A program made the position numbers and the translations under genes. A DNA stretch of 64,000 bases. It comes from Oidiodendron maius Zn. Taxonomy: Eukaryota; Ascomycota; Leotiomycetes; Myxotrichaceae. The stretch spans positions 1,006,245-1,070,244 of the forward strand of contig KN832873.1 of NCBI GenBank assembly GCA_000827325.1, given 5' to 3'. Below are positions 1-64,000 of this stretch, piece after piece (position 1 is the first letter of the stretch; the number at the start of each line of letters is the position of its first letter). Below the pieces are notes generated by a model, which was not told the origin of the DNA, ran no database searches, and saw only the letters and a list, made by a program, of their open reading frames with translations.

Positions 1-1659
1 TTTATTATTTAATGCTACGGTAATAGAAAGGCTTACTTCCATAGAATCTCTCCTAGTAGGGGAATCAGTGACCCTGACGTCATCAATAGCCGCATTTCCG
101 TATTCAGTCTCTGTCGCCTTTTGGATGTTGAGAAATATTTTATGTGCCATATCAGAGAATTCTCTACGGCCAGTGACGCGGTAGAGCACGAAAATGCTCT
201 CGATGGCTTCTGGACGGAGAAGATACCCCGCATCACGAACTTCAGTATAGCCTTCTGGGAGTGACATATTTCCCACCGCGCGCCATATCTCCTCGTCCCA
301 ATCGCAGGGGTCTAGCGTGATGCTGGGACACGGAAGCATGGTGAAAATCTCAGGGGCAATGCCTGTTGCAAAAGAATTGTATGCATGAATGCAACCACAA
401 GTTAACTGCACGCCAATGTCGACATAATCCGGACGGTCAAATAGACGGCCAGCAAGTCCGAACATTCCACCAGTGAAGCAGCTCAGATGTTGGACTTGTG
501 GTTCTTTGACGATTCGCCCGCTATCCAAGACGTGGGCGTTGCCCGAGAATAATATGTTTTCTCTGCCGGGGAGCATGGGGCGGAAAAGGATGTGGTCCTT
601 GATTGCCGACAATGACTGCTTGGCAAGCAACTCGTAGATGGCATCTGTAGTTCCTAGCATTGCGTGCATCTTGGGCAAGTACTCATACAAGGAATCTGCA
701 AGAGCTCCCAGGGTAAAGTGATATCCATCCCGGAATTGTCCATCTCTTGTATTGACGAACTTAGGCCATATCCCGGGGATTTTCGTAACACTCTGACTCT
801 CCGCGAGTAAATCCGTTATTCTGCTGATTGCATCGTAATATTTAGGATCCCCTGTGAGTTGAGATAGACGCGTGAATTCTAGAGACAGTGACCCTGGTGA
901 AGCAGAAGGCTGGCGAACATCCCCAACCAACTCTCCATTTTTTACTGTTTCGAAATGTAGCCAGAATGGGGGTAGGCGGGTTGGTGTATCGAACGCAGCG
1001 TAGAGCATGTTACCAAGTTCTGTAGCTTTGATAAGCAATACTCGCTGGCCACTGAGATCGTATGCCGCCAGGAGGCCACCGAGATGCCTGATCGTCGTCT
1101 CGAACACATTGCAGCCAATGGCGGTGGTGTTCGCCCAGTCAATTTTTGCCACGGCTTCCACTGCTTCGATGAACTCTTCTTTTAGGTCCATTATCCAGAG
1201 CGTATCCAAATTATCAATCAAAGTCGCCGCCCAACCCCCGTATGTATCCTTCCCATTTCCAGAAATGGGCGCGAGCTCATCCCTCATCCATGCGTACTCT
1301 TTATAACTCCTCCAACTTTTCAAAAATGTCGCTTTAACTTCTTTTCTCCACGATGCAAGTCTTTCATCATATGAGTTCCCACTATCCCTCCCATCTGCTT
1401 GAATCCGAGGTTGTAAATGAGGCTTCCCTTTAGGCAGATCCTTAGCTTTTGTGACAGGCCAACGACGAGGTAAACTGCTCCAATCGAAGCTACTCTTCAC
1501 CAAATAATCCATTCCAATGTCACCCGATACCAATATTCGATGTTTTCTATGGTCATACCTCAAGCGGTCATATGTTGGCCATGAACTGCCGAAATATAAC
1601 AATGCCGCGAAAAGCACGACGAGGAGGGCATAGCGAAAGGTGCGATGTGGAGATAACAT
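1..1659 (-). CDS. Class I alpha-1,2-mannosidase (GH47), C-terminus beyond the left edge
   Basis: Trims alpha-1,2-linked mannose from N-glycans in the ER or Golgi. The first exon (37-1659) encodes 541 residues. Residues 6-24 form a single hydrophobic anchor (ALLVVLFAALLYFG) after a short basic tail, as in type II glycosidases. GH47 signatures follow in order: YKEYAWMRDELAP, the DTYGGWAATLIDNLDTLWIM core, SLSLEFTRLSQLTGDPKYYD, and CDWDEE with LLRPEAIESIFVLYR near the end. The exon stops after RRDSME with GTAAGC at 36-31 as splice donor, exactly before the family's usual DSMESFW motif. The C-terminus, with the calcium-binding threonine region, therefore lies outside the window. ATG at 1659 is chosen because it starts the membrane anchor. 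Close relatives include ER Mns1-type and Golgi/secreted mannosidases; the anchor favours a membrane-bound enzyme. Confidence 0.93.
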   Translation of the reverse strand, partial: MLSPHRTFRYALLVVLFAALLYFGSSWPTYDRLRYDHRKHRILVSGDIGMDYLVKSSFDWSSLPRRWPVTKAKDLPKGKPHLQPRIQADGRDSGNSYDERLASWRKEVKATFLKSWRSYKEYAWMRDELAPISGNGKDTYGGWAATLIDNLDTLWIMDLKEEFIEAVEAVAKIDWANTTAIGCNVFETTIRHLGGLLAAYDLSGQRVLLIKATELGNMLYAAFDTPTRLPPFWLHFETVKNGELVGDVRQPSASPGSLSLEFTRLSQLTGDPKYYDAISRITDLLAESQSVTKIPGIWPKFVNTRDGQFRDGYHFTLGALADSLYEYLPKMHAMLGTTDAIYELLAKQSLSAIKDHILFRPMLPGRENILFSGNAHVLDSGRIVKEPQVQHLSCFTGGMFGLAGRLFDRPDYVDIGVQLTCGCIHAYNSFATGIAPEIFTMLPCPSITLDPCDWDEEIWRAVGNMSLPEGYTEVRDAGYLLRPEAIESIFVLYRVTGRREFSDMAHKIFLNIQKATETEYGNAAIDDVRVTDSPTRRDSMEVSLSITVALNNK

Positions 1660-2429
1660 GCTCGGGCGCGGAGTATCCTTCGAAGGAGTGACTCACGGAT
1701 ATTACAAGAATTTGAATACAAAATAATCTATAAGGACGACGAATAAAAGAGTCAATTCGTAAATATTGTTGACGAACAGAGAAGTGAGGCCCAAGAAAGT
1801 CTATGATGTTTGATCTCATGGGCCCTGCAAGTAGTCTCGGCAATATCTCCAATCCCCCATTGGTTAGTGAGCGACGACTTCGATTAAAAATAAACAAATC
1901 TTCAGCGTCTTATCTTACAGAATACAAAAACGCCAAAATAAAATCGAAGACACAATTTTTAGAGAAGGGAGGATATAAAATTACCTCAAAAATGAAAAAT
2001 AAATATGAAGGCAAAGCCCCCCTTTTGGACTTTACCTCCAAAATCTGCCAAGACCTCGCGGTGGAGGGATCTGAGGCTCTATCTGGGGGTCGTGGTACGA
2101 GGCATCCCACGGAATAGACCCCAGATGCATCATTCTGTATACCAGTAAGCGGCCTTCTGGTTTGTTTGTTGAAAGAAAACTGCATAAATTAAATATTAAG
2201 TTGGGCTCGTAACGAGGTGAATCCTAATCAGCCTAGATTAATTTTTTAAAGCGAGAGCAACAGCGAGGAGAATCATCATAAGTTATGCGGGTTGTCTGAT
2301 ATATGAATCTGAAATATTATAGTACACATTACTCCTTCTTATGCAGATAGAAGACTTTTAAAACACGGTGAGGATCATCTCACTTAAGGCCCCCAAAGCT
2401 GGAGTATATTATTATACACGAGATCAATA
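1660..2429. other. Intergenic, AT-rich
   Basis: This interval lies upstream of the mannosidase start and downstream of the 2430-5711 gene stop. The 2190-2430 part is strongly AT-rich. Open frames at 1803-2185 overlap on both strands and show no domain or codon pattern. No gene is supported. Confidence 0.6.
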
Positions 2430-5400
2430 TTATATAGCTCCGCCACTTATGACTTCCCTTCCCAGCAGCTCGACGCCATGCTCAGAAGTCCGTCTTCTTT
2501 CTAATACCCATCTCTCACCGGTTGGCGATTGAGGGTCGTCTTCTTTCGAATAGCTGATGCTTTCAGAACTTCCTGAGTACCGATGTTTTCTGACAACACT
2601 GTCCTTCTCCTTACCTTCCTTTGTTGATTCTCGGGGCTCGTGTAGGGGATACGATAAAGGTGCGACCGTTGGGCTTGCCGGAGCAGGACTCTGGTTACTT
2701 TGCACGCCACTCGCAACTTCAGACGCAATACTGAAGCCACTGAGCCCGCTGTTCTGCCTCCTATGCCCTCCCATAGGAAGCGTAGACACTATACCCTGTG
2801 TCCAAGGTGGTAGCTGCCCGATGGGACTAACTTCTTCCCCTGCAACGCTTCGAGGACTACCGTTACTACTATGAAGACTAACCTGACTGCCGCCCCATGC
2901 ACCTCTCCTCAGCTTCAGCAGTGCATCTAAGCTCATGTCACCTTCGTATTCAGGCATATCCGCCAGCTGTGCGAGACCCGGATTAATAACAGAATCAGGC
3001 CGGTGCACAGGTATTGACATGAAGGAATTGCGGTTGGAGTATTCAGAGCGCTCAGTTATGGGCGTGAGGTTAGGCTCCCGAGATACTATGCGGCCGCTCG
3101 TGCTCCGACCTACCCTCTCGACACCTCGAGGTCCGAAGTAGCCACCATTCGCATACTCGGCTTCGCCAGAGGGTGCGGAGTAGAAGCCAAACTCCTGGCC
3201 GTAAAACCCATCCATATCATTAGCAAGCACTTCTGCATTAGCAGCCGCGATGATTGGGTCGTCGTCCAGAGCATCGTCGTAGTCGAAGTCATCTTCAAAG
3301 TCGTAATTAGGAGAGAAAGGCTCATAGTGCGAAGTATGACTCGAGTCAGATATAAGTCCGGGCTGGGTATCTTCCTGCTCTGAAGGCGTGGGGATCGTTT
3401 GGGTGCTATCGCGGCGAAACCTTCCACTGGCAGCTGCATCGAATGCCGCTGCCGCCAAAGCCGACTGGTACGCAGCAAGACTATCGTGCGTAAGATGGTT
3501 CGGTTGTGCCGGTTGACGATCTCTCCCCATTCCAGCTACTGAAGGTTGTGGCGCCAATGCGACATTAGGACAGCTGGTCTCTGTTGGGACAGTATCTTTT
3601 TGTTTGGAGGACTGTACGTCGCTCTGACTTTCAGCGCTCTTTTCTGATGGAGCAATATCAGGAGGAAGGGTAGGCGGAGAGTAAAGAGTTGGGAGTAGTG
3701 TCACTGGCTTTAAGGGCCTTCCGTAGTTGTCGGTATCGACAGTATCAAATACTGACTCGTCAAACTCGCCAGGCTCATGCCCTTCTAAAAGTCCTTCAAT
3801 GAGGCCGTCATCATAATACAGATCATCATGCTCCATTCCAGAAGGTTGTGAGTACTCTGAGGTATTAGAATCCGTGCTCTTTGAAGATTTTAGTCCCGCT
3901 TGCACAGATAGACCGGTCCTAAGGTCTCTATTTCCTAAGCCAGCCACCGTTGAGCTACTCGTAGGTGGACCAAAAGTAGATGAAGCTCGCCATGTCTTCG
4001 AAATCGGACTTATATTATTCGAAGGGGTCTCGTCTGTGGAGGTAGAATCATTCGCATCCCCATTCGTATCCTGTGCCATGATTGGGCTGTAAGGACTTAA
4101 TTGAGTAGCCAGTTGTTGCCCAAATGAGAAGGCCGTCACATTTCCGCTGCCCAGACTGCTGGCGACTCCCGCACCAGCGCCATTCAAATGGGGTACTTGT
4201 TGCTGCAGATAGTTATAGGGTTCATCATCGTCATCGTCATCGTCATAATCAGCATTGACACCCGGTATTCTCTCCTCCAGATCGTCGTCATCGTCAATAT
4301 TATCATAGTTAAAGTCCTCGTCGAAATCATCAAATTCGCCTTCTGCTTTCTCATTCTCCTTCTCTAAGGCGCGCTGGCGATGTCTATCTTCTAACAATCT
4401 CTCTTGCTCGGCGGCCCCTATCATATCGAAGCTAAATCTTGAAGACGTGCTCTTCATAGGCTTTGGATGGCCTCCTGCATCCTTGGCAGAGACGTCTGAT
4501 GCTTTCCGCGATTGCCTTTTCTTTGATAGCGTGGATTTTGGCGACGTAGAAGCAGGGTCAATCGAAATACGTCTTGCCTCACCCGGGGAAGATCTCCCCT
4601 TCGTCTGAGCTGGGCCGTTCGGTTCGGCGCTGCCTGAACTAATTTGTCTATGTGTTCCATTTTCAGCAACATTGCTGTTCGGTTTCGATCTTGGGCGCTG
4701 GCCGTCTTCAGCATAGCGTGGCCTCGGCACTGTGAGGTCCAGCAAGTCACTGGCTTTCCGCACATGTTGTCTGACTGCAGGATACTGCTCTTCTTCATCT
4801 TGTCTGAAAACAAGATTCTCAGTTGTTCGTGCTCCACCCACAATTTCATCTGTAGGAAACGGACGCCTTGACTGGAATTGAGGGGTCTGGTGCAGCTGTT
4901 TGGGCCGGTTGGCATTATTTCCATCGATCAGAGGGGCATTGCTTGGTGCAACCCTTCTTGGCCTCGGAGCACTGAAGTCATGAACCACTGTCCCCTTTAT
5001 TCGAGGGTCGAAACTGTCATTAAAATTGCCTACTCGACTTGATATAGCAGACTCCGTAGAACTCTGAGGTATAACATTATTTGTTCTTCGTCGAGCCAGA
5101 AGGGACATGGGATTTAACAGATTCAGCCTCTTCCCGGCCCGGGATGATTCGAACGCGGCAATTGTATTTGCCGTAGATGGGGGAGGAGTAGGCAGTCTCG
5201 TACCGGTTGCTTGCCGGACAAATGATGGATTCGGGTCTGGTCTTTGAGCCTGCGAGAAGTCCTGGCCCATAGCCATCTGGGGTCTAACATGCTGAAAGCT
5301 AGGCTGCTGCAATGGGAGCAAATTTCCAGCAGAATCTGGCCTCTCAGAACCACCAATAGGTTTTCTTGGGACATTTGAGAATATGTGCATGTCTCGAGGC

Positions 5401-5711
5401 CGCGCGTTTTCTCTTGAGTTGTCGTGATTCCAGGCAGCATGCTCCCGCTCATAGGGCACTGGCCGTGAATTCCCACCCTTGGTATCTAGCAATGGATCGC
5501 CATCTGCAGATGACACGCGCGCAATCGGAGGGAAAGGAAGGGCTTGGTGAGCGTTTGTCGTCGAATCGGCAGATCTGACACCTGGATATCGCTGAGGATG
5601 TGCATGATTAGATGCAGTGCGCAAGGATGCTTCCCACGACGGAGCCTGCTCTGCGCCTGGCGACGTTGGATTCGAGGGCGTGCGCCGATGAGGGCGGAGG
5701 TAGGAAAACAT
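2430..5711 (-). CDS. Conserved hypothetical 1093-residue disordered acidic protein
   Basis: I do not recognise a catalytic domain. The single open exon encodes a hydrophilic protein dominated by Ser, Pro, Asn, Gln and Asp. Residues about 445-500 hold acid runs (DFDEDFNYDNIDDDDDLEE and DYDDDDDDDEP). Several ordered-looking islands are spaced along the chain: DLYYDDGLIEGLLEG, ESVFDTVDTDNYGRPLKP, HLTHDSLAAYQSALAAAAF, DMPEYEGDMSLDALLKLRRG, and a C-terminal block with GERWVLERRRTSEHG and LLGREVISGG. This island-in-disorder pattern suggests a conserved regulatory or scaffold protein. ATG at 5711 (MFSYLRPHRRTPSNP) is the first in frame and no intron is needed. Function and localisation are unknown; basic SKKRQSRK-type patches could be nuclear signals. 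Confidence 0.8.
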   Translation of the reverse strand: MFSYLRPHRRTPSNPTSPGAEQAPSWEASLRTASNHAHPQRYPGVRSADSTTNAHQALPFPPIARVSSADGDPLLDTKGGNSRPVPYEREHAAWNHDNSRENARPRDMHIFSNVPRKPIGGSERPDSAGNLLPLQQPSFQHVRPQMAMGQDFSQAQRPDPNPSFVRQATGTRLPTPPPSTANTIAAFESSRAGKRLNLLNPMSLLARRRTNNVIPQSSTESAISSRVGNFNDSFDPRIKGTVVHDFSAPRPRRVAPSNAPLIDGNNANRPKQLHQTPQFQSRRPFPTDEIVGGARTTENLVFRQDEEEQYPAVRQHVRKASDLLDLTVPRPRYAEDGQRPRSKPNSNVAENGTHRQISSGSAEPNGPAQTKGRSSPGEARRISIDPASTSPKSTLSKKRQSRKASDVSAKDAGGHPKPMKSTSSRFSFDMIGAAEQERLLEDRHRQRALEKENEKAEGEFDDFDEDFNYDNIDDDDDLEERIPGVNADYDDDDDDDEPYNYLQQQVPHLNGAGAGVASSLGSGNVTAFSFGQQLATQLSPYSPIMAQDTNGDANDSTSTDETPSNNISPISKTWRASSTFGPPTSSSTVAGLGNRDLRTGLSVQAGLKSSKSTDSNTSEYSQPSGMEHDDLYYDDGLIEGLLEGHEPGEFDESVFDTVDTDNYGRPLKPVTLLPTLYSPPTLPPDIAPSEKSAESQSDVQSSKQKDTVPTETSCPNVALAPQPSVAGMGRDRQPAQPNHLTHDSLAAYQSALAAAAFDAAASGRFRRDSTQTIPTPSEQEDTQPGLISDSSHTSHYEPFSPNYDFEDDFDYDDALDDDPIIAAANAEVLANDMDGFYGQEFGFYSAPSGEAEYANGGYFGPRGVERVGRSTSGRIVSREPNLTPITERSEYSNRNSFMSIPVHRPDSVINPGLAQLADMPEYEGDMSLDALLKLRRGAWGGSQVSLHSSNGSPRSVAGEEVSPIGQLPPWTQGIVSTLPMGGHRRQNSGLSGFSIASEVASGVQSNQSPAPASPTVAPLSYPLHEPRESTKEGKEKDSVVRKHRYSGSSESISYSKEDDPQSPTGERWVLERRRTSEHGVELLGREVISGGAI

Positions 5712-7600
5712 CTGCGTAGAGGGTATTCGAGGGTCGAGAGGGGGCCTTGGTGGCGTTTATGCTGCAGCTTCCAGGACGGATTGGGATAGAAAATGAGCGA
5801 TTCAGTCTACTCGAGCTGCGCTCATGATCGCAGCTCCAAGATCTCGCCGGCGCCGTCAAGACACTGCCGCGTCCCGGTGCGCCCTGGCCGTGCAAGAGAT
5901 CTGTATGTAATTGCGGCCCTCACAGCACCGTCGACGAGCGCGTCCAACGTGGAAGATCAATGACGTGCTGGGCGTTGGAGAAGCAGGGCGACGGGCGACA
6001 AGCGATCGGGGCTCTGGAGGCTCTGTGCAACTCAACTGACAGCTGCTTCCCGCGTGCGATAAAGGAGTGACCCGAAGGGAAGAAGGAGAAATTCTCGGGG
6101 GGGGAAGCTATTCACATGTTCCTAACGTCGAGGTTGCAGGAGATTTGCATGCGGGTTCATGTACGACGCACATACGAAAAGCACGAAATCCGGTACGAGG
6201 TTATTTACCAGTTAGTGCTGGAACGGCAGGGCCTCATCATAGTCCGCTCCATACAAATCCACGCTTCGGGTAGACCACACGTCAGAGATGCGGGATGAGA
6301 TTATTTCATCTCGGCATGGTTGATGGCGCTGTTCTCTACGGAATATTTATTTACAGTACTTCTAGAATCACTCGAGATCATCATGACAGTTCATGCGTGA
6401 GCAGGAGGGATATTACTCTACTGTGAATGTTCACCCTGAAGATTGTGCCGCTTCTTCTTATCTCCCCAGATAATAAATGTCCGATTATAGCCAACCCGGG
6501 CTATAATAAACCGCCGTGTCTCATTTCGCTGGTGGTTCTCGTATGTGCAGTGGCTTCTCTAGTTAGGATCGCTCAGTGTTTTCCGCACAAGCCCATAAAA
6601 CACCACAATCTCCATTCTCAGTCATATCCAATGTCGTCTAGCATCTACTCTCCAGTGAGGGTATCGGCTTTCTCCTTTTCGTGGTCCGCTGTCTTGAATT
6701 CCCTGTCTTCCTTCCATATTATTTTACACTTAGCTCGTAATATCCATGCACGCCCCTGAATTGCCCCTTTTCAAGGTATCTAACGCACACTGACGACATT
6801 CTGTTCCGGGCCATCTGTTGTAACTAGTAGTAGAAGTCATAATGGAGCTCATGCGGTTGTCAATTGATATATACAGGTCGCCGATTATGGTGAAGGTGCC
6901 TGATGGAGAGGTTCTAGTTAGCGACTGGCTGTGTATCATTCCCAACGTTTGGCTCTCGATAATTGGAAATATGTCTGGCATTCGTACTCTTGCCTGCAAG
7001 GTCTTTAGTTGGCTTCCGAGATGGCAATTCGTTCCGGCAGATTTCAGGACGTCTGTTACAAGAGTAGGGTTCTGCGCAGCGACATCTGGAATTTACAGCC
7101 GTGTGATATGAATTTGACGGAAAAAGAACTTCGAGCGAGCGAAGATGAAATCGAAATTCCGAGTTCCTTACCTCTCCCTTCAATCCAAATATATTGGAGT
7201 TAATATCCTTTTGATATGATTCAGATCTCATTCATCCGTATATAGATAAGTGAAATCGACCACTCAATTTGGAAGACAACGCTCTCTGTCAAAGAGGACA
7301 AAACCGTAAAAGAGAATGAATGGCGTGAATGGGATAATAAAGAGTACAGAGTGGTCACTGGCTTGATTCCATATCATGGAGATGAGAGAATGTAGGTTCG
7401 GATGTTTTCTTCAACCTTTGGAGATAAGAGACAAAAAGTCCGCAAAATACCAGGCGAGTCTCGAAGCCAGAACCATTTCTCAATAATTTGATTTTTGAGC
7501 TTAGTCTCTATGAATCATGATTCGCCATATCACTCTCATCCATCGGTAAACCATCCTCAAGCCACCCTATAATTTTGTCTCCCTTTTGCCATCCTCCACT
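5712..7600. other. Intergenic region between ARPC5 and the 1093-residue gene
   Basis: It holds the promoter and leader of the gene starting at 5711 and the 3' side of ARPC5. Overlapping frames at 6067-7231 on both strands give no family signature. The part from 7200 to 7560 is AT-rich and looks like 3' flanking sequence. Confidence 0.55.
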
Positions 7601-8363
7601 TCATACTTTCCGCCAATCGGTCATGCACCTACCCACGCACCCCAGCCCAGCGACTTCGACGACCTTCTCATGCCAGCTCAGCAGCACGCTCATAGCCGCG
7701 CCGCTGCTCTCGTTTTGTGCCCCCGGCCGGCCGGACATCTGCGAGAAGCCTGTGCTCTGAGGCGTGAGGTTCGAGCCGCGGGCGCCTGGTCGCCCAGATG
7801 AGGAGGAAGTGGATGTTGAGGATGCCATGCCTTTGTACCTGTGATGAAGCTGTCAGCGCTCTCCCATGTCGTCGTGTCCGTATCTTATGTATGGCCTCCA
7901 TTCCTCATCTGATATGCAATTCCCGGAAGGGAACTCCACCATCCCATCATCTGAAGTGCAGTAGGGAAATAATCACGTACAGATACTTCACCAACACATC
8001 CAAAATCTCCGCTCCCCCCTCACTCCCCCAAATTCTCTCCAACAAAGGCGTCATCTCACTCGCCTTAATCCCCTGCAACACCTCCGTGACAGTTTGCAGA
8101 TGGGTTTCCTTCACCGCATCATCTCCCCCATACGGCGCGTTCTCTAGCGCGCCTCTTAAGGCGCTCTCGGCATCGCCACCGCGCAGTAATTGCCGGATCT
8201 GCTGCCCTAGGGACACGATCTCGGAATGGGAGACGGGGGGAAAAGCGGCGTGAAGGGTGGAGGTGTCGAAGTTGGTAGAGGAGTCCGGGTCGAGGGCATC
8301 GATGTTGATGGTGCGCCAGTTCTCAGAGAGGGAGGCCGCGGTATGTTGCTGGACGATGGACAT
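7601..8363 (-). CDS. ARPC5: Arp2/3 complex 16 kDa subunit (ARPC5)
   Basis: Structural subunit of the Arp2/3 complex, which nucleates branched actin at endocytic patches. Two exons, 7981-8363 and 7601-7838, are joined across a 142 nt intron (donor GTACGT at 7980, acceptor CACAG before 7838). They give 206 residues in an unbroken phase. The N-terminus SENWRTINIDALDPDS and the C-terminal LLSWHEKVVEVAGLGC followed by MTDWRKV are the P16-Arc signatures. The junction restores KYLYKGMA, as in the family. A Ser/Gly/Thr-rich insert after KGMA (SSTSTSSSSGRPGARGSNL) makes it longer than the animal protein of about 151 residues. An upstream in-frame ATG at 8447 exists, but the family alignment begins at MSIVQQHTAAS, so 8363 is used. 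Confidence 0.93.
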
Positions 8364-9860
8364 GGCGGGCTGAAGCTGAAGAGGTAGCTTAGAATTAAGT
8401 TGAGGGTTGTGAGGTAGTGGGGGCGGGGAGGATGAGCTGTGCAACACCCCGTATCGAGAGAGAGTATATCCCGATCCTGCTTGCTGCTGGTATGGTCACA
8501 GTCTTCTCTTCTGTACAGTGCTCCTGACTCAGTGCAATTGCGGCGTCGTTGTGCTAAATTATCCTTCTTGCTTCTTCCTCTTGCAGCCTTCTTTACGCTA
8601 ACCTCCCACACTCGTCATCCCCTTCTTGGTGTCCTGGTGTTTCTCGCTTATCTGCTTAGTAATCAAACAGAACCGAACGCTGGAACACCAGGAACAGTGG
8701 GAATCTTCTGTCCTCTTGATGCCTTATTTCTCAGGCTATAAACCGCGTTTCATCAGGCCGCCACCCCCTTTCCCCACTCCACCATCGTCCGCATCACCTT
8801 CCCATCCCGGCCCATCATCATCTCATCCGTAGCCATCTTACCCATCCCGCTGCACCTCCCCGCCCGCCCCAAATTTACTTTCGTCTGGGCTCCACTCCTT
8901 CCTAGTTTTCCAAAATCCTTCGCTGCATATTCCAGAAGGTCCCAGCGGCGTGGTTGATCTTCGCGCCGTTGCTTTTCCTCACTTTTTCCACACTTTTTCC
9001 ACGTCTGTTTCCACCCCGTCCGTTCGTGCCGTCCCTTCTGTCTGGTTCGGATTCGGCGCGGGCGGGTTGCTAGGCCATAATTTCATTCCTTGCGTGCGAT
9101 TACTGTGTGCCAGTAACTTGTTGTGTGTGTGCGAGCAAGGAACGTGGGTTACTGTGCCCTTCGGGGTATTGTACGGGGGATACCCTCCTGTTCCTGGTGC
9201 TTGCATTGCTGATGATAGACGACTCTTCGCCGTGTGTCTGCGTGCATGCTTACTCTCACCTCCCTCTGTAGAGACACACATTTACTATACTGTACGTCGT
9301 ACCATCATACGCATTCCAAGTGCCGACCTTTCGCATCACCACATTTCCTCTACTCTTCACAAGCACTCTACCCTCAGGACAAAGAAAATAGTTCGCGCCG
9401 AACGGGGAGGACCCATACCCTCCCATCCATTTGCTTTTTCCTGTGTCTCAACCCACGCAGTACCTCCACCCCTCCCCATGCAGTCCGTAAACCCAATCCC
9501 CCTTCCGCACCACCATGAACCTTCCAAAGGTATAATGCAGTATGCACATCCTATCTGAGGTCACTTCAGCCCCCAAACAAAACTACACTCCACCTACGCG
9601 CTGGGTCTGCACCCACGCGGCGATATGCATGCTGCAGCACACCACAAAACCCACTCAGCTGCATGCAAAGCGCCATGGGCATGAACCGGCCCCCGAGCGT
9701 GGTGCGATGCAGGCGTGTCTGTGGGTGGAGTAAGGATTTTTTTATTTTGGGGTGATGATGGTGATGTGCGTTGCTATCAGTGCAAGACAAGAATAGTAGT
9801 CGCAACGGGGTGGGCCTGGTGCGGCCAGTCCCGATGAGCTGATGGCAGGGTTAGGAGCTC

Positions 9861-9891
9861 GGGGGGGTTTGGGGGGTGGGTTTTTTTTGGG
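9861..9891 (+). repeat. G-quadruplex-type G runs
   Basis: Four guanine runs on the plus strand (9861-9867, 9871-9876, 9878-9880, 9889-9891) are separated by loops of 3, 1 and 8 thymines. The spacing fits the usual G4 rule of runs of at least three G. It lies in the gene-poor region. Whether it folds is inference. Confidence 0.6.
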
Positions 9892-11337
9892 TTGGATGTC
9901 GGTATCCGGTGCCTGGCCCCTTGCGTGGGAGGAGTCATTGTGACTCCGGGAAGTGTTGTATCTGATACTTGCTGATACTGCGCTGTGGCGGATGTCATTT
10001 TATATATCTGCGTGGGGGGCAAGAGTCCATGACGCAGAAGAGGCAATATCAGACGGGATTATAGCGTAAATGTGATTATTCTATCTAATACGAAGGCGCT
10101 CTAGCACCGTCCTCTTTCCATCCGGTGTTGAAGATAGTGAGGACTAATTTTCCCCTTCTGCGGATCTCCCGTTCTATCCGGTACACGGCCCTTTCTATGC
10201 TCTCACTTTGCCCCTCAAAATGAAATATGGTGAATCACTAGGCCCAGCCCGAGAATCCATGGAGAACAAGCCCCCCCTTGATCCACCGCGCGCCAAGGCA
10301 AGAGACACAGGAGCGTAAGAGTACAAGAAAGATTTGGCTGGTGCAACAACAAACAGATGCAAACGCGCGCTCGCTCTAGGGAAACTCCCGATCCAAAGCC
10401 AAGGGGAAACAGCAATCTTACAACGAAAATAAATAGAAGGGTGCTGTACAATACGCCGCCCGTGCACAATCCGCGAGGATGCAGGGCGGCTGTGAAAATC
10501 AAAGTCTTGCAGCTGGTGTAAAAGTGTAAAAGACAAGAGGCAGAGCGTCGGAAAGAGCAAAAGAGGAGGTGTAGTGAAACACGAAGTTAAGTCTATATGC
10601 GTGCAAAAACAGACAAGCACAAAAAAGCCAGAGTCAAAGAGATAAAAATCCACCGAAGTTCTCAAAAGGAGTTTTGCCCGCCCGGTACTTTTGTTGCGCG
10701 CCCCCAATGTCCCATTTTGTGTAGCCCAAGTAAAATCCGCCGAATAGTGTTAAAATATAATGAAAAGTCCCAAATCCGAGATCCAGTAGTGAGGCCCACC
10801 CAGGGTTTAAACAGTGATGTTGGTACAGATCTCCGCGAAGGGGAGAAAAGCAAACCCGCTTGATAATGGGCGCTTCTATTATGAATTCCTTGCCAGTTGC
10901 AGGAGGATAAATGAAGCCCCTAGAGGTATAAAAGGTGATCCCGATCCGGTTTCTACACGCAACGCCAGCCGAGACCCAAACTTTTTGCGCATTGTTATTT
11001 TGGAAAGTGCGACGCAGAACGCGCAGTGAGGGTCTAATAGAGGGCAATCTGGACGTCGCGGAGACATCAAGGATGAGGATAGGAAGTCGGGTTTGCGCAG
11101 TTGACTGTTGAAAGGGCGTGTGGTGTGGAGGTGGATTTAGGTAAACGTATTTGGAAAGGAGAATCGTCGCGAGTCATAGAATATAATGGTACAGCGAAAA
11201 CCGAGGCGCGAGAAATGGGTATTAACGTATGGAAGGTTGAAGGAGGATGATGCTGATATGGCGTATGCGCTGGGGAACTGAGGGTCACAGCGGTTTTCGA
11301 CTGTGTCTCGAGATGGATCACGACCGTCGAGCCGGTG

Positions 11338-11430
11338 TTATCTGGGCTTCGGTGGAGGCGGTTTGACCACACCGGTCGTATCATACGCCCCTCTACCCAT
11401 ATTGCAGGATGGCGCTTCTCTCGTCACCAT
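11338..11430 (-). other. Candidate 30-codon leader ORF after a TATA box
   Basis: A TATATAA element on the minus strand (11511-11517) is followed by a C/T-rich stretch, a possible acceptor CCTTACAG, and CACCATGG at 11430, a good initiation context. The frame runs 30 codons (start MVTREAPSCN, end VVKPPPPKPR) to a TAA. No long ORF follows on this strand. It could be an upstream ORF, a short first exon or chance. Confidence 0.25.
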
Positions 11431-11510
11431 GGTGAAGGAGGTTGTGGAGGAAAATCTGTAAGGGGGGAAGAAAGGGTCAGCCGAAGCTCGTGGGAAGCTT
11501 GAAGACCTGC

Positions 11511-11517
11511 TTATATA
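11511..11517 (-). promoter_or_regulatory. TATA-like element
   Basis: TATATAA read on the minus strand, about 80 bp before the ATG at 11430. A second element, TATATATA at 11605-11612, lies 90 bp away and could serve the plus strand, so the pair may mark a divergent promoter. No transcript evidence. Confidence 0.3.
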
Positions 11518-12284
11518 GAAGCATGCGGAAGGACGGCTAAAGAGGTGCCGTGTACAGCTACATCGCGCAGGTACAGCGAGTCTAGCAGGCAGATGCGATG
11601 AGGTGTATATATAGGCCGAACGGGCATATATACATGGTCACCTCACACACCTTACTCAATGACTGGGTGCTGCGACCTGCTGAATTGGAGCACTGGCCGA
11701 AGCTGACTCCACGCACGATACAACTGAACCAGGGGTGGAGAAAGTTGACTCACGTTGGGTTATATTATCCGAGTCGCTGAAGAGCGAGGATTGCTGCCCG
11801 AGGGACAGTGGAGGCGTCCGAGCTGGTCGTCGCTGTCAGCGCGGTCGTGCTTTGTAGTCGTGGAGCTTGGTCTCGCTGAGTCCAGAGCGGCGCAGGGAGG
11901 AAGTCGTCTGGAGAGGTCGGGGCCTTGCAGCAGAGCTCGCAAGGGATGCAGGCAGAGAGGCAGGCCGGTACTTCGTGGTCAGATGTGCGCAGGCAGTGAG
12001 ATTAGGGAGCGTGAGAGGTCGAGGTTATTGATTTCTTGCGGTAAGGGAGGGAGGAGCGATGGATGATTTTAGAGTGTGGAGAGGGCGAAGTCGAGCGAGC
12101 AAAGCAGGATATGAAGGAGAGTAAGAAGCAGGAACCACGGCACACACCACAGATTGAAAAGTAAAAAGAGAGAGGGAAGGCGGAATTAAATTTCGCATGG
12201 AATTTGTTGGGGTCTTATTATACGAGGGCGACGATGGCCTTTCATCAGTCCTCATCCCTACCGCTGCTCGCTCTCGGCCACCCC

Positions 12285-12314
12285 CTGTGCCTGTGCCTGT
12301 GCCTGTACCTGTGC
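12285..12314. repeat. CTGTGC hexanucleotide tandem repeat
   Basis: Five consecutive six-base units, CTGTGC with the fourth unit CTGTAC. It is a simple microsatellite in non-coding sequence. Confidence 0.8.
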
Positions 12315-15012
12315 TTCCTGCTACCTCCCCGAGCGAAAGAGTGAAGGAAAAAAAATAGTCAGGCTGCCTGTCTATTCTCGGGGCCCTTACCGGCATGCCA
12401 GGCAGAGTTCGCCTGGAAATAAGATCAGAAAAGGCTGATCAAACTGCATCCAGGTCGCATCCTCATCCAGCGGTTCTTGGGTCCCTGGCGCACTAGGGAG
12501 GCGGAAGGACGAACGCGAGACAGGCAATTATGATAGAGGCGGCAAGGTTTTTCCTTTTTATTGGGGTTTTTGTCTTTTATTTTTTACTATCTGTCGGATT
12601 TGCGATTGTGATTGCAATTACTACTGACTCGGGTTACCACCACTCTGACTTTAGCCTCCTGCGTCCCGCGTCCAGGTCTGACTGTGAGGAAAATCTCCCA
12701 CCGCACGAATAGTCTTTAGGGATTATCCAACTACTGTAATAAGGTGGAACGTGGCTCATCACCCGTCCGCTCCCACCAGTACGGCTCAGGACACCAGCAA
12801 GCACATGGAGGGAGGGGGGCGATGGGAGTTGCCAGAGCAGCCTTTGCCTGAAATTGCCAGAAAAGGGGCACAGCCGGTCCACCTTTTACCCAGCGAGCCT
12901 CTGACTTTACCACTTTGACCTCCTGGCCCAGCGACCCAGGGCATGGCCTAGTCGATGCCTAGCACCCAGCTCCCTTTTCCAGGCCGCCTTTCCGTACTGC
13001 GTAACGCCGCACGCCGCGGGCGTTTGGTTTGAGCCTGCCGGTACCTGAATGGCCCCACGACCCGCCACCGCAGCAACGTGGATCCTTCGGGGGAGACAGT
13101 TTGGAAGGGGAGATGGAAAATGGAAGCAGCAGTGCCCCATCTATGGAACGCCAGGGGTGTGACGTTGGCTGCGACTGTCGCGGTCATGGCTAGGATGCGG
13201 CGGTTCACAGATCGGAGCACAAAGCACAAAGACGAACACAGAGGTATGATGGCAGATAGAATAAGACAGAAGAGGCAGAACAAGGCCATGGGCTGCACTG
13301 GTCGTCGCGTCGAAGAGGCAGCGCTTGGCCACGCACCGTCCCCTCCGTCAGAAGCGTCGTACGACGAGGCCCTCGGATGCCTTCCGTCCCTCGTACCCTC
13401 CTTTCAGATATTAACCCGACCAAGAAAGACCGCCTGTGCGAGACTGTGACTGACCACTGTGTTTCACACTCTCAGCGAAACACATTCCTCCCCCGGATTC
13501 AAGGCCCCATAGGATACCGCGCACACCACCCACAGTGCAAACTTTGACGCCGTGCTCGCTGCACATGCTGCACATGCTGGAGACGACTCGGAGCATGCTG
13601 TAATTTGCTGCTCTTACCCTCCTCTGCTCTGTCCACTCCCCTCTCGCGCCTTCTCTTCTTTCTTTCTGTTCGTCGCCGGCGATCCCTTGCCGCAACCAGC
13701 GCTCGCGCAGGGTTCTGCGAGATGACGCCTCACTCTGCGCGGCGTGCGGTGGCCCTCTTTCGGACGAGTGGCTCGGCGCCGGGCGCGCATCCCTAGTGCC
13801 TGGTAGGTAGCTAGGGATGGAGGCGGCGCCCAGCATCCGGCGAGTCAAACAGACGGGGCCGGCCGCTGGTGTCAGACTGGAGTGGGCTTGGCTGGGTTGC
13901 CAGCCTGGGATGGGGCATGTGTTGGAATTTTCGCATTGGCATGAGCCGTGGCGCTGGGCTTTGGGCATGAAGGTTACCTAAGGGCCTTGCGCCGAGTTAT
14001 CGTCATATCGTATCTGTATGTTCATCTGGCGGGTGGGGATATCCCATGGTCAGGATAGAGTACGAGTAGATCACTGTTGATAGCTCTGCTGTGCCTATTC
14101 AGTAGTAACACAGTAGTATCCGCCACTCTCCCCAGAGAACCTTTACGGAGCGGTATTGTACCTGGCATTAGCGCCCTCGGCATCTCTACCTGCGCGATGA
14201 TCGTATATGGCCATGGATTAGTCGCCTTCGGGGAATTGGGTCGCGCTTCCTAGTCTTCATCCACCGACTGTAACAGGTTACCCTTCGCAACCATGACTGA
14301 GAGTGTTCCTAGACGGGGGGCTACATAGAAATTCACTGCCTCTGGGTCCATGGTTCGTCCTCGTCCTCACCAGTTGCGTGTTGCCGCCCCGACCGCACGG
14401 CTGGCCCGGTCTGGCGGGTACGAGCTACTGTATGAGACCTGGAGGAGGATCTCCTGAGAGGAGTATTCCTGGTACAGTATCGGAAGCATGCAGCGAGTCA
14501 GTGACCCCTTCCAGACTCGATCGCCTAGACCCATCCAGCAGTCAGTAATTTTGGTAGTGTGCCGAGTCGACTTCCTATCCGGTCCAAGATGGCATCGCAG
14601 TATTGCGTGACAAATCACACTCGCTATCAACTGTTAGTTTTTGCAGCCTCTCCTGTATGTAGGTGTGAAATTCCTATACTCTTCCTGCACAGATGGGTAA
14701 TAGATGTCTCTCGCTGCACTCTCTTCAACTGCCCATGAGGCCCGTAATCCCAAATCTCGATCCTCCGTTCGCCTCACTCACCCTCCTCAGCTTCAGCTTT
14801 GACCCAGCTTGAAACCCGCCCTCAAACCCGACCCAGACCCAAACTCACGGAATCTCCCCTCCGCATATTCCGCCGTCATACCTGTTGATCACTGCACCCA
14901 CCCGCATCAGAGTTCGCCCGCCTTGCCCCGATTCTGTCGGCATCTGGCGAGGAACACGGGAGAATCGACGCAGAACACTCGTCTCACCCAGGACACCCAG
15001 CTCAAATCTCAT

Positions 15013-15032
15013 ATCTCATCTCATCTCATCTC
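15013..15032. repeat. ATCTC pentanucleotide tandem repeat
   Basis: Four exact ATCTC units within a longer pyrimidine-rich stretch on the plus strand. Confidence 0.75.
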
Positions 15033-15975
15033 GCCTTGAATCTCGTTGGCCCTACCGCAAGGGGAGCCGCAGATCGCGGTCCATTTTGGCCGGGTCCTCG
15101 CGTGGAAGATGATCCGACTGTTTGGGCCTGGCTCCTTGGCGGTAAATGAGATTGGAGCCGCTGGCAGTTTGGCGGGCCGAGGCATGTTGGTGGGTCTGCT
15201 CATTAGGAAGTTTTTTTTAATTGTGCGTTTGTCTTCTGTTCTGTGATCCGCATTCTGTGTTTGGCAGTGTGATGAGAATGGAGTGGCCAATATCTCAGAA
15301 GAGCTCAGGCTTGCCTTCGAACTCTTCAGAAATAGCAACCCCCTATTTCTCCCATATACTGGTTACAGCCCTTTCCGCAAGTATCGCCCTCTTCCATATT
15401 TCATTGCACCGATAAATTCTCCTAAATTTCATGTTTCCCCGCCCTCATCATTTACCCCTATCTGGCTAATTCCCAAAGCCACGAGTCTTCAAGCAGGGCT
15501 CCCTTACTCCCAATTACAGTAAACCCGTCCGTCCTTGCTTTCTCCAGTTACTCTGACAATAATCCCATGCCTTGCACGAGCACAAGCAAACCACATCATC
15601 GACGCAACCTACCTATCACATCCCAGATCATCACACCCTACGTTCCGACCGCTCGGTTTGCACTCTCATGCGGCTGTCAGCAATCTCCGCTACCCCCCTT
15701 CCACCTCTTACTGTACACCCTTCCATCCTTCCACCCTCGACCCTCGCCATCCCTTCCCCATACTGCACACATGTGTGGAAAGGGACCAGCACCACACCCT
15801 TCCACCCCCTCGTTAGCCGCGCCCCGTCCCCTCCCCTCGGGCCCTCACTCCCAGGCACGGGATCTCCCCGTCGGCTCAATCCTGGGGAGCAGAGATTTTC
15901 CGGGCCTTTTTTTTCTCTCTTCCCTCTTTTTTTGAGGCTTCTGCTCACTCTCGCTCCCTCCTCTCTTTCAGGACA

Positions 15976-16122
15976 ATGTCTGAGAGTTCGGTCCTACTTA
16001 ACCTGTATGTATGTGCTCTATCTGTATATCCGAGCGAGCATGCCCTCAAAGTCTCCGGATGCTCGGGGCGCGTCTCCTCCAGCCCCGCCTGCAGAAGAGC
16101 GTATCCCGGACCTAACTGGTAG
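15976..16122 (+). other. Candidate 48-codon ORF downstream of a CT-rich leader
   Basis: About 400 nt of C/T-rich sequence ending CTCTTTCAGGACA precedes ATG at 15976. The frame gives 48 residues (MSESSVLLNL to RAYPGPNW) and stops at TAG. The context looks like a fungal leader, but the peptide resembles nothing I know and nothing coding follows on this strand. Confidence 0.2.
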
Positions 16123-16564
16123 AAAGTGAAGAGAGGCTGAAGGATGGACTAAATTTGATGCGCTGCCATTTCTTTCTTGGTTCCACGTGGGTTGCCGGGT
16201 TGCTCGGTCCTCGGTTTCGTGGTAGTAATGCTTTGCTTGCATCGTTGGCTGAAAAAGACTCACGTGTTGTACAGCACGTGGTAGCCTCGGTCAATAACTT
16301 CGAGTCTGCCTTCCTTTCATGCGTTAATTAGATGACTGTACTTCATGCGTATTCCGGACGTTACGTGGTACTTGGCGGTCGTGTGGTTTGTTTAGAGTAT
16401 CTGTGCTTGGCTCTCATCTTATCCAAGATCTGTGCACTTTTCGCATCACTGGTGTCGAGTAAGATTAAAACACTCCATTAAATGCATTATGCGCTACAGT
16501 AATCCATTATCCTGCCTGGTGCTACGCTGTGTCATCGCGTCGTCCCATTACAGCCAGCCACGCT

Positions 16565-19500
16565 TCATGTAACCATAACGTTTCCAAATGCGTCCTTCAT
16601 CTCCCGCAGCGTCATGTCCGTCGGGTGTGGCTGCGTTGACACTCCAACTGCCAGCCGATCTTCCATTAGCTTCACTAGCACCTGGGGAACGCTCTCGTCC
16701 GTCGCTCGGATGGTGAGGCGTACCATCTACCAGCATGTTAGCATCTGCTCCAAGGATCGTATGACATGGAGACTTACCTGAGTTACATAGTTAGGCTCCA
16801 GCCTTAAAAGGCAGCCAAACTTACCCCCTTCACTAGTATGCAGAACACTAGCTCCAACGAAGTTCTTTCGGTTTGGATCCACCCCATCGAGAATACCCCA
16901 CCTGAAGCCTTCGATCGTCCTCCGTATAAAGGCATCGTTGATCTCATTTTCGCCGTCCTTTCCACCCTTCCGTCCGAAGACACGCTGGGCCTCCCGAGGC
17001 GCCCCACCGATCTGCTTCCATCGCTTGAAGAAATCTTCGGAGGAAAGTTCGGCAGGATCCATAAACTTATGGATGGTTACAGGCAGCTTTAGAGTAACTG
17101 CTTGCAGCGCACCAGCTAGGTAGCTTATCCTGATAGTGGGGCTTTTGTCGAACACTCTCTTCGCCTCAAACATGATCATTTGCTGGCTTTGCTGCCCTTC
17201 ATTGATCGTGCTCTCCGGAAGCCCCTTGACCTCGAAGCTCAGGTTGTTCTTCTCGTTTTCTTCGAGATCTAAAGTCGTAGTGAACGAGCTAACTGGGATT
17301 GGTGCTTTATTGGAGAAATAGAGGATGATGCAAGCCATCTGCCCACGATATTCGGATCGTACTCCAATCTGAATTTGCCCATCTTCGTATAGGACGCCTT
17401 CAGCCCTGAGCAGGAGCTTATTGAAGCCAATCTCCCAATTAGGTGATAAATGAGCTGCGCTGGCCAGATTAGGTGCTTTCAAAGTTTTGGGCTCTGTTTG
17501 TCCAGCGTCATTCATATCTATTCCAGCAAGGTCGTGTGCACCTGAAGCATGGCCATTGGTGCCATTGGTGCCTCCACCTCCGTTGACTTGCGGTATTGCG
17601 TTGGAGCTGCTGAATGCGCGATTCAGGCCTGGATTCTTCACAAGCGCGAAATCCTTTTCATTAACATTTGCGTCCTTGCCGCCCACAACCCAGGTTCGCT
17701 TGTCGCTGGTATTGGCATGCTTTTGATGCAGCCGTGAAAGAAGAGCAGACTGCCGCTCAGGGAACGGTGGCATCTCGTCGCAAACAGTCCGGAGAAGGTC
17801 ATCCGTTGGCAAACTGGCGAGCGAAAAGTACTCGCATGCCCGCTGCTGCAGCTCGGAGTCAAGAGTGTGGCTGTATGCTTGGAAGACGTACATCAACCGA
17901 GGCTTGATTTCAGGGAAGAGGTTCACGAATTTGATGTAGCACGACAGGATGATACCCTTTGTGCTAGAGGCGCAGCCTTGCATCTTGCTCTGGAGAGCCA
18001 TGAACTGCTCGATAGGACTGCAGCCTTTGTCTTCGGCAATAAGATGACCAAATTCACCTAGGATATATCCACCAATCTTCACAAGCGTCTCGTGGCAGTG
18101 GTCGGCCTTGACATACTGCAGGATGTTTTGTGCAGCATAGACTTGGAGCTCTTCATTATTCGTGACAATCTGGATGACTCGGTGCCAAACTTCGTCGCTG
18201 ACATGATCACCTGCCATGGCAATCAGACGTAACGATATGTCCACATACCATTGGATATCCGTAGCATATTTCTCCGTGAGAATGGCGATCTTCAGTACCA
18301 TTTCCTCTCGAATCGCAAAGTCGGCATTCTGCAAGTACATCAACAGCTCACCTACGATAGGTTGTGCATTACTCTGGTCGCACATGCTGTATAGCAAATC
18401 GAGGCCTTTCCTCCGAACGCTAATATCACGGTCCTTCAAGGATCCAATGATGATTGCCTGGTGTTGTTTGATAGGATCTAGAGTCTCGGCTCGCGCAGCT
18501 AGATGCGTCATGGCTTCTAATCCAAGGTATCGAACGTTTGTTTCTCTAGATTGAATGAACTTCCCTAACCTTGTCGAGATCTGCTTCATCAAAGTCTGTT
18601 CTGTGTCGAGATGGATTATCAGGTTGATTCCTTCAAAGAGGACCGCATTCTGTGCATTGTTCTGCTGGACGTTTTTGGGCATCTCCAGGGCCAGGTTAAG
18701 GATCTTTTGCAACGATTCACGAATGAGATCCCGAACATGTGTATCCTCTGACAATGGTTAGCACTAAACCAAGGGAATGCATCAAGTGAACAGCCTACCT
18801 GACGGTGGAAAGTATTGCAAGAGTCTAAGAAGTTTGACCTGAATCCAAGGACAAGGCACTTTGTAATACAGGTAATCGGCTGAATATTCCCCATCGACCA
18901 GGATTCTCTTTAGTCGCGAAGCTGCTTTGACATAGCAACCCTTGTATTGGTCTGGCTTGTCCTGCGCAAGAGCCATCACTAGGGAGGTCACCGACAAAGC
19001 AACACCCATATCTACATCGTCCATAAGTGAGATTATTCGCTCTGCCCACTCCATCTGCACGATGTCTGGATATTTGCGATAGAGGCGGAGGAGGGTCAGT
19101 GCTGCCTTCTTCTTCACGAATGGCTTCGATGCCCTACATACAGGTTAGTAAGGTGTTTCCTCAGTGTTTCACGGCTCTTACGGTGATATCAGAAGTCTGT
19201 GGACTTCGCCACTCAGGGCTTCTCCCATTTCTCGTCCACCAACATTGGCAATAGCGTGCAAGGCCAGACAGTTGAAAAGTTCATTATGGTCTGTGAGATC
19301 CTTTCTAATGCTATTCACCACCAGGTGCAATAACTCGTGTTGCTCGTGGAGGAAAAGGGTCATCGCCAGGTATCCTATTTGCTTTTCAGAGTACTGCTTC
19401 GCAGATATGAGATTGACTGCTTCGAGATGGCCGAAATCGACATTCCATCCAAGTATATATATATACAAAAGCTATAACCAGTCAGAGGAAACACGCAAAA

Positions 19501-19852
19501 TGAGAGAAAGATCCAACCTTGCAGACGTATTTCTTTTTATGGTATCCACTCAAATTGCCATCTGCATGCCCCGCGGTTAGCAATGGACTCATGAATACTG
19601 AAAGCTTTGCCACTTAGTACCTTTGAATTTTTGCCTGTTGAGATCGTATAAGTTAGCAATCCGACACTTGCAGATTTAAACAGGCTATAATGCTAACCTT
19701 ATGTTTGCCAGCTCTTTATTGATTCTCTTCTCTTCCAGCTCCCTTGCTCTCGCATTCCTGAGGTCTGCGATGAATTGAACTAACCCACGCATATTGGAGC
19801 TGTTTCCCGAGTTTCCTCGGCTTAGAAAGCCTCCCGACGTCGATGAACTCAT
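16565..19852 (-). CDS. apl3: AP-2 adaptor complex subunit alpha
   Basis: Large subunit of the AP-2 clathrin adaptor at the plasma membrane, which binds PtdIns(4,5)P2 and cargo and, through its appendage, endocytic accessory proteins. Seven exons (19698-19852, 19621-19634, 19518-19561, 19182-19471, 18799-19133, 16778-18747, 16565-16726) join in phase to 989 residues. The N-terminus MRGLVQFIADLRNARARELE with RINKELANIRQKFKDG, and LFLHEQHELLHLVVNSIRKD, are alpha-adaptin rather than gamma. An ARM/HEAT trunk (to about 625) is followed by a Gly/Asn-rich hinge and the ear, including ELSSEDFFKRWKQIGG. The second exon is only 14 nt, but it is needed to restore NIRQKFKDG. ATG 19852 (MSSSTSGG) is preferred over an upstream in-frame start because it lies closer to the conserved N-terminus. 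Confidence 0.93.
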
Positions 19853-21057
19853 GTTTGCTGTTGTTCCTGTGCTGTAAAGCTCGTGGGATGAGATTTGTCC
19901 TTGGCGTTCGCAAGTCCCCCTGATCCGGGCGTAAGGTAGGGAAGTTCGCACTCAAAGCCGACTTGTCTTGGATAATCAGGCACGGGACGTGGCACAGATG
20001 GCAGAGGCTTCGTGAATTCAGCCTTGCGCGTGGAACTCCATCCGACAGTGGCTGGCACAACAGCCAGCTCTTCCTGGACCGGGCCGTACGAGTGGTGAGT
20101 GATTGCAGTTGCGCGGTTGATAAATGGCGAGACTTCTCGAGGGCGGTGTTGGAGATCGCAGCCGCGATGGGGCCAGGGTGTTTAGTCAGCCAACAGCGTC
20201 CGGCATGGAAAGTATCAGCCTCATCAGCCTTCCATGCTTCTGTGATACAAGGCTGCAGGCTGGGAATAGCTTCATATTTCTTTCGTCGATATGTAATTTT
20301 TGGAGACTTCCATTATGTCTACCTATCATAGTCAATCCTTCCCTCGATAATGCCCTCTATTTGGCACCCACGATGTCGGACCTCGCACAAAGCAAAATTG
20401 AAGACAGCCTATATGCAGACTCATAATTCATAGAAGTATCACACATATGTGACTGTCAATTGACTGTACAAAGCTACAGGAGAGCCCAAGACGGCATAAG
20501 AAGCTGACATGGAAGCGACGAGCTATTTAGATTCGGCAACCTCCCTCGCCGTCTACCACCGCACGTGAGAAAGGATGCTAGCACTAGCGCAGAAAATATG
20601 GTCTTCTAAATTTGAATTTAACCCGGGATTGCCTGCTTAGGAGAAAGATCAGGCAGAGACAACCGTATCGAAGAATACACCTCCCCGCAAATCTACAAGC
20701 TTGAGCATAAGCTGCGGCGCACAAGAATAGAAATCCTAGTTAAGCGAGTTTCCTCGCCTTGGCGATTGGTCACTCTGTTTGTACATACGATATAAGCGAA
20801 AGGCGTCGACTTCTTGCTTTTGTTATGTACGTACAGGTTGAGCTGGACAAGAGATCATCTTCTTCATTTACAGCGAGCTTCTTTCCAGGCACCGAGTTAA
20901 TGCTTAGCGCAAGATGGAAGTTAAAAAGGCCTCGTGGCCAGCCTTTAAAGTTAAGAGTCAGCAGGAATCGAAGCATTGAAACCCAATTTCATTATTTTCA
21001 ATCCCTATTTTTCATAGTTTCTTTTGAAATTTCACTTAACCAATCATTACTTGAGCC
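19853..21057. promoter_or_regulatory. Divergent intergenic region between apl3 and the S33 peptidase
   Basis: It separates two gene starts pointing in opposite directions, so it holds both promoters. A frame at 19963-20331 on the plus strand has no family likeness. No specific binding site can be assigned. Confidence 0.5.
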
Positions 21058-23062
21058 ATGCGATTGTTTCAATTGGGCTGTCTTGTTAGTGAGCTTATAG
21101 TTCTGAGCTCACTTTCTGTCTTGGTCATGGCCGCTCCTCTGGCTCCTCAAAGCAACAATTCAACAAAACAATGGACATTTGATGAGGTAAAAGCTCTTTC
21201 ATCTAGTCTCCAGACTTTAATTGAGAATTTCTTTGCTAAATATACCCCTAGATTCAACCATCTAAGAGCATCGCATGGTACCCATGTCTCCAGAATTATT
21301 CCTGTGCTATGCTAGAGGTGCGTACGATCTCCTTCCTCTCTTATAGTTGGTTGCTAAGATGGTCGAAAGGTCCCTCTCGATTACTCTGCTCCAAATGGTA
21401 TCAAGGCTGCAGTACCACTAATCAGAATTGCGGCCTTGGATAACTCTCTAAATGGCACGTACCAAGGCATGATCCTTACGAATCCAGGTAGGATTACCTC
21501 TCACTCTATCTCAATATATTCATATAATTGCTCCTAGGCGGACCTGGTCTTCCAGGCGTAGATTTCATCCTTCAAAGCGGCTACGAAGTCTTGCAGCCTG
21601 TAATCGGAACAAACTTCGACATTGTGGCCTTCGATCCTCGTGGCCTCGGACGAAGCATTCCATTAGCAAACTGTTCTGCACCCGCTTCGAAACTTCGCCG
21701 AAGAGCTTTCGGAATGACTGGACCTGAGCTCTCATCTCTTTACTGGGATCAGACGTTAGAGCAGGCTAAAGAACTCGGTGCGGAATGCGGGGCTGCGATC
21801 GGTGGTCCGCATGGCGCTGGGCAATACATGTCAACGGCTGTTGTGGCAATGGATATGTTAAGTATTGTCAACGCATTTGCTGCAAGTGAAAGGGGAGAAA
21901 CCGTGAAAGGCTCTTCCTTTCTGAATTACTGGGGCGTCAGCTATGGAACATTCATCGGTGAGACATTTGCCTCTATGTATCCCGACCGCGTTGGCCGAGT
22001 GCTTCTCGATGGCGTGGTAGATCCGCGTGATTATATCGCTGGCCTGGACCTTTCACAGATCAACCTGGTTGACGCTGTAACCAACACCTTCTTCGAATAC
22101 TGCCATGCTGCTGGACCTGAGAACTGCCCCTTCTATACAGGTAATACAGCCAAAGATATAGCCCAACGTTTTACAGATCTCTTCGTTCCCCTCAACTCAA
22201 CCTACGCGACAGCTCAGGGTTGGGCGAACGCAACCGTTATTACCCAGTCTCTTGCCCTGATGAAAGCAAACATTAGAGGTTTCTGCTATGACCCAATCAC
22301 GTTCTTTCCACCCATGGCGCAACAACTGGTGGCCTATGAATCCGCCATCCGCAACCTGACCGTCGATGGTATCGAGGCGGTTAGTTCGATTGGCATTGAT
22401 CAAACCCCAATTCCCGGCACGATAGTACCAATTGAGGAGTGGCAGGCAGGAGTTCTCTGCTCCGATATCTTGCCGCTGTACAACCAAACCTATGCCGATA
22501 TCAGCTCGCATGTTCGCGAGCTCGAAGGGCAGAGTTTCCTGGCTGGAGAGATGTGGGCTACTATCCAGGCTATGTGCACTGGCTGGCCTATTAAAGCGAA
22601 ATGGAGATTTGCAGGTGAGTTGTATTTGTCTATGTCTACTTTTCCCTCTCAGCATCTGACATGTGCAAAGGCCCGTTTGGAGGTGATACTAAGAATCCAA
22701 TCCTGTTCGTCAGCAACACTCTCGATCCTGCAACGCCTCTTATCAATAGCCAGACGTGGTCCCCTCGATACAAAGGTTCCCAGGTCCTTACCATTAATGG
22801 TATTGGCGTAAGTTGCCTATTTTCTCCCTTTAAATGCCCACGTACCGATATTCAAATATTTTACTTATGAAAATTGAGCTCTACTAATGAGAATTATCAG
22901 CACACTTCAATGAGCCCGGTCAACTCATGTGCGTTTGCAAAGATGGGCCGATTCTTCCAGACTGGAAAACTGCCTGGTGAAGACTCGTTCTGTCCCATGG
23001 AACTGGGTCCATGGAACATAACTCTGACAGGTCTGGGATCTGACGGCTTTATTCAGACATAA
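21058..23062 (+). CDS. Secreted alpha/beta-hydrolase, tripeptidyl-aminopeptidase-like (peptidase S33)
   Basis: Likely an extracellular exopeptidase releasing short N-terminal peptides. Six exons (21058-21186, 21252-21317, 21370-21487, 21538-22614, 22671-22807, 22901-23062) join to 562 residues. A signal peptide covers about residues 1-25 (hydrophobic SVLVMAAPLA). FDEIQPSKSIAWYPC and VPLDYSAPNG are the family's N-terminal motifs, and NPGGPG with FDIVAFDPRG follows. The catalytic triad is visible: Ser239 in GVSYGT, Asp482 in NTLDPATP, and His510 opening the last exon (HTSM). The C-terminal part is the TAP-like domain. Splice choices are supported because each junction restores a conserved motif. 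Exact substrate specificity cannot be read from sequence. Confidence 0.9.
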
Positions 23063-23510
23063 GAATATGTGTCGATTAAACCTTTACACGTGTTCTTTTT
23101 TATTGGTTGGAAATGTCCATGTTGCGAGACTGTATAACTGGCAATTGTTTTTTATAGGGATCGCTTAATATTACTTTCAATTTTCTACATCAGCAATATT
23201 ATGTTTTGCGCGCGGGGGGCGGGGGGAGAAGAAGAGCGTCATTATAGCAGACTAAGTTGTAAGAAGGACAACGTCATCTTTCAGTCCCGAACTATATACT
23301 ATATATAACAAAATGGTTGTTCTCCAAGCCTTGGGGTATCTTCAGAATGTAAAGTGTAAATCATATATACCAAACTCTTATTCCCGACACATTGCAGTTC
23401 CAAATATCCCATATATTTATTGCCCGGCAAAAGTTAGCGCTCCAGATACCACATGTAGATCTAGTTCAAAACTCCTGTCTCTAATATACTCCGGAGGGGT
23501 CAAATATTTA
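23063..23510. other. Convergent intergenic region
   Basis: It lies between two gene 3' ends and is AT-rich apart from a G-rich patch at 23213-23226. No gene seen. Confidence 0.6.
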
Positions 23511-24310
23511 TCAAGTTAGCCACTAAATCAAATTAGCATTCTATTCAGAATAATGAATGAACAAAACTTACAGCCCAACTTCCAAGCACCCTCCCAAGTG
23601 ACTCATCTGCCAGGCTCGTAAACATCTCTAGGCTCAGATCCAGATCTGCCTCCTTGCAACCAACGCAGCGGTCCACAACCTCAACATCCACAGACCGGTT
23701 CCCACCAACGCTCTCGTCGAAGCGGGTGATCCGGATCATCTTTCCACAGAGCGGGTTAGCGTTCGGGTTCGAGCCCGTCAACGCCGCGTCCCAGACGATG
23801 TGTGATATCGCGCAGATAGCCTCCGTCGACGTGTTCTGATACCCACAGGCGCCGTACCCAGGGCCGGGGCTGTAGTAGGTGAGGTCGCCAGTGAAGATAC
23901 CTGTGTTCGACGGGAGAGGGAGATCCTGCGCTTTGGAACTGGGAGATTACATTAGGTGAATTCGAGATCGAGAGAGGAAGGTAGAGATGGACATACGATT
24001 TCTTGTGGGTTAGACCGACTGCGAGGCCAATTATCAAGGCAAGAAGAAGGACCGAGGTGACGGCGATAACCAGCAAGATCCGGGGCCCGAGACCACAGTA
24101 CTTGCGACTTGAGGGACCTCTGGTGGTTGCGGGGGAGGTTGCCTCCACGGCGGTTTCCTTGTCAAAGGCCTGGAAGGAGGAGCGGTCTCGTTTGTGACCG
24201 AGGAAGGATTTCGTCTTGTCGATCGGGGAGATGGAGATCGGGATGTGGAAGACGGAGCGCTTGGGGGCAGGAGAAGGGCCTTCCCAGTCGGGGAGCTCGT
24301 GTGATGGCAT
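23511..24310 (-). CDS. Membrane-anchored RlpA-like double-psi beta-barrel (expansin-like) protein
   Basis: Three exons (23997-24310, 23572-23938, 23511-23522) give 230 residues. Residues 1-77 are a Ser/Pro/Lys-rich cytosolic tail, 78-100 a transmembrane helix (VIAVTSVLLLALIIGLAVGL), and about 118-230 the barrel: TGDLTYYSPGPGYGACGY, CGKMIRITRFDES, VEVVDRCVGC and DLDLSLEMF. The Cys pattern GACG/CAIS/LCGK/RCVGC matches fungal barwin/expansin-like proteins. Reading past 23572 gives an unusual SFVHSLF tail, whereas splicing GTAAGT to TTTAG adds a 12 nt exon and restores the usual SWAWLT ending. Relatives bind carbohydrate or act in the cell wall without known catalysis. It shares a promoter with the GNAT gene. 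Confidence 0.82.
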
Positions 24311-24554
24311 GACGCGAGAATCAGTTGTGCCTGCGCATCCTCAAATATAGACGTGAAGAAGGAAAGGACGCGCTCCTGGAGCGCAATTGACGTTATTGTG
24401 GAGATTGACTGATAGCGACCGTGAAGTTGGGTGGAGAAGCAGGTACGGGATCTGGGGTTATGCGCTAATCCTAATTCATATAGTCTATTCAGGCACCGGG
24501 ACCATACGAAGGAGACACAGCATCTCCTCCAGGGGAAACATATCGAAGGACGAC
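24311..24554. promoter_or_regulatory. Short shared divergent promoter
   Basis: Only about 244 bp separate the ATG of the RlpA-like gene (minus) from that of the GNAT gene (plus). Both promoters must lie here or overlap the neighbouring gene. No specific site recognised. Confidence 0.5.
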
Positions 24555-25109
24555 ATGTCCTCCGCATCTCTTAATCTCGACTCTAAAATGAGTTTCGAAG
24601 TCAAATATGCAGAGCTGGATGACATAAACTTCATCATAGGACTGTCTGGCCGAGTCCAGGAAGCACTCCTTATGTCAGGCAGTCTCCAAGTGATCGGGCC
24701 TCTAGCACACAAAGTGATCGAAAATTCGATACAGGGAGAGCACGCATTTCTTCTCTCCTTAAATGGACAACATATTGCAAGTGTTCTGGTAGACCCGCTA
24801 GACGGAATCTTCCCAAACACAGCGGAGATACGGCATGACTCGTGGGGAGTTCCAAGTCTTTCCTCAGCGCAGTGGTATTTGCACGCTTTGATGCTCGAAC
24901 CTGCCGAGCAGGGGAAGCACATCGGCTTGATATTCCTTGATAAAGTGCTGCAATTGATGAAAGTGAAGTATCAGTCCGGTACTGTTGTTCTGGACTGCTG
25001 GGCTGGGAATGCGAAGCTGCAACGATTTTATAGCCAAGCTGGCTTCAAACTCCATGGGAACTTTCCAGAGAACGACTACGAGATAGTGGTCTACACTTTT
25101 ACCTTGTGA
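24555..25109 (+). CDS. GNAT-family N-acetyltransferase
   Basis: Probably transfers an acetyl group from acetyl-CoA to a small-molecule or protein amine. The 184-residue protein has the GNAT layout: an N-terminal helix pair (DDINFIIGLSGRVQEALL), a central strand pair (AFLLSLNGQHIASVLVDP), motif A with WYLHALMLEPAEQGKHIG as the pyrophosphate-binding turn (Q-x-x-x-x-G/A type), and C-terminal LDCWAGNAKLQRFYSQAGF, the classic C-terminal signature. There is no intron. The start could equally be the next in-frame ATG at 24588 (MSFEVKYAEL), which sits closer to the domain. The substrate is not predictable. Confidence 0.8.
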   Translation: MSSASLNLDSKMSFEVKYAELDDINFIIGLSGRVQEALLMSGSLQVIGPLAHKVIENSIQGEHAFLLSLNGQHIASVLVDPLDGIFPNTAEIRHDSWGVPSLSSAQWYLHALMLEPAEQGKHIGLIFLDKVLQLMKVKYQSGTVVLDCWAGNAKLQRFYSQAGFKLHGNFPENDYEIVVYTFTL

Positions 25110-25913
25110 ATGGCCTCTTTAATTTATGGCCCTTTAACAATCATATAGTGGGTGATGTAAGACTGTTTTCTTTGGTCTTTCATGACACACGGCAGTACTG
25201 AGTTCTCTTCTCCGCAGGGTCTTCATAGTTCGTCGGCTAGACAATATTCCGGCCAGTGCAAAGTTCTCTAGTCGGAGTAAGTCAAGCTGGCTGGACACAT
25301 ATGTGGTAAGACGCTAGAAATCATATGAAAAGCGTTAAGAATTACTGTCCTATATACACGGTCAATATTAACTGTGCGGATTAAGCGTCATAACTGGCCA
25401 GAAAAGCAGCTGAAAAAGCTCGCCAGGAAGGGCTCTCAGAGGCCATTGTCGCTACGCCCATCTAAAACTTCTATTATTGAGTGTCTCTCGGATGCAATCT
25501 GTCTTCTGAAGTTGATAGACGATTGAGAACCAGAAATGAGCAACTAGGGGAGACCTTGCTCCCAAATATAAGCGCAAAATTCAATTTTCCGAATGGAATG
25601 CCCAAAATTCGCAGATGATATACATGATACTATTGCGCCTCCGGGAATGTAGGTTGAAGGTCTGATTCACACGCTGATTGAATCTGTGACAAGCTATGCA
25701 AAAGAATCGATAGAGCCAAGAGAATCCGAGAGCGTGAACTTATGAGGTGATATATCAGCACATGGTTCTCGATAACACATCATGAAACAAAGACTAAGGT
25801 CCTCAAACTCGCTGAATATCAAATGCTATATAAACGCCTATATATCAATTGCTCTATCCCATATATGCACCTATATTTGCGTTGTCATCTCATTAACACT
25901 TCTCGCTGTTCAT
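25110..25913. other. Convergent intergenic region
   Basis: It lies between the 3' ends of the GNAT and amino-acid transporter genes. No frame with family likeness. Confidence 0.6.
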
Positions 25914-27887
25914 CTACATTGTAGACTTGCACCCGAAGCTTGTCACGGCCCAACCGCCCTCGCGAATTGCTGATATCAGCCCTTCGAGGCTCGAATAGAT
26001 TCCCAGCGCAGCGACCACTAGCGCGCCCAGGAAATATATAAGGTTAAATGTGTTGATGCCCCACCTGACCTTAAACCCACGAATCCATCTCTTCATGCCA
26101 CGGTCCTGGTAACTGAACGTCCGCATGTTGGCCTCGAACTCCTCATCGGGCGTTATGGCGTCCTTCTGGATCTGAAACGCAAAGGCCAGGAAAGCCGGGA
26201 AGGCGTATGTGAACTGCACAATACACACCGCGCTGACAAGCCCCGAGATCACTGAGAAGTGCGGGATAGCGGAGCAGATTAGCCACGCAACGACCCAGTA
26301 GGCAGGGACGAGCGCCACCCAGAGTATCTTACCCTTTACGGAGGTGAGCGGGGGGAAGTGCAAGAACTCTTGGAGGACTTCAACATAAGCTACCTTGATG
26401 CCGATGTTGCTGTATAGGCAGGCAGATATTAAACCCGTGGCGATGTGCATGACATTGCATGCGGTGCGCACGGTGTAGGGAGAGAGGCCCTGTATGGCCG
26501 GGTTGTAGGCGAATTGGCCTTGTAACGAGTATACGAAAATTGCGAAGAATATGTAACACATGTATATAAATATGTTGGTGCACAGCAGGCTCTTCCAGAA
26601 GTCCCACGGGTGCCGCATCTCGGCCATGAAGGAGATGAAGAGCATGGCACCGCCATACGAGTAGACGGCCTGGTTGAAGCCGTTCGTGAATGCTGTGAAG
26701 CCTGTCCCGCCGGTCTTCATGCCATCAGGAGGCACCCCTGCGTAGCGGTGGATGGGCCCTGATCCGAACTCAGGACCGAAGGACTTGACGAGTGTGGAGA
26801 AGTCAGGGGGGAGGATTGCTACGACCGTGATGCTTCTTAATGTCAGCATATATTAGAATCAGATAGAATGTGACAATACCTAATGAAGAGAATGACGACA
26901 TTGAGCAAGATAGAAAGGTTGGCCACACGTCCAAAACGCCGCAGTGTGCGGATCTGACCCATGATCATGCCTGCAGCCATGAAGATAACCAGGCACACGA
27001 TAAAGCATATGCTCCTAGTCGAGTCCTGCAACGGACCGAGGGAAATCTGCGAGATGGACTGGCCGTTGCCGAGGATGAGCACCGACACAGCGAGCAGGAG
27101 CTGGATAGTCTGCAGGAAGTTGACGAAATGGCGCGCCCGGCTGCCGAAGACGCGGAAGAAGGCGTCGGCGTAGGTTTTCATGGGATACCTGTCGGAGTCC
27201 AGTTGCAGGAAGATCTTGTAGAGTTGGAAGCCGGAGCTGGGAAATGTTAACCTTGGCTGTTTCGCATATTTTTATGTGGAGAAGCATACTATAATGCCAA
27301 AGCGCCAAGGGCTGTGTACAATGCTACTCCAGGGCCGTATCCCGTTTGCGCGAATGCCCAACTAGAATTGATATTAGAAAAGTCAGTCTCAATTGAAGGA
27401 ATTATCCAACTCACGGCACACTGAAAGGGTCAAAGATATCCGTCGTGACGAGGTAGAACATGCTGCTCCACCCTGCCGTCCGCATAGCTCGACTCGCCAT
27501 CGTCCACTCCTCAGCTGTGACTCGCATCATCTCATTTGATGATGCCGCTCCCTCTCCAGACGAACCATCTCCTTTCTCCCCCCAACTCTTCTCCCCCTCA
27601 CTCTCAAACTCCAAATCAATCACCTCCTCGACCTCATTCTGAACTCGCCTTCTCGAGAACCGATTCTTTAGCGAACCCCACACCGTCCTCGCGCCCCTCC
27701 TCTCAAGGTACCTCTCATTCGCTTCTCTTTCCTGTAGTCGTGTGACACTCGCCCAGTAGAGGTACTCCTCAAACGAGACAGAGGGGTCATGTGCGGCACG
27801 CAGGAGCTGTGTTTCCACAGGTTCGTCAGACCGGTCGATGCGTCGCGGATCGCCGCCTGAGAGAATGAAGTTGGCTGCCGTAGCCAT
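25914..27887 (-). CDS. AAAP-family amino-acid transporter (mtr-like)
   Basis: Proton-coupled neutral amino-acid permease of the Aa_trans family. Four exons (27415-27887, 27290-27361, 26880-27236, 25914-26835) join to 607 residues. A 150-residue hydrophilic N-terminus carries the ATAANFILSGGDPRRIDRSD tract and Glu-rich stretches. The membrane core then starts with FYLVTTDIFDPFSVPWAFAQ and TGYGPGVALYTALG, followed by YSGFQLYKIFLQLDSDRYPM. Later segments include AVYSYGGAMLFISFMAEMRH and GIKVAYVEVLQEFLHFP, which match Neurospora MTR-type proteins. About eleven hydrophobic segments are visible. The third intron is only 44 nt. It sits at a canonical GTATTG/TTAAG pair and its removal restores FIRSITVVAIL. 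Individual substrate is unknown. Confidence 0.88.
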
Positions 27888-29550
27888 GAAGTTTAGGGAA
27901 TGCGTTTATATGAGAAGAATATAGAAACGACAGGCAGACAGATATAAAAATGACAGACTTTAGAGAATAGAAAGAAAAATATTTGGATATCCCAAGAGAG
28001 ACGATAGTTGTGCGAGAGAGTTGCAAAGAGAGAAGTATGAAGATGTGATGATGAGAGGTGGCGAAATCAAACTTAAATACAACATCTCTTCAAACCTCAC
28101 TATAGTCCACAAAAATTCTCGTGGTGTCCCTTCCACTTCCCCTTCCGCAACTATCCGAGGCGTAAAATACAAGTCACATCACTGCCCTCATCAAAGATCC
28201 AAAATATATACGACATGTATCGGCTTCCCGGAAGGCATTAACCTACGAGAACATTTGCAAGTTGGACACTCCGCAGCAGGCGGAGTATGCTTGTGGACAT
28301 GCTCAGACAGACCCAGGCACTCCGCCTGCCCGTTGGCAGCAGCCAGAAAGCGACTTGTCAAACGTACTACATTGACTTCTCTAATGGCTCGTATAGGCAA
28401 AGGCAGAAGGGAAAGGGGAAAACAAACAGAAAGTTCGGGGTTCTGTATCCTTCGCAATGGCAGTTCCGAGTGAAAGCTGGGCAAAGGTGTCCTACTTTGC
28501 ATGCCGGTAGTTGGGCGATTCTTTCCGAAGTGTCGCGTGAGGGGAATCTCCGCCATCAACACGCGACACTATACTTCCGTGTAGAGGACAGAGCTTCCTA
28601 TCTAAACCTCATTTTGCAGCCGTCAGAACCATAGGTCCGTGGAGAATAAGGATGCGCGTCTCCATATTTACTCCACACTCGCCCTTCCATCTCCATATGC
28701 AGAGAGGAGGGACTGCATCTTCTCAACGGTCGTACGGGGATCACATATGTGTGGAGAAGTAATGCTTGTTTTTTCCCCCGGACGTTGTAACGAGGGTTTC
28801 ATGTCCGTTTAGGGGATGCAATGTGCGAGACTGGCACGAGCGTCGTTGGTGTTTAGGTTCGCAGCGGTTGCGGAAGAAAAGCGGAAGGCTTCGGGTAGCG
28901 CCGTGAAGCGTCGTGAAGCGGGGAAAGGGGTTTAGCGAGATCCTAATTTAGTATGATGTATGATGTCAAAAGGGGCTGGGTGTAAGGAAAAATTGATTTT
29001 GTAATCTAACCATAAATGAGATCTGAAATTGTAGCTTGCACTCGTAATCCAGTGTATTTGAAAATCTTGCCAGCTACAATCTACACGCTCATTCTGGTAC
29101 CGCGGTCTCCCTAGGGCTTTTGCTACGTACCTGTGTCACCTGGTCTACCGCATACACAAGTCGTACAATCGAAACTGCAAGTTATAACCGCTGGCAGCCT
29201 AACAGTGTTGAAAGCATCCATAAAGTAAGAGAGTCATGTTCCATAAGATTCCTAGGCCCGTGCTGGAAAGACGGTAACGAACGGCCCAGATCAAACTCTT
29301 ATACCCTGTAGAGAAGTTTCGCGACTGTAGGATAACTAGCACGGGGCTCAAAACACTGGAGCTGCCTCATTGAACTATTTCATCTAAGGCAAGAGGCTGA
29401 CGGTAAGGAAATATGGCCTCCCATGCGCTCTGGACCCGAATCAGAAGTCTTTTTAGAAGGGCCATCCCATAATTTGTAGCCGAAAGTCCTGCTGTTGAAC
29501 GTTAGATAGCTCAGAGGAAAGGATGCGACAAGGCATCCTATTCGAATTTG
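27888..29550. other. Upstream region of the amino-acid transporter, no gene
   Basis: It contains the transporter promoter near 27888-28100. Frames at 28021-28634 on both strands mirror each other and lack signatures. The stretch 28900-29550 shows nothing coding. Confidence 0.55.
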
Positions 29551-29745
29551 TTAAACTGTAAGAGTTTAGATTCTTGGTTGTCATTTTCGCCACTGACCTG
29601 CTGTGCAAGCAATGCTGAACATTAGTCCATCTCCCTCCCTCACAACAATATCGATACCATTCTCTTCCAGGGCCTTGTCAGTTCCTCTATTACCACACCG
29701 ATCACGAGGATATTCTAGGAGTTTGTGATATGGCTCATCCGTCAT
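29551..29745 (-). CDS. Candidate 50-residue spliced small protein
   Basis: Not a family I recognise. ATG at 29745 opens MTDEPYHKLLEYPRDRCGNR, which continues to GIDIVVREGDGLMFSIACTA. Reading on gives a 54-residue frame. A 42 nt intron with donor GTCAGT (29597), branch-like CTAAAC and acceptor TTACAG (29556) instead joins 29598-29745 to a 5 nt exon 29551-29555 and ends in V-stop, with total length exactly divisible by three. The protein is charged, without signal peptide or membrane segment, and its composition looks coding rather than random. It is isolated, with more than 800 bp on each side. Confidence 0.42.
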
Positions 29746-30548
29746 GTTGGTGCTGATTGGGAGAGGCCTATTGAATGCGTCACTCTTTTATGTCACAAAG
29801 TCTCCAAAAATGTCATCTCATTTTCCCCATGCCCCGCATCCATTCGCGACTTAATATACTGTTAATAAAGCTCCTACCTTTTTACATAAGGCATATGCTA
29901 GGGTTATAATAAACGTGCCATACTCGAGCCTTCTAGTTTTCACGCCATATTTAGAGCTTGGGTATGCAAGGTTGCGTTGCTGATCACCAAGTTTCTGCTG
30001 ATTGCGGGTGTGCCGCTTGAGCATTTAGGCGAGGCGGAAAAGGGGTAAGTTGTAGCCACATAAACACACCTATGTTCTGTTCACTATTGCAGCTGGATAA
30101 TGCCATTCATATGAGCATTATCACACCAATTTTGGAAACTTCGAAAATCTCGTTCGCAGTTCAAATATTCCAATTTCCAGGCTATGATACCCTTCTCCCC
30201 GTCTATAAGAACTCCCTCCGCCCGCAACCACACGCTATGCCATGTCATGCCGATGCCATGCCATCTCCAGAGCCAATAAAGTATTAATATTACATGTGTG
30301 CTGCGTATGCATACCGCCTAACCAACGCCGAGATGCTGATTAGCTGTTTGTGTGTGTTCGTATGCAAGCCCTCCATCCATCCACCCCTCCAAATTCTAGC
30401 ATTTATATTTTAAGAAAAGTGCCAAACTCCTTACTTTCATATCCATTCTATAATTCTTCTTCTGTGCTCGCATGACTAAGATGAAGAGACTTTTAACACT
30501 CCAAACGATGTACCTTCTTCGAGATGTGCAAGAGCGTGTGTATCACAC
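29746..30548. other. Intergenic, AT-rich
   Basis: It lies 5' of the small candidate gene and 3' of the large gene ending at 30549. AT-rich with short ATGCC-type repeats near 30236-30262. No gene. Confidence 0.55.
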
Positions 30549-33500
30549 TCACTGCATGACGCTCTGCCTCCATCGCTCGACCATATCAATCTGTCCCTGA
30601 TTTAGCGGCTGCGCCGTCATCCCCATGCCCATATTCAGCATGCCCATACTGGCCATCGTGTTCTGCACCTGCGGCAAATACGCCATCTGCATTGGCGCAG
30701 GGTATCCCATGCCCTGAGCATAGCCTCCGACTCCTTGATACCCGCCTGCAAATATCACGGGGTTATTAGCATTATATCCCATCTGGCCCATTCCCAAACT
30801 CGGCTGTGGGAACTGGAATTGGCCTTGCGGTATCCCTGCTGCGCGGGTGTCGAACGGGTTGTGCTGGCGAGGGATCCGGGGTGCCGTGCCTGCTTGTCCA
30901 TCATTGTACATTCCGCCCTTGAACCCGCCCGCTGGAGCTCTGGAAGAGAGAATATTGTGCGTCGAGCCTGGGACGGGTTTGGGGGCACCCATGCGCTCGT
31001 TCAACCCGAGCAAGCCGGTCTGGGGTTTGGGTTGTAGAGAAGCACCGACTTGAGGATGGTGGTGCAGGATGTCTGCCATGCTATGTCGCTGTATAACTGT
31101 AGGGCGGGAGGGAGATTCTGCTGCGGGGGCTGGGCCAGAAGCCCCGACTTCAGCGGCGCGGGCCTGAGCTTCTGCCTGTAGGCGTTTGCGGCGCTGGCCG
31201 AGTGTTTCTTCTTCCTCGTCTGTCGGGGATTGTTTACCTTTGCTTTTTGTATCCTCGTCGAGGAGGTCACCACCGAATTGGCTCAGCATTTCCGATGCGA
31301 AGTCCCCGCTCACCGGTCGCGCTTTGGGGAGGTTGGTGGGGACTTCTTCCCCATCGGCTCCTCTCAGTCTTGCTAACCTCTCTGCTAACGTCTCGCCTTC
31401 GTCCTCAGGGGGGGTAGGTGGCGGTGGAGGATTCACACTGAGTAGCGATGCGCGATTCATGGGGATCTTGCCCTGCAGGCGATCACGGCGACGGCTCAGG
31501 GGCTCGTTGTCTTCCATGTCACGCCGCTCAATGAGCCCTAGGGGACGATTGAGGTCGAGGGACTGCGCCTTTTTGGCATTATTTGCGTAGATGAGGGCAA
31601 GGGGGACGTCATCATCGTCTTCTTCCTCCTCGTCATCGGATTCTGCTGCGCGTTCTTCCCATGCTAGAGTTACCCGCTTATGTTTCCTGGTCTCTGCTTC
31701 GGCCTGTGCGACGGCGTCGAGTTCGAGCAGGGTCGAATGCAGACCGTTGGGATACGCAGTGGCCAGAGGACGTGTGCGATGTTTCTGCTGCTGTTTGCGC
31801 AGTTGCAACTCAGCGAGTAGCGTAGTCGGCGCACCGTGATACTCCTCTTCCTCTGGCTCCTCTTCCGGCTCAGAAACATCCTCCTCCTCCTCCTCATCAC
31901 GAATAATCTTCCCAGCTCTGATATCCGCAATCATCTCCGCCCTTCTCTTCTCCGTTTCCGTATCTAGTGCATTACCCCCACTCGATCTTCTGCCCAGTAA
32001 ATTAAATGCACTTGTGCGCTTCTTCGGCTGCGCCTTCTCCTCCGGAGAAAGTAGATTCGCCGTGCTGCTCCTATTCTGCATCTTCGGCTGTCCGTACACC
32101 TCAGCACCGAGATGTCCCGCAATCAAATGGTCCGTAAACGCAGTCACTGGCGCATGGGCAGACGCATCCAGAATACTGTCTAATGTAGCAACGGCAGACT
32201 GCTCCTTCAACTCAACCACTTGTTCTGGCATAGGCATATCGAAGAATGCAGTTGCCCTCAACTGCGGCGGAAGGTGCTGTGCGTCCTGCGTGACTCTTCT
32301 CCCACCCATGCTCATCCTCTGATGTTGCGGCACGTATTCCAGTTGTTGAACCTCGTCATTATCAGGGAGGTCAGGCTCGTTCTCGATTTCTAGGACATCA
32401 GGGAGCCATATTGCGGCATGCCGAGCGGGTTCAGGAATGGTACTAAGAGCTTGGGTTCGTCTCTTACCCCGCGCTATCGATGATGGTGCTTTAGATAGCT
32501 TCTGGGGGAGATTGAGCATCACCGGTACTGGGGCAGGATAGTAAAGCATCTGCTGCCCGGTCTCTGGGTCCTCATATGATTGAGACCTTGCCATGGACAT
32601 GCGTTCCGCAGTGGATATTCTAGGCTGGCGCGGCCTTAGGTCTCCCGCGACAGAGAACCTGTCCTTCGCAGGCTGCTGCACATTTGAATCGATCCCGTCT
32701 ACCGTGAGCAGCGCCCCAAACGAGGAGCGCCGGGGTGAGACGCCCAGTGCGTCCAGCGGCTCGTGGATGGTGATCCGACGTTGCTGTGGCTCGGGAGGCG
32801 CGGGTGCGTGAGCTCCATCGAATCCAGCAAACATCTTCTCAGCATCCAAGGTATCTGTCGAGGACGGCGAAGATGGGCGATCCTCCTCGCCCCTGGGCTC
32901 GGGATTCCGCACCTCCAGCTTGCGATCCACAGGCAAGAAGTTCTCCTTCGGCCCCGTCGCCTCGATGGGTGACTGTGCGATAGGAGACTGTGCCATGGTA
33001 GGAGGCGGCGACGAGGAGGAGGATTGGACGAACGAGAACGAGTCGAGTGGCCTGCCTTCCAGCTCGGGCTCAGGGCGAGTGCCAAACCTCGAGCTCTTCG
33101 AGGTCGAGCGTGCCACGCCCGGGATGGTGGATGGGAGCTGCTCCACCAATTCTCTCTTGTGCGTCGTCGAAGTGATGTTCGTGTCTATCTCTATTGTCTG
33201 GCTCGTATTACCGGCTCGCGTGGATATCGTCACATCCGGGGAGGAACGTAGGGGGGATCTGCGGCTGCCATTTCGCTTGAGTTCACCGTGCAGGTCGCGG
33301 ATAGCGTCGTCGATGGACGAGGTCATGCTCAATCGCTCGGCCGTGCGCTCGAGTAGCTCGATCTTGTCGGTATATGAGGCCAGCAGCACGCGCTGGTCGT
33401 CAACGGGTGTGGGATGCCGCAGGTCGAGATGGTTGGCGGGCACGGCGGTACGCAGGATGGGTAGGCGGATGGCCTTGGACGATCCGTCACGCAGGCCGTC

Positions 33501-33866
33501 GTGGGCGTGTGAGGTGGTATTCTCCTCCTTATCGGCCTCCTTATTCTGGCTCTTATCCTGCAGGGCAAATCGATTCGGGGTTGTGATAGTGGGATCGTCG
33601 TCGTTCTCAAGGGCTTCAGTGTCGTCGACTTCAACCTCGTCGTAGTCGTCGTCCTCGACCATCTCGTAGCTGCTGTCGGTCTGACTTCGCGCTCGATTGC
33701 TCGGGTGCACGATCTGGCGCAACGCCTTGACAGCCACAGTCGTCGCCGTCGGCTGGTGAAGGCTCGTGTTGGGCGCTGGGCTATTTTTGGACGTGGTGTG
33801 ACCGCTGTCCAGGTCGCCGTCGCCCTCAACATCGAAGTCGTGCTGCTCGAGGGAGTCGTACGCCAT
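30549..33866 (-). CDS. Conserved hypothetical 1105-residue low-complexity protein
   Basis: No catalytic domain recognised. One long exon starts at ATG 33866 (MAYDSLEQHDFDVEGDGD); the frame stays open upstream but without another ATG in good context. Visible blocks are an acidic N-terminal stretch (MVEDDDYDEVEVDDTEALE), a possible short coil (TDKIELLERTAERLSM), a conserved-looking centre (RATAFFDMPMPEQVVELKEQ followed by TLDSILDASAHAPVTAFTDH), two DEGETLAERLARLR/EEEETLGQRRKRLQAE repeats in a Glu/Arg-rich region, and a Gly/Met/Gln-rich tail ending VERWRQSVMQ. The tail resembles aggregation-prone or RNA-granule regions. Function is unknown. It is most likely a cytoplasmic scaffold or regulator. 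Confidence 0.78.
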   Translation of the reverse strand: MAYDSLEQHDFDVEGDGDLDSGHTTSKNSPAPNTSLHQPTATTVAVKALRQIVHPSNRARSQTDSSYEMVEDDDYDEVEVDDTEALENDDDPTITTPNRFALQDKSQNKEADKEENTTSHAHDGLRDGSSKAIRLPILRTAVPANHLDLRHPTPVDDQRVLLASYTDKIELLERTAERLSMTSSIDDAIRDLHGELKRNGSRRSPLRSSPDVTISTRAGNTSQTIEIDTNITSTTHKRELVEQLPSTIPGVARSTSKSSRFGTRPEPELEGRPLDSFSFVQSSSSSPPPTMAQSPIAQSPIEATGPKENFLPVDRKLEVRNPEPRGEEDRPSSPSSTDTLDAEKMFAGFDGAHAPAPPEPQQRRITIHEPLDALGVSPRRSSFGALLTVDGIDSNVQQPAKDRFSVAGDLRPRQPRISTAERMSMARSQSYEDPETGQQMLYYPAPVPVMLNLPQKLSKAPSSIARGKRRTQALSTIPEPARHAAIWLPDVLEIENEPDLPDNDEVQQLEYVPQHQRMSMGGRRVTQDAQHLPPQLRATAFFDMPMPEQVVELKEQSAVATLDSILDASAHAPVTAFTDHLIAGHLGAEVYGQPKMQNRSSTANLLSPEEKAQPKKRTSAFNLLGRRSSGGNALDTETEKRRAEMIADIRAGKIIRDEEEEEDVSEPEEEPEEEEYHGAPTTLLAELQLRKQQQKHRTRPLATAYPNGLHSTLLELDAVAQAEAETRKHKRVTLAWEERAAESDDEEEEDDDDVPLALIYANNAKKAQSLDLNRPLGLIERRDMEDNEPLSRRRDRLQGKIPMNRASLLSVNPPPPPTPPEDEGETLAERLARLRGADGEEVPTNLPKARPVSGDFASEMLSQFGGDLLDEDTKSKGKQSPTDEEEETLGQRRKRLQAEAQARAAEVGASGPAPAAESPSRPTVIQRHSMADILHHHPQVGASLQPKPQTGLLGLNERMGAPKPVPGSTHNILSSRAPAGGFKGGMYNDGQAGTAPRIPRQHNPFDTRAAGIPQGQFQFPQPSLGMGQMGYNANNPVIFAGGYQGVGGYAQGMGYPAPMQMAYLPQVQNTMASMGMLNMGMGMTAQPLNQGQIDMVERWRQSVMQ

Positions 33867-35047
33867 GGTTGAGCGTGGTGAGCAGCACGGGCGTCGCGCT
33901 GGGAGGTGAGAGGGAGACAAGAGATGCGATGGAAGAGAGGTGAAAACACCACTGAGTGCAGTATCGTGCTGGTGGTGTTGGCAGAGTGGCGAGTGTTACA
34001 ACCGAAATAAGAACAAGACGAAGACTCAGGGCATGGCTGTGTCGTACATTAAAGGTCTTCCTTCTAATCGGGCTCAGCAGGTTTGGCTTTTGACGGCCCT
34101 TCGTGAGCCCATGGAGAGCCGTGAGAGCCTATCCATGGCCTTGGCCACCACCCATGCAATATACTTCCTACAAAGTACCAACACCGGACAAGTCAATTAC
34201 GTAGATACTGCATCCATGCACACATCCCATCCCATCTCCTCTGCCAGAGAGATCGTGTTACGCTACAGTGCATTATTCTGCCTCACAGGAACCATCGTGA
34301 CCATCGGCCCTGATCCCTCCATCCTCCAGGCACACCCGTCGTATTCCCCCCGGAAAACCCTTCTTTTACGACGTCGCGTCTAGACTTCGCGCCCACTGGC
34401 TCCACCATCCAACGGCTATCCAAAGAAATAAAAAGTGGGAATGCAGCGTCGTAATCCACAAATAGAATAACAACCAACTGGCAACACTACTCCAAACACC
34501 TCACACGCTCGACATCAAAATAATAATATGCAGGCAGAGAGGCTGAAACAAAAGGAATCATCTCGAGAAAAATTGACAGAAAAAGCCACTGATCAGCCCT
34601 GATCAGCCCTGCTGCATTCAGCTATCTAAGACAGATAGCAGATAATGCTCTTCAATACTGTACCGCACCGTACCGACCCTCCTTATCTCTGCTATCAGGT
34701 CTCCAAGCCGTTATCTCGTAGATCCGACGCCTCACCTGAAGAAACCTACCATAACCATTCATTTTCGAAAGGGATTCCGCCAAGGTGCCGAGTCTGGCTG
34801 AGGATGTGCTCTTATCTCCTGGGGGTACTTGTCCGGGCGTGCCTGTAAATGGGTACAGCAAGCTGGGCGCCAAAGGGGGGTTTCTCACTTTATGCATACT
34901 GGGAGGGGATACTCCGAGGAACTCAGGACATCTAAGCAGGGAGTAAGCTGGTCGGGGGTTTTGCTCCGGTAAAAAGACCACATATCACGAGGTTGCGAAG
35001 CGCTTCACTTTCGACCAATTCCCTTTCAACCAAGTCGATTCTCCGCA
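33867..35047. other. Upstream region of the 1105-residue gene
   Basis: Promoter and leader of the minus-strand gene, then about 1 kb without a convincing frame. An imperfect direct repeat of TGATCAGCCC occurs near 34591-34610. Confidence 0.5.
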
Positions 35048-35380
35048 TTACATTCCATTCAATCTCTTGCCGAATGAGCGGTCGGCGGCTTCTGGGTCCT
35101 TAGGCAACTCAGCGGCACCTGCTTGCCCTCCTGCGTCGTCGATGGTGACACTCATCATATCAAAATTTTCGGGGTCGATCATTGGCTGGAGACAGGAGAA
35201 ATGGGCAAATGCTATAGACAAGGAATAACCTAGCCAAACGGTACAGAGGGCAACTTTTCCCGCCTGCCTGCTTACACGCAAAAGTCCCCTCAGCATCATC
35301 TCCCGCAAAATAACCTCCACTCTGTTGTAAAAGCTTTGCTCATCGGACTTGAAGCCCTCGAACCCCACGCCTATGCTCAT
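35048..35380 (-). CDS. Candidate small hypothetical gene (80 residues if spliced)
   Basis: ATG at 35380 begins MSIGVGFEGFKSDEQSFYNR. GTAAGC at 35275 and CTCCAG before 35185 define a 90 nt intron whose removal gives 80 residues ending in a coding-looking tail (DMMSVTIDDAGGQAG, then a Glu/Pro-rich end and KRLNGM). The unspliced frame also stays open, so it could be 110 residues, or longer from ATG 35587. The intron has no clear branch point. No family recognised. Confidence 0.35.
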   Translation of the reverse strand: MSIGVGFEGFKSDEQSFYNRVEVILREMMLRGLLRVSRQAGKVALCTVWLGYSLSIAFAHFSCLQPMIDPENFDMMSVTIDDAGGQAGAAELPKDPEAADRSFGKRLNGM

Positions 35381-35700
35381 GCGTCGTAGAAAATATACAC
35401 CGACTGTATGAGAAGAAACAATTAAAACACAATGCGCCCTCCGTACATAGGAGAGCATTTTCGTTGTATCATGCATGCAACCCACCCATCTGCCCGATTG
35501 AATTAGTGGAACCCCCCAACGCCATGCTTTTAAATATTCTGTCTGCAAATTTCTTCCTCTTTGTCTCCTTTGTGATGCCCATTTCATTCATTCACATGTG
35601 AATTCTGTGGTAAGAGGGAAGCAGGACCCAGTGGGTTTCCTCTTTCACACTTGGTTTCTCTAGGCCTGTTTTTGTTCTTCCGTTCAACAGAGACAAACGT
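35381..35700. other. Short intergenic region
   Basis: It lies upstream of the small candidate and downstream of the 35701 stop. Nothing else seen. Confidence 0.5.
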
Positions 35701-37603
35701 CTAAATCGCCCAACTTCCTCTCCGTGCCCGCACTCCCCATGCACTCGGGCTGGTGACGCCGTGGGACATGCTCGGATGTTGCAGCGCCCACTCATGGATA
35801 TATAGCCTCAAGGCCTTCCACCGCGCACAGTACCCGGTATAGTCTCCGCCACAAGTCATTTCCTGTTCCGGGCTCATAGGATTTCCTATCCCAATATAAC
35901 CCTTCGCATCCGTCCTCGAGTCATCTATCCTCAGGTCTTCTTCAGGTATTCGACTGATCCGCGCTAACTCCCCGTCGTATGGTCGTGCCAGCGACGGATA
36001 CCCCAGAGAGAGGTAGTTGTACACCTGCGTGACGAAATCATCGTCAAACTCTGTGAGCAGTGCCTCCTGCGCTTTGCTCTTCGCTGCCTCGGCCTTTAGC
36101 GTCTCGTCGATGCCAGCCAGCATGCGCAATCCGGACTCCTTAGCCTTGCCAGGCGAGGGAGGAGGCTTAGCGGCGCCGTTGGAGGCTAGCTCGTCCGAAA
36201 ATGCGGAGGAGAACGGGTCCTCCCGCTCGACGTAGGGCGTATGGATCATTGTGGGCCCCTGTATGGCTGGGCTCAGATATTCCCCAAGTTCCTCTGCAAC
36301 GCAATATCCTCCCCACAATCCCCCGCCATCCGGGTGCCTGTTCGGCTGCACGTCGATGGGTTGGTCGGACTCGAACTTCGTGGCTTTGGGAGAGGGACAC
36401 ATGCGGAAGGTTAAATCACTGCCGAGCATGGGCGGGGATGATGCTGATCGTAACGCCTCGGCCTCGTTCTGCGACGCCCCCCTAACGAATGGCTTCGAAT
36501 TCATGCCGTTGGTCCAGAAGGGGTCAGGGAATGTGGGGTCGGTAGCCTCGGCAGCGATCTTCTTGTTGGTCTCCTCTTCACGCAGCCGATTCAACTTCTC
36601 CTGGTGGTGCTGCATCTCTTTAGCCGCCCATCCGATCTCAGTCGACTTGCGTCGGATCACGGTGGGAAGCTCATCATTGAGAAGCATCCCAATCCCTTCT
36701 ACCTCCCCGTCGTCAGAGCCTAGCTCCACCTCCCTGTCGTAGAAGTGCTCCACGACCTCGTGTAGGGACTCGTTAGGGAATGCGGCTAAGGCTTGCTCCT
36801 GGAGCTGTTTCTCTGCAGCTTTTGCAGCCAACGCTAATAAGTATCCGGAGAACCGGTCATCGCAACTCTCTCGAGTACGCGCCATCTGTATCCTAGCCGA
36901 ATCCTCTGATGAACCGTATGAGCCCGTTAACGAGGGCGTGGAGTCTTTCATGCTATCCTCGTTATCGGTTGGTGAGTTTTCTTCGGAGAAGATGGCCTCT
37001 AGCTGAGGTTGAAATGAGTTCTGTCGCGTACTCCGTCGTGTATTATTATGTGGTCGCATTGACCCTTGTCTTCTTGGCCCGGGTGGCTCGATAATGGCGG
37101 CAATGAGGTTGCCGCCATCACGAGGGATTGGCTTTGGGCGTGAGGTGTAGATGTTGGGGACTCCTGGGGTGAGGTCGGTCTAGATTCATTAGCAACTAGC
37201 TGCTAGTGCCTATGCGAGAGTGGATATTAACCTTATCAGTTGGCAGAGTCGCCGGCCTAGTATCACCAGCTCTCTTCGACCTCTTGGTCGTCTCAATTAA
37301 TTCAGGGACGAATCGTCTCCGAGGTTTGGGAGCCTGTGTGGATGGCGGGTGTCGAGGAATGGAGGTTGGTGTGATGTCTGTCAGGGGAGTCTTGCTCAGC
37401 CGGCTGCTCTTAAAGCTCGTCTCCACTGGGGTGGGCAACGCGTGCTTCTTCCCCGTTGCCTCTTTCTTCGTAGAATCCAACTTATTACTCCGCGTAGACG
37501 TCTCGATAGGTTCCGGTGCGAATCGTCGAACCTTCTTGGTCGTCTCCTCAACCGGGATGGCCTGGAAGCGCCTAGGGGCTGGAGGGGGCGATGTCTCTGA
37601 CAT
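35701..37603 (-). CDS. Conserved ascomycete protein of unknown function
   Basis: Two exons (37232-37603 and 35701-37179) separated by a 52 nt intron (GTTAAT to TCTAG) give 616 residues. The N-terminal 120 residues contain three related Arg-rich repeats of the type RRFxPExIETxxRS (RRFAPEPIETSTRSNK, KHALPTPVETSFKSSR, RRFVPELIETTKRSKR). After the intron come PNIYTSRPKPIPRDGGNLI, a short charged helix around TEIGWAAKEMQHHQEKLNRL, and a C-terminal block with DDDFVTQVYNYLSLGYPSLA and RIPEEDLRIDDSRTDAKGY, which looks folded. The repeats suggest binding of a repeated partner or nucleic acid. Removing the intron keeps the phase and adds the ordered PxxYTSRPKPIPRDGG motif. Function unknown. Confidence 0.82.
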
Positions 37604-39068
37604 GATCGAGGGCGGGATTGTTTGTGTATCGAGAGATGCAGAAATCTCCAGTTCTACAGGTCTATTTGTGGTCTAAGCAGCATTCGCATTCCAAGAATCC
37701 AGCGACGGCCGTGCGAGGTGCTTGTGATCAAAGGTCGGTGAGCTCGGTGGAGTGTTCCCGCCTCCGGGGAAGTTCTAGAGCGTGCCGAGCGAGAGGGCAA
37801 AGAAGTGACGCCAATGCGTGCTGATTTGGAGGATCGTGAGTTACGCGGCGGTGATTGGTTTCTGCGTTGTGCACCGCAACCCGGTCCACATGTTCAGTTG
37901 GGAGCGATCCCCCACTCGATATGGCCCGGCAGCGGTGGGGGTTGAGGAACGGTGAGTACGTAATTAAGGGGGAAACAGAGAGACGAGCTGGAAGTGAGAA
38001 GATCACGGAAAGAGGACACGCAGATTAGGGACTCTGCGGGAGAAAGAGAGGGTTATGAAGAAGGGGGGGGGTGGACAGGAGAGAATCGGGTAAGGAAGAA
38101 TAGAGTGCAGTGGAGCTGGCAGTCCACCAGCTGACTGAAGGCTTCTGTGTCACGAGCGGACCTCAGCGGGGATCGGTGGATGTAACACGGGTGATGACTA
38201 AGCGGATTATCTCCCGACCGGAAAATCCCCAGCGACGTTTACTCATCCAGATCCGGATCGGCTCCCCACATGTTCTACGCATGTTTCAGCCTCGACTGCT
38301 CGTCCCGGCCGATGAAATTTCATGCCCCGGTATCTCATCGCCGAGGACATGGCTTCATGTGACCGAGCTGCTTACTCGGGTCGACAGTGCTTGGCAATTA
38401 CACTTCCCCAGGGTTGAGTGCGGTATCAACACAGACCAGTCCTGGCTGTACGCGGGAAGAGAGAGCATCAGCAAGACAAAACATGTGAAGCAAGGACTCG
38501 TTTCTATACAATGAGCTTCAAATGACCATATGTATCTCCGGAAAGGCCTGAGATATGCCTCGGCCATACCATGAGGTAGGCAGGTTTTCCAACACAGGGT
38601 CCTGTATATCAGCCAGCCTATGCACTCAGTTGAACAACGTGCCTGCTCTTCTCAGGGCAACGTCATAAGATGGAACAGAGGCTAAGAGCTCCAGACCTAT
38701 GGTGTACGCACATTCCCTTTAATTCGGACAGATGGCACGGCATTGACTCTTCAATCCCCACAATTGGGTGTCCTTCCCCGCATCCGCGAGACCGGGTGGA
38801 CGCTACATGGTAGTTGAGAACTGGACATATTATTATTATCTATTTCGCCTGCGAGACCCACATGCAGTAACCCAAAGAAGTACGGGTACATACATCCTCG
38901 AACGCCAATCCTCTACGGCCCTATGAGAGACAAGAATGAGAAGTCAGAAACGAATGTACAAGATTTGTGGGCGGAAGAGTAATTTCCGGCTTTCGTAAAT
39001 ATTACAGCGAGTGATAATATCCGGACTATGCAGATTGAGATGTTCAAGCGGGTTTTAGCGGGTGCTGA
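37604..39068. other. Intergenic region between the 616-residue gene and pis1
   Basis: Promoter of the minus-strand gene on the left and 3' flank of pis1 on the right. A long plus frame at 38110-38514 has no ATG start and no family likeness. No gene supported. Confidence 0.5.
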
Positions 39069-40106
39069 TTACTTCGACTTTGACTTGGACTTCCTCTTGC
39101 GCGGGAGTCCGGCTGCCCGTCGGGCTTCGATGTCACCCTCGGCCAGCCAGCGGCAGGCATAGACCAATTGTAGGACGTTCAGACTCTGTTTGAAGGCCAT
39201 GACTGGGAAGCACACACCGGCAATGATCCATGGCACCGTCGAGTCCATCTTGTTGGCACGGGCCAGCTCCAACGCGCCGGCGCTATACGGATTCAGGAAG
39301 AGAGATGCTGCGGGCGGAGCGGATGGCGTGCCGGGTTGGAGGGTGCTTGCGCCATCAGCGGTGGTGATTTGTAGCAGGGATGGGGAAAGATAAGGCGATG
39401 AGAAGGACAAGAGGTATAGGCCAATAAAGAACAACTCGTTGAGCGCGCAGCAGACAAAAAGAACCGTCTGGTGGTCCATTAGCACCGGTATATACCGAAA
39501 GCAGAGTTGTACGTACCTTATTTGTGTAGTAGAGATTTAGGACCCAACTTCTGTTCTTATCCACCTGCTTGTGGCTCTGGTCTTGTCCTCCCATGCTGAG
39601 GGTCGCATACATGTGGATGTAGTGGCTGGCAAGATCGAGCGAGATGAGGCCTTGGAAGAGGATCGCCCAGCGTGGCCAGGCCGACGAGAGGAAAACGAGA
39701 AGGCAGGCAGTTGTGCAGCGATCCGTCACCATGTCAAGGACAGCGCCGAACTTTGTGGATTGCTCAAAGTATCGTGCCGCATACCCGTCTAACGCGTCGA
39801 GGAGGCAGGAGATGCTGTACAGGCCGGAACATGTCCGTGGGTGGAGAGGCATGTAGTAAAGAGATGCGAAGGCAAGGATGATGCGGGAATAACCTACACA
39901 CATCAGATTGATTGTACCTGTCTTATAGAGTGCACCCACTCACCTATAAGGTTGGGCCAGAAGAGGAAGATGTTTTCCTTCTTCTCGGTCTTGGCAACTT
40001 TATGGGCTGACCCGTTGCCATTCACAGCAGCCTCGTCCCGGGGCGCTGGAGAAGGGGTGGATGGTGTCGACATGGCCGCCTGCCTTCGGGTCCTCACACC
40101 TGACAT
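39069..40106 (-). CDS. pis1: Phosphatidylinositol synthase (CDP-diacylglycerol-inositol 3-phosphatidyltransferase)
   Basis: Makes phosphatidylinositol from CDP-diacylglycerol and inositol in the ER membrane. Three exons (39944-40106, 39517-39893, 39069-39467) give 312 residues. The CDP-alcohol phosphotransferase signature D-x2-DG-x2-AR-x8-G-x3-D-x3-D is complete: Asp87, Asp90-Gly91, Ala94-Arg95, Gly104, Asp108 and Asp112. Flanking motifs ENIFLFWPNLIGYSRIIL and DLASHYIHMYATLSMG are specific for PI synthase rather than cholinephosphotransferases. About six membrane segments are visible, and the C-terminus is a Lys/Ser tail (KRKSKSKSK). The protein is longer than yeast Pis1 (220 residues) because of the N-terminal tail and an Ala/Pro insert near the third exon. 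ATG 40106 is used; ATG 12 codons later is possible. Confidence 0.95.
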
Positions 40107-41617
40107 CTCTTTCTCTCAGGCTAAGGTTACAGACGGGGATTCACTGTGATGTCGCGTGTCGCCCCTTTCCAGCGGAAATTTGTTACACTAGTATTTTCAG
40201 ACGTCGACGGGGCAAGCGGAATTAGTAGATCACGCGGGAAAGAGGACGCCAGAGGGTCGAAAAGGATGAGAAAGTTCTTGGGGTAAAGAAGAATTGATTA
40301 ATAGAAGAAGGGTTGAAAGGGGAAGGAGGGTGTGGTAGCTGGAGGGCTGCACAGCTGAAGAAATCCGTCCTTATCGCGCGTCCCGAAGATCGAGGTGGCT
40401 GCAACCCTTCGTCGCTTCTCGCCAGCTGCGGGATGTGTAAGCAGCCAACAGCCATCACCACACCATGACAACATCACCTCACATTCCGGCCAGGCGAGCC
40501 TGGGAAAGCACGGCACCATGTTGATCCAGGAATCTCACACAGACTTGCCGACGAAGGCAGATGGCAAAGAGGGATCCATGAGTATGGCCATCTACCAATG
40601 GCTACCACCAAACTGACCACGACTAGGGATTTTCCTCTTTCACCCCACCATCCCCAACTACCCAAAAGCGTGTGTACTGCCTAGATTTGGTCTACAGAAA
40701 GGATAACTCAGATTTATCTAGACGATTCCCTGGCGTCGTCCTCTTCAGTGAGATTTACCAAGGTGGGCTATTTAATTAGTTCGCGCAAGTCTGATCTCCA
40801 TCTCAATTCTGTGTAGACTACCCAGTATAACATTCCATCAGCTCTCTCGCTCTCCATGCACACCTGCCAACGACTGAGTATATGTTTCTAGGGAGCTAGG
40901 CGGCCGACTCTCCTGGCCTGAGCAAGTGTTCAGGCCTACCCAGACCACTGGGACCAGCAGGCTTCCTCATTAAAGGAAAATACCCCACTACGATGCATTA
41001 TATGCTCCTTTATCTTGCGCTACTTTTCTTCAGGCACTCTGTTATAATATCAGGCAGTGCTCTGCCTTTGCCGTGGACTGCATGCCTTTGTCGATATCAC
41101 GTTGCCAAATGGCGCGTGGTTTCGATAGCAAACTGCGTCTGACGACGCATATTGCTGTCAGCATAGAATTACTGTATGGCGTAAAATAGTGATGCTACTG
41201 TTTCTTAATAGCCATCATCATTGTCGAATTAAAACAGCTGATTACGCAAAGCATGATAATGAAGTGCCTTTGATAATTGCACTCAGGAATATCAAATCAC
41301 CTAGTATCAAACATCTCGCTACTATCCATGATATGTAGTTGTCGATCTCTACCTGTCGAAGGTCACATCAATAGACAATAAAAGTGATGTGAAAGCCGGG
41401 CGCAAAAACTCTCAGATTTCACATCGAGCTGTTATTTTCCCTTGCTGTCATTTGTTCGTCAATTCTCTTTGCCAAGCATTGCAACTTTGCCAGTATCAAC
41501 AGCACTTGAGGGATTTTTCGGCACCTTTGCCAAACAGACATCTTTCCAGACTGTGCCTCTCTCAGCCAACCATCTCTCTGAGGATAGTAGACGCACAAGC
41601 TGATCCTATTTTTATAG
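40107..41617. other. Intergenic region upstream of pis1 and 5' of the DLH relic
   Basis: Promoter of pis1 near 40107-40300. The stretch 40650-41400 is AT-rich and shows no frame that could supply the missing N-terminus of the following hydrolase. Confidence 0.5.
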
Positions 41618-42533
41618 TGACCGGACCGGTGGCAAGATTTGCTCGCCAGATAGCCGGGCAGGGCTACATTGTGGCCGCTCCCTCGTCCTACCATGAATTC
41701 ACCGGACCCGAACCACTTGCCTACGATGTACCGGGTACCGATTCTGGGAACGAGTGGAAGATCACGAAGGTATGCACCTGCAGCATAGCCATGATATGGG
41801 ATGATATCTCCACCTCCATACCACCTTCCCCAGATATCCACCGACAGATATTGCTTTGCACTGCCCCTCCATATCGCTATGTCCCCCACGAACAGCTAAG
41901 CTCTACCTCCACCTACCCCTCCCGCAAGCCCTACAATAGCACTGCATAGCACAGCCCCTTCACGTCCATTTCCCCCAAGCTATCCCTCCAACGGACCTAA
42001 CAATCCGCATCCAGACCCTCGCAGCTTACGACGAAGACTCCTCTCTCACAATCACCCACCTCCTATCTCTCCCCAGCTGCACCGGACGCATCGGGTCCAC
42101 AGGTATGTGTCTCGGCGGTCATCTCGCCTACCGCTGCGCTCTCGACCCCCGCGTGTTCTCCGCCGTTTGTTACTTCGCCACCGATCTCCACTCCCATTCC
42201 CTGGGTCTGCACAAATCCGACGACTCGCTGGCGCGAGCGGCCGAAATCAAAGGCGAACTGGCGCTCATCCACGGGACGCTAGACAATCATGTTCCACCCG
42301 AAGGGAGAGATCTGATTCGGAAGACTCTGAGGGAGAACGGCGTGGTGTTTAGTTGGTACGAGGTCGCGTGGGCGCAGCATGCCTTTATTAGGGATGAGTT
42401 GAGCAAGGGAAGGTATGACCCTGCAGTTTCGAAGATTTGTTTTGAAATTCTGTTGGAATTGTTTGGTCGCACGTTGAAAATAGACCTCGGGCCGAGGGAT
42501 GGGAAGGAGCAGGAGATTGAGGATGTTTGTTAG
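41618..42533 (+). pseudogene. Dienelactone hydrolase-family protein, N-terminus missing
   Basis: Two exons (41618-41769 and 42015-42533, intron 245 nt with GTATGC and CATCCAG) encode about 223 residues of the DLH fold. Motifs appear in order: VTGPVARFARQIAGQGYIVA, APSSYHEFTGPEPLAYD, AYDEDSSLTITHLLSLPSC, the nucleophile elbow GSTGMCLGGH with Cys, HGTLDNHVPPEGR with Asp, and WAQHAFIRDE with His. The triad is therefore complete. A splice acceptor (TTTATAG) precedes VTGPV, where other family members carry another 60 or so residues (usually ending SEIYQ). In the 1.5 kb upstream I find neither an in-frame ATG nor a matching exon. It is either a 5'-truncated relic or a gene whose first exons diverged beyond recognition. 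Family enzymes cleave lactone or ester bonds. Confidence 0.7.
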
Positions 42534-42944
42534 AATTTTGATTTTCGTTTCACGTTGTCAGAAGTTGGTTTCTGGGGTTGGAAATATGTGTGAGAGTGAG
42601 AAGATTGGAAAAATTGGAAAATTGGGGGAATTAGGGGGCATGAAGAGTACATGTGTGGAAATGAAGTTGATAAGATAGAAGATTGGTTTTAACAAAGACA
42701 TGGTATCATTGAATTGCATTAACTAGGTACTATCGAAAACAACGTCCAGCAAAAGTGAGAGTAAAGACCGGGGTATCGTATCCTGCCAACAAAGGGGAGA
42801 AGGGGAACAAACAAACACTATCATTACTAAGAGCCCTATCCATTCCATAGAGCAAGGACAGGCAGGATATGAGTACAGCTTTTGAGGCGTCAGGAAATTG
42901 AGAGGGGTCAGTTAGGAGGTGACACAACCAGCAGTTCCAGCAGC
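42534..42944. other. Convergent intergenic region
   Basis: It lies between the DLH relic and the stomatin gene 3' ends and is AT-rich. Nothing coding. Confidence 0.6.
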
Positions 42945-44096
42945 TTAGATGTTCTCAATGACGCGGGCATTCATCGCGCGCTGGAATTCGTCTCCGCCCT
43001 CGCCTTTGTTCTCGCCGTCGGCGAATGCCTGCGCCATGGTCTGGGCACCAACGGACGAGGAGCCAGGCAAGAAGATGACCTTGCTGTTTGCGGATTTCGC
43101 CATGGCCTGCATGGCCTCGAGATACCGGATCTGCATGGCTGGAGCGCTTGACAAGATATCGGCGGCCTGGCGCATAAGCTTGGCGGACTCGACCTCTGCG
43201 CGGGCGGCGATGACCTTGGACTCTCCAATACGCTTACTCTGGGCGGCCATCGACAGGGAGTCCTGGAGCTCATTGGAGAAAATGATGTCCTTGATCAGCA
43301 TGCTCTCGACCTGGACACCCCAACCGGATGCGACGTCCTCGATTATCTCGCCGATGGACTGTGCCAGCTCCTCGCGACGCTCGATGACGTCCTGGAGCAC
43401 ACGTGCACCCACGACGTGACGCAGCGTCGTCTGCGTGCGCTCCATCAGGGCCTGACGAACATTGGAGATGCCGAAGGCTGCCTTGTGCGGGGAGGTGATA
43501 TGGTAGTAGATAACGGATGTGAGGTGCAGGGTAACGTTGTCCTTGGTCATGCAGACCTGTTTGGGAACCTCTATGGGGGGATTAGCAGGTGTGCGTATTG
43601 TCATATGATAGGGGATACGTACCAACAATTTGGATCTTGACGTCGACCTGAATGAGACGTTCACTGAGAGGGTTGATCTTGACTAGACCGGGGTCGACCG
43701 CACGATAGAAACGCCCAAACTTGGTGACCAGACCAACATTACCCTGGGACACGGGCTTGTATGGGTTGGGGCAGCAGATGCAGCATGGGAATGCGCCCAT
43801 GGTTCCAATACACTGGCCGAGACTGTTGACTACACTCTGTTAGGACGCGTTGGCGGCAATTGTGGATGGCACAAATCAGAAAGCTACATACTCATGCTTC
43901 CGTACCAGCCATGTTGACCCGCATCACCGGAAGCGAGGACTTGTGCATAGCTTGGCTGGAGGTCCTCTTGCCTCGGGGGCTGGACATTAATGATGGGTTC
44001 GCGTTGCGCGGCGTGGTTTGTGCCATTGGTAGAGCCGACAAGAGGCTTGCCCATGTGGTCGTGAGATGTGGGGTCTGTTTCCATACTGGAAGCCAT
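42945..44096 (-). CDS. Stomatin-family (SPFH/Band 7) membrane protein
   Basis: Integral monotopic scaffold protein of membrane microdomains or mitochondria. Three exons (43892-44096, 43624-43829, 42945-43571) give 345 residues. Residues 1-70 are a variable hydrophilic tail. The stomatin membrane hairpin with cysteines follows (INSLGQCIGTMGAFPCC, then CCPNPYKPV), then the Band 7 domain: GNVGLVTKFGRFYRAVDPGL, VPKQVCMTKDNVTL, GARVLQDVIERREELA and GVQVESMLIKDIIF. The C-terminal coiled segment includes AKLMRQAADILSSAPAMQIR and the conserved SNSKVIFLPG. The first intron was placed by phase: joining ATG-A to TCAACAG restores MINSLGQC. Fungal genomes usually carry a plasma-membrane and a mitochondrial paralogue. 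The Cys-rich hairpin favours the stomatin type, but localisation is inferred. Confidence 0.9.
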
Positions 44097-45523
44097 TGCA
44101 GGAGCGATCAGGAGGAGATGGAGATGGGACTTTGGGGGCTTATGAAAAGGAAGACGGGAGGGTGTAGGAGGTGGTGGTGAGAGTGAGGGGAAGCTGGAAG
44201 GTTTTATGTATGAGTCTCCTGGAGCTCTGTAACCGCCTCAGGCGCCCAGGCAGGCCTGCTTGGCCGAGAAACAGCGCTAGGGAAGGCTATGGCGCGGGGT
44301 CCCAAGATACAGATAGTTGAGTTTCACAGGATTCTTCGGCTTCCAACGACTAATTACCACAGTGACAACAAACGGCTTGGCATATTATTCTCGCACCGGC
44401 GAAGGTGACCAGCCTGCCACTCACTGGGACTCGGCCGCTGCCAAGCGTCGGCGAACAGACTTTGGCGCAGATCCACCCTTGAGACAGGTACCGTGTCAAA
44501 GCAGGTCGATGATACACCTCAATCCACCTCCTCAACTCCCTAGAACCCCCCTCGTGCACGATCTGTTTACTCTCTACCCCGTGCTCTGTGCACGCCTTCC
44601 ACCACTGGTGGCCCATACCTCCACGCCATCGCGACCAGGGAAGCCCTCTCCGCAAAAGCTTAGCCATCCCGAAGCAGCATCGAATACGGGCGATCACCTC
44701 CTCCGACGACATCATAGACACCCGGCTGCTCTCCACCCGCCCGCCTTCGTGGCCTTTGCACTGCCTACTGCCTTGCCGCTCTTTCTCTCTTGGCCCTTCG
44801 ATGGCGGCCGCTGGTAGGCACGACAACAGATCACCAGGTCCGGCTCTCAGCCTCCCACCCCCACTGTTCCTCACGGCTCGCTATGGCAATGCTCTCCAAT
44901 TCCCGCAAACACTGCCTATAGAGACCCCACTCATCATGCTGGAATCGGAATCGGACTGCAGGACTGCGTATTGGCCTTCCAGAATCCTACCCAATGGGTA
45001 AAATATTCGCGCGATTTTACGAAAACATGCAGGTCGGCACTTCAGCAATTTGTTCTCATCACGCCCGATTACTGCCTGCTCGCGAACGTAAAGTGTCGAC
45101 TGCCCAGGGAGGCGCAGCGCTGTCTGACCTCGGGCCTCGTCCCGACGGGGCTCTCTCGCGTGTGGAATTATGTACGCGGGTAGCCTGTGGAAGAGCCCTA
45201 CGGCTCGGACGGCAAGTGAGGCCTTTTTGCCATCGAACACTTTACGTAGGATTGACAGTGTAGCATTGCAGACATCAGATGATGGCGTTTTCCTACATTC
45301 TGGACATCGGCACACATCGGGCAATCGCTCGTATGCGCAGGACCGGGCGCTGCGCACGTGATATCACTCGTTGCGAAATTGATGAGCTAGTTTCTTGTCC
45401 TGCTTTATCGTTGTCAAGTGGCAACTTCGCCTTTAAAATTGGCTGAAAAGGAAATATATACCATGACGATGAGAGTTCATCGAGAATTTACTCAACGATT
45501 AATTCGAGAGAATAATAAGAGCG
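44097..45523. other. Intergenic region upstream of the stomatin gene
   Basis: Promoter and leader of the minus-strand gene and of the small plus-strand candidate. Frames at 44317-45357 run on both strands without signatures. Confidence 0.5.
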
Positions 45524-45982
45524 ATGGTCATCAACATCGACTACTTGACTCCTAAATTCTCGATCGTTAATTCTAACAGAAACTATCTTACGACCCCTCA
45601 AAGTAAGTACTTATGGCATAAATTAGATATATTATTCTCATTGCTATATTCCTTCCTCTATGCAGAGTCATTTGAACATTCCAATGGGTTGCTACCTGTG
45701 TCTCGCAGAACACGCCTTTCTCGGCCTGTTATTAACAGCCCTGTTGCATTCGTGCCGTTACTAGCCAACATTCTCCGTGTCCTAACCACCACCCCCCGAT
45801 CCCTCGGAGCACTCTGTCTCAATCCCATTACTCTCCGGCAAATGGTCCGAGATATCAATCTCGCTCCAAAACTTTCAACTCCGTCAATCTCATCAATTGA
45901 TATCTCGTCAACTATGAACTCAGCCTTATACAAAAAATACTCTTCGTGGGTAACTTCCCCGCCATCACTACTACTAATTTAG
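45524..45982 (+). CDS. Candidate small hypothetical gene
   Basis: ATG at 45524 opens MVINIDYLTPKFSIV. A canonical intron (GTAAGT at 45603, TATGCAG at 45665, 63 nt) splits the frame, which is also open unspliced. Spliced length is 131 residues. The product is Ser/Leu/Thr-rich with no signal peptide and no family. It faces the small minus-strand candidate at 46002-46388. Confidence 0.33.
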   Translation: MVINIDYLTPKFSIVNSNRNYLTTPQSKYLWHKLDILFSLLYSFLYAESFEHSNGLLPVSRRTRLSRPVINSPVAFVPLLANILRVLTTTPRSLGALCLNPITLRQMVRDINLAPKLSTPSISSIDISSTMNSALYKKYSSWVTSPPSLLLI

Positions 45983-46001
45983 AATCTACATCACCGTCGC
46001 A

Positions 46002-46388
46002 TTAAACGGCACTATTTCCGACTATCTGCGCCCTTAAAACCTCCCCATCGATCTCTAACTCTCTACACTCAGGAATCACACGATAAGTCTCATTCTGAAC
46101 GCGTATGTACCAGAGAATAATGGTTTCCGGACATTTCAATCTCCTCTTGGGATCTATCAAGGATATATATCCTCGTTCTCTTCGCGACAAAGATCTTTAG
46201 TCCTAGAAAGCGAGACTTCACAACAGAGGAGCTGAAGAAGTATTGTCTGCGCCCGTATACGTACTCGAAGCATTCACACGAAATTTAGTCTCGACGCAGT
46301 CCGCGAAGGTGTGATGAGGAAATGGTAATGAGGTGTCGATGAGGTTGGCGGAATGCTCTTCAACGCAGACTCTGAACTCAGTAGTCAT
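46002..46388 (-). CDS. Candidate small hypothetical gene (91 residues if spliced)
   Basis: ATG at 46388 opens MTTEFRVCVEEHSANLIDTS and continues through FPHHTFADCVETKFRVNAS. A donor GTACGT at 46264 and acceptor TTGATAG before 46153 remove 111 nt and join a second exon with KCPETIILWYIRVQNETYRV and ECRELEIDGEVLRAQIVG. Total 276 nt, in phase. Both exons have coding-like composition, but the family is unknown. An alternative acceptor at CTTTCTAG gives a different, shorter C-terminus. Confidence 0.35.
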
Positions 46389-46863
46389 AATGGTGAAAAG
46401 GTTGATCCACTTTATAGGTGTTACTGTAATTATATCGTGTGATAATGTTCCGGTATGTCCCTTGCAACATAGTTTTGCCGTCTGGTTATACAGAGGCTCC
46501 ATGTTTGAATTTTTTCTTCACACCTCTCTAGCATCCCTAAGAATCCAAAAAATATTGATGAAACCTACGAGAAATGTTTCTGTTAAATCAAGGCCGACAT
46601 TTTCCGACATGTATGCTATGTCAAGATTTCCAACGCGAGGGAAAAACTATGGTATAAAATTGGCGGGCCTAGTTGTAACCGGTACCGCCATGGCATGATT
46701 CACTTTTTTTACGGACGAGAATCCGGTGGACTGCTGTTCCTCTTCTTCAGCCGTTGTCTCTTTATCCCCTGCACATCGTGGACTACCACAGACTCCACGC
46801 CGATTTGGCTCTGATTTACCCTCCTATGGCGTTGGTACTCTGCAGATCGCCAAAGATCATCTC
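46389..46863. other. Intergenic or degraded sequence
   Basis: AT-rich DNA between the small candidate and the STAND relic. An in-frame ATG at 46502 could extend the small gene. No domain recognised. Confidence 0.4.
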
Positions 46864-48555
46864 TTAGAGTAGCTCTTCATTAGGATATGCCTTCAGGAGG
46901 ATCAGTTCCGCGATATTTTCAGCGCTGAAATGTGCAATATTCAGGAGGGGCGTAATGGAATTATCAACGCTATCTAACAACGTATCGACATTTGATCAGC
47001 CACCGCTTTCACCAGGAGCGACAATATTCGGAGATGTCTCCATGCTAGATTCTCGCTAACATCCCTGCTAATCATGATATCTAACTGTCCAGGAAGTGGT
47101 CTCCTTGCCGGGAACAAGCCTGTCTGGCTCAACTTGCCCACTGTTTCGTTGCATGGAAGTGGAATGCGTCATGCCATGCAATGGACTGTTGTCTGAAGAC
47201 TGAGACCCATCTTCTGTATTAGGGACGGCCCCTTGGCAAGTAAAAGAGAGACCATCTCCATTGAAAGGTATGGCACTTGCAGTCGATCTATCCTGTCATC
47301 ACGTGTCAGGAGAAAGCGGTGTATATATTGGCATTCGGACGCTTAAATGGTTCTCAACGATTTCGCTGGGATGACACTGAATCCTTCCAGTCATCCTCAC
47401 CGTGAACCATTCATATCCGTAGAGACTGTTTCCTTACCTGTATGTGTCCATCACTAATCTAAATTGGTCCAGCAAGTCCGTATATGTGGCATGAGACAAT
47501 GCACAATTACTTTTGGAATAATGACTGTAGTCCCTGAAGTGAAATGCTAGGTTAAGCAGGGCCCGTTCGATATCTGTGTCGCAATTCTTTAGGGCGTCTA
47601 TTGGATGCCTGTGCTGAAGACTGCGAATGTAAGACTGCATCATCGTACAGCTGGGGTCAAAACCAGCTTTCACGCTTTTCATGAGAATCTTATACTGAGT
47701 AGACTCGGTCTCCAGGAAGTCCCGCACCGTCTGATCAAAGTTGAATGATATTTTGTGGTCCAAGTCACGGTAGCATTGTTCTTCTGCTTTGAAATCCCCT
47801 CCTCCTCCCCCAAAAATTCCTGCACTGTTGTGTTTCCCTATTTGCCTTAGAGTCTTGCTGGGTCTTGGCGTGCTTCAATGTCGACCTCGTCATCTATGGC
47901 TAAAAAAGTAACTGTGCGATCGCTATCATCAGAGTCTTTATCTCATGACAAATTTCCTTGGCATTTCTAAGGTTGTGTTCATTTGAGCTTCAAAAATCGT
48001 GGAGACAACGCGTTATGTTGAAGAGTCAAGGCTATCAAACCGAGCAGACACATGAATTGCGTCGGCATCAATGGTTTGTCTAGAAATATTAGAATAAACC
48101 TGTAGATGAGAACAGTATAAAGAACATTATCGAGATTAACGCCGGAGTCTCTAGAGTTTGTCAGAGCATGGTGAGTCGATCTGATACAGCAGATATCTTT
48201 TAAGGCTGCGGAATTATCGCAGTTTATTTCTTTATGGCCATTTCTCTCATCGTCCTGTAGGTTTAAACTCTCCAGCCCTTCGACCAACTCGTCGGCGACA
48301 TTGGCCGACTGATCGCATACTGGTTTGAGGTTGTCCAAGGGACTTTTATGGTCCTCGTCTGAGGTTTTGATTCCATATAATTCATTCTGCCTATCAAGCT
48401 CGGGGAATGAGATTCACAAACTCGATCTCGTCGTATATTGCAAGCGAACCGGAGTGAGAGTGGCAGAGCTCCCTGGTATTGCCTAGCAGTCGGCCCGCAA
48501 ACTCAATAAATTGCATGATATTCCCGGCCAGAGACAGTGCGCTAAGGGGTTCATG
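46864..48555 (-). pseudogene. STAND (NLR-like) receptor relic, N-terminal domain and ankyrin tail without NACHT
   Basis: Three pieces of a fungal NACHT-ankyrin protein lie in the expected order on the minus strand. First (48555-48180) is the fungal STAND N-terminal domain: EPLSALSLAGNIMQFIEFAG, then after a one-base shift ELDRQNELYGIKTSDED and LKPVCDQSANVADELVEGLE. The position where relatives have the initiator Met is a His codon. Second (47763-47434) is the region that follows NACHT in these proteins: ISFNFDQTVRDFLETEST and ATYTDLLDQFRLVMD, ending at an intact GTAAGG donor. Third (46974-46864) is a single ankyrin-like unit, NSITPLLNIAHFSAENIAEL then ILLKAYPNEELL and a stop. Only about 400 nt lie between the first two pieces, so the roughly 170-residue NACHT ATPase is deleted. 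These receptors control heterokaryon incompatibility and other recognition responses. Confidence 0.68.
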
Positions 48556-48986
48556 GGGTCTAGGAACCACAGTAAATGAAGCTAAGTAAGATGTTGCGAG
48601 GCTACAACGGGGTACGTAAAATAGTATTGTCACTGGAGCAGTCAAGAATGCTCGACTGTCAGCTTCGGGACGGCGGCTTCAGGGGGCATAGGGAACAGTA
48701 ACGACTTGAAGCATGGGTATATAAGCATGGATATATGCTGAAAGTGAGTCAATCGGGCAGGGTGGCTTGGACTATTTACCAAATGGACCTCTCTTTATGC
48801 CCTCTCCTGAATCCAAATGCTTTCCATCCATATACAACGCACGACACCAAAAGCCATCTTGGAAATATGAAAGGCAAGGTTAGACTGCCGCCCAGGATTC
48901 GCACACCCTGACGCCCTGCCATGCTTGCGTGTCCCTTTATTCTCTCAGTCACAGGCTCCTGCTCTGCTCTGCTCGTCATTTCAACA
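48556..48986. other. Intergenic region
   Basis: It lies between the STAND relic and the sugar-transporter stop. No supported gene. Confidence 0.5.
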
Positions 48987-50857
48987 TCAAGCTATAATGC
49001 CATCCTTCTCATCATGATGCAGCCCACCGTGATGTTGCACACCTAATTCCTCCTCGTAGTGTTGGATGACACTGCCTTCGACCGTCTCCTGGAACACATC
49101 GATATTCGTACTGGCGAACTTCCGCGCACTCACCCCGCGCTCAAACAGCAGGTCTAGCTCCGCGAAGGACCGGCCCTGGGGCTCTGGAACGCGGTAGTAA
49201 GTATAGATGATGCACAGGAAGCAGATGCCGCCCCAGAAGAAACCAGCATAGTTGCTCCAGTTCCAAGCTGTGGGGTTGAGCATGTATGGCGTGAGCACGC
49301 TGCACACGATGCCGACAACATTGTATAAGTTGCGGCCCAGCACGACGGTCTTGATCTGCAGCCGGCGAGTCGAGAGTTCTGCAACCAAGGAGTAGCACAC
49401 CGTACCGACAGAGAGCTGGTAGAAGAGGGCCCAGACTAGCATGATGGAGCCCGTGGCCCGCGATGCGGCCTTCTTCTGCGACTCAGGGGCCAGGCCAATG
49501 AATCCGAGAACGAAGAGCATGGCGCAGAGACCGCAGAGGCCATAGAGATATAGTGCGCGTCGACCAATGCCCATGCTCATGAGGAACCAGGCACCGAAGA
49601 CTCCAACACAATTAATAGTGTATTGTCCGAGGGTGAAATCAATGGCCGTGCCCGGATCCAGGCCAGCTTGCTCCAGGAAGTACGTGCTGTACCCGGAAAA
49701 GGAATTTCCACTCAGATTCTGCATCGCCCACACCATGCAGACGATCTCGGTGCGGCGCCGGTCATGTCCCCGGAAGCAGTCCCAGTAGGTGACACCCTTG
49801 GTGATCTTGGCCTCGAGAGCGGTGGTATGCACCATCATGGAGATGGTCTCATCCGCGTCGAAATCCGTCTCTCTGTTCAGACTGGTCAAACGGAGGAGGG
49901 ACTTCTTTGCATCTTCCGTCCTGCCCTTTCGGACAAGCCACCAGGGAGACTCTGGCGCAAGGAAGATCCCGACCAGGAGAGGAAGGGGCCACATCCATTG
50001 CAGGCCGTACGGGATCTGGATGCACGTGAGTATTAAGGAGGGATATCTGACAAGTCACAGGATTCTTACTCTATATGCCCACTGATCGGTCCTCCCCAAC
50101 ATGGCTTTGATAACACCACTGCCAATGACCTGCCCCAGGCCCCAGCAGAAGTTGACATAAGTGGTCAAGTACCCTCTCAGTGCGACAGGGCACACTTCTG
50201 AGGCATAGGTGATGGTCAGAGTCTGAAAAACACCCCACGGGATACCACAGAGGATCTCTGCAACTTGGAGATCTACCACGGAGTGTGCGGTGAAGAAGAT
50301 GCCCACAAAACCGATGATCAATACCAGGCAGGTCATGACCGTGTAGCGGTAGCCGAAACGCTCAGATACCCAGCCATTGATGAACAGACCCAGGATCTCG
50401 CCGACATTGGCGCCGTTGCTGAGGCCGGACTGCCAGGGTGCGGAGATCTGGTATGTGCCGTCAGGGAGCTGAGTGCCATACTTCTTATTGAATTGGGGGA
50501 AGCCTGGATGCCATTAGCTATCATGAATTGAGGGACACAAGTACATGTACAAGTATACAGAGAGAGATATCACTAATCAGGTGAGCCTTCTCACTTACCG
50601 TAGAAGTTGCTCAACAGGCACAGGTCATAGCCCTCCATACAGATGCACGTCGAGATCAGCATGCTCCAGAACACGGCTTTCGGGTAGAGCCTGACGCCCT
50701 GCAGGAGGCTCATCTTCTGCTCCTTTGCCGTCGCCGACTTGGCGTGGTCGAAGATCTCATTGTGCGTCTTCTCCCTCACGATGTTGTCCTGCTCCTCCGC
50801 ATTCACGGTGGCGTTCTCAGAGGCAACGATGCCATCATTATGCACCTTGTCATCCAT
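48987..50857 (-). CDS. MFS sugar transporter, alpha-glucoside (MAL) permease type
   Basis: Proton symporter importing maltose-like alpha-glucosides or related sugars. Three exons (50599-50857, 50070-50503, 48987-50015) give 573 residues. Family motifs: EGYDLCLLSNFYGFPQFNKK in helix 1, GLFINGWVSERFGYRYT (loop 2-3), GIPWGVFQTLTITYASEVCP, and APESPWWLVRKGRTEDAKKS (the PESPRWL equivalent, with W for R). The C-terminal signature PEPQGRSFAELDLLFERGVS, followed by ARKFASTNIDVF, places it with yeast Mal61/Agt1-like permeases rather than hexose carriers. Introns are 95 and 54 nt. About twelve membrane segments are visible. No maltase or activator gene lies nearby, so this is not an obvious MAL locus. 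Precise substrate unknown. Confidence 0.92.
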
Positions 50858-51800
50858 GTCTGCCCTCTTTCAGGTCTTTTTTTATCTCCACAGGTACGAG
50901 TACGAGGCTTTCTCGATTACAGAACCACAAAACCAAACAGAGAATTGGATCCCATACACGGAAGGGTTTGGGGGGAAGTTGGAGATGTGGGGATCGGCGG
51001 ACTACTTATATGCTCACAGCTCCAAATGCAACATTAGCACCGGTGCTACTTCCTGTCAAATCCGGAGACATAGAATCACGTGTGCTGTGCAAAAACTCGA
51101 TTTCTATTGCGGGGAGAGAAATTCGGAGAAGAAAGTGAGAGTGGGGCATAATTGTCGGAAACGGAAAGATTGGCGAGCGGCATTTCCTTACGGCATTTGT
51201 CATTGGTGGAACGCCCCTGGCTGCCCCTTGACTAAGGACCACGCTCCTTCCATTCCGGGAAAATGCCACCCGTGACTTGTCACCTGACCACATTCCCCCG
51301 AGTTTTACCCCGCGGCCGGGAATTTATACCATCTAGATGCCTCGTCCGGGGGTTTATTCCCTCTACGGCGACGCGCAGAGTCTGAGAGGCTGCTTATTTC
51401 TCATGCCATGGTCTTGATGCCGTCTGTTACTAATAGGAAGGGTTCTACTCGCTGCTTGGGCGGTTCATTACGGATATTGAAGGAAGTTTATGTCTGTATT
51501 CTGTACGTCTTTATGTGGTGTCATGGATACAATTTCCCATTTCCCCAGACTCCGTTTGCGGTAGACCATGATATTCCCTGCAATCCCGCCCCCAAGAGTC
51601 AAGTAGAGAAGCGCCGCGTCAAATCTCCGCATTTAGGAGCTGTCAAAAGCCGTAGCGAAACTCCATGAATAGTGGACCTCTGCAGGAGGGCCTAATGAAT
51701 AACGGCCCATAGATATAAGCCCAATCAAATATGAAATCCCATAAACGCTGTTGTCCTTCTGCCGTTCGTACACAAAATAGCCTGACCCCGGCCCCCACGC
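50858..51800. other. Upstream region of the sugar transporter
   Basis: About 940 bp containing the transporter promoter, then the 3' side of the Sds3-like gene. Carbon regulators such as CreA are plausible but no site was assigned. Frames on the plus strand at 50725-51275 are antisense shadows. Confidence 0.5.
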
Positions 51801-53666
51801 CTAAGTAGCAGCGGCCACGGGCTTGCGCTTACGCCCACGACTCGAGGTCTCTTCTCCCGTCAGTTGACGAGACATAGGCGAGCCTCCGAGATGGCTGTTG
51901 GCTCGTGACATCATCTCTCCGCCAGGAGTAGGCACCTCGCCTCGCACATTGCTCTCGCGGAGGGTCGCGCGGATCCCGCTCTCCAAAAGGTGTTTGTCCT
52001 CCGACCTGACAAAGTAGTGGTACTTGCGTGGGGCGCTCGCCGCCTCCAAAAGGTTGCGGCCGCCATTCTCTAGGTCTAGGTTGCGGCCAAAGCCCTTGCG
52101 ATCGTTATAGAGTCGGGCCTGTCGTATGAGCTCAATCTCCGCTGCTGCATCGTCTGCCGAGAGGCCCTGTACACCGTTGGCGCCTTCGCCCTTAATGTAT
52201 CCCTTCTGCATCACACTGGCTAGAGGAGGAGGCAGCTTCGGGACCTGCTTGGTCAGAGCGGCCATGTTTCCGGGGTAATTGAGGTCGGTGATGGCGTCGA
52301 TACCCAGGCCGGTGATAAAATTGCCGGCAACGTTCGCTGCTCGCGTGCTGCGAGTTGCATGCGAGTACTGGCGCTCCATACCAGCACCAGACGGTACGGA
52401 TTCATCGTCATCTTCGCCTTCGTTTTCACCGGCCGCGCCATCGGGGTCAGTGCTGCCGTCAGATCTGTCATTCGGTGCAGCATAGATATCGTCGTTGAAG
52501 GGGTGGTGGCGTTGCATATGTGTGTGCGCGGCTAGAGCCGCCGTATTGTAGGTCATTGAGAGCTCCTTCTCAGTGAACAGCTTGTCGATGCTAAAAACAG
52601 CACCAGCCTGCTGGGCCGCCATGCGCTGCTTTTCGGAGAACCAGAGGGGAGTGCTATTGTCATTGTCAAGGCGTGGGCGGGTCGGTGCAGGAGACTCATC
52701 GCTGTCTGCAGCCTTGCGCTTCCGCTTGTTGCCATCCGCGAAGCTGGAGAGGTCATCTGGGTCACGGCGCCCTCTGGTCGCTCGCTTCCCGTGTACACCC
52801 GGGCTGGAAGGATTCGTGAGGCCGAATTGGTTGGGATGGAGGAGGAGGGCGTTACTATCAGAGATTTCCAGTGAATCCTTGTCCTTTGAAAGCCGGTTCT
52901 TCTTGCTCGTAATGCTGTTGATCAATCGGTCTCTCAGCGTGCTGGCCAGCGCACGATGCTCGCCCGCAGCCAACTTCATCCGGTACGTATGGGCGGCATT
53001 GAGTTCGTTCATCTTAACTTCATGCTCCCTCTGCAGAACAGTTAGATAGATGTCGCCAAATATAGGATCGCCACCTACCTTGTGCATGGTCAGAGCCGCG
53101 TCCCTCTCTTCGATCGCATCGTTGATCTCTTTGGCAAACGCGGCATATAGCTTTCCAGCTCGGGGAGGTGGATTAGCAGCGGCTGTCTTCCGAAGGGCCT
53201 TGACGTTCCCCTCCACGAGAGCCTCGATGGAACCCGGGCTGCTTGGGAGCGGTTCTTTTCCGAGGGCGTCCGCTTCCATAATGAGGTTCATGTCAATCTG
53301 AAGCGCCTGTAGCTGTTCGCGGTAGTGTATATCTCGATTCTGCGAGAAATGTCGAGTAATCTCCTCCAGACGGTCTGCGAGAAGCGTGCGACGTTTGTCT
53401 CGTTTGGATAGCTGCTGTGGAGGAGAGTTTGTGTGGTGCCTCTCCATTTTGTAGGAAGCCCCCAGAACGGGTGACAGCTGAGGCGATGGACTCATGGCCA
53501 TTGTCGCTTTCGCAGACGGCTTATTGTCATCAAGAGGATAGCGACTCACCAACCGATTGAGGAAGGCGTGCCTCCTATTGTTGTCGTCGTTAATATTGTT
53601 GGTGGTGCGGCGTGAGTGAATGAAAGCCCGGCTGAATTGCGATGCGCTTTCCTTTCGTTCCCACAT
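51801..53666 (-). CDS. Sds3/Dep1-like subunit of the Rpd3L histone deacetylase complex
   Basis: Predicted scaffold subunit linking the deacetylase to the Sin3 co-repressor. One exon, 621 residues. The Sds3-like domain begins at about residue 87: KRDKRRTLLADRLEEITRHF, then SQNRDIHYREQLQALQIDMN and LIMEADALGKEPLPSSPGSI. A helical stretch follows (KEINDAIEERDAALTMHKVG and VLQREHEVKMNELNAAHTYR). The middle is basic (NKRKRKAADSDE) and likely nuclear. The C-terminal half is partly conserved (FGRNLDLENGGRNLLEAASA, KYHYFVRSEDKHLLESGI). ATG 53666 (MWERKESASQF) is first in frame; ATGs near residues 56-58 are alternatives. Whether it corresponds to Sds3 or Dep1 cannot be settled by eye. Confidence 0.78.
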   Translation of the reverse strand: MWERKESASQFSRAFIHSRRTTNNINDDNNRRHAFLNRLVSRYPLDDNKPSAKATMAMSPSPQLSPVLGASYKMERHHTNSPPQQLSKRDKRRTLLADRLEEITRHFSQNRDIHYREQLQALQIDMNLIMEADALGKEPLPSSPGSIEALVEGNVKALRKTAAANPPPRAGKLYAAFAKEINDAIEERDAALTMHKVGGDPIFGDIYLTVLQREHEVKMNELNAAHTYRMKLAAGEHRALASTLRDRLINSITSKKNRLSKDKDSLEISDSNALLLHPNQFGLTNPSSPGVHGKRATRGRRDPDDLSSFADGNKRKRKAADSDESPAPTRPRLDNDNSTPLWFSEKQRMAAQQAGAVFSIDKLFTEKELSMTYNTAALAAHTHMQRHHPFNDDIYAAPNDRSDGSTDPDGAAGENEGEDDDESVPSGAGMERQYSHATRSTRAANVAGNFITGLGIDAITDLNYPGNMAALTKQVPKLPPPLASVMQKGYIKGEGANGVQGLSADDAAAEIELIRQARLYNDRKGFGRNLDLENGGRNLLEAASAPRKYHYFVRSEDKHLLESGIRATLRESNVRGEVPTPGGEMMSRANSHLGGSPMSRQLTGEETSSRGRKRKPVAAAT

Positions 53667-54072
53667 GATTGCGGCTTTCTTGGCGCGCCCGCCAAAGAGA
53701 GTTAAGCTCAGCCTGGCCGCTAGCCCAGGAGCCGACGTTATCTCATTGGCCTGTCAGCTTTCAGCCGCGTCACGTGATTGGATTCCTCAAAAACCTTCGA
53801 TCTCAGCCTAGTTTGTTTGGTAAAACTGAGTTAAACTACCTTGGGCATATCACAGATGAGAGTACGTATGCTTATGCAGATGTATTATGTCTATCCGTGC
53901 TGGGACTACATATCCATGTGTTTTGGTCCAGAGCACCATTACAGGGTCGGCCAATGCCAGTGTCATGTCTAGAACCCAAACGCCCAGTGCTGACCTTATT
54001 TCATTGCCCCATTTTCGCAAGCGCCTTCCCAGGCCATTAATTCGCGATTCTATGTATGATCGTCACACTTTC
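53667..54072. other. Intergenic, tandem promoter of the Sds3-like gene
   Basis: It lies between the stop of the PARP-UBC gene (54073) and the start of the Sds3-like gene (53666), both on the minus strand. Nothing else recognised. Confidence 0.5.
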
Positions 54073-57000
54073 TTAAGATGCATTCGACCCAGCAGCTGGC
54101 ACCAGTGCAAAATCCCTGAAGTCTTTCGGGACCTCCCATCCATGTGCTTGGCAAGCTCGGATGTACGCTTCTACAGCTTCGCCCGTTCCATAACTTGAAC
54201 TCGCACCCTTAGCAGTACTCTCGAGGCGAGCAGGATTGGGCTCCAGGTTCATGATGGCCATACGAACTTGAAGAAGAACGCTCTCAATAGAAGAAACCGC
54301 GCTCCAACCACTATTGGTGAGCAGTTCCATGCACAGAGCACCGCCTCCTGTGACATGTCCGCCTCCACCTCTTATGAATGGGAGAAAGCGAGGCCTAATG
54401 ACTCGTACGAAGGGGGGGCTATGGGGATAGTCCTTGCCGAACCTGATTTCGAGCACAATACTCGTCAAACCGGCTTTCTTCATATCTTGCGCGAGGGGCA
54501 GAGAAGGCTCGAAGGAGTGAAGCTCCACAATCCATTGGTAGACGTTTGAAATCATCCCCGGATCAATATACCATCCAAGTTCATGTAGCGGTGTCGAAAG
54601 CTGGACTTTTAAAATGGACTGTAGTTCCTTACTGAGCCGCATGGTCGCCGATGGGGTTGCGTATGATGGAGCTTGCAATATCGGCAGCTTTGATTGGTCA
54701 AGAGAGCCAGGTCTAAAATCGGTCTTTGGTCCTGTTACTGTCTTTTTGGAGGTCCTATGTGCAATTAGTAGAAGCATAGGATGACATACCACGCAAATTT
54801 GGACTGCAATCGAGCAAAGAGCGTTGGTAAGGATGATACTAACAGCATGACTAGACCATCCTTCTTCCACTTGACCTTCGCAGACGTCGAGTCATCCTCG
54901 GAAAAGAGAAAGTTAATGTCCTCAGGGTCTTCGTCGTCACTAATGGCTGTTTGCAAAAGGTCCAATGTATCATTCGATGACGTGTGTTTACGTCTCTTGT
55001 TTGACTTTCTCGACTTGCCCGACTTCTCAGTCGCACGGGTTCGAAATGCCCTGGAAACTGACATGGCACTCTCCGGGATGCCAATGGGTTTTTTCAGCAT
55101 ACTTTTTGCAGTGTAGTTTGGATCCTGCTCTATCTCGATGATTGAAGGAGAATTCGTCAAAGAGCTCGTGTTGCTGCTAGATGTCAGATGTTATCATGAA
55201 CTGTGCGTGGGAGATGTCTAATTGCAAATTCCATCTCGCGGTAGATATTTTCAACGGATTCGACACACATTGTAATTAATAGGATATTCTTACCTGATAT
55301 CTAATCTAGCACGGGGCTGAGCGGGCTGGGTAGAGGCAGTTTGCACTAATAAGTATCTGCACTGAATCCAGTCGACATATTGAACAACAAGATATGGCGT
55401 ATGACTTAAATATTTCGATGGACAGTTGACAATTTCATTCAGACTCATCATTGCGCCGATCTTAAGATCAGATTGAGGCCAGTAAACCTGAAATTAATAA
55501 ACATTAACGATAATGTAATAGATAAAGCACAAGGGGGACCTACCGGTGTGGAGCCTGCATAACCAGAAGAGACGTTTTGTTCCAATGCATGGTACACCCC
55601 GTGTCCAAACGCTCTGCCGTGCAGGGTCTCCTTAAAGTCCAGACCATGGCGTATAATACTATGCCAGTTCGGAACAGGGCTTCCATGAAACGCAAATAAC
55701 GTTGGATAGATCTCGTTCAGATTTGATTGCTCCTCCTTAAGGGATTTCAGAAATCGCTGCTCTTTATCGGGTGCTCCTTGGGCAAAGCGAAACTGTACCC
55801 AGTCCGTGGGCACGTTGGAGCATTTCTCATTCGGTCGAATAGAAGACTCGTTGTCTTCTTGGCCTGGACATTTTTCAACTTGCACAATGCAAGAGCGATT
55901 AGAGGCGATGATCCACCGAAGCAATCCCAGTGCGGCCGGGGTAATACGCTCTTTCCAGCGTCGTAGGTCGGGCTCCGTGACTCGACTTTGTTGAACGAGA
56001 TATTCTCGTATTTCCTTGATAGAGGGTAGTGTATCTAGTAGTAGGATTATGGCCTCAGCTTTCATATGATTGTCCATATCATCAAAATTCTGATCATAAA
56101 CTGCCAGCTTTGCGGCGAGGAGAGTATTAGGTGCCGGGGTCGTTGCTGGCGTGAAAGGAGATTCTGTTCCAGTAATTAAAGCGGAGTTCTGAGAATATAC
56201 TGCATTGCCCCCCGCATGACGAGTCAACCCACACTCTGATAGCTTCACGGTGGGATAGAGTGAAACGTCCATGACGCGATGATGCATTTGCTGATAGCCT
56301 AGATCAAAATTAGCGACGGCAGATATCAGATTGTAATAGTCTAGGAACATATAAATTTACCTAATGGCGTTACAACGACCCAATCTCCATTTCGAAGTGA
56401 GCACGGCTGGTCATCTTTAACGATGATTTCCTTGCGAGCCAGATCATATTTTACATCAAGCGCATCAAAGTTAAATCCTGGTCTTGACGCCGAACGCATA
56501 CTCCCTCTCGCAAGCAATTTGCCTGCTTCTAGGTGAGACATAGCAGCCGGTGGGCTGACAGTAGGAGCAATGCTTTGCCCATGTGGCGCCACAGGATTTG
56601 TGATAGGTCCCGTGGGAGGAGGAATCAAAAGACACATGCCGGTAGGGTATTCGCGTATTCTCTGGGCCTGGATTGAGATGTTAGCGTATGTCTAGGAGAT
56701 AATGATGAATATTTTGTCAACTTTAATGTCCGAACTTACTTTTGCTGCAGCATAACAAAGGCTTACAAGAAGGTCAACAACAAAGGGTTGAGTTATGATC
56801 TCATGCTCTAGGCTAGGACCGAATCCGAGAGACATGTATTGATAGAGACAGAGAGGATTGCTGCAGACGTAAGGCTTTAAGGCTTCGAAGTCCCCCGGAA
56901 GGCTATCATGGCAGACGAGGCAGAACTCAGTACAACGAAGTAAATATCGCATGGCGAATTGGGTGGCAACAAGAGGAAAGGAAACGCCTATGCCCATTGA

Positions 57001-58317
57001 GTCCGCCTGATGGTCACCCTTCATAAAATCTGGCAAGGAGCCTTGCGTTAGAGGCTTCTCCTTGTAGTACTCTGCAGTAAAGACGAAGCCTGTATCGTAG
57101 GGCCGGCCTTGGTGGTTTTTATAGAAGAGCTTAGCGCCGTCCCACCCAATACTCGCACTGCTTCTAATCTTGACAAGGGAGATAAGTGCATCGTTGAGAA
57201 ATCCATTTAACGAGCTGCTGATGAATAAGCTGCTGAAACGCGATGCCTCGTCGAACTTTGGTCCTTCTGAATTATTTTCTTTTTTGCCTGTCTCTGCAAA
57301 TGCTGCCAGGGCCTCAGCTGGAGATGGCTTATACCTTGAGCAAATTCCAATGCGAAAGGAGATATCAAGTGATTTGGCTGGCTCCAATATTATCGCCTCA
57401 AATGACTTATACCCCGATAAATAGCGTATGAGGAGGACTATGTGCTGATGCAGATCAAGATCCCAAGCTTGGAGAGCCTCATTCGATAATCCGAGCTTTG
57501 AAACTTGTATTGAGATACTAAGCATGCTTGTCTGTGACTCGGCCTTTAAACCGCGCAGAATACCCAATTTGAAGCCTGCAAACTTGGCAGAACGAAGATC
57601 CGATCTAATTCGCTTGTTCAATTTTGCTGCAGCCTCAACACCTATGACGCGATTTGAAGCTGCAGACCAGTCTGCCTCAAGTGATTTGAAATCTTCCTCT
57701 TCAGAAAGAAAAGCTGGGTCATCATATTGGTCATATTCATCCTCATCTGAGTCGAAATTACCATCTCCTTCATCATTGGTCATGTCCAATTCAGAGCTAT
57801 CGTCAATATTAAAAGGATGGGACGAAGTCCCGGTTGCAAGAACTTTCTGGAGTCGCTCAGCAACGCTCTCAATGAGATCGGAAACTTCCTTCCCGGTGGA
57901 GTTGCGACCAGCTGCCTCCAAAATACCATTGACACCATCCGGGACCTCGGGAGATTGCGCGAATATCATGAATGTATTCTCTGAAGGATAGCCCGAAACA
58001 TCTGGTTTGAGTTAGTAGACACCCTAAGCAAACGCGAAAGATGTATATGACTAGCACATCTTTCAAATTGTACAATGATATTCTCGTTACGATCTTCCAG
58101 CAGGGTAGTGCAAAAGTGAACTTTATAGCATATATGAGGCTAGGGAAAAATAATACGTACCAAGAGCAAGCATCCCGATGTCGATCAGGGGTCCTGAGGG
58201 AGGTGCAAACACGAAGGCGACATCGCCATCATCGTCCCCTTTGCGTACTGAAACCACATTTGGAATTGGCTTCTTGGACGCTGCTGCAACATCATTATTG
58301 AAGGCCTTTCGTGGCAT
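54073..58317 (-). CDS. PARP-UBC fusion: PARP6/8-like ADP-ribosyltransferase with UBE2Q-like E2 domain
   Basis: Seven exons (58161-58317, 56740-58001, 56361-56667, 55544-56298, 55294-55487, 54844-55176, 54073-54754) join to 1229 residues with correct phase at every junction. Residues about 119-158 are acidic. Residues 413-440 hold a Cys module (CLVCHDSLPGDFEALKPYVC, then CLYQYMSLGFGPSLEHEI) known from animal PARP6/8. The PARP fold follows with FAFHGSPVPNWHSIIRHGL (His780), GRAFGHGVYHAL (Tyr811) and DWIQCRYLLVQT. By hand alignment the Glu of PARP1 is replaced, which suggests mono- rather than poly-ADP-ribosylation. The C-terminal 200 residues form a UBE2Q-like E2: GWYIDPGMISNVYQWIVELH, IRFGKDYPHSPPFVRVIRPR and GGGALCMELLTNSGWSAVSS with catalytic Cys1144. 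It probably modifies proteins with ADP-ribose and ubiquitin; targets are unknown. Confidence 0.9.
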
Positions 58318-59117
58318 TGCTGCTGATCGTGTTGTCGTGCGGCTTCGATGACGAGAAGCTGCACGGCCAAGATAGGTAAGGCGGAGGTGGACAGCAAAGG
58401 ATTCCTCTTCTGTCTGCTAAATATCGTCGCCGATCCAGCCTATCATAGGGCGAGATAAAGAGAGAGATTAACTAGTCGGCATGCAGTGAATGTACAGGTC
58501 GAGGCACCTGCAGCTGGCCAGCAGCGGCACCTTAATAGCGCGTACGAACTCGGCTCGAATGCGGTTGTAGAGACTAGAAACGAGACGATCAAGAAAGGCG
58601 TGTGAGAGAATGCCAAAGAGAGAGTGAAGGAGAAAGAGAAAGAGCAAGCGTACGGCAGACAGATGTCAAGACATCGAAGTAGAGGCTATGGGATATTGGG
58701 GCCCTGGCAGCCTGCAGCCTTGCGCCTGGGGTGAAGCTTGATTACGCGAGGCAAAGAGAAGGGGTAGAGAGAGAAAGAGAGAAAGAGAGGAAGAGAGACG
58801 AGAGGGCGTGTTAGTACTCTCTAGTCTACGTCAAGCGTCGATTACCTCATGGCAGTGACCAAGACAACAAAAGACGGTCGGTGGTGGGCCGGGGCATCTG
58901 ATATGTTTTGCTCTTTCAATGATGGAGCGACAATGGCTGGTGCTGATAATACAAATGCGTGGAACGGCCCGAGCTGGGGGAGGGGTTGGGCGCTATAAAT
59001 GATGGGCGTCTGGATAGATTCTATGCTGGCAGTGCTCCCCACAGCCAACGGCAACTCCCAAATGGTTTCCGCTCGTCCTCCACTCCAGACGTCCAAGTCC
59101 CCTCTTGTATATGCGAT
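58318..59117. promoter_or_regulatory. Divergent promoter region with purine-rich repeats
   Basis: About 800 bp separate the starts of the PARP-UBC gene (minus) and the COG7-like gene (plus). Plus-strand purine tracts at 58600-58650 and 58750-58807 consist largely of GAGA/AAAG units, typical of fungal bidirectional promoters read as CT-rich on the other strand. Confidence 0.5.
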
Positions 59118-60230
59118 ATGGCGTGGGATTCTAAGCATGCCCGGCGGCGCCAGAACAGCAGCGCAGGCAAGTCGGCACCCGCCCAGCTACGACCCGCCCC
59201 AGCTGCCTTCACTGCACATTCTGCACACGTTACAGACCCAGCTCTTCAGCCTTTCCTAAACCCCTCCTTCGACTCCGCCGACTACCTTAATGCCACGCTA
59301 CCTGCTCTCCAAGCTGCAGGAACCGGTCAATCTGCCAAAGCGGGTGTGCCTTTGGCAGAATTGTCGGCCCAGACCCAGACACTCCTTTCTCAGCTCAGCG
59401 CCCACACCACGAGACTGACGACGACACTTACTCAGCTCACAGATGAGATCCTGCGGAGCGGCAGTCGTCTAGCATATGAAGTAGAGGTGTTACGAGGGGA
59501 GACGCTAGGCCTGTCAGAGGCCCTGACGGATAGTTTACAGGAAGATGTGATTAAGTTTGTTCCCGGTGGCCTCGAACAGAACCTCGCCCGGAGGCAATCT
59601 CGAGTTGCTGATGTCAGTGGGCATCGAAGACGGGCATCTACAATTGCAACACCAAAGACTCCTCTTAGAGAAGAGCCCCCGCTTGCTCCTCCTGTAGTAG
59701 CTGATCCTCCCTACATTACACAACTGCGGACCCTCACGCTGGTCCGTTCGCGGCTGGATACAGTGATCAAAACGTTTGGTGACGCCATGGCGTGGACATT
59801 TCCACCCTCCGAAGTCTCGGTTACGTCCTCCTTCCTATCCGTCTCAGCACCGGAGCCGGGATCAGATTCGCATAGCACCGAGGAGAAGGGACAGGAGGTG
59901 TCCAAGAAACTTCGGGATGAGATTGCGGCCCTTTTGATTGGCGAGGATCCGGTCAGCTGCATCGAGGCTGCTGCAAAGCGCGTAGAAGAGTTGAAAGACC
60001 TAGCTGTAGTGTGGAAAGGTACAGCTGAGGACAAGGCCCGGATCAAGTTCGTCGACAGCCTGGCCAAGATGGTGGAAGACCGGCATCGGGAGCTATTGCG
60101 GGATGCTGAAAGCGATGCAGGCCTCCGTCGGCGGGTGGAAACATTAGCAGAAGAGGGGTCTGTTGAGAGTAGGCCTCAGGGTGGTTATGGATTTATTAGC
60201 CAGTTACAGAGGCTCCGAGGAGCATCATAG
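59118..60230 (+). CDS. Probable conserved oligomeric Golgi complex subunit 7 (COG7-like)
   Basis: Putative subunit of the COG tether for retrograde transport within the Golgi. The N-terminal block FLNPSFDSADYLNATLPALQ is followed by a long coil (LSAQTQTLLSQLSAHTTRLT, TTLTQLTDEILRSGSRLAYE, VEVLRGETLGLSEALTDSLQ), like the N-terminal COG7 rods. Later come YITQLRTLTLVRSRLDTVIK and AMAWTFPPSEVSVTSSFLSV, then a charged C-terminal helix region ending FISQLQRLRGAS. The in-frame ATG at 59118 (MAWDSKHARRR) is used; the frame is open 5' of it but only with GTG. A first exon with an intron ending CGTTACAG near 59237 is an alternative start. Length is 370 residues. The COG7 assignment rests on family memory of the coil pattern, so confidence is moderate. 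Confidence 0.6.
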   Translation: MAWDSKHARRRQNSSAGKSAPAQLRPAPAAFTAHSAHVTDPALQPFLNPSFDSADYLNATLPALQAAGTGQSAKAGVPLAELSAQTQTLLSQLSAHTTRLTTTLTQLTDEILRSGSRLAYEVEVLRGETLGLSEALTDSLQEDVIKFVPGGLEQNLARRQSRVADVSGHRRRASTIATPKTPLREEPPLAPPVVADPPYITQLRTLTLVRSRLDTVIKTFGDAMAWTFPPSEVSVTSSFLSVSAPEPGSDSHSTEEKGQEVSKKLRDEIAALLIGEDPVSCIEAAAKRVEELKDLAVVWKGTAEDKARIKFVDSLAKMVEDRHRELLRDAESDAGLRRRVETLAEEGSVESRPQGGYGFISQLQRLRGAS

Positions 60231-60757
60231 TAAGATATTACTATGCAAGAGATTTTATTACTTACATTTGAGTTTGAAGCACGCGAATGACTATATCTGC
60301 TCGACGCAAATGAAGTTCTAATCTTCGTCGACTGGTCAGCAGTACTGTGATCTAAAAATTATTTACCCTCAAAATCAACTATTCAGTCTCCTTGTCTGTC
60401 AACGTTAATCTGTCTTTGAAGTCACTCTTTGCCTCAAAGGCAAAATTATTTAATACCGCAATTGCCATGAGCACTAGAGGCACACCGAATGGATCATATT
60501 CCGGTTATGGTACCAAGAATAGCGTGTAGGCGTCATGGTGACCAGTGGATCCTCGAAGCTACTTTTACCTCATTACTATTATATATTCAGGAGCAATTTT
60601 TTTCTTTATCGTAAGTCCACTAAGCCTTATGTTCCGTTTAAATATTCTCACATGTGCGATCGCTAATTCGCAAAAGAATGTGATACTGGTTTCATGGTCC
60701 TATGAATTCGTATTGAGTGTGGATTACGGTTAGAGGAGCGGGATACCTCTTCTCATT
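60231..60757. other. Intergenic region
   Basis: It lies between two plus-strand genes. A short hydrophobic frame at 60545-60733 (start MDPRSYFYLITIIYS) has no support and is probably leader sequence. Confidence 0.45.
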
Positions 60758-62724
60758 ATGCTTCGTGGAGGCAAACGCACTGATGAGGGCATCCTTGCGG
60801 ATGAGGACATACTTCCGCTATCGCATAGGCGACGAGTACTATCCTCTGGAAACAGTCCAAAAGCTGCTGTTACTATTCGGAGACGCAGGACAGTCTTTAT
60901 TATCCTTGCGATCATCACTGTGGTCCTACTTCTCGTAGTAGTTTTGGGTAGCCGCTCTCCGCGGAAGATAGTATGTTCTGCGGACAGACTTTGAGATGCT
61001 TATTCACACTGAGTAGGGCGTTGTCAATTCATGAAGGGCTAACATTGTACAGGCGGAACTGCATATCCAGTTACACCCTCAACGACCTCCATCCCCGCCC
61101 CCTACAGTTAAACACGTCAAAACTCATATCCCATCCAAAGTCACAAATATACTTGAGCCAGGATTTGAATTAGAAGAAGTGGGAAGCAATGATGGCGGTG
61201 GATCCAGGCAAGGAAACACCAGTTTCTCCAGAAGACCGAGATTCCATATTCTCATAGCAGCCAACAAAGCAACGTCACATATGTGCAAGACTTTGTTGTC
61301 TGCCGCCGCACTTAACTTTCCCACTCCGGTTTTGATCAATAACCCATCAAACGACAGCCAAAGTCAAGCCAGAACAGAGCACATTCATAAGACTTACGAC
61401 TTTCTTAACGGCGATCAAGTGCAGGATTCTGATCTGATATTGATATTAGAAGAAGGTACGAGTACGATACTCGATTAGCGCTTTACGTTCTAACTGATGT
61501 TAAGATTCTTGGTTCCAACTACCAGCAGAAGTTGTTATAGGACGATTCCTACGCAGCACACGAACCTCGGATGCAGCACTGCTACATAAGTATGGTCGCA
61601 AGCCACCCAAGATTAATATTGATTCCTCCATTATTCCAATTGGTGCTCCAAGATATGAGCATAAAATACTATTTAGCGCACAGAAAGTATGCTCTAATTC
61701 ACCTGACGACCTTGCTTGCTACTCAGCGCCACAGTCTCCTCTACTAACTGAGATCTACGGGCCCACGCCTGACGAATATCCCGGGATCAAACTTGACACG
61801 CCTCGATATCTTGGCCCAACTATGGCGATGGGCAGAGTTAGTGACCTCCGCCCCCTCTACAGTCGTGCTGAAGAGATACGCCGAAGTGGCTCTAAACTGT
61901 ACAGCGCACAGCAGATATTAGCTCAAATTTTTGGCAAGCAAGAATATGTGCGCTCCGCTCGCGCTGATGCTCTTAATAATGACCCCATGTTTGCCACGAT
62001 GACAGAGTTTCTACTTGGACCATCCGATGACAATGTAGCTAAGACAAAGCCTCTTCCAGAGGACACTAAAATGAAACTAGGGACGAACTACGAATTCGGC
62101 ATAGGACTCGACTATATGGGTTCAGTATTCCAAGTTCTACACAACTCGAGTAATGATACGCGATTCGTTGAGTTCAAGCAACCGCCTACCGTCCCCTGGC
62201 CATCTCTCCCACCCGACTCGATATTCGAGAACTTAATCACGCTCCCTGCAGATCTTCTCATGGGCTCACCATTCACATCGCCTTCCACCTCCAGCCCTAA
62301 TCCCAACCCACCACTGCACCCGGAATTCGATAGCATGCCGAGAGACAATGTGAGCTGGCCCGATGTGTCACTCCTGACGAATATCATCGTGCCCTCGTCA
62401 TCCGTCCCCTCGATAGTCAATATCCTCAGCGACGAGTCTCTGCAGGATGAATTGTGGCGCAAGATGTGGTTCCAGCGATACGGTCGAGCTTTGCTCAGAC
62501 AGAGCCTGAGAAATACTAGAGACGGAGTGGCGGCAAAGAATGCTGCGGAGGGGGACGAGCAATGGTGGGACTTCAGAGGGGGTAATGGAGGTGTGTGGAT
62601 GGATGACGAGACGTGGCTGGAGTGGAATGAGGTCTGTGGAGGATTTGAAGAAGAGGTATTTGGGGATGGATGGGGAAAGTTTGGTGCGGAGTGGAGGACG
62701 GAAGGGGATGGGGTATTGATATGA
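60758..62724 (+). CDS. Type II membrane protein, glycosyltransferase-like, unknown function
   Basis: Three exons (60758-60970, 61053-61455, 61526-62724) give 604 residues. A basic tail precedes a single membrane helix at about residues 46-65 (FIILAIITVVLLLVVVLGS), the topology of Golgi glycosyltransferases. The lumenal part begins with a Pro-rich stem (HPQRPPSPPPTVKHVKTH), then RFHILIAANKATSHMCKTLL and FPTPVLINNP, resembling the start of a GT-A-like fold. After the second intron come AEVVIGRFLRST and KPPKINIDSSIIPIGAPRYE, then YGPTPDEYPGIKLDTPRYLG and NYEFGIGLDYMGSVFQVL, and a Trp-rich end. The expected acidic/aromatic stretch before VVIGRFL (an ILDGYDVWF-like block) is not visible, so the second intron may be placed slightly wrong. 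Donor substrate unknown. Confidence 0.7.
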
Positions 62725-63207
62725 GTGATGATTGTCACATGAAAGAAATGAAGCGTAGAAGAATTGGCAATTGAGATATGTTGGAATTTAGTATTTAAAT
62801 ATGTAAATATTGTGATGTAAAAGGCTATCGCGTTTATTATATTATAAGAAGTCTGGAAAGCTGTATGGTTGTGGAAATTAACTGTGCTGTATGGAATTCT
62901 TAATACTAAAGAACGAGAACAATAGGAAGTATGCAATAAGGCATGTTAGTATACCCTTGAAGTATGTATCAATCTCCGAGCGACTGTGGTTATGATGGGT
63001 AGCAGCAGGAGGAGAAATCTAGTTGGGAGATGTGGTGCCCAGATATATGCTCTTATTGGTGTTGTCCCAAGACCGCGGTTGAATAACCACAGATGGCATG
63101 CTATCAGACGTTTGAGGCAAGGAATTTTGAACAGCTCGCCACCCCAAGGTAGAGGGTTTATTGATTTACGTACAGACGCTGCTCGTATATGAATCTCGAC
63201 CCTTTCA
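62725..63207. other. Intergenic region
   Basis: 3' flank of the type II membrane protein gene, AT-rich. A minus frame across 62946-63413 lacks any signature. Confidence 0.5.
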
Positions 63208-63534
63208 TTGGATCTCCGCATTTCACAGCCATCTCGTTCTTTAATTAATTTCGAAGATGGGAGCTGGATTATCGCAAATCTTCCCTCCCTCCTCCTCACG
63301 CTAGACGATCTGAGCACCATCAAATCCTCAGCAGAGGCTTTCAAAGGCAAAGAGCAAAGACTTAATGCTTTATGTAACAATGCCGGAATTAATTCTAGTA
63401 AAGAGGGGAGCACAACAGCGCATGGTCCGCCGGCATCGATGCAATCTTGCTCCCTTCGGTGCTTAATGCCTTTTAGTAGCTTATGCTTAATGTTACCGCA
63501 AACAAAATTATTGCACAGATCAACATGCCAATAG
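63208..63534 (+). pseudogene. Short-chain dehydrogenase/reductase (SDR) fragment
   Basis: A stretch of about 60 codons reads as the middle of a fungal SDR: LDDLSTIKSSAEAFKGKEQR, then LNALCNNAGI with the NNAG motif of the SDR core, and SSKEGSTTAHG. Immediately after, the frame shifts (stops follow at CTTAATGCC and TTTTAG), and a degraded NCLAPF-like stretch can be seen in another frame. Upstream there is no Rossmann TGxxxGxG motif, and no catalytic YxxxK follows. It is a truncated, non-functional relic. Confidence 0.6.
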
Positions 63535-63774
63535 CACTGCTATATTAGAGATCCATGACAGCATCCATTTCGGTCTATATGTAATCCTTGGATTTTGAGC
63601 TGGGTGTGGAGCATGCTAACCATCGCTCCAGTAGACTGGCCATCTTTCCTTGGTAACAGTGGAGCAGCTTCTATGATTATGCGGTAATAAGCATTTTCAA
63701 AGCCAGGCCTGTATGTAACGCTCTAAAACCGAAGTATTCAAGACTTCTATTTGAAATTCTCACTCAATCTACCC

Positions 63775-64000
63775 ATGGACTACCTCAAAAGACTGCGCTC
63801 GCGTCTCAGAGAACTCCAGCGGCCAGATGCGCTTGGCCAGGCTGGTTTGGGCACAATACCGCTGGAGATATTGCAACAAATTATAGAGCATCTTCCCGAT
63901 TCATCAGCGGCGGCATTTTCTATCTGTTGCATTCAAATTAAGCGTCTTGTTGGAGACCAGTATCTTGAACATCTAGCTGGTAGCCCTTCAAGTACGGCAG
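63775..64000 (+). CDS. F-box domain protein, 3' part beyond the right edge
   Basis: ATG at 63775 starts MDYLKRLRSRLREL. An F-box follows from about residue 25: GTIPLEILQQIIEHLPDSSA then AAFSICCIQIKRLVG, with the usual Leu/Ile spacing and a hydrophobic end typical of fungal F-box proteins. Family members pair with Skp1 in SCF ubiquitin ligases. The gene runs off the window after 75 codons, so the substrate-binding region cannot be seen. Confidence 0.7.
   Translation, partial: MDYLKRLRSRLRELQRPDALGQAGLGTIPLEILQQIIEHLPDSSAAAFSICCIQIKRLVGDQYLEHLAGSPSSTA

Follow-up and report, generated by a model that had tools for sequence, protein, structure and literature searches.

A probable fungal Clade 6A PARP joined to a UBE2Q-type ubiquitin-conjugating domain in Oidiodendron maius

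The 64,000-nucleotide stretch of Oidiodendron maius Zn contig KN832873.1 analysed here (the window) contains a gene whose seven-exon spliced frame is open throughout and encodes a PARP6/8-type ADP-ribosyltransferase domain followed by a UBE2Q-type ubiquitin-conjugating (E2) domain in a single polypeptide, both domains scoring above their Pfam cut-offs, as had been predicted. The gene is most probably another fungal Clade 6A PARP, and the architecture itself has been known since 2005, when it was reported for G. zeae pARTc and A. nidulans EAA66581 (Otto 2005; PMC1266365); Citarelli (2010) then named it fungal Clade 6A (PMC2964712). These two papers and PMC4245714 bear out the expectation that PARP-UBC fusions occur in filamentous fungi, and a link between the ADP-ribosylation and ubiquitin pathways via the fusion was suggested in both 2005 and 2010 (PMC1266365, PMC2964712). 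A search of the open-access literature (outside which lie most subscription journals and all preprints) returned no biochemical study of such a fusion from fungi. We consider the chances evenly balanced that the protein acts as a Clade 6A mono-ADP-ribosyltransferase of PARP6/8 type whose UBE2Q-type E2 passes ubiquitin to a nearby hydroxyl.

Gene organization

Seven exons separated by GT-AG introns are read on the minus strand from a first ATG at 58317 to a stop codon that ends at 54073 (Table 1), and the 1228-residue translation contains no internal stops; the 1229 codons originally claimed agree with this model if the stop is counted. Codon use was scored with a table trained on five long open frames from the window (two with a Pfam match), and the expected frame is the top of three in each of the seven exons. 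With exon 5 itself negative (-0.16) and short introns rising to -0.19, the codon score cannot tell short exons from introns.

Table 1. Features of the PARP-E2 fusion gene (window coordinates)
Feature	Coordinates	Strand	Evidence
Complete gene from ATG to stop codon; seven-exon model preferred, 1228 aa	54073..58317	-	Open spliced translation; expected frame best in 7/7 exons
Exon 1, 157 nt; N-terminus; with start of exon 2, may form an RWD-like FPE region	58161..58317	-	Spliced translation, codon score; RWD pattern by eye
Possible extra micro-exon, 63 nt, disfavoured	58058..58120	-	In frame; codon score -0.12; poor splice signals
Exon 2; acidic stretch and cysteine-rich motif C413-x2-C-x15-C-x4-C437	56740..58001	-	Codon score, motif search
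Exon 3	56361..56667	-	Spliced translation, codon score; acceptor is one of three in-frame choices
Exon 4; portion of PARP catalytic domain, His780 and Tyr811	55544..56298	-	PF00644 at residues 768-824; PARP2 alignment
Exon 5; PARP domain C-terminal strands, Pro858 or Tyr859 at triad Glu position	55294..55487	-	Alignment weak here (-1.5 bits)
Exon 6; PARP-E2 linker; basic cluster KSGKSRKSNKRRKH starting at residue 942	54844..55173	-	Codon score, sequence inspection
Exon 7; UBE2Q-type UBC (E2) domain, His1135, Cys1143, His1206, Trp1208	54073..54754	-	PF00179; matches to sequences of UBE2Q structures

Introns 1, 2 and 6 have alternative ends, and because all 12 combinations of these stay open we infer the ends given here. 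Three acceptors for exon 3 define introns of 48, 72 or 78 nt, all in frame, and the 72-nt intron is preferred because a CTAAC site lies just ahead of its CCAG. Inclusion of the micro-exon (58120-58058) keeps the frame and yields a protein of 1249 residues with the E2 cysteine at 1164. Its score of -0.12 in the expected frame is the best of its three and is higher than both the best frame of all five scored introns (-0.19 to -0.55) and exon 5, such that codon use does not reject it; it is disfavoured because of poor splice signals (an AAAG acceptor and a GTGCTA donor). A 35-nt last intron (54789-54755) was tried and rejected, the 54 nt that it would add to the exon having an intron-like score of -0.27 in frame.

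The PARP domain

A profile search for both domains, proposed beforehand as a check on the fusion, placed PF00644 (PARP) at residues 768-824 of the 1228-residue protein with 34.5 bits (gathering cut-off 26.7) and PF00179 (UQ_con) at residues 1103-1177 with 32.1 bits (gathering cut-off 27). The PF00644 match is partial and covers only positions 48-101 of the 199 in the profile. The PARP domain had been described as keeping its central motifs, and this holds for the triad His and Tyr, which correspond to His780 and Tyr811 by position and by alignment to PARP2, but not for the triad Glu, which is absent: the stretch SHTPYLVVQYV contains no Glu, and the weak alignment in this region puts Pro858 or Tyr859 at the position. 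Mono-ADP-ribosylation is expected because the Glu is missing, as it is from every Clade 6 protein surveyed by Citarelli, who describes the human members as predicted mono-transferases (PMC2964712). Against PARPs of known structure the PARP region gave no match below E 0.003, and there is no PARP6/8 structure among the matches listed in two structure comparisons (40 and 42 chains).

Residues 413-437, ahead of the PARP domain, form a C-x2-C-x15-C-x4-C array found in only one of 2000 shuffles of the protein, and a CX2CX9-19CX4C motif has been reported for PARP6/8 homologues (PMC4245714). Human PARP6 and PARP8 likewise have this motif, as defined there, before the PARP domain and lack the triad Glu. 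They differ in that no UBC domain figures in their description, the comparison being one of descriptions.

The E2 domain

When the E2 was compared with solved structures, the first and second of 24 matches were 1zuo (E 8.1e-23; listed as LOC92912, which we take to be UBE2Q2) and 2qgx (UBE2Q1; E 1.5e-19), the next being at 3.5e-6. The 2qgx alignment contains 61 identities among 155 aligned residues and matches UBE2Q1 Cys351 with Cys1143, the residue that had been numbered 1144. In common with UBE2Q1 and UBE2Q2 (2qgx and 1zuo), the domain reads as a UBC fold from its sequence, carries GGGAxCMELLT around its cysteine and lacks an HPN motif, with GGGGHVTGGGALC ahead of and at the cysteine. An AlphaFold model of the exon alone had a mean pLDDT of 41.7 and was not used.

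PMC10971424 ties the HPN motif to lysine reactivity and describes UBE2Q1 and UBE2Q2 as accepting Ser, Thr, glycerol and glucose as ubiquitin substrates while being relatively poorly active on lysine; UBE2Q1 lacking its N-terminus or an E3 still acts on peptide. The three essential sites reported there for UBE2Q1 are Tyr343, His409 and Trp414, and among the mutants tested only Tyr343-to-Phe still discharged on peptide. The fungal domain differs at the first of these, where Tyr343 is replaced by His1135. UBE2Q1 His409 aligns with His1206, and for Trp414 to meet Trp1208 as well, the loop preceding the Trp must be three residues shorter than in UBE2Q1 and UBE2Q2; in an ungapped alternative Trp414 and Trp1208 are matched and a Cys replaces His409. 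The supposed retention of the central E2 motifs is thus true of the catalytic cysteine but not of HPN or Tyr343, and given these differences at the Tyr, His and Trp sites the chemistry of the domain may be other than that of UBE2Q1. The E2 also departs from UBE2Q1 and UBE2Q2 in being fused behind a PARP.

Searches of the assembly for other PARP and E2 genes

The fusion is the only PARP and the only UBE2Q-like E2 found in the O. maius assembly. The single PF00644 match in the assembly is the fusion gene (controls 0/14), as is the single match to a PARP2 active-site fragment (E 0.006), whereas neither PF02877 (controls 0/14) nor PF05406 (controls 2/14) gave any match. The searches revealed no Clade 1 PARP in the assembly, which may be incomplete, and this negative result derives from the PF00644, PF05406 and PARP2-fragment searches, with the fusion gene acting as internal positive for the first and last of these. 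In contrast, the Clade 6 fungi of Citarelli's survey also had a Clade 1 PARP (PMC2964712).

PF00179 matched 29 pieces of 35 candidates, the fusion gene included. The E2 exon, used as a protein query against the assembly, gave two matches at E 0.01, namely itself and one at 3.4e-4 with 28% identity. Among other families, PF01661 gave one match (controls 8/14) and PF03747 four (controls 5/14). PF05028, PF10021 and PF16062 gave no matches and the Deltex C-terminal domain (PF18102) none above threshold, with controls at 0/14 in each case, so that absence from the assembly is not implied. Beyond the assembly, short-pattern searches for homologues of the E2 exon recovered 37 stretches in prokaryote genomes and five in viral contigs, none of which (0/37 and 0/5) is a relative at E 1e-3.

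Proposed function

The features read in the sequence (two domains in one frame, the PARP His and Tyr and the E2 Cys, with neither the triad Glu nor HPN) are consistent with a course in which the PARP part would use NAD+ to modify a target, or the fusion protein itself, with one ADP-ribose unit, an E1 would load ubiquitin onto Cys1143, and the E2 part would hand this ubiquitin to a hydroxyl positioned nearby, perhaps with no E3 involved. Because UBE2Q enzymes favour hydroxyls and sugars over lysine, the likely acceptor would be either a Ser or Thr in that target or a hydroxyl on the ribose of the newly attached ADP-ribose.

The ribose acceptor would amount to MARUbylation, a ubiquitin ester on mono-ADP-ribose, which was reported on protein-bound mono-ADP-ribose in human cells in 2025 and has so far been tied to PARPs and Deltex E3s (PMC12000418). 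As with PARP10 or PARP7 together with Deltex E3s, the fusion would put mono-ADP-ribose and ubiquitin on one site, but there the enzymes reported to ubiquitinate ADP-ribose in vitro are separate Deltex ligases (PMC12000418), in contrast to the fused E2 here. We entertain a one-protein route because hydroxyls and sugars are substrates of UBE2Q1 (PMC10971424), although it is doubtful that a single protein writes the ADP-ribose-ubiquitin ester without Deltex, in an assembly where searches found neither a second PARP nor a Deltex. If it does, this natural fusion of a predicted mono-ADP-ribosyltransferase and an E2 from the sugar-ubiquitinating family would provide a simple one-protein route to ADP-ribose-ubiquitin marks, and if the assembly truly lacks a Clade 1 PARP, PARP-type ADP-ribosylation in the fungus would depend on the fusion protein alone.

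A less likely alternative is that the two active domains are simply scaffolded together: the PARP would mark a target with ADP-ribose, while the E2 would work through a separate E3 to ubiquitinate lysines or Ser/Thr on the same or another protein without any hybrid bond. This is ordinary behaviour for E2s; a His near the catalytic Cys is also shared with typical UBCc domains according to the legend of the Clade 6A alignment (PMC2964712). However, the E2 lacks the HPN motif that is tied to lysine reactivity (PMC10971424).

It is unlikely that the PARP domain instead acts on the E2 domain of the same protein, or on the ubiquitin which that domain carries, such that ADP-ribosylation would be an NAD+-dependent E2 switch: the domains lie in cis and PARPs commonly modify themselves, but no residue is marked out by the sequence as modified. 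Quite improbable is a catalytically dead PARP that serves an active E2 by binding or by sensing NAD+, a reading that fits the missing Glu and the partial Pfam match but sits poorly with the retention of His780 and Tyr811 and with the lack of this Glu throughout the surveyed Clade 6 proteins, the human members of which are predicted mono-transferases (PMC2964712). Finally, although the gene model is predicted and three introns have alternative, if frame-keeping, ends, there is very little chance that adjacent PARP and E2 genes have been read as one: the linker exon (55173-54844) has its highest score (0.19) in the expected frame, the spliced frame has no stop between the two domains, and fusions with this domain order have been published from other fungi (PMC1266365, PMC2964712).

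N-terminal and linker regions

Clade 6A PARPs resemble the O. maius protein in having a long N-terminal region, a PARP domain without the triad Glu and a C-terminal UBCc with a catalytic Cys, and their features include an N-terminal RWD-like FPE domain and a PfamB_2311 region directly ahead of the PARP (PMC2964712). Of these, the RWD-like domain has no Pfam confirmation here, residues 1-110 giving no Pfam match at E 10 in a library that contains no model of FPE itself. A YPSENTF pattern near the N-terminus resembles RWD by eye. In the linker, the basic cluster KSGKSRKSNKRRKH that starts at residue 942 is a possible nuclear signal.

Structure of the gene and its domains

The original prediction of one seven-exon open reading frame with all junctions in phase holds: the spliced minus-strand frame encodes 1228 residues with no internal stops, and no further in-frame ATG is present in the upstream open stretch, which extends to 58416. 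Alternative ends at introns 1, 2, and 6 leave all 12 combinations tried open, and phase alone therefore cannot pick intron ends. When codon use is scored against five long open frames from elsewhere in the window, the expected frame is the best in each of the seven exons (0.26 in exon 1, 0.19 in the linker exon at 55173-54844, and lowest in exon 5 at -0.16), and the best frames of the five introns scored range from -0.19 to -0.55. If the last intron were 35 nt long, the exon would gain 54 nt, and these score -0.27. A candidate micro-exon (58120-58058; score -0.12) is possibly an eighth exon, but its splice signals are poor and the seven-exon model was kept; the E2 cysteine, predicted to be residue 1144, is thus residue 1143.

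Coordinates of the fusion gene and related features (window positions unless stated otherwise)
Feature	Position	Strand	Remarks
Fusion gene	54073-58317; contig C4:1060317-1064561 in own assembly (G000)	-	Spliced open frame; ATG 58317, stop ending 54073
Intron 1	58160-58002	-	GT-AG
Intron 2	56739-56668	-	GT-AG
Intron 3	56360-56299	-	GT-AG
Intron 4	55543-55488	-	GT-AG
Intron 5	55293-55174	-	GT-AG
Intron 6	54843-54755	-	GT-AG
Sds3-like open frame	51801-53666	-	PF08598, 77 bits; directly downstream of fusion gene
Open frame, COG5_N match below threshold	58950-60230	opposite to fusion gene	20.5 bits vs 31.2; upstream
Macrodomain gene	Stretch L022, 1231-1956	+	PF01661, 144.6 bits; only one found in assembly

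Both predicted domains exceed their Pfam cut-offs in the 1228-residue protein, PARP (PF00644) with 34.5 bits (cut-off 26.7; residues 768-824, profile positions 48-101 of 199) and UQ_con (PF00179) with 32.1 bits (cut-off 27; residues 1103-1177); an RWD match (PF05773, 16.3 bits) overlaps the E2 and is under its cut-off. Residues 1-110 searched alone match no Pfam family at E 10. Among solved structures (phmmer), the E2 exon is nearest to 1zuo (E 8.1e-23), which we take to be UBE2Q2, and then to UBE2Q1 (2qgx, 1.5e-19; 61 of 155 aligned residues identical), with the third of 24 matches far behind at 3.5e-6. The 42 sequences matching a 111-residue PARP piece down to E 10 are individually weak and nearly all PARPs (PARP2, 0.003-0.016; PARP16, 0.008-0.009; tankyrases, 0.06-1.5; two unrelated chains, 0.43 and 0.68), and the aligned stretch covers the HG and GxGxY motifs.

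PARP-UBC fusions in filamentous fungi, as predicted, are already published: G. zeae and A. nidulans have pARTs that unite both modification enzyme domains in a single polypeptide, the second termed a ubiquitin ligase domain (Otto et al. 2005; PMC1266365), Citarelli et al. 2010 introduced Clade 6A, characterised by FPE, PfamB_2311, PARP, and UBCc (PMC2964712), and Perina et al. 2014 added moss and Chlamydomonas (PMC4245714). The Oidiodendron maius Zn gene is therefore a further member of a known architecture. Citarelli et al. also mention, without showing the data, that the Histoplasma gene is expressed in the filamentous stage only (PMC2964712), and a 2025 review refers to "PARP6/8's enigmatic E2-like folds", with roles still to be described (PMC12687431).

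Active sites and possible function

The prediction that both folds keep their central motifs is correct in part. In the PARP domain, His780 (FHGS) and Tyr811 (GHGVYH) align with PARP2, but the last strand (SHTPYLVVQYV) contains no Glu, and the catalytic-Glu place falls on Pro858 or Tyr859 depending on the gap in a weak alignment. PARP16 has a Tyr at this place. The catalytic Glu is absent from all Clade 6 proteins of Citarelli et al. (PMC2964712). Ahead of the domain, C413-x2-C-x15-C-x4-C437 fits the CX2CX9-19CX4C motif given for PARP6/8 homologues (PMC4245714), and this type of motif arose in one of 2000 shuffles of the protein.

In the E2, Cys1143 matches UBE2Q1 Cys351, but the HPN motif is absent and His1135 occupies the position of UBE2Q1 Tyr343, which together with His409 and Trp414 is essential for discharge and not for loading (Rehman et al.; PMC10971424). 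His1135 is the main sequence argument against straightforward carry-over of UBE2Q1 chemistry. His409 aligns with His1206; the UBE2Q1 residues past His409 fall outside the printed alignment, so that Trp1208 can be paired with Trp414 by numbering alone, and only on the assumption of a loop shortened by three residues.

UBE2Q1 and UBE2Q2 conjugate ubiquitin to Ser, Thr, glycerol, and glucose and are relatively weak on lysine; UBE2Q1 lacking its N-terminus still ubiquitinates a peptide, and needs no E3 to do so (PMC10971424). Human cells contain ester-linked ubiquitin on protein-bound mono-ADP-ribose, and ADP-ribose ubiquitination in vitro is reported for Deltex E3s (PMC12000418). Given this use of hydroxyls and sugar and the existence of the mark, it is plausible by analogy that a predicted mono-transferase fused to a UBE2Q-type E2 would be a one-protein writer of ubiquitin ester on mono-ADP-ribose, an idea with no earlier statement in the parts of the literature covered by our search. 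Alternatively, the protein may be a scaffolded PARP and E2 pair that forms no hybrid bond, or a self-regulating E2, or its PARP, with His780 and Tyr811 present and the Glu missing, may be dead.

Related genes in the assembly and the window

In the assembly (45.9 Mb, 58 contigs) PF00644 and a PARP2 fragment match the fusion gene only; the WGR profile has no match here and matches in two of 14 control genomes, and PARP_reg matches neither the assembly nor any control genome. No Clade 1 PARP was thus detected beside the Clade 6A gene with these four queries, whereas every examined fungus with Clade 6 also had Clade 1 in Citarelli et al. (PMC2964712). An assembly gap is a possible cause; loss, if true, would be an exception to their pattern. 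Apart from itself, the E2 exon has its best genomic match at E 3.4e-4 with 28% identity, and hence no second UBE2Q-like E2 was found by this search. The macrodomain gene, MacroD-like judging from its motif and lying beside an opposite-strand open frame with a motif resembling glutaminyl-tRNA synthetase, could reverse ADP-ribosylation, as could the ADP_ribosyl_GH genes (four matches, two strong). Two PARG families, MavL-like, and Deltex C-terminal domains match neither the assembly nor the control genomes.

Twenty stop-to-stop frames of at least 200 codons are present in the window, three of them in the fusion gene and two left out; at E 0.001, none of the 15 scanned with Pfam matches a family linked to ADP-ribose or ubiquitin. 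Two long minus-strand open frames, at 2430-5756 (1108 codons) and 30549-33995 (1148 codons), have no Pfam match at E 0.001. Purine-rich GA repeats lie upstream of the fusion gene start, at 58604-58795.
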